DNA from: Prochloraceae cyanobacterium
GTDB taxonomy: Bacteria > Cyanobacteriota > Cyanobacteriia > Cyanobacteriales > JASJDA01
NCBI GenBank assembly: GCA_030065755.1
Contig: JASJDA010000047.1
Coordinates: forward strand, 1 to 41,953
Direction of reading: 5' to 3'
DNA length: 41,953 bases
Shown: piece by piece, positions 1-41,953 of the stretch
Layout of the letters: each line of letters begins with the position of its first letter
Numbering within the stretch: position 1 is the first letter of the stretch
Position numbers and translations under genes: made by a program
Notes under the pieces: generated by a model
What the model was told of the DNA's origin: nothing
What the model saw: the letters and a program-made list of their open reading frames with translations, nothing else
Database searches by the model: none

Positions 1-97
1 TTTTTCCTTCCTTTGTGGGGATTAGAGGAATAGCTAAAGCAGCTAATAGAGGAAAAATTACTATGGTTGTGAGCCAAGGAAATTGGGTACTAAACAT
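1..97 (-). CDS. ndhD: NAD(P)H-quinone oxidoreductase subunit 4, N-terminus (partial)
   Basis: This is the first 32 codons of a minus-strand gene that runs off the left edge. It starts at the ATG whose complement lies at 95-97. The translation begins [20 protein letters not shown] and continues as a hydrophobic helix followed by [10 protein letters not shown]. That matches the usual NdhD opening, with FPWLTTI, a first membrane helix and an IP-IP-K-GK loop. NdhD is a proton-pumping membrane subunit of cyanobacterial NDH-1, which serves respiration, cyclic electron flow or CO2 uptake. Which NdhD paralogue this is cannot be told from 32 residues. Confidence 0.75.
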
Positions 98-494
98 GAC
101 AAATATATAAATTTAGTAGTGAGCGATAAGTTGACTTAGAGTTAACTTTTGTATCCATCTGTAAATAAATGTTAAGGGTTAAAAATGACAAAGTAGGGAC
201 AAAATAGTGTCAAATTGGAGTCAAAGGAGGTGTCAAAAGGGTCTCTAATTCATATATAGTAAGTGTTAGAGGTAAAAAGATTGGCTGTAGGAATAAATAC
301 TTTTTATGTCACCGACTATCTCTGCTGATAAATACTCAAGTACCCTTGGAAGTATCTTTACTAGACTTGAAGAAAGCGAGGGAAAAAATTTAGCTGTATT
401 AATAATTCAGTCTTGCTAGAAAGAAAACTTCGATCGAAATTAATTCACCCTTCAGGCGTACAGGAGAAGCAATATCGATTAATGAAGCTAGATA
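98..494. other. Intergenic region upstream of ndhD and downstream of tauE-like gene
   Basis: About 400 bases without a convincing gene. It must hold the ndhD promoter, read leftwards. The only plus-strand reading frame with an ATG is 306-419 (37 codons, starting MSPTISADKY), which has no clear ribosome binding site and no recognisable family; it may be chance. The 12-mer acccttcaggcg near 447 recurs near 2907. Confidence 0.4.
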
Positions 495-1277
495 TTATCG
501 CTGAATAAGCACAAAAATTGCCACAGCAAAGACAAAATATCCAAATAGTTTTCCCAGTTGTTTGCTATTAACAAACCGAGTTAAATAAGCACCATAAATT
601 GTCCCTAAACTAGCAGCAATAGTAAAAGAAATCATTAAATTCCAATCTAGATTGACCCGATCGAAATAACCGAGAAATCCTGTAGCAGATTTAAAAACAA
701 TAATCGCCAAAGAAGTACCGATCGCTTGTTTCATAGGAATTCCGCCCAATAAAACCAAGGCAGGAATAATTAAAAAACCACCACCTACTCCTACAAAACC
801 CGTGAGGATGCCGACTCCTAATCCTTCTGCGGGAATAGCAAGCCAGCTATACTTGTGTTTTTGTTTTTCGTACTTATTTGGAAAATATAAATCCTTAACA
901 ATAGTATTTTTATTATCTTTGCGAATCATAAAAATACCAGCTATTAGCATTACTACCCCAAAGCAAATTAACTGAAAAGTTTCTGTAATAAAAGGTAAGT
1001 CGGTAAGTCTAGCACCTAGATAAGAACCAAGCATAGCTGGGGGAGTAAAGATAATGGCGGTTTTGAGATTAACATTACCTTGGCGCCAATGAGGAATAAC
1101 ACCAATTAAACTAACTGTACCGACAATTCCTAAACTCATGGCGATCGCTACTTTCGGATCTAATCCCATGACGTATCTTAAAATTGGCACAGCCAGAATA
1201 GAACCTCCACCACCAATCAAACCCAAACTAATACCAATAGCAACTGCTAAAATATGACCGATAACGATCGCAAACAT
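495..1277 (-). CDS. TauE/SafE-family sulfite/anion exporter
   Basis: 260 residues, normal length for the family, and hydrophobic throughout with about eight membrane segments. The two family half-repeats are visible: an N-terminal GLIGGGGSILAVPIL (about 20-34) and a central GFVGVGGGFLIIPALVL (about 161-177), each the glycine-rich motif of TauE/SafE. Members export sulfite, sulfoacetate or similar anions. It is the last gene of a three-gene minus-strand set with a rhodanese and a persulfide-dioxygenase-like hydrolase, so export of sulfite made by sulfide or persulfide oxidation is the likely role (inference from context). The gap to the rhodanese gene is about 100 bases and holds two small hairpins. 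Confidence 0.85.
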   Translation of the reverse strand: MFAIVIGHILAVAIGISLGLIGGGGSILAVPILRYVMGLDPKVAIAMSLGIVGTVSLIGVIPHWRQGNVNLKTAIIFTPPAMLGSYLGARLTDLPFITETFQLICFGVVMLIAGIFMIRKDNKNTIVKDLYFPNKYEKQKHKYSWLAIPAEGLGVGILTGFVGVGGGFLIIPALVLLGGIPMKQAIGTSLAIIVFKSATGFLGYFDRVNLDWNLMISFTIAASLGTIYGAYLTRFVNSKQLGKLFGYFVFAVAIFVLIQR

Positions 1278-1320
1278 AATATCCCCTCCGCTTACTAATT
1301 TGCGGTAAAAAAATATTTTT

Positions 1321-1360
1321 CAGCTATCAGTTAATAGCTGGAAAACTTCAGTTAATACTG
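1321..1360. other. Small hairpins between rhodanese and TauE genes
   Basis: cagctat (1321-1327) pairs with atagctg (1334-1340) around a six-base loop. A second small inverted repeat, cagt-taat-actg, follows at 1349-1360. They lie inside the presumed operon, so they may modulate read-through or mRNA decay. There is no run of T, so a full terminator is unlikely. Confidence 0.35.
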
Positions 1361-1379
1361 ACAGCTGTTGATATTGTTT

Positions 1380-1916
1380 TTAAACTCTTTGGTTGTAAGG
1401 CAGCTTGGCTAATAGCATTGCCATAGCACAAGTATCGGTAATACCAGCCCAGACAAAACCGGCTCCTACAAACCCACTAATAAGTAAAAACCAAGGAGAA
1501 ACCAAAGCACCTAACAAAGTTCCTGTTAAGACTAAGGAACCAGCCACAATTTGTACCTGGCGCATAATACTAATAGGTGCTTTTTTATTAATTTTGGTTT
1601 GATACCCTGCTTCTTTCCAAGCAGTTATCCCACCTTCTAGATGCATAATATCTTTAAAGTTTGCTGCTAATAATTTTTGTGCTGCTTGGCTAGAACGATT
1701 GCCGGTTCTACAGTAAAGAACTAATTTATTATTGCTGTTGCTCTTTATTTTGGATGAATTAAAGCTAGATAGAGAAACCAGAATTGCACCTGGAATATTT
1801 TCCCTAGCATATTCTGCTGGTTCTCTAACGTCAACTAGAGTTACTGTTTTTAGATCGAGCCATTTTTTAAGAGTACGAGCATCAACGACTTGTAATGTAT
1901 CTGCACGGGAAACCAT
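1380..1916 (-). CDS. Rhodanese domain protein with C-terminal membrane tail (YgaP-like)
   Basis: 178 residues. The rhodanese domain covers about 8-108, with DVREPAEY near 29-36 and the active-site loop CRTGNRS with catalytic Cys69. From about 118 to 168 there is a DUF2892-type tail with two hydrophobic helices. This is the architecture of membrane-bound single-domain sulfurtransferases such as E. coli YgaP. It would move sulfane sulfur to an acceptor at the membrane. Its ATG overlaps the stop of the upstream metallo-hydrolase (TAATG), so the two are probably translationally coupled. The pairing with a persulfide-dioxygenase-like enzyme and a TauE exporter supports sulfide or persulfide detoxification. 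Confidence 0.88.
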   Translation of the reverse strand: MVSRADTLQVVDARTLKKWLDLKTVTLVDVREPAEYARENIPGAILVSLSSFNSSKIKSNSNNKLVLYCRTGNRSSQAAQKLLAANFKDIMHLEGGITAWKEAGYQTKINKKAPISIMRQVQIVAGSLVLTGTLLGALVSPWFLLISGFVGAGFVWAGITDTCAMAMLLAKLPYNQRV

Positions 1917-2662
1917 TATTTAAACTCCTTATTATTTGTTATTTGATTAATGGTGGAATGGGAAATTAATTCGCCGCAATTTTGGTTAGCTGGGACTGCT
2001 TCCAATATTTTTTTCGGGTTGGGTAAGTTGAGATTGTCCATTAGTTCAATAAAGCTGTTGCGGGAAATTAGAGATCCTCCTCGATTAAAACGAGGATTAA
2101 ATTGCTTTTCTTCGCCGATCGTAGAAACAGTATGCCCCCGATAGTCGTGACCTGGATATACTAAGGTTTTGTCAGGTAAACTAAATAAACGCTGCGTTAC
2201 CGAATCGTATAAAGTTCCTGCATCTCCACTTTGGAAGTCCGTCCGTCCGCACCCTCGAATAAATAACGCATCCCCAGTTAAAACTAGTTCGCCATTAACT
2301 AAATACGCTACGTGACTGTCCGTATGACCTGGGGTAGCGATCGCTTCTATTTTTACTTCTCCTAATTGCAAAACTTCTCCGTCTTTGATGTATCTGTCCG
2401 CACAAGCAATGGCTGCTTTTTCTGGCACAATTCCCTTACAACCACTAATCTGTCTTAATTTGCCAGTTCCAGTAATGTGGTCGGCGTGGATGTGAGTTTC
2501 TAGGCAATACACTAGGCTTAAACCTAGTTCTTGAATTAGCCAGAGATCCCGCTCTAACTGCTCTAGTACTGGATCGACTAAAGCTGCTTGTTTGGTCAAA
2601 GTATCGGCAATTAAATAGGTATAGGTATTGGTTTCTAAATCGAATAATTGGCGCAATAGCAT
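1916..2662 (-). CDS. MBL-fold persulfide-dioxygenase-like hydrolase
   Basis: 248 residues with the complete metal-binding set: H57-x-H59-x-D61-H62 (THIHADH), H113 (PGHTDSH), D131 (TGDALFIRGCGRTDF) and H172 (YPGHDY). The GDALFIRGCGRTDFQSG signature is typical of the ETHE1/Blh persulfide dioxygenases rather than of glyoxalase II. The expected reaction is glutathione persulfide plus O2 to sulfite at a mononuclear iron. The start is fixed by a strong GAGGAGG ribosome binding site about 8 bases upstream. It heads the sulfur operon. No ArsR/BigR-type repressor gene is in the window, so how sulfide induction works here is unknown. Confidence 0.88.
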   Translation of the reverse strand: MLLRQLFDLETNTYTYLIADTLTKQAALVDPVLEQLERDLWLIQELGLSLVYCLETHIHADHITGTGKLRQISGCKGIVPEKAAIACADRYIKDGEVLQLGEVKIEAIATPGHTDSHVAYLVNGELVLTGDALFIRGCGRTDFQSGDAGTLYDSVTQRLFSLPDKTLVYPGHDYRGHTVSTIGEEKQFNPRFNRGGSLISRNSFIELMDNLNLPNPKKILEAVPANQNCGELISHSTINQITNNKEFK

Positions 2663-2960
2663 TATCGATCGCCTCCTCTGTTTGACGAGCGATCGTCAAA
2701 CATCATGGGAAAATTCTAGTTTTTCTTTTTTTTATTATCTTACCATATAGTTATACAATTAGAACAGAAAAAACTGTTATCAATAGAGAGCTGCTAGAAA
2801 TAGCTCTAAAAATCAATAAAAATATTTAGCAATAACTAATCTTTCGATCGAGAGGGTCTAAAGGCGATGGTTCCTATAAAGGATTGAATTTAGCCTAATT
2901 TTCAACCCTTCAGGCGATCGCAACTAAATAAGGATTCGATCGAGTTAGAGTTGTCAAAAT
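2663..2960. promoter_or_regulatory. Spacer holding the sulfur-operon promoter
   Basis: About 300 bases between the metallo-hydrolase start and the 3' end of the J-domain gene, both on the minus strand. On the minus strand an AT-rich stretch near 2735-2765 (ttgtat, then tatggtaagat) could be a sigma-70 promoter, but spacing and boxes are only fair. The partial palindrome tatagttata lies in the same place and could be an operator. No ORF is visible. Confidence 0.3.
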
Positions 2961-3908
2961 TTATTTCTTCTTACCGCCAAACAAACCGCCAAACATACCG
3001 CGACTTTTCGATTTAGCAGTAGATGACTTGTCACCCTCACGCCGCTTGTTGGTTTTTGATTCTTGCTTATCTAGCTCTTGTTTGCATTTAATTATTATCG
3101 GAGCTGTTGGATCGGCTTGATGAGCCTTGTTAATAAAAATTCTGGCAGATGTGAGCTGATTTTGTTTGAGATAAATTAGACCTTTTAAAGCATTACAACT
3201 ACTGTTATTTGGGTCAATTTTTAAAGCATCTTCTATTTCTATTCTGGCTTTAGCAAAAATGTTTTTATCAATATATTCTTGTGCGCGACGCAAGTAGGAA
3301 TCTACTGTTGTTTGTGGAGATGCTGCAGGTTGTGCTTTAGTATTGTCAATCTGTGATTTATTAGTAACTGAAACTGCATTTTTGACTGGCGATTTCGTGC
3401 TTTTTCTTGCTTCGCCTGCGGTTATTTTCAAATAAATTGCGTTCAACTCGCTAATTTGAGCAATTATAGTCACAGTTTTTTCTAAAGATTGATATTCTTC
3501 TGCGGCAAGAACTTGCAGTACTTTTTTATAAAGAGATTCAGCTTTGCTTCCAGCCTGGGCTAATTTTTTAGCGCTCTCAGTTGCCAGGGTTATTTTATCC
3601 TCTTCTTTAGCGAGGCGCTGACCCATTTGTTGCAAGAGTAATTGATATTCTACGCGTAAATTCTTTTTATATAAATTTTGGTAAGCAGGATTAACCAACT
3701 CAGATAAAATTTTGCTAGCGTAATCTTGTTCCACATCATTTTTAGCTTGACATCTGTCAGGGTGAAGTTGACGAGCAATTTGCAGATAGCGCTTTCTTAC
3801 TTGCTTTTCATCTGCACCAATAGGAAGTCCCAAAACAGCATAATGATCTGGAAAATTGAGCTTAAAAAGTCCGTGGTTGATTTGAAGAGGCATCATAGAT
3901 TGCATCAT
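2961..3908 (-). CDS. J-domain protein with TPR-like C-terminal region
   Basis: About 315 residues. The J domain lies near 22-85 with DHYAVLGL, helix II QVRKRYLQIARQ and the essential HPD triad (LHPDRC), so it should stimulate an Hsp70/DnaK ATPase. A middle helical part rich in Ala, Lys and Glu follows, then a TPR-like segment near 205-275 with A-KIDPNNSSCNALKGLIYLKQ. The tail is basic and glycine-rich (GMFGGLFGGKKK). It lacks the zinc-finger and client-binding domains of classical DnaJ, so it is a specialised J-protein. An upstream TTG at 3920 is possible, but ATG at 3908 is more likely; further in-frame ATGs follow closely. Confidence 0.85.
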   Translation of the reverse strand: MMQSMMPLQINHGLFKLNFPDHYAVLGLPIGADEKQVRKRYLQIARQLHPDRCQAKNDVEQDYASKILSELVNPAYQNLYKKNLRVEYQLLLQQMGQRLAKEEDKITLATESAKKLAQAGSKAESLYKKVLQVLAAEEYQSLEKTVTIIAQISELNAIYLKITAGEARKSTKSPVKNAVSVTNKSQIDNTKAQPAASPQTTVDSYLRRAQEYIDKNIFAKARIEIEDALKIDPNNSSCNALKGLIYLKQNQLTSARIFINKAHQADPTAPIIIKCKQELDKQESKTNKRREGDKSSTAKSKSRGMFGGLFGGKKK

Positions 3909-4020
3909 ATTTAATATCAAAAGCCTTGCTTATATTACCTAGTATGTTCTAGATTTTTCTTAACTGAAAAATTAGGGAGAGCAAGCCGATCGAATTGAAT
4001 AGGGATTAGGAAAAAATAAT

Positions 4021-4848
4021 CTAACTATTCCAGTTTGCCAAGGGAGGTGTTTCCACGAGAGCCTTGCTGAGACTGTTATGAATTTGACCATTTGTTGCCA
4101 AAATTCGACCAGATTCGATTTTTAGGGGACTGCCATCATAAGCGGTGACTTTGCCTCCTGCTTCAGTTAGTATTATTATTCCCGCAACTATGTCCCAAGG
4201 ACTAATTCCTCTTTCCCAATAGCCGTCAATGCGTCCGCAGGCTACATCAGTTATATCTATTGCAGCAGATCCGCTGCGGCGCACTCCTTGGGTTAAATGG
4301 GTCAAATAACAAAATTCAGCATAATTATTGTCAGTAGTTTCTCGGCGATCGTAGGCAAAACCAGTTACCAAGATGGTTTTACTCAATTCCTTTGTCTGAG
4401 AAACTTGGATGGGACGACGATTGCAAGTTGCTCCTAAGCCAGAGGCTGCGCGAAGTAATTCATTGCGAAACGGATTGTATACTGCGCCGACAATAGGAAC
4501 TCCCTCAAATAATAATCCTGCGGAAACTGCGGCAACGGGATATCCGTGAGCGTAATTAGTCGTACCGTCGAGGGGGTCAATTGCCCAGAGATATTCACTG
4601 TCTAACTCTCCTAACTTACCAGATTCTTCTGCCAAAATTTGATGTTCTGGTACGTGACGGCGCAAAACTTTGAGAATTTCGGCTTCAGCTAAGCGATCGA
4701 CTTCCGTTACTAAGTCTCCAGGACGACTTTTTTCTTCAATATTTGTTAATTTTCCCCAGCGCTCTTGTAAAATTGCCCCAGCAGCCATTACTGCTTCTGT
4801 AGCAACGTCTAAAAATATTTGCAGTTGTTCGGGAGAATGTTTGCTCAT
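4021..4848 (-). CDS. Inositol monophosphatase family protein
   Basis: 275 residues, standard for the IMPase/SuhB fold. Metal and substrate motifs are complete: EESG (E74-E75), WAIDPLDGTTNYAHGYP (D91, D94) and the late WDIVAGIIILTEAGG (Asp near 218). It hydrolyses a phosphomonoester with Mg2+, such as inositol-1-phosphate, histidinol phosphate or PAP. In cyanobacteria, members of this family also act as histidinol-phosphatases, so the exact substrate is not settled. It lies 47 bases downstream of a ferredoxin gene on the same strand and may be co-transcribed with it. Confidence 0.9.
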   Translation of the reverse strand: MSKHSPEQLQIFLDVATEAVMAAGAILQERWGKLTNIEEKSRPGDLVTEVDRLAEAEILKVLRRHVPEHQILAEESGKLGELDSEYLWAIDPLDGTTNYAHGYPVAAVSAGLLFEGVPIVGAVYNPFRNELLRAASGLGATCNRRPIQVSQTKELSKTILVTGFAYDRRETTDNNYAEFCYLTHLTQGVRRSGSAAIDITDVACGRIDGYWERGISPWDIVAGIIILTEAGGKVTAYDGSPLKIESGRILATNGQIHNSLSKALVETPPLANWNS

Positions 4849-4895
4849 TACTTTATTTTAAGTAGTCACGATCGATATTCTCCCTCTTTTTGGCA

Positions 4896-5264
4896 TCAAT
4901 CATCATCTAGAGGTAATCCAAATCTAACTTTCCCCTTAGCAAAATAACGACCAAACTGAAGTTCGTACACTTCATCTTCATCTTGAGTCTCTACCTCTAA
5001 GTCCGATCGAGGGTAGCTGACACACAGTAAAGCATATCCATCTTCTTTCAATTTTGGCGAGATTCCCATTGCTTCTGGTTGGTAGACTTCCCCTGAAAGA
5101 ATGCGCACAGCACAAGTGGTACAAGCACCATTACGACAGGAAAAAGGGAGTTGTTCTCCAGTTTTTTCTACGCTGTGTAAAATATAGCGATCGTCTGGTA
5201 CTGAGAAATTGTGTATTTTTCCGTTTTGACGATCGCGGATTTTGATGTTGTAAAAAATAGTCAT
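4896..5264 (-). CDS. [2Fe-2S] ferredoxin with C-terminal extension
   Basis: 122 residues, longer than the roughly 97-residue plant-type ferredoxin. Cluster ligands are Cys43, Cys48 and Cys51 (CRNGACTTC) and Cys81 (LLCVSYPRSDLEVET). An acidic then aromatic extension (YELQFGRYFAKGKVRFGLPLDD) fills the last 25 residues. Such an extension marks the FdC2-type low-abundance ferredoxins of cyanobacteria and plastids, so the role is probably electron delivery to a special partner rather than bulk photosynthetic flow (inference). It is upstream of the IMPase-family gene on the same strand. Confidence 0.88.
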   Translation of the reverse strand: MTIFYNIKIRDRQNGKIHNFSVPDDRYILHSVEKTGEQLPFSCRNGACTTCAVRILSGEVYQPEAMGISPKLKEDGYALLCVSYPRSDLEVETQDEDEVYELQFGRYFAKGKVRFGLPLDDD

Positions 5265-5408
5265 GGCTTCTTAGTTTTAGTTGAAAAAAAATAACAAGTA
5301 ATAAAGAGCGATCGCCTGTAGTATAACTTGCTGCTAAACTACCTTTTGTTAAAACTAGCTAAAACTACTTATAGCAATTTCCCTTATGTTTGCCACAAAT
5401 AACTCTGA

Positions 5409-5459
5409 GTGGGAGAGGGGGAGATAGGGAGATGGGGGGATGGGGAGACGGGGAGAGGG
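5409..5459. repeat. G-rich short tandem repeat
   Basis: A purine-rich tract made of imperfect ggggagat/ggggagac units, just upstream of the methyltransferase gene. It resembles the short tandemly repeated repetitive sequences common between cyanobacterial genes. One strand could form G-quadruplex-like structure. Confidence 0.7.
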
Positions 5460-5513
5460 TTTATTATCTAATTGAATGATACCTAATTTAAATGCGCATC
5501 AGCTTATCAACTG

Positions 5514-5530
5514 CTTATTAAGCAACGCCC
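5514..5530. repeat. 17-bp direct repeat, left copy
   Basis: The sequence cttattaagcaacgccc occurs here and again, exactly, at 6209-6225. The two copies bracket the methyltransferase coding region; the right copy contains its stop codon. Confidence 0.8.
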
Positions 5531-5565
5531 TGCTGTATGGGCTTATTTTGTTGTTTTCGGGGTAT

Positions 5566-6216
5566 ATGATGAACAATTCAGTTCAATTTTGGGACAAAAC
5601 CGCAGAATATTATTCTAAACAATCCATTGCTGACGAAGCAGCTTATCAGAAAAAACTGCAAGTTACAAGAGAATACTTTAAGCCAGACATGGAAGTGCTG
5701 GAGTTTGGCTGTGGGACAGGATCGACCGCGATCGCTCACGCACCTTACGTTAAACATATTCGGGCAATAGATTTCTCGTCGAAAATGATTGAAATTGCCC
5801 GAAGTAAAGCCGAGGCAAACAAAATCGAAAATGTCACCTTTGAACAATTGACTATCGATGAATTAAGTGTTGGCGATCGCACCTTGGATATGGTGCTAGG
5901 ACTCAATATTTTGCACTTACTGGAAAACAAGGAAGAAGTAATCGCCAAAGTTTACAAGATGCTCAAACCAGGCGGACTTTTCGTCACCAGTACGGTGTGT
6001 TTGGGAGATACGATGAAGTGGTTTAAGATTGTCGCGCCGATTGGAATATTTTTGGGTTTGATGCCGACAGTTGCGGTTTTTACCACGAAAGAATTGTCAG
6101 ACAGTTTGACCGATGCTGGTTTTACAATTGACTACCATTGGCAACCGAGCAAAAGCATAAGCAAAGGGGTGTTTAAATTTAAAGGGGTGTTTATTGTGGC
6201 GAAGAACCCTTATTAA
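5566..6216 (+). CDS. Class I SAM-dependent methyltransferase
   Basis: About 216 residues. Motif I is VLEFGCGTGSTAIAHAP, followed by IRAIDFSSKMIEIARSKA (motif II, acidic Asp) and LDMVLGLNILHLLENKEEV (motif IV region), then MLKPGGLFVTSTVC. This is a Rossmann-fold methyltransferase of the UbiE/small-molecule type; the substrate is unknown. The reading frame is open upstream to an ATG at 5476, but that adds a 30-residue hydrophobic leader with poor family match and includes the left 17-bp repeat. The start at 5566 or 5569 (MNNSVQFWDKTAEYYSK) is preferred, though its ribosome binding site is weak. Confidence 0.82.
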   Translation: MMNNSVQFWDKTAEYYSKQSIADEAAYQKKLQVTREYFKPDMEVLEFGCGTGSTAIAHAPYVKHIRAIDFSSKMIEIARSKAEANKIENVTFEQLTIDELSVGDRTLDMVLGLNILHLLENKEEVIAKVYKMLKPGGLFVTSTVCLGDTMKWFKIVAPIGIFLGLMPTVAVFTTKELSDSLTDAGFTIDYHWQPSKSISKGVFKFKGVFIVAKNPY

Positions 6217-6225
6217 GCAACGCCC
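6209..6225. repeat. 17-bp direct repeat, right copy
   Basis: Exact second copy of the 17-mer at 5514-5530. It overlaps the methyltransferase stop codon (TAA at 6214-6216). Confidence 0.8.
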
Positions 6226-6261
6226 AAAATATAGCGATCGTTAATTTTTCTAGAGGAAACA

Positions 6262-7551
6262 ATGTCTTTTTCGCGACGTAATTTTCTGACTTTGGCAAGT
6301 ACCAGTGCAGCAAGCACCATTTTAGCATTACCTCTCAAGAATTTTTATGCTAGAGCAGCTGCAGGTAAAACTACTTCAGTCGAAGGCTTTGGCGCACTCA
6401 AACCCGATCCTAAAGGAATATTAGACCTGCCTGCTGGATTTCAATATCGAGCCTTTTCTCGTACTGGAGATATTATGAGTGACGGACATCCCGTACCTAA
6501 AGATCACGACGGTATGGCTGCTTTTCCTGGCTCCGAAGGGACTACTATTTTAGTGCGCAATCACGAAATCAGTCCTAACGAAAAGCCCGCAATAATAGCC
6601 CCAGATAACAAAAAATACGATCGATTTGGTTCTGGCGGCACTACTACCCTAATTATCGGCAAAGACCGCCAACTAATTAAAGATTATGCTTCTCTTGCTG
6701 GTACTGTACGTAATTGCAGTGGGGGACCAACTCCTTGGGGATCTTGGATTAGTTGTGAAGAAGACGTTTCTACTCCTAATGGCCCTAAAAAAGTTGCTCG
6801 CAAACACGGCTACAATTTTGAAGTACCAGCCACAGCAGAATCGTTAGTAGATCCTGTTCCTTTGGTGGGAATGGGTCGCTTTAACCACGAGGCGATCGCA
6901 GTTGACCCGAAAACTGGATATGTCTATCAAACTGAAGATCGAGAAGATAGTTGTATCTATCGCTTCCGTCCTCGCCAAAAAGGGAACTTAAAAGCAGGGG
7001 GTATTCTCGAAGCTTTGGTAATTAAAGGGATGTCGAAAGTAAATACTAGCAAAAATTTCCCCTTCAGCGAAACAAAAGCAGTTGAGTGGGTCAAACTAGA
7101 AGATGTCAACCCCCAAAGAGATTCTCTTCGTTACGAAGCGCAATCGAAGAAAGCGGCAATTTTTAAACGAGGAGAAGGAATGTGTTACAGCAATGGAGCA
7201 ATCTATTGGACTTGTACTAGTGGCGGTAAAGCGGGTAAGGGTCAGGTCTTTCGTTACAATCTCGCTGCTGAGACAGTAGAATTATTTGTTGAGTCTCCAG
7301 GTGCGAAAATACTAGACAATCCCGACAATCTTACTGTCAGTAGCTTTGGCGACCTCTTTTTGTCTGAAGATGGTTGGGGAGAGCAATTTATCGTGGGAGT
7401 GAATCGCGACGGCAAATGCTACAAATTTGCCCGAAATGCCCTCAACAATAGCGAATTTGCCGGAATCTGTTTTTCCCCAGACGGACAAACCATGTTTGTT
7501 AATATTCAAAGACCTGGCATCACTCTCGCTATCTGGGGTTCTTGGACTTAG
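6262..7551 (+). CDS. PhoX-family (DUF839) alkaline phosphatase, Tat-exported
   Basis: 429 residues. A Tat signal, SFSRRNFLTLAS with twin Arg, is followed by a hydrophobic stretch and AxA sites near residue 33. Family motifs follow in order: LVRNHE, NCSGGPTPWGSWISCEED, GRFNHEAIAVDPKTGYVYQTEDR, EGMCYSNGAIYWTCTSGGK and LDNPDNLTVSSFGDLFLSEDG, ending in FAGICFSPDGQTMFVNIQRPG. These acidic and Cys positions build the Fe/Ca cluster of PhoX-type phosphatases. The enzyme should act in the periplasm to release phosphate from organic esters. A good AGAGGA ribosome binding site precedes the ATG. No Pho box was recognised upstream. Confidence 0.88.
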   Translation: MSFSRRNFLTLASTSAASTILALPLKNFYARAAAGKTTSVEGFGALKPDPKGILDLPAGFQYRAFSRTGDIMSDGHPVPKDHDGMAAFPGSEGTTILVRNHEISPNEKPAIIAPDNKKYDRFGSGGTTTLIIGKDRQLIKDYASLAGTVRNCSGGPTPWGSWISCEEDVSTPNGPKKVARKHGYNFEVPATAESLVDPVPLVGMGRFNHEAIAVDPKTGYVYQTEDREDSCIYRFRPRQKGNLKAGGILEALVIKGMSKVNTSKNFPFSETKAVEWVKLEDVNPQRDSLRYEAQSKKAAIFKRGEGMCYSNGAIYWTCTSGGKAGKGQVFRYNLAAETVELFVESPGAKILDNPDNLTVSSFGDLFLSEDGWGEQFIVGVNRDGKCYKFARNALNNSEFAGICFSPDGQTMFVNIQRPGITLAIWGSWT

Positions 7552-7574
7552 GAGATCCCAACTATTTTCCCTCA

Positions 7575-7641
7575 TCCCCCACGATCTCGATCCTTGCATA
7601 GGGCTGCACGCGCAGCCCTATGCGGACTCTTCGAGATGGGG
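7575..7641. terminator. Long palindrome between convergent genes, likely bidirectional terminator
   Basis: The core gcatagggctgc (7596-7607) pairs perfectly with gcagccctatgc (7612-7623) across a 4-base loop. An outer arm (cccc...gatctcga on the left, tcgagat...ggggga on the right) extends it with a small bulge, and a T-run follows at 7646-7651. It separates the plus-strand phosphatase from the minus-strand membrane protein. Confidence 0.65.
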
Positions 7642-7649
7642 GAGGTTTT

Positions 7650-8027
7650 TTACCCTGGTCTTCTGGTTATCTTGTGGTTTCTAATCCCCACGTAGTTAGA
7701 AACCAGCTCGAAAATTAAAATATCTTTAACACCAAAGTAAATAATAAGAATATGGAGCAAAAAGAAAGCTAACTGCAAAGGCATACTTAATTCTAATCCC
7801 TGCCACATCAGAATTAAACCGCACATTAGCAAGCACAGAGGTGCAATTACAGCTTGAAAGATGTAAAGAATTATTCCCGTTTCACCAAGTCTGCGCTTTC
7901 TCGTCACGAGTAGATAGAATGACAGCCCTATGTAAGCAATAGCTAAAATAAAATCGAAAAAGCCCAGCACAGAAACAAAATTAATCGTAGAATCGCTCAT
8001 AATAAATTTTTGAATTCGTTTTCCCAC
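7650..8027 (-). CDS. Small hypothetical membrane protein
   Basis: 125 residues, or 116 from the internal ATG at 8000 (MSDSTINFVSVLG), which looks as likely. Three to four hydrophobic helices are visible: FVSVLGFFDFILAIAYIGLSFYL, a segment around IILYIFQAVIAPLCLLMCGLIL, and LQLAFFLLHILIIYFGVKDILIF. The C-terminus is basic. No family was recognised and no partner gene is next to it on the same strand. Confidence 0.6.
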   Translation of the reverse strand: MGKRIQKFIMSDSTINFVSVLGFFDFILAIAYIGLSFYLLVTRKRRLGETGIILYIFQAVIAPLCLLMCGLILMWQGLELSMPLQLAFFLLHILIIYFGVKDILIFELVSNYVGIRNHKITRRPG

Positions 8028-8143
8028 TCTTAAATTAAAAAGGTATCAGAAAATTCTCAAAATGTCAGAGTCTTTCAAGAGTAAATAGAAAAATATTTAT
8101 TAAATTTAAGAAAATTTTCGCTTTAAATTCTCTATGCTAAACT

Positions 8144-8872
8144 ATGTTTTTATCTAATAAGCATTTTGCAGTTTTATCTCTTGTTATCGCGATCGCCCTG
8201 AGTTTGGGAGCAGTGAAAACTAATCGCGCTACCTCTACAATAGATAAAGTGGCGCAAGGAATTACAGTTCGCATTGAAGGAACTGGAAGAGGAACCGGAG
8301 TCATTGTACGACGAGCTAACAACAAATATACAGTTATAACCAACGCTCACGTACTGCAAAAACCTGGTGTTTACGGTCTAGTTACTTCGGATGGAAAATG
8401 TTATTCTATTGCATCTGATACTGTCCGACGGCTTTCTCAAATAGATTTGGCAACTTTTGTTTTTTCGAGTTCTATTTCTTATCCGATCGCCGCTTTAGGA
8501 AATTCCGATCGACTTGCTCCAGGTAATACAGTTTACGTTGGGGGTTGGGCTAGTTCTGGTGGAAGGCTCTACAGTCGGGTTTTCCTAGTTAGCAAAGGAG
8601 AGCTTACTGAAGTCAATTCTCAACTACCGTGGGGCTATTCTCTATCTTATACTAACTTAGTCAGGGTAGGAATGAGTGGAGGGCCTATTTTAGATCGACA
8701 AGGTCAATTGGTAGGCATTAATGGTTTGGTCAGATTAGTTCCTAATTCAGACCAAATTGTAGCATCTGGAATTGAGATTGAGAAATTTAGTCGCTCTTCA
8801 GAAAATGTTGACAGAAAAGTTTCTCTTCCATCTTCTTCAGAAATTGATTGTCCTGTAAGATATATTCGATAA
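8144..8872 (+). CDS. Trypsin-like serine protease, secreted
   Basis: 242 residues. An N-terminal hydrophobic segment (about 8-24) acts as signal peptide or anchor. The catalytic triad is visible: H69 in TNAHVL, D101 in SQIDLATF and S178 in GMSGGPIL. This is the S1/HtrA-like protease core without a PDZ domain, so it is shorter than HhoA, HhoB or HtrA. It probably works in the periplasm. Its stop lies 12 bases from the end of the convergent histidine kinase gene. Confidence 0.85.
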   Translation: MFLSNKHFAVLSLVIAIALSLGAVKTNRATSTIDKVAQGITVRIEGTGRGTGVIVRRANNKYTVITNAHVLQKPGVYGLVTSDGKCYSIASDTVRRLSQIDLATFVFSSSISYPIAALGNSDRLAPGNTVYVGGWASSGGRLYSRVFLVSKGELTEVNSQLPWGYSLSYTNLVRVGMSGGPILDRQGQLVGINGLVRLVPNSDQIVASGIEIEKFSRSSENVDRKVSLPSSSEIDCPVRYIR

Positions 8873-8884
8873 GGCTCTATTTAC

Positions 8885-10885
8885 CTAAACTTTATTGAAG
8901 TAGGGATTTAAGTTCACTTTTTTTGCTGCTGGAGTTGGTCTTATGGGTTCTAAGGTGGCTGTAAACCAGAAAGTTGACCCGCAATCGACTTGACTTTGTA
9001 CTCCAATTTCTCCTCCCATTAAATATACTAGTTCTTGACAGATTGCCAATCCTAAACCAGTACTTCGATCGTGGGGATTAGTAGAATCATCTAGTTGTAG
9101 TTGGAAAAAACTTTGAAAAATTCCCTCTAGCCGCTCTTCAGGAATACCAATTCCCGTATCTTTAACTGTAAACTTCAACAAAACTTTATTGTTATTTGCC
9201 AGTACTTTAACCATCGACATTTCTACAAGTACTTCTCCTATATTGGTAAATTTGATGGCATTTCCGATTAAATTTATTAAAACCTGTCGCAAACGCCTAG
9301 CATCTCCTCTTACTGTTTCAGGAATATTTTTATCGATCGATAGCTTTAATTCTATTTTTTTTAAATAAGCTTGATGCTCGAATAAATCTATTACTTTCTT
9401 TATGCAATTGTATATATCAAATTCATGATTCAAAAGATTCATTTTTCCCGCTTCTAGTTGAGACAAGTCGAGAATATCTTCGATCGCAGTTAGTAAATGC
9501 TGTCCGCTATTTTTCAGTGCATTAACACAATCTCGCTGTTTTTTACTCAAATCGGTAGTCATTAGTAATTCTGTCATTCCCAAGACTCCATTTATAGGAG
9601 TACGAATTTCGTGGCTCACATTAGCTAAAAATTGAGATTTGATATTTGCTACTTCTAATGCAGCTTCTTTCTCATTAATTAGTTGTTGTTCGTATTGTTT
9701 GCGGGATGATATATTCTGGAGCAAACAAATAATTTCTTTATTGTTATTCTGTTTGGTTTGTAGAACAGATGCTTTTAGAGCAACAGGAATGGAGCGAGGG
9801 GTATTTTTAGAGAATAATTCTAATTCTTTTTCTCTCCAATTTCGATCGGGATCGAGTCTAATTATTTCTAAGTGCTGTGGCAATCGATTCTCTTTAAATA
9901 AAAATTCAATCGATTTACCAATTAGTTCTTGTTTGTTATAACCAGTTAAAGTAGTAGTTCCAGAATTGATATCTTTAATTTTATTGTTTCCATCGAGAAT
10001 AATTAGAGCTTCATTTAAAGAATTAATTATTAGGTCTACATAGGATTTAGAGACGTTACTCTCTTTGAGTTGCTCGGCCATCCAATTAAATGAATTAGCT
10101 AAAAAACCAATTTCGTCTCTAGACTTTATATCAACCCTAGTATCCAAATTTCCCGCCCCAATATCCCGAGCAGCTTTTTTTAGTTTTAATATTGGTTTGG
10201 TAATGGTGTTTTCTAAAAGCTTGGCGAGCAAGATGGAAACAATAATTACAATTACAGTAGAGATAAGATTAACAGCAATAGATAAATCAGCACTGGTTTC
10301 TGCTGTCTGAGTCGCAATTTGTAGCTCTTCTAATTCAGCTTCGAGAAGCCGATCGATTAACTCTATAAATTCTTCTTCTGCTTCTTCAAATTTTTCTTGT
10401 TTTAATAGTATTTTTTCCCCTTTTACTCGCGATTGCTTTAATTCTAGAATTTCTTTGGCAATTTTATCTAATTTTTGGCTGGTCGCTAAAAGTTGTTTGT
10501 AGAGTGCTTTTCTTTCTGGATTGGTAGTTATTTGTATTAATTTAGCTAGAGATTTTTCTAATTTTTTTACCGCTTCAAACCACTCTGATTTTTCCTCTAA
10601 CTCTGCTTGTTTATATTTTTCTGGAGAGTCGATCGTATTTTGCAATTCACTTTGTATAAAAGCAGAACTGTAGGCTTCAGTTGTCATTCTTAATGAATAG
10701 ATTTTGCTTCTGTCTAATTCAATAAGTTCGTATATAGTTTCTTCGGTAATGTTTTTATATTTGTTATTCGTATCTTCTGCCGTTCTGAAATTGACAATGC
10801 CTAGAAAAGCTCCCAGAGAAGCTAATCCTATAAAACCAGAAATTAATTTACCTTTTAGATTCATCGCTATTAAATGTTGGAACAA
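8885..10885 (-). CDS. Membrane sensor histidine kinase (HAMP-PAS-HisKA-HATPase)
   Basis: 666 residues. There is a first membrane helix near 12-33, then a long helical, Glu/Lys-rich extracytoplasmic part (40-200), which looks like a four-helix-bundle sensor. A second helix (about 203-222), HAMP (about 225-277) and PAS (about 283-395) follow. HisKA has H425 in FLANVSHEIRTPINGVLGM. The ATPase part has the N box with N542 (NLIGNAIKFTN), G1 DTGIGIP (577-582) and G2 TGLGLAI. No receiver domain is attached, so a separate response regulator is needed; none is adjacent. The signal is unknown. Convergent with the protease gene. Confidence 0.92.
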   Translation of the reverse strand: MFQHLIAMNLKGKLISGFIGLASLGAFLGIVNFRTAEDTNNKYKNITEETIYELIELDRSKIYSLRMTTEAYSSAFIQSELQNTIDSPEKYKQAELEEKSEWFEAVKKLEKSLAKLIQITTNPERKALYKQLLATSQKLDKIAKEILELKQSRVKGEKILLKQEKFEEAEEEFIELIDRLLEAELEELQIATQTAETSADLSIAVNLISTVIVIIVSILLAKLLENTITKPILKLKKAARDIGAGNLDTRVDIKSRDEIGFLANSFNWMAEQLKESNVSKSYVDLIINSLNEALIILDGNNKIKDINSGTTTLTGYNKQELIGKSIEFLFKENRLPQHLEIIRLDPDRNWREKELELFSKNTPRSIPVALKASVLQTKQNNNKEIICLLQNISSRKQYEQQLINEKEAALEVANIKSQFLANVSHEIRTPINGVLGMTELLMTTDLSKKQRDCVNALKNSGQHLLTAIEDILDLSQLEAGKMNLLNHEFDIYNCIKKVIDLFEHQAYLKKIELKLSIDKNIPETVRGDARRLRQVLINLIGNAIKFTNIGEVLVEMSMVKVLANNNKVLLKFTVKDTGIGIPEERLEGIFQSFFQLQLDDSTNPHDRSTGLGLAICQELVYLMGGEIGVQSQVDCGSTFWFTATLEPIRPTPAAKKVNLNPYFNKV

Positions 10886-11037
10886 ATTTTATATAAGATT
10901 TTAGTGGTATATTTATTTTGATTGATTGCTAATTCAAAAAAGATATTATGTGATGTTATTCTATACTTTATTTATTCTACATAAGATAGTTAAACAAATC
11001 AGACCACTCCGAGCATTATAAAATTGCGGTAGAAAAC

Positions 11038-12969
11038 ATGAAAAAACCTCAGAAAGTCTCATTTGGTGCCTGGAAATCGCCAATTACCTCAGATTTAATC
11101 GTTTCGAGAACCATAACACTAGGAGAAGTAGTTTTAGATAAGCAAGATGTATATTGGCTCGAAGGAAGACCCTACGAGAAAGGAAGAAACGTTTTAGTGA
11201 GATGCACTCCAGATGGTAAAGTAACTGAGGTTATTCCAGAAACGTATAACGTACGTACTCGGATCCACGAATACGGCGGAGGAGCGTATATAGTTGTTGA
11301 GGGTACAGTTTATTTTTGCAATTTTTCTGACCAACGTCTCTACAAACAAACAGCAGACAAACAATTCATTCCTCTGACAAAAGAAAACAATAGACGCTAC
11401 AGCGATGCCGTTATGGATAAAGAGCGAAATCGTTTAATTTGCGTCTCTGAAAAACATTGTAACAGCGATCGAGAGCCAGAAAACAATATAGTCAGCGTCG
11501 ATCTAAATTCTGGTGAAGTAGAAATATTATTATCGGGTTGTGACTTTTATTCTTCTCCTCGTGTGAGTCCTGACGGTTCTAAACTAGCATGGATTAGTTG
11601 GAATCATCCTAATATGCCTTGGGATAGCACCCAATTGTGGGTAGCTTCTATTAATGCTGACGGTTCCCTGACGGACGCAGAATGTATCGCTGGAGGAATT
11701 GAAGAGTCTATATGCGAACCCAAATGGTCGCCAGAAGGGATATTATATTTTTCTAGCGATCGACAAGGTTGGTGGAATCTATATCGACGCAATAAAACAG
11801 GGACGATCGAGCCTCTATGGGAAATGGAAGCAGAATTCTCTTATCCTCATTGGGTGTTTGGAATCTCTAAATACGATTTTGCTTCTGAATCTGAGATAGT
11901 TTGTAGCTATACCCAAAACGGTCGCTGGTATTTGGGGACTATAGATACCCAAAGCAAACAACTACAACCAATTGAGGTTCCTTACACTGGCATTTCCTCG
12001 GTAAAAGTTCGCAACAAACAGGTAGTATTTGTTGGAGGTTCCCCAACCGAACCCACTGCTATAGTTCAATTAGACCTAGAAAGCAAAGAAACTCAAATAC
12101 TTAAAACAGCCAGTGAAATAGAAATTGACCCTGGATATCTATCTATTCCAGAAGCGATCGCCTTCCCAACTGAAAACGGACTAACCGCATACGCTTGGTA
12201 TTATCCTCCCAAAAACAAAGATTACACCGCACCAGAAGGAGAATTACCCCCTCTGTTAGTAAAAAGTCACGGAGGCCCAACTTCCGCAGCTTCTGCTACA
12301 TTTAACTTAAGAATTCAATACTGGACGAGTCGCGGTTTTGGCTATCTAGATGTTAACTATGGGGGTAGCACGGGTTACGGTCGAGAATATCGTCAAAGAC
12401 TCGATGGAAACTGGGGAATTGTAGACGTTGACGACTGCGTGAATGCAGCTAAATATCTAGTCCGACAACAGAAAGCAGACGGGACTAGACTCGCTATTAG
12501 TGGAGGTAGTGCAGGTGGCTATACGACTTTAGCAGCTCTTACTTTCCGCGATACATTTAAAGCAGGTGCTAGTTATTATGGGGTCAGCGACCTAGAAATA
12601 TTAGCCAGAGACACTCATAAATTTGAATCTCGCTACCTCGATCGCCTGGTAGGAAAATATCCAGAAGAGAAAGCAGTCTATGAGGAACGATCGCCCATTC
12701 ATTTTACCGATCGTCTTTCTTGTCCGGTGATATTCTTTCAGGGATTAGAAGATAAAGTGGTTCCTCCCAACCAAGCAGAAATGATGGTAGAAGCCATAAA
12801 AGCTAAAGGAATACCTGTAGCATACGTCTCCTTTCCAGAAGAAGGACACGGTTTTCGTCGCTCCGAAAACATAAAAAGAGCATTAGACGGGGAATTTTAC
12901 TTTTATTCCCGTATTTTCGCTTTTAAACCTGCTGACGATCTCGAAGAAGTCGAAATTTACGGAATTTAG
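11038..12969 (+). CDS. S9-family prolyl oligopeptidase / acylaminoacyl peptidase
   Basis: 643 residues with no signal peptide. The N-terminal 360 residues form a beta-propeller-like region with repeats such as VSPDGSKLAWISWNHP. The C-terminal alpha/beta-hydrolase domain carries HGGPTSAASATFNLRIQYWTS (oxyanion region), S491 in GGSAGGYTT, D572 in GLEDKVVPP and H604 in EEGHGF. This is the DPP/acylaminoacyl-peptidase group, which removes short N-terminal peptides or acyl-amino acids in the cytoplasm. It begins about 150 bases upstream-to-upstream from the divergent histidine kinase gene. Confidence 0.92.
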   Translation: MKKPQKVSFGAWKSPITSDLIVSRTITLGEVVLDKQDVYWLEGRPYEKGRNVLVRCTPDGKVTEVIPETYNVRTRIHEYGGGAYIVVEGTVYFCNFSDQRLYKQTADKQFIPLTKENNRRYSDAVMDKERNRLICVSEKHCNSDREPENNIVSVDLNSGEVEILLSGCDFYSSPRVSPDGSKLAWISWNHPNMPWDSTQLWVASINADGSLTDAECIAGGIEESICEPKWSPEGILYFSSDRQGWWNLYRRNKTGTIEPLWEMEAEFSYPHWVFGISKYDFASESEIVCSYTQNGRWYLGTIDTQSKQLQPIEVPYTGISSVKVRNKQVVFVGGSPTEPTAIVQLDLESKETQILKTASEIEIDPGYLSIPEAIAFPTENGLTAYAWYYPPKNKDYTAPEGELPPLLVKSHGGPTSAASATFNLRIQYWTSRGFGYLDVNYGGSTGYGREYRQRLDGNWGIVDVDDCVNAAKYLVRQQKADGTRLAISGGSAGGYTTLAALTFRDTFKAGASYYGVSDLEILARDTHKFESRYLDRLVGKYPEEKAVYEERSPIHFTDRLSCPVIFFQGLEDKVVPPNQAEMMVEAIKAKGIPVAYVSFPEEGHGFRRSENIKRALDGEFYFYSRIFAFKPADDLEEVEIYGI

Positions 12970-12984
12970 GTTTAAAAGTCAACT

Positions 12985-13143
12985 TTAAGATTGGCGACAC
13001 AATAATTCTTCTATTGCTTCACTATCCAAAGGTCGAGAAAACAAGTATCCCTGAGCATATTCGCAATCTAACTCTTTTAACTGTAATTTCTGTTCTTGAG
13101 TTTCTACTCCTTCTGCTACGTGAGTTCGACGAAAGCATTTTAA
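12985..13143 (-). pseudogene. EAL-domain phosphodiesterase C-terminal remnant
   Basis: The minus strand encodes VAEGVETQEQKLQLKELDCE, then YAQGYLFSRPLDSEAIEELL and a stop at 12985. This is the hallmark C-terminus of EAL c-di-GMP phosphodiesterases (VAEGVET ... GYLFSRP). About 40 residues survive; upstream the frame loses similarity at a 16-bp sequence (13118-13133) that is repeated at 13659-13674 and then meets a stop. The rest of the gene is absent from the window. It is a decayed gene tail, not a working enzyme. Confidence 0.85.
13118..13133. repeat. 16-bp direct repeat, left copy
   Basis: acgtgagttcgacgaa, identical to 13659-13674. It marks exactly where the EAL remnant loses its similarity. 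The two copies enclose 525 bases that contain one small ORF. Confidence 0.8.
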
Positions 13144-13357
13144 ACTCACTCATTTTTTTAGAAATAGAGACGATCAAACAAGTGTCACTTTATTTAGTTG
13201 ATCGCTAAACAAATAATTTACTAATTGAAATAGATAAAAAAACGATTAGTAACTGGAATTAATATATAGGCGATAAGCCGACTGTCTAACTTCGCTTAGC
13301 GACTAAATAATAAGCAAGTAAATTTGCTTGTTTAAATTACAAATGAGGAAAAAAAAG

Positions 13358-13609
13358 ATGTTTTCTAGCTATATAAGTTTAGAAAAAGCAGGCACCAACA
13401 AACTAATTGAAGAAAAAATGCTTATACATAGTATTGGGACAAAAGATGATGTGTTACCGCCAGAGTCAATAAAAATACCCCCAGGCTTAACTGACGGGTC
13501 TTCGCCATTATCCGTTATCTTCGGAATTACTCTGGTGATTGGTTCAATCACTAAATTGGTGGCGGTTCTAGTACCTAATGAGAATAAAAAACAGAACAAA
13601 AAAGAGTAA
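13358..13609 (+). CDS. Small single-pass membrane protein, unknown
   Basis: 83 residues from the ATG at 13358, chosen because GAGG lies 9-10 bases upstream; the frame is open back to a TTG at 13328. The first half is polar (EKAGTNKLIEEKM). A PPESIKIPPGLTDG stretch follows, then one hydrophobic helix (SVIFGITLVIGSITKLVAVLV) and a Lys-rich tail. No family was recognised. It lies alone between the 16-bp direct repeats. The conserved-looking Pro-rich segment and clear SD make it more than a chance ORF, but the case is modest. Confidence 0.5.
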   Translation: MFSSYISLEKAGTNKLIEEKMLIHSIGTKDDVLPPESIKIPPGLTDGSSPLSVIFGITLVIGSITKLVAVLVPNENKKQNKKE

Positions 13610-13658
13610 TTGCGTCAACTCAGCACATTAGGTACTAAGTTGCAAAGATCTCAGATCA

Positions 13659-13674
13659 ACGTGAGTTCGACGAA
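13659..13674. repeat. 16-bp direct repeat, right copy
   Basis: Exact second copy of the sequence at 13118-13133. Confidence 0.8.
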
Positions 13675-13701
13675 GTAAAAAGGGATCGAATCAAAGTAGT
13701 T

Positions 13702-13738
13702 GGGGGCTATACCTCCGCACTGCGGAGGTATAGCCCCC
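13702..13738. terminator. Near-perfect 37-bp palindrome
   Basis: gggggctatacctccgca (13702-13719) and tgcggaggtatagccccc (13721-13738) are exact reverse complements around one base. It could be a strong terminator for the small membrane ORF or a palindromic repeat. It has the same design as the 7596-7623 palindrome (ggggct/agggct arms) but a different sequence. Confidence 0.6.
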
Positions 13739-14061
13739 TCCTTGCCGACTAAACGGTTTAGTTATAGCGAAAAAATATAGAAGTTCGATCTTTCATCAAG
13801 GCGATCGAGAAGATAATACTTTTAGCAAGTTTCTTGTGCAAGCGCAAGCCATATCGTCGCTCGCCTGCTTTAAATCTAAAAAAAATTATCCAAGAAAATA
13901 ATACACGATCGCGCCTCTCGATCGCGATCGAGCGATTTTGGTATAGTGCAGAACTACATCTTTTACACCTGCTCTACTACTATCAGCTGTTGACACAAAA
14001 CTATTACTCTGGGGGTTAGCTGCTCAGTTAACTCTCAGAGATAAAAAGGAGAAATAAAAGA
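13739..14061. other. Intergenic region before the spondin-domain gene
   Basis: A spacer with several HIP1 cores (13800-13930). A 61-codon frame at 13834-14019 has biased, repetitive composition and no family match, so it is not called. The useful signal is the AAAAGGAG ribosome binding site at about 14045-14052 for the downstream GTG start. Confidence 0.5.
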
Positions 14062-15945
14062 GTGGCTCCAGTTGACGTAAGAGTAACTATTGAAAATCTA
14101 GCACCAGCAAATGGTACTTTGCTGACTCCTGTTTGGGTTGGATTTCACAACGGTAATTTTGATACTTACGATCGCGGTAGACCTGCTTCACCTGGTTTAG
14201 AAAGCATCGCTGAGGATGGCGCTACGGACTTAATATCCCGAGAATTTACTTTGAGTGGCAGTGGTTCAGTTGAGGGAGTTATCGCAGGTCCTGGTGGAAA
14301 TACTAACGGTCCAATCGATCCTGGAGAAATAGCCACAGCTACTTTTACCATAGATAATCAGGATCCCAGGAGTCGCTTTTTTAACTACGCGGCTATGGTT
14401 CTCCCTTCTAATGACGCTTTTGTAGCTAATGGCAATCCTACAGCTCATCGCATTTTTGACGAACAGGGAAATTTTATTGGCGCTGAGTTTATTGTTTTTG
14501 GGGGTGAAGTTTTAGACGCAGGAACAGAAGTCAACGACGAAGCAGAAAACAGTACCGCTTTTTTCGGTCAAACAGTTCCCAACACTGGAACTCCTGAAGA
14601 TGGGTTAGTGCAAACTCATCCAGGCTTTATTCCAAATGGACGTATTTTAAGCGCGCCACAATTCGCCAATGGCGATTTTACTGCTTCGGGTTATCAGGTT
14701 GCTCGCATTACGATCGGTACAGCAAACCAACCTGCACCTACACCGCCAGATTTAATCGAAGTTACCGTTAATGTAGAAAGTTTGACTCCTAACAATGGAA
14801 CCTTATTAACTCCTGTTTGGGTTGGCTTCCACGACGGTAGTTTTGATACTTACGATCGCGGTAGACCAGCTTCACCAGGTTTAGAAAGCATCGCCGAAGA
14901 TGGAGATGTTAGCGGTATTTCTAGGGAATTTCTTAGTAGCGGTGCTGGTTTAGTAGATGGCACGATCGCGGGTCCTGTTGGAGCAGACGGTCCGATCGAT
15001 CCTGGAGAAACTGCTAGCTTCACTTTTACTGTCGATCGCTCTTTGGCTAGCAGTCGCTACTTAAATTACGCTTCCATGGTGCTTCCTTCCAATGATGCTT
15101 TTATTGCTAATGGAGACCCCACGGCGATCGAAATAATCGACGAAAATGGTAATTTTTTAGGCGCAAATTTTGTTGTCTCAGGTAGCGAAGTTTTAGACGC
15201 GGGAACGGAAGTCAACGACGAAGCAGCAAACAGTACTGCTTTCTTCGGTCAAACAGTTCCCAACACTGGAACTGACCAAAATGGAGTAGTGCGAACTCAC
15301 CCAGGTTTTGTTCCAAATGGACGGATTTTAAGCGCACCACAATTCTCCAATGGAGATTTTACCCAACCTGGCTATCAAGTTGCACGCATCACCGTTACTA
15401 CCAATGACGTTCCTACAGTTCCTTTAGGTGCTCGTTTTCAAGATAACGGTCGAGGAGAACCGATCGTCGATCTCAGAGGAATTGGCGCTCAACAGGTGCA
15501 AGTCTCTCTTGCTGAGGTGACTAGTGATGCTGTTTTTAATAATGTGGTCGGTCTTTACGCGATCGAGGATACTCTAGGAACAGTTGTAGATGAATTTGGC
15601 AATAGGTTAACTCCTGGGGATGCTGGTTATGCTGTTGCAGCAATGGGACAGCGAGTAATTACCATAGACCAAAATACTACTACTGTGCAACCAATAACTG
15701 GAGGCAACCTTCTCGCACCATTTATCATCGCTAATAATACCGTAGAGCAATTTTTAGCTCAGAATCCCAATAACGAACAAAGAGACGATACAGTCGCCTA
15801 TTTTTCTTTCCTTGGTGCTAATCCCGATCGCTCAGAACACGTTCGCTTACAAGGAAATAATACCTTTGCATTCGAGGATTTAGCCTTTGGCGGCGATCTT
15901 GACTTTAACGATCTATTCTTCCGAGCAGAGTTTTCTGTTGTTTAA
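14062..15945 (+). CDS. Double spondin-N domain protein with DUF4114 C-terminus
   Basis: 627 residues from a GTG start with a good AAGGAG site. Two tandem copies of a roughly 225-residue unit (about 1-220 and 230-455) each contain LTPVWVGFH-G-FDTYDRGRPA, LESIAEDG, NYA(S)MVLPSNDAF and GTEVNDEA-NSTAFFGQTVPN, the spondin-N pattern. The last 150 residues end in FAFEDLAFGGDLDFNDLFF, the DUF4114 signature, an acidic Ca-binding-like motif found on cyanobacterial surface or exported proteins. There is no N-terminal signal peptide, so export may use a C-terminal (type I) signal; this is inference. The two copies are close, implying an internal duplication. A hairpin terminator follows. Confidence 0.82.
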   Translation: MAPVDVRVTIENLAPANGTLLTPVWVGFHNGNFDTYDRGRPASPGLESIAEDGATDLISREFTLSGSGSVEGVIAGPGGNTNGPIDPGEIATATFTIDNQDPRSRFFNYAAMVLPSNDAFVANGNPTAHRIFDEQGNFIGAEFIVFGGEVLDAGTEVNDEAENSTAFFGQTVPNTGTPEDGLVQTHPGFIPNGRILSAPQFANGDFTASGYQVARITIGTANQPAPTPPDLIEVTVNVESLTPNNGTLLTPVWVGFHDGSFDTYDRGRPASPGLESIAEDGDVSGISREFLSSGAGLVDGTIAGPVGADGPIDPGETASFTFTVDRSLASSRYLNYASMVLPSNDAFIANGDPTAIEIIDENGNFLGANFVVSGSEVLDAGTEVNDEAANSTAFFGQTVPNTGTDQNGVVRTHPGFVPNGRILSAPQFSNGDFTQPGYQVARITVTTNDVPTVPLGARFQDNGRGEPIVDLRGIGAQQVQVSLAEVTSDAVFNNVVGLYAIEDTLGTVVDEFGNRLTPGDAGYAVAAMGQRVITIDQNTTTVQPITGGNLLAPFIIANNTVEQFLAQNPNNEQRDDTVAYFSFLGANPDRSEHVRLQGNNTFAFEDLAFGGDLDFNDLFFRAEFSVV

Positions 15946-15953
15946 TTAGATCG

Positions 15954-15990
15954 ATAAGACAAGGAAACACTAGATCCTTCCTTGTCTTAT
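15954..15990 (+). terminator. Hairpin terminator after the spondin-domain gene
   Basis: ataagacaaggaa (15954-15966) pairs exactly with ttccttgtcttat (15978-15990), with an 11-base loop. It lies 9 bases after the stop codon. There is no strong T-run, but position and stem length fit a terminator. Confidence 0.65.
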
Positions 15991-16011
15991 GCTCGGCTGA
16001 GCAATTACCAT

Positions 16012-16039
16012 TTGATAAAATTTGATAAAGTGGTATAAC
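16012..16039 (+). promoter_or_regulatory. Sigma-70-type promoter of dnaB
   Basis: TTGATA (16012-16017) and TATAAC (16034-16039) are separated by 16 bases. The expected transcription start, about 16046, is only a few bases from the ATG at 16050, so the mRNA would be nearly leaderless; no Shine-Dalgarno sequence is seen. Confidence 0.5.
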
Positions 16040-16049
16040 TCTCTCGTCA

Positions 16050-18278
16050 ATGACCCAATTTTCTCCTCAAATAGATAGCAATTCCCTTCCTCCACAAAAC
16101 ATTGATGCAGAAGAATCGATACTCGGTGGAATTTTACTCGATCCAGAAGCGCTAAGTAGAATTATCGACCTCATCGAACCAAAAGCATTTTATGTCAAAG
16201 CACATCAAGATATATATTCTGCAGCGATCGCGCTTCATTCTCAAGGGAAACCTACAGACTTAATGACGGTCACTACTTGGCTTGCCGATCGCAATTTGCT
16301 CGATAAAATAGGCGGTACTAGTAAACTGGCTAATTTAGTCAGTCGCACTGTCTCAGCAGTAAATATCGATCGCTATGCAGAGTTGGTGATGGATAAGTAC
16401 CAGCGTCGCGAGCTAATTGCTGCTGGTCGCGAAATTGCTGAGTTCGGTTACGATACCGCTAGCGATCTAGAAACTATCTTAGATCGATCGGAACAAAAAA
16501 TTTTCAGTCTCACTCAAAATCGTCCCCAACAGGGTTTAGTACCAATATCGGATACTCTGGTAGATACTTTTAATAACATTGAAAAACTGCACCAAAATCT
16601 CGCACTCCCTGGTATTGAATCTGATTTTTACGATCTCGATGCTATGACTAGCGGTTTTCAGCGATCGGATCTGATTATTGTCGCTGGTAGACCTTCTATG
16701 GGAAAGTGTCTTGCTGCAGAATCGGAGATAGTTTTGGCTGATGGTAGTCTAACAACCATTGAAGAAATTTATCGAGGTCGTCGCGATCGCCTATTAACTC
16801 TCAACAATAACTCGAAATTTGAGTTTACCTATCCATCTGCTTTTGTCGATGATGGAATTAAGCCAGTATTCCGCGTGACAACTCGTTTAGGAAGGTTTGT
16901 TGAAACAACTATTACCCACCCTTTTCTAACTATTTGGGGATGGCGACAACTTTCACAACTCAAACCAGGAATAAAAATCGCTGTTCCCGATCGAATCGAT
17001 GTATTTGGTTCGGAAAACTTTCCCGAATCGGAAATTATTAAATTATTAGAAAATAGAGATGTAACAGGTGGTGCCTCTACTGGGGTTTTGGTTAAAAATA
17101 AAATCAAATACGATTGTTTACCCGATATAGTTTTTAAATTAAAGCGATCGCAAATATCTCTATTGCTCAATCGTCTTTTTGCAACTTCTGGATCTCTCGA
17201 ATTTAGCAACAAATATATAGTCAAAATCTCACTGACTGCAATTACTAACAAGTTAGCCAGGCAAGTTCAACATCTTCTACTCAGATTCGGTATTATTGCT
17301 GCGATCGAACAAATTTATATCCAATTTAAATCTGCTTGGCAATTATATATTACTCATACTAAATCTCTTAAAAAATTCGGCGACTACATTGGATTTTTTG
17401 GCAAAGAAAAAGACAAATTCATTACCACAAAATCGAGATTATTTCAAGATATAAAATCTCGAGATTCAGAAATTTATTGGGATGAAATAGTTTCTATAGA
17501 AGCCATAGGAGAAAAACAGGTTTACGATTTAACAATTCCAGAAACACACAATTTTGTTGCTAATGACATTTGCGTCCACAATACTAGTTTTGCGCTCAAT
17601 ATTGCGGCTAATATTGCTAAAAAACATCTCTTACCAGTATCAATTTTTAGCTTAGAAATGTCTCAAGAACAATTAGCACAAAGATTGTTGTCTAGTGAAG
17701 CCAGAATTGAAAGTAATAAATTGCGATCGGGAAGAATATCTCAAACAGATTTTGAGCCATTAAGTTTGGCTCTAGGAGATTTATCCGAGTTGCCTATTTT
17801 TATAGACGATACTGCGAATTTAACTGTAATGCAAATGAGAGCGCAACTGCGCCGCTTGCAAGCAGAAAAAAAACAGCAGTTGGGATTAGTTTTACTAGAT
17901 TACTTGCAGTTAATGGAAGGTGCAGGAAGTGATAATAGAGTGCAAGAATTATCGAAAATAACGCGAAGTCTCAAAGGTTTAGCGCGAGAATTAAACGTTC
18001 CAGTTATTGCTCTTTCTCAACTCAGTCGAGGAGTCGAACAAAGAACAAATAAACGACCAATGCTCTCTGATTTAAGAGAAAGCGGCTCGATCGAACAAGA
18101 TGCTGATTTAGTAATAATGTTATATCGAGAAGAATATTATCAACCAGATACGCCCGATCGGGGGATCGCGGAGGTAATTATAGCTAAACATAGAAATGGT
18201 CCGACAGGAACTATTAAACTGTTGTTTCAACCCGAATTAACTAAGTTTCTGAACATGGAAAGAAGACAAAATTATTAA
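16050..18278 (+). CDS. dnaB: Replicative DNA helicase DnaB with in-frame intein
   Basis: 742 residues, of which 292 are an intein; the joined exteins are 450 residues, normal for DnaB. The N-extein has the DnaB N-terminal domain (NIDAEESILGGILLDPEA) and ends inside the Walker A loop, GRPSMGK. The C-extein resumes TSFALNIAANIAKK and has SLEMSQEQLAQRL, Walker B LGLVLLDYLQLM, and LSQLSRGVEQRTNKRP with LRESGSIEQDADLV. DnaB is the hexameric helicase that unwinds the replication fork. Because the intein splits the ATP-binding P-loop, the precursor cannot be active until splicing. A good promoter precedes it. Confidence 0.95.
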   Translation: MTQFSPQIDSNSLPPQNIDAEESILGGILLDPEALSRIIDLIEPKAFYVKAHQDIYSAAIALHSQGKPTDLMTVTTWLADRNLLDKIGGTSKLANLVSRTVSAVNIDRYAELVMDKYQRRELIAAGREIAEFGYDTASDLETILDRSEQKIFSLTQNRPQQGLVPISDTLVDTFNNIEKLHQNLALPGIESDFYDLDAMTSGFQRSDLIIVAGRPSMGKCLAAESEIVLADGSLTTIEEIYRGRRDRLLTLNNNSKFEFTYPSAFVDDGIKPVFRVTTRLGRFVETTITHPFLTIWGWRQLSQLKPGIKIAVPDRIDVFGSENFPESEIIKLLENRDVTGGASTGVLVKNKIKYDCLPDIVFKLKRSQISLLLNRLFATSGSLEFSNKYIVKISLTAITNKLARQVQHLLLRFGIIAAIEQIYIQFKSAWQLYITHTKSLKKFGDYIGFFGKEKDKFITTKSRLFQDIKSRDSEIYWDEIVSIEAIGEKQVYDLTIPETHNFVANDICVHNTSFALNIAANIAKKHLLPVSIFSLEMSQEQLAQRLLSSEARIESNKLRSGRISQTDFEPLSLALGDLSELPIFIDDTANLTVMQMRAQLRRLQAEKKQQLGLVLLDYLQLMEGAGSDNRVQELSKITRSLKGLARELNVPVIALSQLSRGVEQRTNKRPMLSDLRESGSIEQDADLVIMLYREEYYQPDTPDRGIAEVIIAKHRNGPTGTIKLLFQPELTKFLNMERRQNY
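16707..17582 (+). other. DnaB intein (292 aa) with eroded homing endonuclease
   Basis: It starts with Cys220 of the precursor (CLAAESEIVLADG, block A) and ends VHN before Thr (+1 nucleophile). Block B is ETTITHPFLTIWGWRQL with the TxxH pair. Blocks F and G are VYDLTIPETHNFVANDICVHN. All splicing residues are present. The middle (about 120 residues) looks like half of a LAGLIDADG endonuclease: NRLFATSGSLEF fits the second LAGLIDADG block but has Ser where the catalytic Asp is expected, followed by LARQVQHLLLRFGI. The first such block is missing. So it should splice but no longer home. Confidence 0.9.
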
Positions 18279-18327
18279 TAGGTTTCAAAATTTTGGATCG
18301 TCCCATTTAATTGAGCGGACATGATAA

Positions 18328-19206
18328 TTAAGCAAGAATCTCCTCAATCATTTTTCGGGCATACCTTACTCCTATAGGGTTAGTGTTCAAATAATAGGGA
18401 ATGAAGATGACAGCTTGAGATAAAGCTTGACCTCGACCTCTTGCCCAAGTTGCATCATCAACGTTTAAAGCTTCGCGGAATACTTTTCGACTCTCACCAG
18501 AGAAGAGACTCCATGCAATCATTAAGTCACACGCAGGATCTCCTACACCCAAGCCTCCAAAGTCGATAACAGCACTCAAGCGACCTCGCTCGAATAGCAC
18601 ATTTCCAATTAATAAGTCGCCATGAAACCAAACAGGTTTATTATTCCATTCAAGTGCTTGAAGTGCTTCCTCCCAGACAGCAAATGCTGCATTCGTATCG
18701 ATAGTATCCTTCAAGGTAGCAATAGACTCGCGAGTCAGTTTATCTCTAGTTTTTAGAGACACGCCACGTAAGTTATGCTCTTCGGCGATCGGACCACCTA
18801 TTGCATCAATTTGTTGCAAAGCCGTTATGAATTGTGCTAACTCAATCGCCGTCTGGCATGGGTCTGCGAGCTGCTCAATTGAAGCATTTTCACCTTTAAG
18901 CCATTTATAAACAGACCAATTATAGGGATATTTTTCATCAGGTTCACCCTTAGCAAGTGGTAAAGGGATGGCAAGTGGCAGATGCGGAGCAAGGCGGGGC
19001 ATCCACTTGTGTTCTTTATCAACTTGAGCTTCCGCCCAATCAATTCGAGGAAGTCGTACTGACAGATCTTGACCTAATCTAAAGATGGCGTTATCTGTTC
19101 CAGCAGAGACAACAGGTTTAATAGCCAGATTAGCCCACTGAGGAAACTGTGAAGTAATTAGGCGGCGCACGAGAGATACTTCGGTACTTACCTCGTTAGC
19201 GTGCAT
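18328..19206 (-). CDS. Aminoglycoside phosphotransferase-family kinase
   Basis: 292 residues from ATG at 19206 (MHANEVSTEVSLVRR), which fits the family better than the ATG 15 bases upstream. The kinase-like fold is clear: SAGTDNAIFRLGQDLSVRLPR in the N-lobe, the catalytic loop WFHGDLLIGNVLF (His-x-Asp ... Asn) and AVIDFGGLGVGDPACDLMIAW with the Mg-binding DFG. Members phosphorylate aminoglycosides, macrolides or small hydroxylated metabolites. The sequence does not show which, and many chromosomal members are not resistance enzymes. It is convergent with dnaB. It may be a lateral acquisition (inference). Confidence 0.88.
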   Translation of the reverse strand: MHANEVSTEVSLVRRLITSQFPQWANLAIKPVVSAGTDNAIFRLGQDLSVRLPRIDWAEAQVDKEHKWMPRLAPHLPLAIPLPLAKGEPDEKYPYNWSVYKWLKGENASIEQLADPCQTAIELAQFITALQQIDAIGGPIAEEHNLRGVSLKTRDKLTRESIATLKDTIDTNAAFAVWEEALQALEWNNKPVWFHGDLLIGNVLFERGRLSAVIDFGGLGVGDPACDLMIAWSLFSGESRKVFREALNVDDATWARGRGQALSQAVIFIPYYLNTNPIGVRYARKMIEEILA

Positions 19207-19340
19207 TTTTTTAGAGGACATGAATGAGTGTGCTGAGTGTGCTTTAGACTTAGGGAATAGGGAACAGAGGTATTTGAGCTTTTTTTATTAATAAAATGTA
19301 TTTCTTATCTCTCCAGTTAGTTTTGAGAAATGGTACGATC

Positions 19341-22300
19341 TCAAAATATCAATTTTTGATATATCTCGTTTAGCTTGGCGTGAATTGCTGGAGGTTTAGC
19401 TGTAAATTTCAGGTAAAAATCCGCTTTTTTTGCTTTTTTTTCCAGTACTTTAGCATAGATATCTTGCCTCAACTGAGCTGATTTTTGCTGCAAGAAATTA
19501 AGTTTAATGTTGTCTAGCGGCTTGGGGATTTGCTGGTAATTTTGTTCTTGGCAGCTAATTTCTGCTCCCCGAGCAGAAAGTTTGACTATCTTGCCTAAAA
19601 ATGCTCGCTCGGCATTATCTTTACCCTCAAGAATCGAATATTCTACAGGTATATATTCGGGTAGGTGGAAGAAGATTTCTTCTTCTGGCGCTAGATAGAG
19701 ATTGTGTTTTCCTCCTATGCCTCCCACTTCATAGATAGTAATTGGTTTTTTGACACCTTTAGGGGAAACTTGCCTCTGTGAGAGGACTTGCACCAGCGAC
19801 TCTACTTCTTTAAGGGTAGTCTCGGAAATCAAAATTTGACCGCCCACGGTGTAAGATTCTATTCGATAGGTAAGATTTACTTGAGAGCCAACAACGCCGT
19901 ATTTAGTCCGTTTTTCCGAGCCGATATTGCCAATTACCACTTCCCCCGTATGGATGCCAATGCCCATTTCTAGAGGAGGGAGACCCCACTTTTTCATTTG
20001 CTCGTTAACTGACACCATCGCTTGCTGCATTGCCACCCCACAAGCCACAGCCCTGTGAGGGTCGTCTTCTCTAGAGTTAGGAACGCCAAAGACAACCAAA
20101 ATTCCATCTCCCATAAACTCAATAATGGTTCCGCGATACTGGGTAATCACGGAAGCCATACGCTCTAGATAGAAATTGAGAATTTTGATGACTTGTTCAG
20201 AAGATAAGCTTTCGCTCAGAGTAGTAAATCCTCTGAGATCGGAGGTAAAAATGGTAACTTTTCTCCGTTGACCTCCTAATTTTAGTCCCTCTGGTGTTGC
20301 TAACAAACTGTCTGCCACTTCATCAGCAACATAACGTCCAAAAGCTTCGCGAATATAAGCTTTTTCTAGTTTAAGTTTTTCGTTTTGGAGCAGATTTAAG
20401 TGGGTTCTGATACGAGCTAGCAGTTCGTCTTTGACGATTGGCTTAGTCAGATAGTCATTTGCCCCCATTCGCAATCCAGTTACTAAATCCGAAATGCGGT
20501 TTTTAGCAGTCAACAGCACAACTGGTAATTCATCTAGCTGCCACTGGGAGCGGATTTTTTCGATAACTTCATAACCGGTGATTCTCGGCATCATCACGTC
20601 TAGCAAAATCAGATCGGGTTTAAAACCCCTTTCTAATAAAGCCAGAGCTTCTTGACCGGATGAAGCTTGAGTAATTTCATATTGACACAAACAAAGGTAG
20701 TTATTTAAGACCTGCAAATTTACTGGATCGTCATCCACAATTAAAATCTGCCACGCTCTTGCTGAAGAGTTTTCTTGGCTTATCGCACACATAAATTGAG
20801 GATGGAATTGGCTGCTAGTATCCGGTTGTAAATCCCCCAGAGCCGATTGAGTTTCTTCTCCGCCAGAGTCTATCGACAAAGGAGAAACCGAGTCAGAGCC
20901 GATTTTAGCTAATTGGGGTGATTGCTCGGAAATTGGCAACAGGAAAGTAAATTTTGACCCCACTCCTGGAGTAGATTCAACACTAATAGTTCCCCCGTGT
21001 AACTCTAATAGCTTTTTAGTAATTGCCAGACCCAAACCAGTCCCGCCGTAAACTCTAGCAGTGGAACCATCAGCCTGTTCAAAAAATTCAAAAATTCTGT
21101 CTAATTTATCTTCTGGGATGCCAATCCCCGTATCCTGCACCGAGATAGCCAAATAATCAGATTTTGGACGATCTTCTCTTCTCGTCGTCTCTCCATCTTC
21201 ACTCAATAATTGTGCTGAAACTTCTACCCAACCGCTGTCGGTAAATTTAATCCCATTCCCAACTAGATTGTAAAGAATCTGTTGCAGACGATTTTCATCA
21301 GCTAATACTGGGGGTAAATCTGGAGAAATATTATTTTTTAGTTCCAAATTTTTATTACCAATTAAAAGGCGACTGACAGTTAAAACTACTTCTGTTATTT
21401 CTCGTACCCTCACAGCTCTGAGTTGAAGTTTAATGTCTTTGTGTTTTAGTTGAGAAAAATCGAGAATGTCATTAACCAGGGTTGACAAGCGTTTTCCACT
21501 AGCTGCGATCGCCGCTAGATTAGCAAGGGTTTGAGCGGGAAGTGTTCCCGTAGCTCCATCAACTAAAGACTCTGCAATACCAATAATCCCGTTGAGGGGC
21601 GTTCTTAGTTCGTGGGATGTATTTGCTAAAAATTCATCTTTAAGTCGATCCAAACGCTTCATCTGTGCATTTTGTACTTCTAAAGTGGCAAAAGATTGTT
21701 GCAGTTGTTTTGCCATATTATTAAAAGATTGAGCTAATTCTCCTAATTCATCGCTCCGCTCTATTTTGACTTTTTCTGACCATTTTCCTGTAGCAATGGA
21801 TTTGGCTGCATTGTTTAAGTTTAAAATTGGTTTAATTATCCAACTAGAAGTTAAGTAACCGAAGATTATCGCTATTACTAAAGCGATCGTTGATAGAGTA
21901 AGCGTGGTGCGGTTATTAGCTTGAATTTGGGCAGTAAAGTCTGATTCGGGCAATATTACAACAATTAACCAGTTAAGACCAGATAGATCTTGATATCTTA
22001 AAATCTCTACGAAATGCTGCTTCTTATTGTATTTAAAGTTAAGTCGAACGTTTTCATTAATATTATTGTAGTCGCTGAATTGTTGTTTTAAATACTTTGC
22101 CGTTGCTTGAATGAGAGGATCGCTGCTATTTATAACATTGAGACGTTGGTATTTTTGTTGCTGTTTATCGAATCTGAAAATAGATTCATTAGTTGAAGTT
22201 CCTACCAGTAATCCAGAATTCTCGATGATAAAAGTTTTTCCTGTCTTGCCAATTTCAAGCTGACTGAGGAATTGGTTGATATTTCCCAGACTAACATCTA

Positions 22301-22985
22301 CCGCAATAACTCCCAGAAGATTGCCTGTTGGAGCGTAAATTGGTTGACTAGAAGAAACAAAGATCTTATCAGGGTCAAAACCTTGGTAAATTGGGGTCCA
22401 AATCCCTCTACCTGCTTTTACTGCTTCAGTATACCAAGGTCGGAGCCTCGGATCGTATTTGGATTTTACTGTTACCCTTTTTGCTCCTGTACGATTTCCC
22501 AGTCGATCTAAAGCATAATAATTATTTTGGTAACTTGTTGCAGAATTGGAAATAACTATCTCTAGAAACTGCTTATTATCGTTACGAAAAATACCATAGT
22601 ATTCTCCTTGCTGAGAACCTAAAGAAAGCCAACTAACATTATTAAATTGCTGCATTATTTGCCAGAGATAACGCTCTGTTTTAGCACTGCGAACACTTAA
22701 ATCTAAACTTAATTCCCTTCGTTCGAGAGCATCAACTGTCAGTTGATTAATGAGATGAACCTTTGCCGTATAATTTTCTATATGCTTTTCAATCTTTAAA
22801 GTTATTTCCTTACGTAACTGACTAACAACATAATTAATGGTCTTCTGTCCGTTTCTATAGGAAAAATAACCTACCAACCCTACTACTGCACAAATTTGCA
22901 AGACAAAAGGAACAATTAGGATCGTTCGTAAACTAGCTCCCCTAGATTTATTAATAACTTTTCTCAAAACAGATGTTATAGACAT
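19341..22985 (-). CDS. Hybrid sensor kinase / receiver / class III nucleotide cyclase
   Basis: 1214 residues from ATG 22985; a GTG at 23018 adds 11. Positions below count from that GTG. Order: membrane helix (about 34-52), dCache-type sensor (about 70-365), second helix (374-394), HAMP, HisKA with H469 (FLANTSHELRTPLNG), HATPase (N587, DTGIGIP, GTGLGLAI), receiver with phosphoryl Asp807 (LLDVMMPRITGYE), then a class III cyclase. The cyclase has both metal Asp residues, D927 (FTSDLRGFTT) and D971 (FMGDGILVVFG), and Lys in GSEKRTKY. The residue that usually selects adenine (Asp/Thr) is Gly1041 (KYGVVG), so nucleotide choice is uncertain. A C-terminal tail resembles PilZ (KIVKLSARGAEIS). Expected role: signal-controlled cyclic nucleotide synthesis at the membrane. 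Confidence 0.9.
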   Translation of the reverse strand: MSITSVLRKVINKSRGASLRTILIVPFVLQICAVVGLVGYFSYRNGQKTINYVVSQLRKEITLKIEKHIENYTAKVHLINQLTVDALERRELSLDLSVRSAKTERYLWQIMQQFNNVSWLSLGSQQGEYYGIFRNDNKQFLEIVISNSATSYQNNYYALDRLGNRTGAKRVTVKSKYDPRLRPWYTEAVKAGRGIWTPIYQGFDPDKIFVSSSQPIYAPTGNLLGVIAVDVSLGNINQFLSQLEIGKTGKTFIIENSGLLVGTSTNESIFRFDKQQQKYQRLNVINSSDPLIQATAKYLKQQFSDYNNINENVRLNFKYNKKQHFVEILRYQDLSGLNWLIVVILPESDFTAQIQANNRTTLTLSTIALVIAIIFGYLTSSWIIKPILNLNNAAKSIATGKWSEKVKIERSDELGELAQSFNNMAKQLQQSFATLEVQNAQMKRLDRLKDEFLANTSHELRTPLNGIIGIAESLVDGATGTLPAQTLANLAAIAASGKRLSTLVNDILDFSQLKHKDIKLQLRAVRVREITEVVLTVSRLLIGNKNLELKNNISPDLPPVLADENRLQQILYNLVGNGIKFTDSGWVEVSAQLLSEDGETTRREDRPKSDYLAISVQDTGIGIPEDKLDRIFEFFEQADGSTARVYGGTGLGLAITKKLLELHGGTISVESTPGVGSKFTFLLPISEQSPQLAKIGSDSVSPLSIDSGGEETQSALGDLQPDTSSQFHPQFMCAISQENSSARAWQILIVDDDPVNLQVLNNYLCLCQYEITQASSGQEALALLERGFKPDLILLDVMMPRITGYEVIEKIRSQWQLDELPVVLLTAKNRISDLVTGLRMGANDYLTKPIVKDELLARIRTHLNLLQNEKLKLEKAYIREAFGRYVADEVADSLLATPEGLKLGGQRRKVTIFTSDLRGFTTLSESLSSEQVIKILNFYLERMASVITQYRGTIIEFMGDGILVVFGVPNSREDDPHRAVACGVAMQQAMVSVNEQMKKWGLPPLEMGIGIHTGEVVIGNIGSEKRTKYGVVGSQVNLTYRIESYTVGGQILISETTLKEVESLVQVLSQRQVSPKGVKKPITIYEVGGIGGKHNLYLAPEEEIFFHLPEYIPVEYSILEGKDNAERAFLGKIVKLSARGAEISCQEQNYQQIPKPLDNIKLNFLQQKSAQLRQDIYAKVLEKKAKKADFYLKFTAKPPAIHAKLNEIYQKLIF

Positions 22986-23090
22986 AGCACTTAGGGCTTG
23001 TTTTAAAACTATAAGCACGTGATGATGGAAGCTATAGTTAGCAGGTTCAGGTAGTTTTCAGCTATTCTTCGATAGACATAATGCTTTAAT

Positions 23091-24335
23091 CTATAATTTA
23101 CAAACAACGCGAAAACCTATGCTGCTGAGACGATAATCTTCCCACGCCCAATCGCGACTAGCAGAACGAATTAACAAAGGATTATTTGTGAAAGCTCCTC
23201 CTCTTATGCATCTGGTATTAGAAAAAACAAAATCAGAGTTTTCTTCGTCAATCCAAGCACTTCCATCAGAGGGAGCGCCTTGATAATTATCGTGCCAACG
23301 ATCGTCGCACCATTCCCACACGTTTCCATGCATATCGTATAGCCCAAAGGCGTTAGGTGGAAAACTATCTATTGGTGTAGTTTCGTCTCGCAACTTACCT
23401 TTTGAAGTAAAACCATAAGAATAAGTTCCGTCAAAGTTGGCTAGCTCGGTGGTGATAGTTGCACCAAAGTGAAACGGTGTAGTCGTTCCTGCACGACAAG
23501 CATATTCCCATTGTGCTTCGCTAGGAAGTGAAAAGTTTTTTCCTGTCCTCTGCGAGAGTTTTTCACAGAATTGTTGGCAATCATGCCAAGAAACTAGCTC
23601 CACAGGTTGTTTTTCCTCTTGAAAGTAGGAAGGATTATAGCCCATGACAGTTATCCATTGTGCTTGGGTGATTGGATATTTGCCCATGTAAAAAGAAAGT
23701 ACTGTTACGGGTCTTGAGTCAAGGCTTTCACTATCTTTATGTCCTTCTTCACTTTCTGGCGATCCCCTCATAAATGTCCCTTCAGGAATAGATACCATTT
23801 CTAAAACAACACCTTTTCCTAAATCGACACTAACAAATTTAGCTTTTTTTGTTTCTCGTTCGATTTCTTGTCCTACATCGTTAACGGTAATGACTTCAAA
23901 ATTAAAAGTTTTTAAAGAAGAGATTAAATCTTGCTGACTTGGTACTAAAGAGTCGGGTGGGTTCTCAAAACGACGCAGTCGTCTTGAAATGATTCGCATG
24001 ACTTGTAAAGAAAAAGAAGGATCCTTTTGAACGAGATAGCTAAACTGTTTTTCATTAATAGGGATAAGCTTACATTCAGTTCTGGCTATAGCTGTCGCAC
24101 TGCGAGGTTGGTTATCTAATAATCCCAGTTCGCCTAAGGTTTCCCCAGCCCCGATGGTGTTAATTAATACTTCATTTATTGAAATTTCAATTGTTCCCTC
24201 TAAGATCGCGTACATCATGCCTTCTGAATCTTGACCTTGACTAAAAATAGTCTCATTGGGAACATAAGTAACTATATTCCGGCGATCGAAAAATCTCATG
24301 TTTGTGAAATTGGATAGATTAAGTTTTTCTGTCAT
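23091..24335 (-). CDS. Cyclic-nucleotide-binding domain fused to FGE-sulfatase-like domain
   Basis: 414 residues. Residues 14-125 are a CNB domain with phosphate-binding cassette GETLGELGLLDNQPRSATAIA (E69, R78), so it can bind cAMP or cGMP. Residues about 165-412 are an FGE/SUMF1 fold: VSIPEGTFMRGSPESEEG, GKYPITQAQWITVMG, LPSEAQWEYACRAGT, DMHGNVWEWCDD, CIRGGAF and SIGFRVV. The catalytic Cys pair of true formylglycine-generating enzymes, expected soon after RGG, is absent (RGGAFTNNPLLIRSASR), so this is probably a non-FGE member with a binding or other role. The gene lies upstream of the cyclase gene on the same strand, about 70 bases apart, so the cyclase product may be its ligand. Confidence 0.88.
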   Translation of the reverse strand: MTEKLNLSNFTNMRFFDRRNIVTYVPNETIFSQGQDSEGMMYAILEGTIEISINEVLINTIGAGETLGELGLLDNQPRSATAIARTECKLIPINEKQFSYLVQKDPSFSLQVMRIISRRLRRFENPPDSLVPSQQDLISSLKTFNFEVITVNDVGQEIERETKKAKFVSVDLGKGVVLEMVSIPEGTFMRGSPESEEGHKDSESLDSRPVTVLSFYMGKYPITQAQWITVMGYNPSYFQEEKQPVELVSWHDCQQFCEKLSQRTGKNFSLPSEAQWEYACRAGTTTPFHFGATITTELANFDGTYSYGFTSKGKLRDETTPIDSFPPNAFGLYDMHGNVWEWCDDRWHDNYQGAPSDGSAWIDEENSDFVFSNTRCIRGGAFTNNPLLIRSASRDWAWEDYRLSSIGFRVVCKL

Positions 24336-24840
24336 TAAGCTATCTTCCTTTTTTCTGAGCTATTTTCAATTATTTTTGCTTCTTCCCTCTTTTTGGCGAT
24401 CGCAGCTCAAAAATGAACTCACAGAAATCCTGATTTGTCAAGATAATTTAGATGTGCCTGATCTTTTCTACAATAAATAATGCTTCTGAGATTTCCATGT
24501 TTTTCTTGAAGGAATTGTTGGTTCAATCTGACGAAGAAACTGTTGATTCTTGTATCTGTAAAATACTTCCGACTTCCGACTTCTAACTTCCGACTTCTTC
24601 AATATCTTTTATTATGCTAACTAGAGCGAAGAAATTATTAATCATATAAATTTCATAAAAAATCTCATATAAATTCTCATATACAGGATTATTCTGATGC
24701 CTCGGACATTGTAACCTTTTGTCAATTGTGGCGTAAGTTTTTGTAAAGTTTTCTAATTTGAAAACAAGAAACGAACGAAGTGAATTATGCTCGATCGAGA
24801 CATCAGTCCTGGTTTTTGATTACTGAATCGCTGTTCTAGG
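24336..24840. other. Intergenic region between TIR-WD40 gene and CNB-FGE gene
   Basis: About 500 bases without an ORF. It contains a heptamer-type tandem repeat (acttccg units, about 24567-24598), an AT-rich stretch, and a 56-bp diverged repeat (24687-24742) shared with 34223-34278. The promoter for the CNB-FGE/cyclase pair must lie in its right-to-left reading; no clear boxes were chosen. Confidence 0.5.
24687..24742. repeat. Dispersed 56-bp repeat, copy 1
   Basis: It aligns without gaps to 34223-34278; the best-kept part is ttttgtcaatt-tggcgtaag. In one frame both copies read D-A-x-x-x-V-x-FCQLWRKF with several synonymous changes, so it may be a piece of an old coding repeat. Confidence 0.55.
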
Positions 24841-27800
24841 CTAGAGATTACAACTATTAGTGCGATCGAGAATCCCCACTATTCTTATATGGAGAGACCA
24901 AAAGTCCTTCCCTTGTTCCATACGTCGAAATACGCGCGCTGGAAGGTGTCCTTCAGGGACATTTTGGTTAAACCTTTCCCACAGAAAATCATAGGACATC
25001 CATATATCTCTTTTGCTCCATCCAACCTTATTGCCTAAAGCATTGGGGGATTTCGCTAAACTTTGGTAGATTTTATTCTGAATGCTAAAACCAAAGCGAC
25101 CTTCACTATAATTTTGCCAAAGAGAGTTGATGGTATTCAAGTCGTTACAGGAGAAATTTTTGAGAGATTCTTTGGTTAAATTACTTTTATTTTCTGCCTT
25201 GACAGCTTGGAGCATAACTGTGTATGTTTCTAAGTCTGCTTTTTTCCAATTGCCTGCTTCTAAGTAATTGCGCAGTTGGGTGTAGTCAACTCCTTTATCA
25301 CTTTTTAATTCAACTTGTTGGTTAATTTCTGCGCTCGTCTCTTCGGGTTGTTTATGTTTTGCTATCTTCGCGTCCTCTTTGACTGGTGCTGCCCACTTTT
25401 CTGAGACTGCTAATGGGTCTTTATCTATGCTTTTTGTATCTGGATTGAGATCTATATCAGGATCTAGTTTTTGTGCCTTTTTGTAAGCAGCGATCGCTTC
25501 TTTTACTTTGCCCTCTTTTGCCAGTCTTTGTCCTTCTGTTACTTTAGCTGGCGCTGCCCATTTGATGGCAACAGCTTTTGGGTCTTTATCTATAACTTTT
25601 GTATCTGGATTGAGATCTATGTCAGGATTTAGTTTTTGTAGTCTGCGGAAGATGATAACTGCAGCTTTTAGTTCATTTGTTTCAGCCAGTCTTTTGCCTT
25701 CTTCCAAAAAGCTTGGATGAACGGGATAGTCGGAACAAGTCAAATGGTACTTTGACAGCGGTTCTTTGATAAAGCTTTGCCACTCATCTACTCTTAAATT
25801 ACGCTTCAAACGGCTACAGGCTCGAGCGATCAGCGCCCTGGGGGAAAGCTCGTGTAGTTGGGCGGTATTATCCCCACTGCCAGTTGCTAGATATTTGCCG
25901 TCGCGACTGAACACCTCTGCTCTCACCTCCTCCTGGTGAGTGATGCGGGCAATTTCTTTGCCGCTTTTTACTTCACTGATGCGGGCAGTTCGATCGTCAC
26001 TGCCAGTTGCCAGATATTTGCCATCGGCACTAAACGCCACTGCATTTACCCAGTCCTGGTGGGTGATACGGGCGAGTTCTTTGCCGCTTTTGACCTCAAT
26101 GATGCGGGCGGTTTTATCATTACTGCCAGTTGCCAGATAGCTGCTGTCGGCACTGAACGCCACTGCGTTTACCCAGTCCTTATGGGTGATGCGGGCAATT
26201 TTTTTGCCGCTTTTGACCTCAATGATGCGGGCGGTTTTATCATTACTGCCAGTTGCCAGATATTTGCCGTCGGCACTGAACGCTACTGTTTTCACCCAGT
26301 CTTGGTGGTTGATGCGGGCGAGTTCTTCGCCGCTTTTGACCTCAATGATGCGGACGGTTTTATCATTACTGCCAGTAGCCAGATAGTTGCCGTCGGCACT
26401 GAACGCCACGTCCCAAACATATCCCTGGTTCTTGATGCGGGCGATTTCTTTGCCGCTTTTGACCTCAATGATGCGAGCGATTTTATCTCTACTGCCAGTT
26501 GCCAGATAGTTGCCGTCGCGACTGAACGCTACTGCATTCACTGAGTCTTGGTGGTTGATGCGGGCAATTTCTTTGCCGCTTTTGACCTCAATGATGCGGG
26601 CGATTTTATCTCTACTGCCAGTTGCCAGATAGTTGCCGTCGCGACTGAACGCCACTGTATTTACCGAGTCCTGGTGGGTAATGCGGGCAATTTCTTTGCC
26701 GCTTTTGACCTCACTGATGCGGGCAGTACGATCGTCACTACCAGTTACCAGATAGTTGCCGTCGGCACTGAACGCCACGTCCCAAACATATCCTTGGTCG
26801 TTGATGCGGGCAAGTTCTTTGCCGCTTTTGACCTCAATGATGTGGGCGGTACGATCGTCACTACCAGTAGCGAGGTAGTTGCCATCGGGATTAAACGCCA
26901 CTGCATTTACCGAGCCCTGCTGGTTGATGCGGACGAGTTCTTTGCCGCTTTTGATCTCAATAATGTGGGCGATTTTATCTCTACTGCCAGTTGCTAGATA
27001 GTTGCCATCGGCACTGAACGCCACTGCATTTACCCAGTCTTGATGGTTGATGCGGGCGAGTTCTTTGCTGCTTTTGACCTCAATGATGCGGGCGATTTTA
27101 TCTCTACTGCCAGTTGCCAGATATTTGCCATCGGCACTGAACGCTACTGCATTCACCCAGTTCTGATGGGTGACGCGGGCAATTTCTTTGCCGCTTTTGA
27201 CCTCAATGATGCGAGCTATATTATCATTACTGCCAGTTGCCAGATATTTGCCGTCAGCACTAAACGCCACTGCATTCACCCAGTGGTGATGGTTGATGCG
27301 GGCGATTTCTTTGCCGCTTTTGACCTCAATGATGCGAGCGGTATTATCATTACTGCCAGTTGCCAGATATTTGCCGTCAGCACTGAACGCCACTGCATTT
27401 ACCCAGTCTTGATGGTTGATGCGGGCGATTTCTTTGCTGCTTTTAACCTCAATGATGCGAGCGGTATTGTCATTACTGCCAGTTGCCAGATATTTGCCAT
27501 CGGCACTGAACGCCACTGCATTCACCGAGTCCTGGTGGGTGACGCGGGCAATTTCTTTGCCGCTTTTGACCTCAATGATGCGGGCGATTTTATCTCTACT
27601 GCCAGTTGCCAGATAGTTGCCGTCGCTACTGAATGCCACTGCATTTACCCAGTCTTGATGGTTGATGCGGGCATGTGATATGGGTAAAAGTTCGAGGCTG
27701 TTGCGTAGAGTGCGATCTGCTTGCAGCGATAGATCCCCTAGCTCTTGGAATCGCTTCATTGATTCGACCGCTAGTAAGGCACTCGTTTCATGCAAATCTG

Positions 27801-29829
27801 GGTATTGACTTCTAATCCATTCCGATGTACTCGCTAACTGACGAGCGAATGCCTTTTGGGCTTGTTTATTTGCTTCTTTCCACTGATATCCAGCGAAGAT
27901 GGCGAATCCAGCAAAGATGACAGATGCGATGGAAGTCGCCATGAGCTGACGATTTCTAAGTTGTTTCTCTTGCCGGAGCTGACCCTCGCGCCACGCCACA
28001 CTAGCATCAATAAATTCCTTTTGCAAAGAAGTTGCTGGCGGTTGTTTGCGATCTTGTTGAGCATCTAAGAGCCAGTTTTCTGCAATAGTCAGCTCGCGGC
28101 CCCGTAACAGTAAATCTTCGCTTCTGTCTTTTTGCTTCCATTCCCGCGCCTTGTGGTGCCATTTACTGTGACTTCTCACATAATCTCTATCTGTATCGAG
28201 AGTTCTGACCAACTCATTAAAATTGGCACTAAAATCTCCACCGTGCCGCTTAAAATCAATCCACTGTATTTTGGCTAATACTGGATGCAATTTTTCGGGT
28301 GATACTTCTGCGTGCAGTATGGTAATAAAGCGCTTATTCAATTTTTTGGCATATTCCACCTCATCAGCACAATAAGGTGAATTGACCGAGCGCGGGGAAA
28401 TCACAAAGATAAAGTTATCGCAACTTTCAATTCCTCGATATATTTCTTGCTGAAAATCAACTCCCACAGCAATGCTTTCTTGGTCAAACCAAGTAGTTTT
28501 ACCCAATTCCTGGAGTGCATCATTTAATTTCCTGGCAAAATCTGAATCAGCACGGGAATAAGAGATAAATACTTCAAGTGACTCTTCTTTCGGATGATTG
28601 AGACTTTCAGCAATGAACTTTTCGTGTAAAGCTAGGGGAGGACGATCGCTTCGCTCTTTGGCGACTTTCAACCAAGCGCTCATATGTTCGAGATTATAAC
28701 CCCGCAACAGCAGGCTGGGGTTTTTATTTTGCTCCTGCCATTTTAGTGCTTTAACTAAGAGGATTTTGTGATACTCGTAATACGACGGCTCCTCGTTTAA
28801 TTCTTTTAATAATTTTTCCACCCCTTCACGATATTTAAATTCATTTTCATACCCTGTTAGATCGATAAATTGTAAGGATAATATCTCCAGGGGAAATTCA
28901 TCTAAATTGTTAGGTTTAATTAGCAGGGTAGGTTTAATTAGCAGGGGAATAATACGCTTATTATATTCTAAAGCTCGTGCTAATTCTTGCTGACAGTAGG
29001 ACGATTGCAGCGCATCTGGGGAAATTAAATAAACAAAATTATCTGCTCCTTCAACTCCTCGATTTATTTGCGACAGGAATTCCACTCCGGTTTTGATATC
29101 GGTCTTATCGGTCCAAATAGTAATCCCCTTTCTCATCAAGCTTTTACCAATTTTTTCCTTGACATCTTTATCTTGTTCTGAGGCAGCCAGAAACACCTGG
29201 GTCATTAAGTTATTGGCATTCTTGATGCTTTCGCAAATAAACTTGCAGTGCAAATCAGTAGGAACGCAAGGCATCTGTTCGTCTGGAAATTTTGTGGCTA
29301 ACCAAGCTTGTGCTTTTTTTCTTTCCTCGCCAATTAAAAGATCTTTATTTTTTTGATTATTTTTCGACCATTCTAAGGCTTTAACTAATAATTTAGTATG
29401 CTGTTTGACATAATCACTATGTAGATTAATCGTTTGAATTAACTTGACAAAAGACTCTTTGAAATTATCAATTTGTTCTTGAAAAAATATCCAATTTACT
29501 TTTCTAATTATCGGGTGCATCTGCCCCCGAAATTTTTCAGAATTGACGTGCAGTAAAGGGATAATTCTTTTGTTATAGCTAACAGCTAATTCAATTTCTT
29601 TATAACAATAGAGAGATTTAACTGAATGAGGGGAGATGATAAAAATAAAATTATGGGTTCTTTCTATGCCATCATCAATTTGATGCTGCCAATCTACACC
29701 TGGGGGAATGTCTTGTCGATCGAACCAGACTTTTAACCCTTGTGCTGTTAACATATGATAAACTTTTGTTGCCAAAATTTTACTGTCGGCTCGTCCGTAT
29801 GATATGAAAGCATCAAAAAATTGACTCAT
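24841..29829 (-). CDS. Triple TIR - TM - WD40(x15) - TPR-like - GUN4 protein
   Basis: 1662 residues; ATG 29829 is chosen because GGAGG lies 8 bases upstream (a TTG 15 bases earlier is open but poor). TIR domains: about 1-133, 209-345 and 417-545. Each keeps the NADase-type S-x-Y-C-x-x-E motif (E78, E282, E490) and is followed by the same roughly 70-residue helical module (DYV..H..LL.KA.EW, LL.G..L..A..WL). A membrane helix lies near 630-648. WD40 repeats of 41 residues fill 722-1336. A TPR-like region with two copies of LDPDIDLNPDTK follows, then GUN4 (about 1515-1640: YTQLRNYLEAGNWKKADLETY, GRFGFSIQ, GHLPARVF). GUN4 domains bind porphyrins. Probably a ligand-sensing NAD-consuming or scaffold protein; function not proven. 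Confidence 0.9.
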   Translation of the reverse strand: MSQFFDAFISYGRADSKILATKVYHMLTAQGLKVWFDRQDIPPGVDWQHQIDDGIERTHNFIFIISPHSVKSLYCYKEIELAVSYNKRIIPLLHVNSEKFRGQMHPIIRKVNWIFFQEQIDNFKESFVKLIQTINLHSDYVKQHTKLLVKALEWSKNNQKNKDLLIGEERKKAQAWLATKFPDEQMPCVPTDLHCKFICESIKNANNLMTQVFLAASEQDKDVKEKIGKSLMRKGITIWTDKTDIKTGVEFLSQINRGVEGADNFVYLISPDALQSSYCQQELARALEYNKRIIPLLIKPTLLIKPNNLDEFPLEILSLQFIDLTGYENEFKYREGVEKLLKELNEEPSYYEYHKILLVKALKWQEQNKNPSLLLRGYNLEHMSAWLKVAKERSDRPPLALHEKFIAESLNHPKEESLEVFISYSRADSDFARKLNDALQELGKTTWFDQESIAVGVDFQQEIYRGIESCDNFIFVISPRSVNSPYCADEVEYAKKLNKRFITILHAEVSPEKLHPVLAKIQWIDFKRHGGDFSANFNELVRTLDTDRDYVRSHSKWHHKAREWKQKDRSEDLLLRGRELTIAENWLLDAQQDRKQPPATSLQKEFIDASVAWREGQLRQEKQLRNRQLMATSIASVIFAGFAIFAGYQWKEANKQAQKAFARQLASTSEWIRSQYPDLHETSALLAVESMKRFQELGDLSLQADRTLRNSLELLPISHARINHQDWVNAVAFSSDGNYLATGSRDKIARIIEVKSGKEIARVTHQDSVNAVAFSADGKYLATGSNDNTARIIEVKSSKEIARINHQDWVNAVAFSADGKYLATGSNDNTARIIEVKSGKEIARINHHHWVNAVAFSADGKYLATGSNDNIARIIEVKSGKEIARVTHQNWVNAVAFSADGKYLATGSRDKIARIIEVKSSKELARINHQDWVNAVAFSADGNYLATGSRDKIAHIIEIKSGKELVRINQQGSVNAVAFNPDGNYLATGSDDRTAHIIEVKSGKELARINDQGYVWDVAFSADGNYLVTGSDDRTARISEVKSGKEIARITHQDSVNTVAFSRDGNYLATGSRDKIARIIEVKSGKEIARINHQDSVNAVAFSRDGNYLATGSRDKIARIIEVKSGKEIARIKNQGYVWDVAFSADGNYLATGSNDKTVRIIEVKSGEELARINHQDWVKTVAFSADGKYLATGSNDKTARIIEVKSGKKIARITHKDWVNAVAFSADSSYLATGSNDKTARIIEVKSGKELARITHQDWVNAVAFSADGKYLATGSDDRTARISEVKSGKEIARITHQEEVRAEVFSRDGKYLATGSGDNTAQLHELSPRALIARACSRLKRNLRVDEWQSFIKEPLSKYHLTCSDYPVHPSFLEEGKRLAETNELKAAVIIFRRLQKLNPDIDLNPDTKVIDKDPKAVAIKWAAPAKVTEGQRLAKEGKVKEAIAAYKKAQKLDPDIDLNPDTKSIDKDPLAVSEKWAAPVKEDAKIAKHKQPEETSAEINQQVELKSDKGVDYTQLRNYLEAGNWKKADLETYTVMLQAVKAENKSNLTKESLKNFSCNDLNTINSLWQNYSEGRFGFSIQNKIYQSLAKSPNALGNKVGWSKRDIWMSYDFLWERFNQNVPEGHLPARVFRRMEQGKDFWSLHIRIVGILDRTNSCNL
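25822..27666 (-). repeat. Tandem array of 15 WD40-coding units of 123 bp
   Basis: Fifteen exact-length units (41 codons each), pattern INHQDWVNAVAFSADGKYLATGS, then RDK-ARIIEVKSGKEIAR. They are nearly identical at the DNA level, with differences clustered in a few positions (QDW/QGY/QDS; NDN/RDK/DDR). No gaps occur between units. The last unit (ending ALIAR) is the most diverged. Fifteen is two seven-blade propellers plus one blade, or an open toroid. Confidence 0.95.
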
Positions 29830-30124
29830 TTTCTTGTCCTCCAAACTCTTAGGAGAAAAGGTCTTGTCTAAGACTACAACGGCGATCGCCTAGATTCCGG
29901 TCTTATTCGCTGGACTTTAGAAAAACGATCGAGGATTTAGTAATTTAAAACTTTTACTGCACTCGATTTAGCAGCGATCGAGGGTCATAAATGAGCGATC
30001 GTTCGCTCTTGTAGGTTGGGTGAAGAGGTCGTTGACACCGACTAAAGAAAAAATGAAAGGGAAGGCTGAAATGCCTTTGGCAGCAATGTAATATTTGCCT
30101 ATACTTTTTTTAACTATAAGTTGA
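29830..30124. other. Divergent spacer between TIR-WD40 gene and 2OG oxygenase gene
   Basis: About 295 bases holding promoters for two divergent genes. Several HIP1 cores (29880, 29927, 29975, 29996) are present. No gene, and no clear operator. Confidence 0.45.
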
Positions 30125-30706
30125 ATGAAAAAATTAACAGAAGTAGGTACAGAAATATTTGTTGTGGAAAGATTGCTCGATCGAGATTTCTGCAACCACA
30201 TACTCCAAATAACAGAACAGTTTCAGTTAGAACAAGCTGGAATTGAACTGAAAAAAATCGATACTCAAATTCGCAGCAATAGTTCTCTTTATCTGGATAC
30301 TAACCATTCTCTACTAAAATCGACTAACGATTTATTGCTAAAAAAGGTGGGGGTTATTCAGAAGTTACTTTATCAACATTATGGCATCGGCTTTTTTTAC
30401 TCTGAAACTTGTACTATTCTGCGCTACGAACCAGGACAATTTTACAAGCGCCACGTAGATAATTTGTTATTGCGAAATCGATTTGATGAAGCTTCTAAGG
30501 GAATTCCCATTCGCGATGTTAGTATTGTCGGTTATCTTAATGAGGATTTTGAAGGGGGCGAAACTTATTTCGATCGCCAAAATTTAAAGCTCAAGCCTGA
30601 GATGGGTAATGTTGCGGTTTTTCCTGCTTTTTGGACTCATCCACATCAGTCTCTTCCTGTTACTAAGGGGGTGAAGTATTCTTTTGTTACTTGGCTTTAT
30701 CATTAG
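30125..30706 (+). CDS. 2-oxoglutarate/Fe(II) dioxygenase, prolyl-4-hydroxylase-like
   Basis: 193 residues. The facial triad is visible: H110-V-D112 in FYKRHVDN and the distal His near 172-174 in FWTHPHQSLPV, with Lys184 in GVKYSFVTWLYH in place to bind 2-oxoglutarate. The jelly-roll signature ILRYEPGQFYKRHVDN ... VGYLNEDFEGGETYF is typical of P4H-type enzymes. Substrate unknown: protein proline, or a free amino acid or other small molecule. It stands alone, convergent with the GST gene. Confidence 0.87.
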   Translation: MKKLTEVGTEIFVVERLLDRDFCNHILQITEQFQLEQAGIELKKIDTQIRSNSSLYLDTNHSLLKSTNDLLLKKVGVIQKLLYQHYGIGFFYSETCTILRYEPGQFYKRHVDNLLLRNRFDEASKGIPIRDVSIVGYLNEDFEGGETYFDRQNLKLKPEMGNVAVFPAFWTHPHQSLPVTKGVKYSFVTWLYH

Positions 30707-30797
30707 AGCTGAAGGGAGACGACTCATGAAATCATAAGTCTTTTGTACGATCGATCTCAATTGAGTTCCGAGCATCGAAGAGAGGGGGAAGTTCACT

Positions 30798-31511
30798 TTA
30801 GGAATCAATGAAATTTTGAGCAGTTTTTGCCGTTTGATTGAAGAGAATTTTTCTACTTTCTTCATTGACGATCGATGGGGTAGCAAACTGCTGTTGTTTT
30901 TCGTAGGCGCGGACTACAGCAGATCGAGAACCTATATTCTCAAACCAGCGCTTCAAGTTAGGGAAGTTTTCCAGCTTCTGTTGCTGCTTCTGATAGGAAA
31001 CAATCCAAGGATAGCAAGCCATATCAGCAATCGAATATTCTCCTGCTATATAATCGCCTCCTTTTAACCTCTTGTCGAGTACGCCGTAAAGCCGATTAGT
31101 TTCTCCTATGTAGCGATCGATAGCGTAGGCAATTTTTTCTGGGGCGTATTGCACAAAATGATGGTTTTGTCCCGCCATTGGCCCTAAACCCCCTATCTGC
31201 CAGAATAACCATTCTGTTACCGTTTTGCGCTTGCGTAGATCGGCAGGAAGGAATTTGTTAGTTTTCTCGGCGAGATATAGTAGTATAGCCCCCGACTCAA
31301 AAACAGAAATAGGATCGCCACCGTCTTCTGGATCTTTATCCACAATTGCAGGCATTTTATTGTTAGGCGAAATCTTGAGAAAATCAGGCTTAAACTGGTC
31401 GCCAGCGCCAATATTAACTGGAACAATTTTGTAATCTAGTCCAGCTTCTTCTAGGAAGATAGTGATTTTATGACCGTTGGGTGTGGGCCAGTAGTATAGT
31501 TCGATCGCCAT
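30798..31511 (-). CDS. Glutathione S-transferase family protein (YfcG/Ure2p-like)
   Basis: 237 residues. The N-terminal thioredoxin-like domain carries YYWPTPNGHKITIFLEEAGL and NNKMPAIVD, with FESGAILLYLAE for glutathione binding (cis-Pro and ESGA). The helical C-domain has FWQIGGLGPMAGQNHHF and YIAGEYSIADMACYPWI (N-capping Asp). The TPNGHK motif and the GLGPMAGQ signature are typical of the nu-class (YfcG-like) disulfide-bond reductases rather than detoxifying GSTs. It is divergent from the serine hydrolase gene with a 95-base spacer. Confidence 0.9.
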   Translation of the reverse strand: MAIELYYWPTPNGHKITIFLEEAGLDYKIVPVNIGAGDQFKPDFLKISPNNKMPAIVDKDPEDGGDPISVFESGAILLYLAEKTNKFLPADLRKRKTVTEWLFWQIGGLGPMAGQNHHFVQYAPEKIAYAIDRYIGETNRLYGVLDKRLKGGDYIAGEYSIADMACYPWIVSYQKQQQKLENFPNLKRWFENIGSRSAVVRAYEKQQQFATPSIVNEESRKILFNQTAKTAQNFIDS

Positions 31512-31606
31512 TGCTAGATTTCAATGCAATAACTCAAGGCTATCATCGATCGCTGCAAACATATATAAGTAAAAATACAACGGCTAGATGGGAAGTAGCA
31601 CTAAAG

Positions 31607-32992
31607 ATGAAAATTCCTCCAATAGAAAAAAAATATATATTTGTCGGCATTGGCTTGATTACTCTAGGCATGCTGGTGCTAATTGTATTGATAAGAGTCG
31701 CTACGATCGCTGCTGGTTACAAAGCTAAAGTTCTTTGCTCTGGAGTATTTGTTTCTAATCGCCAACCAGATTCTATTCTCAATCAAGAGCTATCAGATGA
31801 CATTAGAATCAAAGCAATAAAAGTCGATGTAAATCGCCAAGAAAAAACAGTTACTAGCTTTTTATGGTTAATTCCTCTCAGAAAAGCTGTTTTTCGTCCA
31901 AAATTAGGTTGTACCTTAGCAATAGATACTTCTGTCGACCAACTTCGCGTTCAAGCTCGTGCATTGCTTGGGGTTTCTTCTTCTCAACAAGTAAATTTGC
32001 TCCCCACTAGAACCCTATCTTCACCCTCTTCTGCTCGACTCGAAAAAGTATTAGATGATGCTTTCAGAGAAAATGACCCTGAGAAACTGAAAAGAACTTT
32101 AGCAGTGGTAGTAGTTCAAGAGGGTCACGTGATTGCCGAACGCTATAGAGGAGAAATTACCCCACAAACGCCGCTAGCAGGATGGTCGATGACCAAAAGC
32201 GTGATTAATGCCCTAGTGGGCATTCTAGTACAAGAAGGAAAACTTTCTCTCCAAGACCAAAAGCTGATTCCCCAGTGGCAACAAATAAACGAACCTCGCA
32301 GCCAAATCACTTTAGAGCAGTTGTTGCAAATGAGTAGCGGTCTCAAATTTCAGGAAAACTATAGCAATCCCTTATCCGATGTAGTCGTCATGCTCTTTGG
32401 TCGTCCCGATAGTGCTGATTACGCTGCTAATAAACCCTTAGCTTTTAGATCGGGTGCTCATTGGTCTTATGCTAGCGGCACTACCAACATTATTAGCCAA
32501 ATTGTCCGCCAGACAATAGGAGGTACGAATGTAGATTATTGGATATTTCCCCGTCGTAAATTGTTCGATCGTTTAGGTATGAGCAACTCGATTATGGAGG
32601 TAGATGCCGCAGGAAATTTTGTAGGTTCATCTTTTATGTATGCCACTGCTAGAGATTGGGCTAGATTTGGTCTACTATATCTTCAAGATGGAGTTTGGCA
32701 CGGAGAGCGTATTCTTCCCCCAAATTGGGTTAATTATTCCGTTACACCTGCTCCTCAGGCACCTTTCCAAATGTATGGCGCTCATTTCTGGCTGCGCATT
32801 CCTTCTGAGTCGGGAAAATCACTTTCACTCCAATCTTTGCTTCCTTCTGATACTTTTCATGCTTCTGGTTTTCAAGGTCAGTTCGTTACTATTATTCCTT
32901 CAAAAAAATTAGTCATAGTGCGTTTAGGACTGAGTCAAAGCGAAGCATGGAATCACGAATTTTTTGTCCGACAGATTTTAGAAGCTCTATAG
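31607..32992 (+). CDS. Membrane-anchored serine hydrolase, class C beta-lactamase-like
   Basis: 461 residues from ATG 31607; an upstream frame to 31481 overlaps the divergent GST gene and lacks homology. One membrane helix (about 10-34) is followed by a roughly 110-residue domain, then the beta-lactamase/transpeptidase fold. S194-M-T-K197 is the SxxK nucleophile motif (GWSMTKSV), Y288-A-S290 is the second motif (HWSYASGTTN), and HASGFQGQFVTII is the third (HxG). This family comprises esterases, peptidases and beta-lactamases acting outside the membrane. Substrate unknown. Confidence 0.87.
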   Translation: MKIPPIEKKYIFVGIGLITLGMLVLIVLIRVATIAAGYKAKVLCSGVFVSNRQPDSILNQELSDDIRIKAIKVDVNRQEKTVTSFLWLIPLRKAVFRPKLGCTLAIDTSVDQLRVQARALLGVSSSQQVNLLPTRTLSSPSSARLEKVLDDAFRENDPEKLKRTLAVVVVQEGHVIAERYRGEITPQTPLAGWSMTKSVINALVGILVQEGKLSLQDQKLIPQWQQINEPRSQITLEQLLQMSSGLKFQENYSNPLSDVVVMLFGRPDSADYAANKPLAFRSGAHWSYASGTTNIISQIVRQTIGGTNVDYWIFPRRKLFDRLGMSNSIMEVDAAGNFVGSSFMYATARDWARFGLLYLQDGVWHGERILPPNWVNYSVTPAPQAPFQMYGAHFWLRIPSESGKSLSLQSLLPSDTFHASGFQGQFVTIIPSKKLVIVRLGLSQSEAWNHEFFVRQILEAL

Positions 32993-33098
32993 CTATGTGT
33001 AATTAATACTGATGCCAAGTCGTTTACTAAACACTGGTGATGGGATTGTTAAAAATAACCATCTGAAAATGTAGCTAATCTGTCCTGTTCAATTAATA

Positions 33099-33986
33099 TT
33101 GAAGAGCTTGCCTTTAGTTTTTGTTAAGTATGGAAAGTCAAACTTGAAAAAACAATTTTCTTTAACTGATAAATGGTTAGTAACTGCCATCATGGTAGTA
33201 TCCCTTCTTTTGGTGGGTATAAATAGTTTTGTCATTCTTAATCCTGGTCAGGCTGGAGTAATCACCATCTTAGGAAAAGCCAGAGACGGAGTCTTGCTGG
33301 AGGGAATTCATTTTAAACCGCCCTTGGTTTCCACCGTAGACATCTACGATCTGACTGTACAAAAATTTGAAGTAGTAGCACAAAGTTCCACCAAAGATCT
33401 TCAGGGATTATCAGCGCGTTTTGCGATTAATTTTCGTGTCGATCCCTTATTAGTCGTTAAGATTCGCCGAACACAAGGAACTTTAGCTAATCTGGTTTCT
33501 AAAATTATTGCTCCCCAAACTCAGGAATCGTTTAAGATTGCTGCGGCCTTGAGGACAATAGAAGAAGCGATCGTCAAAAGAAATGAACTCAAGCAAGATT
33601 TTGATGGGGCTTTAAGTGTTCGACTAGAAAAATATGGAATTATTGTACTCGATACCAGTGTAGTGGATTTAGACTTTTCCCCTAAGTTTGCCAAGGCCGT
33701 AGAAGAAAAACAAATCGCTCAACAGAGAGCCAAAAGAGCTATTTATGTGGCTCAAGAAGCTGAACAAGAGGCTCAAGCTTATGTCAACCGTGCCCAGGGT
33801 AAAGCCGAGGCTCAAAGATTACTAGCTGAAACCTTGAAAGCCCAAGGTGGTCAACTAGTATTGCAAAAAGAGGCAATTTCCGCCTGGAGAGAAGGGGGCG
33901 CTCAAATGCCTCAGGTCTTAGTAATGGGAGGAAAAGAGCGTACTGGGGTTCCTTTTCTGTTTAATCTTGGTGATATTCAGCAATAA
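33099..33986 (+). CDS. SPFH/prohibitin-family membrane protein
   Basis: About 295 residues from a TTG start; the true start may differ by a few codons since no ATG precedes the helix. One membrane helix (about 30-50, MVVSLLLVGINSFVIL) is followed by the SPFH domain: NPGQAGVITILGKARDGVLLEGIHFKPP, VDIYDLTVQKFEV and IVLDTSVVDLDFSPKF. An Ala/Glu-rich coiled coil (about 215-260) follows. Prohibitins form ring-like membrane scaffolds that hold membrane proteases or organise membrane domains. A classic terminator lies 24 bases after the stop. Confidence 0.9.
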   Translation: MKSLPLVFVKYGKSNLKKQFSLTDKWLVTAIMVVSLLLVGINSFVILNPGQAGVITILGKARDGVLLEGIHFKPPLVSTVDIYDLTVQKFEVVAQSSTKDLQGLSARFAINFRVDPLLVVKIRRTQGTLANLVSKIIAPQTQESFKIAAALRTIEEAIVKRNELKQDFDGALSVRLEKYGIIVLDTSVVDLDFSPKFAKAVEEKQIAQQRAKRAIYVAQEAEQEAQAYVNRAQGKAEAQRLLAETLKAQGGQLVLQKEAISAWREGGAQMPQVLVMGGKERTGVPFLFNLGDIQQ

Positions 33987-34009
33987 CAATAATAGCAGTC
34001 TTTATGATT

Positions 34010-34043
34010 AGGAATGATTGTCTCAAATCATTCCTTTTTTTCT
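34010..34043 (+). terminator. Rho-independent terminator of the SPFH gene
   Basis: aggaatgatt (34010-34019) pairs with aatcattcct (34026-34035) and is followed by a T-run (ttttttc). Confidence 0.85.
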
Positions 34044-34612
34044 AAGGTTTTTAAAGCTTCTTCAACACGAGCAGAAGAGCTGATTCGTAAACTTGCTTTA
34101 ATCATTGTACGATAATGGCTTAAGCAAAATAGAACTATTGAACTATTTGAGAGCTAAAAGATAATCATACCAAGACTTTTAGGCTTCTTAAAATTTACTT
34201 TACGAATCAGCTATAATCCCAAGATTATTGTGATGCACCGAACACTGTGAACTTTTGTCAATTATGGCGTAAGTTTTTCCAAGTTCCCTGACAAGTAATA
34301 TAGAGGGGCGCTCGGTAAACAGTCAGTCATGATGAGTTGTCAAGGGGGTAACATAAATTTCTTCTTGGGGATTAGGGATTAGGGATTAGGGATAAGCAAA
34401 ACGAGCTAGCGAATAATTTGCAACAATCAGTCATTCGTGGTCATAGCCATAGCCATGCCACATTTTTCTTATTCGTCCTAAAAGATACTGCACCACATAC
34501 ATCAAGTTCGTAGTCATTGATTGCACACAGACTGTTCAACGGGGTTACAGTAAAAGACTTTTTAGTTGCACGAAATTACCAAATTATTGTTCTTCTTGGC
34601 GCTCATTTTTCT
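34044..34612. other. Intergenic region with dispersed repeats, 3' of IS110 element
   Basis: About 570 bases, no gene. Contents: a 14-bp inverted repeat (agctgattcgtaaa at 34078-34091 and tttacgaatcagct at 34199-34212), the second copy of a 56-bp dispersed repeat (34223-34278), and a telomere-like tandem tract of gggatta units (34367-34394). The part nearest the transposase stop (about 34400-34612) is the non-coding end of the IS110-family element and is where a bridge RNA would lie if this member follows the IS1111-like layout; no structure was proven. Confidence 0.45.
34223..34278. repeat. Dispersed 56-bp repeat, copy 2
   Basis: Gap-free partner of 24687-24742, with roughly three quarters of positions identical. 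Confidence 0.55.
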
Positions 34613-35712
34613 TTAGGTAATAGGTTGGCTTAAGTAGTTAATTTGGTAAAGTTCTTTTTTGCGAAAAGCAGCTCTAATTCTGCCAATTAATTTGCGAGCT
34701 ACAGCTACAATTGCTTTTTTCTTTCCCGCTCGTGGATAAAGATTGTCAAAAAAATCTTTTAAGGAACGATCGAAAGTAATAGCTCTCCAAGCAGCTTGAT
34801 TCAAAATATGTCGGACACGATTATTACCTTGTCGAGTAATGTGCCCTTTACGAGTTGTATCACCACTAGAATATTCAGAGGGAGTTAATCCTGTATAAGA
34901 GAACAGTTGACGCTCATTTTTAAACTGACTCATATTACCTAATTCATTAGAAAGAATACTCGCGATCGAGGACCAATTCCAGGAGCGGAACGATATGTTT
35001 TGTCATGAGAATCTTCACAAGCTTGCTCCCTTAATTTTGACTCAATTTTTTTAATTTGAGTATCGATATTTTGCCACACTTCCCAATAGGTTTCAATTGC
35101 AATTGTTAGTTGAGGAGAAGAAGAAAGTTCGAGAAGTTCTTTGACTAGTTTATGAGACATTTCTCGCCGCTCATCTGAGTTAATTAGACCCATTTGATGG
35201 CACTTCATTCTAATTTTATTTTTGATAGCGCTTCGGTCTTCAACTAGCTGTTGCCGAGTACGAGTGAGCATCCTTTTGTATTCTTCTTCCTCAGTGGGAA
35301 TACGAATTCCTTTTAAGCGACCCACTTCGAGAAGAGTAGCTAGTTTAAGAGCATCTCGTTTATCAGTTTTGACTCGGTTATGAACTGCCACTTCAACACT
35401 AGCAGGATTGACTACTAAATTATTGATGCCTGCAGCGACTAATTTTCTATGTAAGACAAAACCAGAAAAACCGGCTTCATAGGCTGTGTGTATAGTTGCA
35501 GAAGAAAAATAACGTTGCAACTGAGTAGCTAATTTTTCTGGCTCGGCGGAAGTTCGCCATTTCTTAACAACAATGTCTTCAACCCTTGCCACCACTGAAT
35601 AAGTTCTTTTATGAACATCAATTCCTACATAAACTTGCTTTCCGGCATAAGAGTTTTTCAAAGAAGAATTGTTGTTTGTTTCCTGTTTATTATTTGAGAT
35701 ATTGGTGGCCAT
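34613..35712 (-). pseudogene. IS110-family transposase, broken by one frameshift
   Basis: The N-terminal part (from ATG 35712, MATNISNNKQ) carries the DEDD RuvC-like domain: VGIDVHKRTYSVV, AYEAGFSGF and TDKRDA. The C-terminal part (34613-34933) has FSYTGLTPSEYSSGDTTRKGHITRQGNNRVRHILNQAAW, with the Ser-containing transposase-20 motif. They are in different frames. Around 34966-34972 the text APGIGP should continue as ASILSNELGNMSQF, which is in the next frame, so one base has been lost beside a CGATCGCG site. The protein is therefore split and probably inactive. Its start overlaps the end of the four-helix-bundle pseudogene by 23 bases. Confidence 0.88.
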
Positions 35713-36098
35713 ATTCCTTGCCTCCTTCTTTTTGATTTTTAATGAAGCGACAGTAGCCATTGAGATTTTTTTCAATTTTCTGTTTCAGCTTACGACTCCA
35801 ATCGAGTTGTGCTTCTGTACAATAGCCAAGAGTCTCGGCAATGATAAAGGCACTTAAAGTTTCAGATAAAGAGCCACGTGCTATATACAAAAAACGTAAG
35901 CGGTCAAGATAATGATAACGTCCGTAGCCTTCGGCGATATTTAGTGAAATGCTGCAAGCAGCGGAAGCGCAATTGGTCACTTAAATTGTAACGTTCATAT
36001 GGAGGTAATTTTGCTGCTAATTTATAAGATGCTTTGATCAGTTTTAAACTACCTTGATAGAACTCTAAAGTTTCAAAACCTCTTTCTTTTTCTTCCAT
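35690..36098 (-). pseudogene. Four-helix-bundle (S23/bAvd-like) protein, frameshifted
   Basis: The first frame (35904-36098) reads FETLEFYQGSLKLIKASYKL ... LPPYERYNLSDQLR. The second (35690-35980) continues SISLNIAEGYGRYHYLDRLRFL ... ARGSLSETLSAFIIAE. Together they give the full 23S-rRNA-intervening-sequence/four-helix-bundle family signature (E-Y---L-L, P--E-Y-LSDQLRRA--SI-LNIAEG). The frame breaks just after SDQLR, near 35965-35975. Members are small helical proteins, some nucleic-acid-binding; function is mostly unknown. It runs into the IS110 transposase start. Confidence 0.82.
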
Positions 36099-36281
36099 GT
36101 TTTCCTAATCACTTGTTCCTAATTCCCAGTCCCAAAATACGACTGGTTGTTTATTTCTAAACTCATCATAGGAACATCAGTCATCAGTCATCAAGGTAAA
36201 GCACGTGGATTTAAACCACAAGCGAAACATCCTACATATAGAGGTAGAGGACTCTGACACCCCCTAAGAACTGATAACTGA

Positions 36282-37541
36282 TTACTGTTGACTGTTGACT
36301 GATTTAAGAGCCTCTGCGTATCGTTTAAAACCAAAGATAGCTAAATCTTCAGGGTATTGAGATCGTAAATAGTCAGCAAACTTTTCTAAGCGTTCTAAGC
36401 AGGCTTTGCTCCACACAGACGATCGCATTCCTACCGATTCAACGGAGATTACTTTAACATTTTTAAGAGATGGGGTGTCTTGCCTAATCTCGACGATTTC
36501 ATCTGGGTGGCGATCGATAACTTGGGCAATTACTTTCTTGTTGAGAGTAGCATCTAACAGCACCGTAAAACCGAGCGCTTTGAGTATTTCGGTAACACGG
36601 TGATTGGGGGTGGTAATTTTAAGCTTGATGCCATCGTGGGTAAAGCAGATTCTTAAAGCTCCAGATTCGAGTCCAGCCCAGATTTTTAATAGTGGTTCGA
36701 GCCAGTTAGCGTAGATGGTGCTTAGGGTCTGATTGCTTTTGTGGGATGCTTCTCGACAAGAAACCCTGTTAGCTGTTTTTGCAGCATTGCGCCATTTTTT
36801 GTCGATCGCATTAGGATCCACTATATCGGTAGGTTGAGAAATGACTCCTGTGGGCTGAGTTTCTAAGATAGCTGCAAGTAGGTCAATAATATTCTCTGGC
36901 GGTTTCCCTAGAAGTTTAATTAATTCGTCGTGGTTGATGCCAAATCGATCTCCTACGCCTTCTGGAAACGATCCTTCTAAAATGGTTCTGAGAATGTTGA
37001 GAGGTTTTAGTTGGGAGAATAAATCTGGGTAATTAGTAGCGATCGTCATCATTTGACGATCGAAATCGCTCAGTTTGGCTTCTATGCTTTGTATTCCAGT
37101 CAAGGATTTGCCAGCTTCTTCAATGTAAGCCCAGTTGTTAGAATAATCCCAGAAACTGCTAACTTGATTTCCTTCGTCAGTGTCCTCTAAAGAATTAGTT
37201 TCAGGTTCGGGTAAAGAAGTTAGATGGGCTCTGACGTATTCCTCTTGCAGAGTAGAAATTCTTTGTGCCCTATATCCAAATCCCTCGCCTTCAAATACGC
37301 TGCACCTAGCAGAATTACTATTTTTACTGGTCTTTTCAACGTGGTGAATGCAACTAGCGCAAATAGCATTTGGAGCATCGGTGTCAGTTAACTCTGCGTG
37401 CCAACCTTGTAGGAGTTTCGCATTGACAAAAAATAGGAAATATGTATGCAGCGATCGCTGATTAGTTTGAGACGATCGCTGATTAGTTTGAGACGATCGC
37501 TGATTAGTTTGAGACGATCGCTGATTGATTTGAGACGATCG
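36282..37541 (-). CDS. Hypothetical protein with no normal start codon
   Basis: The well-formed part is 36282-37103 (273 residues from a TTG). The same frame stays open upstream to a stop at 37542-37544, giving about 145 more residues, among them APNAICASCIHHVEK and SARCSVFEGEGFGYRAQR, which have Cys-x-x-Cys spacing and look like real protein. There is no ATG or GTG in this upstream part; it begins inside a 21-bp tandem HIP1 array. So the 5' end was probably replaced or eroded. No family was recognised. The C-terminal half has LRICFTHDGIKLKITTPNHRVTEILKALGF and ends SQYPEDLAIFGFKRYAEALK. Confidence 0.55.
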   Translation of the reverse strand, partial: RSSQINQRSSQTNQRSSQTNQRSSQTNQRSLHTYFLFFVNAKLLQGWHAELTDTDAPNAICASCIHHVEKTSKNSNSARCSVFEGEGFGYRAQRISTLQEEYVRAHLTSLPEPETNSLEDTDEGNQVSSFWDYSNNWAYIEEAGKSLTGIQSIEAKLSDFDRQMMTIATNYPDLFSQLKPLNILRTILEGSFPEGVGDRFGINHDELIKLLGKPPENIIDLLAAILETQPTGVISQPTDIVDPNAIDKKWRNAAKTANRVSCREASHKSNQTLSTIYANWLEPLLKIWAGLESGALRICFTHDGIKLKITTPNHRVTEILKALGFTVLLDATLNKKVIAQVIDRHPDEIVEIRQDTPSLKNVKVISVESVGMRSSVWSKACLERLEKFADYLRSQYPEDLAIFGFKRYAEALKSVNSQQ

Positions 37542-37619
37542 TTAATTGATTTGAAGCGATCGTTAATTGATTGGAGGCGATCGCTGATTGATTTGAGACG
37601 ATCGTTAATTGATTTGAGG
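37451..37619. repeat. 21-bp tandem repeat, eight units each with a HIP1 core
   Basis: The unit is cgatcgctgattagtttgaga, with variants (cgatcgttaattgatttgaga). The CGATCG cores start at 37452, 37473, 37494, 37515, 37536, 37557, 37578 and 37599, exactly 21 bases apart. Because 21 is a multiple of three, it creates heptad-like open frames on both strands (LKSINDR; RSLIDLR). Confidence 0.9.
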
Positions 37620-37786
37620 GAATTGCTCACTAATTGCTAACAATTAGTGAGGGGGAAATTTTCAGTAATAAACTGTCTAGCCACTTCTATATACAAATTT
37701 CTTTGCACTTCATACCAGTTGTCAATTGTTTTTTTAACTCTCATTAATTCGAGTTGACAAAACGCTCGAAGAGCTGGGAGAAATTA

Positions 37787-37874
37787 TTATTTTTATAGAG
37801 AGAGCCTTTTTACAATAACTTTCGGGACTAGCGGCATAACTATATACTATGAAAGGCTCTCTCTATAAAAATAA
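37787..37874. mobile_element. Hairpin element A (88 bp)
   Basis: Perfect 23-bp inverted arms (37787-37809 and 37852-37874; arm core tatagagagagccttt) around a 42-base loop with two ataact motifs (caataactttcggg and cataactatat). It interrupts the C-terminal coding part of the transposase between THIFC and LRAFCQLEL; the translated stop FHSI lies inside the element. Same family as B, C1 and C2. Confidence 0.75.
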
Positions 37875-38685
37875 AAGAACATTCCATACAAAAAATATGA
37901 GTAATAATAGCTGGGGGTTTTCTCACAAAAAATTTATTAAGATTGCATAATTGTTTTAAAGCCCGATGATAGACTTCAATACCCCAATGTATAGCAAATA
38001 ATTCTCTAAAATCTGACCTATTAGCTTCTTTTAATTCTTTTTCATCTATAAAAAATAAAGCATAATAATGAGTATTTCCGACGCGCGAAAACTCTCTTAA
38101 ATACTTTAACTTTGCCAAAATTTTTTAGTTCTACTATCAAACCATCATCAGGAATATCTAGAGAATCTATTCTCACATATTTTTCTTTGTTTATGCGAAC
38201 TGAACGGTTTTTCGCTAATCCAACGCCAAAATTAAGTCCTTTGTCTCTAAAAAACTTAAGATTTTGTTTCGATGAATACCAACTGTCAGTAGTTATAGCT
38301 TCTGCTTTAATTCCCCACTCACTAACTTCATCAACCATCTCCCTTAAATAATCGTTTTTTGTTTTTCCATCTGGTTTATTATAAATTCGATAATTAACGG
38401 GTACGCTAACTCCATTTACATCAGTATAATACAAAGTTATTAAGTTGATACCTTTAATTGCTTTCTGATGTTTGCCAGACCAATAATAGCCAATAAATTC
38501 GGAATTATTAAGATTACTATAAAGCTTTTCTATAACGGTATCATCACCACTTAATGTGCCGCCTATTAAGTTAATATAAGCCTTATTTTCTGAAAATAAA
38601 TCAAATGGTTCATATCTTTCTCTCTCTAAGAAGCGGTTAACTGAATGGTGAGAAATATCAAAAATTTCTAGCCATGCAATGATTC

Positions 38686-38770
38686 TATTTTTTATAAAGT
38701 ACCCCTCTTTTACCAATAACCTATCCCACCAACCGATAACCTACCGATAAGGGGTACTTTATAAAAAATA
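38686..38770. mobile_element. Hairpin element B (85 bp)
   Basis: Perfect 21-bp arms (38686-38706 and 38750-38770; core tataaagtacccct). Read on the minus strand, the 43-base loop is tatcggtaggttatcggttg followed by gtgggataggttattgg, which matches the C2 loop except that both ataact motifs are taggtt. It interrupts the N-terminal coding part of the same transposase. Confidence 0.75.
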
Positions 38771-38826
38771 AATACATCGGTCGCCAATCGGTTACACCCA
38801 CCATATTTGGGTTCAGCAGTAGAATA

Positions 38827-38914
38827 TATTTATATTAAGGGAAGTCCTCAATTTGCAGTTAAGTTAAAAACGAAGCAGATAAGTTATCGTAAAGGACTTC
38901 CCTTAATATAAATA
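38827..38914. mobile_element. Hairpin element C1 (88 bp) with 5-bp flanking repeat
   Basis: 22-bp arms (38827-38848 and 38893-38914; core ttaagggaagtcct). The minus-strand loop starts ttacgataacttatctgctt, as in C2. It is flanked by AATAT on both sides (38823-38827 and 38914-38918, sharing the outermost pair). Taking out the element and one AATAT rejoins the transposase frame. Confidence 0.8.
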
Positions 38915-38953
38915 ATATCCCTCAAAAATCCTGTATAAATATTTAGATCGCAT

Positions 38954-39119
38954 TTAGCAGTAGACGGCTTCTTTCTTACTCTTATGGCAAATATCTCCCG
39001 CTCGCTCTATAAATTATCCTAACTTTACAAGTCGATCGAGTGTTGACAATTAGCGATCGCTTCCTAATACACATTTTCAGAAATCTGTCAATGCGAAACT
39101 CCTAGGCAATATTCCAGAA
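38954..39119. other. Spacer between transposase start and desaturase remnant
   Basis: AT-rich with HIP1 cores near 39031 and 39053. The desaturase frame is open back to a stop at 39051-39053 and reads FQKSVNAKLLGNIPE before the ATG at 39120, so coding similarity may begin before the nominal start. Confidence 0.4.
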
Positions 39120-39821
39120 ATGGAAAGATGCGCTCACGTAGGAATACACCACGCAGAAAACAATAACGATCGAGACAATCTATCTACTCTTCAGTACGAT
39201 CGCACCAACTTGTTCCACTTCCTCAAATACGTCTTATATAACTGTTTTTGGCATAATAGCGGTGTTGGTCCTTTAGTATACTTCTACAAAAACCAAAAAT
39301 GGAAGCTTTTTCGCCAGATGGCTACAGGCTTCATCTTTTTTTACGGTATATTAGGTGTTTTTCTCGCTGTTGACTGGCGGTTTGCGTTGGTGTATTTGGT
39401 TTTGCCACACTTAACGCACAATGCACTCAACGCCTTTTTAAACTGGACTTGGCATATTTTCAGCGATCCCGATCGCTCAGAAAACTATTACGCTAGCGCA
39501 ATAACTTTAATAGAAGACGAGGATGACTTCCTCTTTGAAAACTATCATCTCAGCCATCACTTAAATCCTTCCGGACATTGGAGTGAAAATGGCCTTCATT
39601 TCCAAGAACAGCAAGATTTGTATAGGGAAAAAGAGGCGATGGTCTTTCGCAATATAAATCTTAAAGACCTTTTCGTGCTAACTACGCGATCGACTCGTCT
39701 TGAGATTCTGGCGAAATCGTACGTGGATCTCACCAATAAACTCAGCCACGAGGAGATAGTCGAACTATTAAAAAAACGTGCCAGTCCCGTCAAATCTCAG
39801 CATCAAAGACAATTTACCTAA
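39120..39821 (+). pseudogene. Membrane fatty-acid desaturase/hydroxylase, N-terminally truncated
   Basis: 233 residues. Two His clusters are present: HVGIHHAENN near the start and ENYHLSHHLNP near 140. Two or three hydrophobic segments lie between them (FRQMATGFIFFYGILGVFLAV, FALVYLVLPHLTHNALNAFL). Membrane desaturases and hydroxylases normally have three His boxes and about 100 more residues in front, so the first box and first helices are missing. Upstream sequence reaches a stop within 70 bases. It directly precedes a polyketide-synthase gene on the same strand, the usual company of lipid-modifying enzymes, so the pair was probably one lipid pathway. Confidence 0.7.
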
Positions 39822-39886
39822 CTTCTAAGATTTTTCTTTAAATAAGTTAGAAAAAAATTCTGCCTAAACTGATACAGGATAAGAAA

Positions 39887-41120
39887 ATGGTATCAAAAAC
39901 AACTAAAGAAATTAATTCATCCCTGCAACGAACTCCGATCGCTATTGTCGGGATGGCATCCATTTTTCCCCAAGCCAAAAATATGCGGGAATATTGGGAG
40001 AATATACTAAATAAAGTAGATTGTATTACTGACATACCCTCTTCCCATTGGAATGTAGAAGATTACTACGATCCCGATCCCAAAGCACGAGACAAGACCT
40101 ACTGCAAAAGAGGTGGGTTCATCCCCAAAATTGACTTTAATTCTTTAGAATTTGGGTTGCCACCTAATCTCCTAGAAGTAACTGATGTTTCCCAAATCCT
40201 GTCTTTGATTGTTGCTAAAAAGGCAATGGAAGATGCAAACTATGGAGAATCTCGACAATTTGCTAGAGATCGGGTTGGGGTAATTTTAGGCGCAGCAGCT
40301 ATGGGAGCGCAAATGAGTCATCCCTACCGCGCTAGATTAGAGTCTCCTACGTGGAGAAAAGTCCTCAAAAGCAGTGGAGTCTCTGACGAGGATGCGGAAA
40401 AGATTATTGATAAAGTTAAATCAGCTTATGTAGAGTGGCAAGAAAACTCCTTCCCTGGAATGTTGAGCAATATTGTTGCAGGAAGAATTGCCAACAGACT
40501 AAATTTAGGAGGAATTAACTGCACCCTCGATGCAGCCTGTGCTAGTTCTCTAGCAGCATTGAAAATGGCTATCTCTCAGTTGCTAGAAGGCCGTTGCGAT
40601 GCGATGCTTACTGGAGGCGTAGATCTCGACAATACTGTTTTTGCCTACCTGTGTTTTAGTAAAACCCCTGCTATTTCTAGAAAACAGCAAATCAGACCCT
40701 TTGATATAGATGGCGACGGCATGCTTCTAGGAGAAGGAATCGGCATGATGGTTATCAAACGCCTTGAGGATGCACGACGAGACGGGGATAGAATTTATGC
40801 ATTGTCAAAAGGTAGTAGAAGAACTGCGATCGGATGCTGGAGAAAAATCTTACGCCCAATTAGTCGAGCAGTGCAAGTCCGTCGAAATCCCCCAGACTGC
40901 AGCTAGAGTAGGATTTATTTCCAACTCCTTGGAAGAAGCTGCCAGCCAATTAGAAACAGCGATAGAATTACTCAAAACTCAGTCAGGGGAACAATGGGAA
41001 CATCCCCAAGGTATTTACTACCGTCAATACGGAATCGATCTTAAAGGGAAAGTAGTGGCTTTATTCCCAGGACAAGGTTCTCAATACTTAGAAATGGGTC
41101 GAGAATTAGCTCTAAATTTC
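39887..41120 (+). pseudogene. Type I polyketide synthase (HglE/PfaA-like), internally deleted and interrupted
   Basis: Frame 1 (39887-40801) is a ketosynthase N-terminal part: IAIVGMASIFPQAKNMREYW, active-site C218 in CTLDAACASSLAALKMA, and FDIDGDGMLLGEGIGMMVIKRLEDA. At about 40800 it jumps to another frame: QKVVEELRSDAGEKSYAQLV ... VALFPGQGSQYLEMGRELAL, the linker and start of an acyltransferase domain (GQGSQ). The rest of the KS with its two catalytic His residues is missing, so several hundred bases were deleted out of frame. At 41120 the acyltransferase is cut by a TnpB-type element. Such synthases make heterocyst glycolipid or PUFA-like chains. Confidence 0.85.
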
Positions 41121-41293
41121 GTGACGTACTCCCACACTGAATTCTTCGATTACAGTGTGGGCTTCTCAACCTCTCGATTGAGCATTCCTGCGTTGCACTT
41201 ACCTAGGCGATTTGCCCCCGATAGTACGCAGTCAGCAGGCAGTTTCCGTTCCCGCACGAGAGCGCGGTACTACATTATTTTCACGGAAAGTAC
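41121..41293 (-). mobile_element. Right end and omega-RNA-like region of an IS605-type TnpB element
   Basis: On the minus strand the tail reads gcaacgcaggaatgctcaat, then cgagaggttgagaagcccac, ending with a palindrome cccacactg (41131-41139) / cagtgtggg (41153-41161) and gtacgtcac at the junction with the polyketide-synthase gene. Hairpin, GC content and position after tnpB fit the element's right end and the 3' scaffold of its guide RNA. The guide would be copied from the synthase sequence next to 41120. Confidence 0.6.
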
Positions 41294-41382
41294 TATTTAT
41301 ATTAAGGGAAGTCCTTATCGATAACTTATCTGTTGGTGACTATAACTTTTCTGCTTTATGAGGACTTCCCTTAATATAAATA
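41294..41382. mobile_element. Hairpin element C2 (89 bp)
   Basis: 22-bp perfect arms (41294-41315 and 41361-41382), identical in sequence to those of C1 but in the opposite orientation. The loop is tatcgataacttatctgttg, then gtgactataacttttctgct. It sits between the tnpB coding end (VIKQRGLE) and the element's right end, so the last tnpB codons (IYIKGSPHKAEKL) come from the hairpin. No clean flanking duplication. Confidence 0.75.
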
Positions 41383-41953
41383 TATTCGAGACCACGCTGT
41401 TTTATTACTTGGGCTGATGCAATATCCCTGGTAGTTGAGTAACCGCATTCAGAGCAATTATGCCCTCGTTCACTTAAATCTTTTTTACCTGTATGCGCGC
41501 CACAATGAGGGCATATTTGAGAGGTATATTTGTGGTCTACCTCGGCAAAATATTTTCCTCTTTTCCAACACACCCAAGATAATAAAGTTCTAAATTGCCC
41601 AAAACTAGCATCAAACATATTTTTGCCCAAGAAACCTTTAGCGCTTACTCTATAGTCTATATCTTCCACAAATATCATATCTGCATGGTCACACAATTCG
41701 TGAGCCACTTGTAGATGAAAATTATGCACGAGTATTAGCTATTTTGTGGTGCAACTTAGCAACTTTGACTTGTGCTTTTTCGTAGTTTTTAGACCTCTTA
41801 TTCTTTCTACTAGCTTTACTTTGTAGCGATTTCAGCTCACTTTGTAAGTCGAGGAAAAAACGAGCAGGTCTTACTTTGAAACCGTCAGAAGTTGTGAGAA
41901 AGTTTTCAAGCCCAATGTCAATTCCTATTGCTCGACCGTAAGGAATAACATCA
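41383..41953 (-). pseudogene. TnpB (IS605 OrfB) C-terminal half, frameshifted, runs off the window
   Basis: From the window edge the minus strand reads IPYGRAIGIDIGLENFLTTS (RuvC-I Asp), then a Lys-rich helix ending KLHHKIANTRA and a stop near 41728. One base is missing there; the next frame continues NFHLQVAHELCDHADMIFVE (RuvC-II Glu), then CPHCGAHTGKKDLSERGHNCSEC (four-Cys zinc ribbon) and TTRDIASAQV (RuvC-III Asp). All three nuclease acids are present, but the frameshift splits the protein. TnpB is the RNA-guided nuclease ancestor of Cas12. The N-terminus and left end lie outside the window. Confidence 0.88.

Follow-up and report, generated by a model that had tools for sequence, protein, structure and literature searches.

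The 41,953-nt contig analyzed here from a Prochloraceae cyanobacterium (JASJDA010000047.1; hereafter the window, meaning the whole stretch) carries four short hairpins whose arms differ in sequence, while each arm pairs perfectly with its partner. The locus raises the question of whether these hairpins belong to one family, and what sort of element keeps the pairing of its arms rather than their sequence.

Four hairpins and the family around them

An exact search bore out the positions, perfect arms and lengths that an earlier note had given for the hairpins (A, 88; B, 85; C1, 88; and C2, 89 bp; Table 1). Hairpin A lies 3′ of a DDE transposase ORF and C2 at the 3′ end of a TnpB gene. Hairpin B interrupts a DDE transposase gene that is uninterrupted in a homologue (L068, from a looser empty-site listing outside the strict set of 28 described below). 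Target repeats were looked for at A and C1 and none was recognized; a comparison of C2 with plasmids and phages gave no match. The window also contains tandem repeats at 37450-37620, with GCGATCGCTGATTAGTTTGA-like units seen in the sequence, and an IS110-type transposase ORF (DEDD_Tnp_IS110; 34939-35775, minus strand) close to the hairpin cluster.

Table 1. Coordinates of the hairpins and adjoining features in the window
Feature	Positions	Strand	Remarks
Transposase ORF (DDE_5, DDE_Tnp_1) split by B	38042..38716	-	
Hairpin A	37787..37874	+	perfect 23-bp arms, 42-nt loop; family membership by model
Element B target repeat GCCA, left copy	38671..38674	.	
Element B left end, outside arm	38675..38685	.	
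Hairpin B	38686..38770	-	perfect 21-bp arms, 43-nt loop
Element B right end, outside arm	38771..38782	.	
Element B target repeat GCCA, right copy	38783..38786	.	
Hairpin C1	38827..38914	-	perfect 22-bp arms, 44-nt loop
C2 possible target repeat CAC, left copy	41282..41284	.	3 bp only, chance possible
Hairpin C2	41294..41382	+	perfect 22-bp arms, 45-nt loop
C2 possible target repeat CAC, right copy	41393..41395	.	3 bp only, chance possible
TnpB C-terminal part (Cas12f1-like TNB domain) adjoining C2	41340..41729	-	

The earlier note had read all four loops as homologous. Within the window alone this holds for two pairs: when the window hairpins were compared against 1000 dinucleotide-preserving shuffles, the likeness of C1 to C2 and of B to C2 exceeded every shuffle, whereas the other four pairs did not beat them, with scores as high in 794 (A-B), 95 (A-C1), 195 (A-C2) and 222 (B-C1) of the 1000. 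A covariance model of 30 family copies, which included B and left out A, C1 and C2, nevertheless detected A (E 3.2e-9), C1 (E 1e-15) and C2 (E 2.5e-15) in the window. Hairpin A, weak in the window-only comparison, is thus counted as a member because a model built without it finds it.

The family is large in the host genome. A model from eight copies returned at least 148 rows at E values up to 0.1 among the best 150 of 2572 first-look candidates scored, and two end-plus-arm patterns gave 94 matches (6 for a backward control) and at least 119 (control, 18). The end patterns also led to 60 additional regions, 36 of which held at least one further copy. Altogether 188 contexts were collected (177 from the host genome, 3 from G001 and 8 from family f20), with perfect arms in 179 and 100 different arm sequences. 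After entries with compatible flanks were merged, the stretches examined in the host genome held 169 distinct copies with 91 arm sequences; arms were perfect in 160 of the 169, a fraction biased upwards because the finder (15 or more net pairs, no more than one mismatch, a minimum loop score) prefers well-paired copies and under-counts poorly paired ones. An earlier set of 145 copies, for which up to two mismatches were allowed and 11 hairpins of other kinds were removed, comprised 137 perfect copies, 6 with one mismatch and 2 with two. The covariance-model search was positive in the host genome, in the same genus and in some other genomes, and it supports the proposal of a family of 80-95-nt hairpins with recognizable loop boxes and covarying, perfectly paired arms, whose copies often lie inside or near transposase genes.

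The mobile unit and its insertion sites

In the host genome the mobile unit is about 110 bp long, and the boundaries first assigned to it are too narrow. From one side to the other it runs through a short end, one arm (about 15-23 bp), the loop, the complementary arm and a second short end. Most loops measure 42-46 nt, and two similar boxes in the loop stand about 21 nt from each other. Beyond each arm some 11-13 bp more belong to the element, and there likeness stops. Direct repeats of at least 3 bp flank the unit in 68/133 copies (mean 19.3, maximum 31 in 500 flank re-pairings) and repeats of at least 4 bp in 33/133 (mean 6.4, maximum 13); in 65 of the 133 there is no target repeat at the distances tested. 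Since likeness continues outside the arms and is followed by a target repeat, the arms are internal parts and not ends. The contrast drawn earlier, of an element that keeps its middle and loses its ends, therefore compares the wrong parts: the true ends are of several types, and their variation is no less than that of the loop.

Empty sites complete this description. A homologous site lacking the element was found by automatic criteria for 28 of 196 joined-flank queries, 13 of them from Moorena and 15 from elsewhere; under assumed ends, 11 of the 13 Moorena sites show a net 2-base duplication. The element inserts precisely, as a unit of about 110 bp flanked by a short target repeat. Empty homologues include TnpB genes and initiator-tRNA-like genes. 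Two copies of the latter are interrupted (L025 and L049), with gene halves that overlap by 4-5 bases. Self-splicing was considered for them and set aside, since an element-free copy exists on C427 (88% identity) and splicing is not needed. B and L001 were likewise considered as one site with two sets of arms, which is ruled out by their differing far flanks.

Other copies are nested, inside the loop or arm of another copy (L118, L059, L077, L097, L016, L034 and L119), several of them at one recurrent loop position. At one locus (L090:1-1686, minus strand) a 562-aa ORF runs uninterrupted through one hairpin; its telomere resolvase (ResT/TelK) catalytic domain (E 5.5e-29) is unusual for a cyanobacterium.

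Could the hairpins instead be structured RNAs or regulatory hairpins, selected at each site and spread by duplication? A covarying stem and recognizable loop boxes would suit such a role, as would the long ORFs that in some cases run uninterrupted through a copy. The many unrelated sites, the target repeats, the empty homologues and the copies within genes and within each other argue against it, as does the lack of any Rfam family at gathering threshold in the window, and we regard this explanation as very improbable.

A DDE origin fits better, though it too appears unlikely. The hairpins would then be ordinary MITEs of a DDE insertion sequence, arms and ends together forming its inverted repeats, and arm diversity would stem from the differing preferences of several transposases. 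In favor are the element's size, its many copies and its short target repeats. So are DDE genes close to some copies: among 97 of the 146 ORFs near copies, 5 match DDE_Tnp_1 and 4 match DDE_5, and a further 9 match OrfB_IS605, as counted without a control ORF set. Against it, the 91 arm sequences of one genome do not follow the end types, and none of the 60 host-genome regions at end-pattern matches showed an autonomous parent or longer element with these ends; the rest of these regions, where inspected, were mostly contig-end cuts, one-ended truncated copies or chance matches. Nor was an autonomous insertion sequence seen among the end-pattern matches examined in G159. A 3.3-kb pair of ends there (L245), considered as one long element, proved to be two separate elements with two ORFs between them, one reverse-transcriptase-like and one TnpB-like as judged by eye from their sequences.

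Arms that change together and a candidate mover

That the arms diverge with their pairing kept, as the earlier note claimed, is confirmed by compensated double changes in excess of shuffles. Eight copies gave 19 double-change cells (5.9 in shuffles, 0/500 as high) and 30 diverse copies gave 99 (26.2 in shuffles, 0/500). In the latter set 95.4% of arm cells pair, and pairings slid by 1-3 columns yield at most 40 double-change cells.

How the arms come to change is harder to read from related sites. A common far flank joins 56 of the 145 copies into 15 clusters, and 89 have no such partner. Where copies have a far flank in common, their arms are mostly identical and their loops differ by a few changes, though the flanks differ, so continual rewriting in place is not demonstrated. 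At related sites, one mirrored arm change separates L103 from L115, and L064 carries a one-sided change. Copying during a move, conversion between copies and repeated insertion at preferred sites are each possible. At each of two different sites, a pair of otherwise nearly identical copies is told apart by one and the same five-change cluster at the loop's 3′ end (L002 and L049 against L006 and L025), as a template switch or conversion would leave. Five further copies (L021, L023, L024, L036 and L087) share an end type and lie inside genes at similar sites; in the first three the flanks diverge more than the elements do, a pattern that suggests a preferred site or conversion.

The explanation that we favor, with confidence slightly above even for it as a whole, is a cyanobacterial family of non-autonomous, REPIN/MITE-like mobile DNA hairpins in which pairing is kept rather than arm sequence. 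The elements would be moved in trans by an enzyme that recognizes their ends and perhaps their fold, and the arms would then need only to pair, a pairing that would hold the two termini of so short an element close to each other. Template switching at the hairpin, which can create and mend perfect stems (PMC8794818), may pass an alteration from one arm to its partner; alternatively, one arm may be copied from the other during a move. Copies that do not pair would fail to move on, letting arm sequence drift as complementarity stays, and inversion between the arms would account for two loop orientations. Pairing is probably maintained by template switching plus selection for the fold. Several results count against the explanation: neither an autonomous parent nor a mobilizing enzyme turned up in the regions examined, one-sided arm changes occur, the outer arm has a weak link to the ends, and 65 of 133 copies have no target repeat at the distances tested.

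Module linkage, computed on 113 sufficiently different copies, gives this family further structure. Differences in the inner arm do not follow the ends (rho 0.002), nor do those in the loop (rho -0.022), and arm and loop show no clear link (0.108; null maximum, 0.125). Linkage is seen between left and right end (0.235) and between outer and inner arm (0.248); between the outer arm and the ends it is weak (rho 0.162; null maximum, 0.068). Relative to the ends, the loop occurs in both orientations (47 versus 39 of 86 copies), and both are also present in Moorena copies. The last bases of the right end partly track the target repeat: CGGTC pairs with GCC in 7/9 copies, CGATC with GTC in 3/7, and CCTTC or CTTTC with GGG in 34/46, and CTCTC occurs with seven different repeats (counts from the 86 of 188 copies with a recognized G-starting repeat, uncorrected for relatedness and without a significance test). 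The element could be seen as a set of exchangeable modules, with structural arms that are re-copied, a loop cassette that flips and end bases that choose the target by match, a picture that we consider rather doubtful.

The same end bases bear on the identity of the enzyme. In a narrower form of the explanation we favor, the elements would be REPIN-like, with a Y1 (HUH) transposase of the IS200/IS605 or RAYT kind moving them as single strands: folding of the strand would put both cleavage sites at the base of the hairpin, and the repeat beside the element would be a target sequence also carried at the element's own end. The partial tracking of the target repeat is in keeping with this, and the terminal 11-13 bp outside the arms are, by eye, not inverted repeats of each other. 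In the host genome 16 matches to Y1 transposases were counted, fragments included and RAYT not distinguished from IS200/IS605 TnpA; 5 of the 16 have a copy within 200 bp, where 0.3-0.5 would be expected for 190-300 copies under uniform placement, itself a poor null. However, the CTCTC end with its seven repeats is what a true target duplication would give. One copy (L208) lies inside a Y1 gene, which makes such genes targets as well; at Moorena loci, two Y1 stretches were found, 2.9 and 5.9 kb from the nearest copy. IS200/IS605 elements, moreover, are not known to make target duplications. We consider movement by a Y1 enzyme a tentative proposal, well short of even.

Distribution and nearest known relatives

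Among 40 relatives, the first model gave rows in 2; these belong to the host genus, and one is the host genome itself. Across the order, with the best 11 or 12 candidates per genome scored, the first model gave rows in 4 of 388 genomes and the second in 19. Inspection of loci found the same plan in 11 of the 388 (G000, G001, G042, G083, G159, G184, G186, G232, G271, G279 and G283) and possibly in G300 and G346, with Moorena represented among the carriers; 6 of the 19 model-positive genomes do not have it. A draw from the phylum gave rows in 4 of 386 genomes, of which the matches in G560 and G007 are not the same element. The loci matched in G007, G124, G164, G192, G257, G364 and G560 hold other hairpins or none. 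Stricter filters applied whenever more than 40 genomes were searched, with 11 or 12 candidates scored in each, so absence there is not proven.

In Moorena, an exact pattern recovered 26 stretches, all from this genus, and 42 of 44 copies have perfect arms, with 16 arm sequences, a diversity that is under-sampled because the pattern used for part of the copies fixes one arm type. End pattern 1 matched 114 times in G159 and 102 times in G083 (controls, 7 and 6), and end pattern 2 matched 56 and 57 times (controls, 6 and 9). By plan, loop length and weak model scores, the Moorena hairpins are likely akin to the host-genome family; the ends and loop boxes of family f20 closely resemble those of the host genome. 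The Moorena-type pattern had no match in viral contigs, and the exact host-type pattern had none in genome_contigs, a collection that may leave out the host genome.

The earlier note knew of no described family of this kind, but REPINs, which go with RAYT transposases, offer a close precedent: their hairpin-forming spacer commonly carries compensatory changes (PMC3116915). Both kinds are non-autonomous mobile hairpins of small size and high copy number that show such changes in their middle part. A REPIN pairs two inverted REP sequences, its ends being conserved and its spacer less so, whereas our hairpins have a loop with recognizable boxes, non-inverted ends and longer perfect arms; no constant tag or paired inverted REP sequences (two inverted GTAG-tagged REPs in REPINs) were seen at the ends, which differ from each other. 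MITEs such as Nezha of cyanobacteria are likewise short, AT-rich and non-autonomous, with target repeats (PMC10969869). The hairpins share with MITEs the short non-autonomous form and the target repeats and lack terminal inverted repeats, their inverted arms being internal; these arms diversify yet stay complementary, and no parent insertion sequence was found in the regions examined. REPINs are nearest in behavior and MITEs nearest in size and target repeat.

Other comparisons are more distant. The GTAG- and CGTC-tagged palindromic repeats include cyanobacterial families, and some families have variable stems or loops, but they are described as 20-40 bp long, with a fixed tetranucleotide tag and, for the most part, very short loops (PMC3733652), whereas our loops are mostly 42-46 nt and carry no constant tag. 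Template-switch RNA hairpins share a replication mechanism that creates and mends perfect stems, but are described for RNA genes and not for a mobile element (PMC8794818). The host-genome family was not found by title or abstract start in the literature searched, to which Elhai et al. 2008 does not belong. The small dispersed repeats of that work are reportedly very small mobile repeats of cyanobacterial genomes, 21-27 nt long; the two may overlap.

With at least 169 copies and 91 arm sequences in one genome, the family constitutes a natural experiment on the upkeep of perfect inverted repeats, in which selection for the fold can be set against template switching. The elements interrupt genes, among them two initiator-tRNA-like copies and transposase genes, and in this way shape the genome; a record of target choice may be kept in their ends. 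If the modular reading were true, movement would be read from the folded strand and the target guide would be carried by the element itself.
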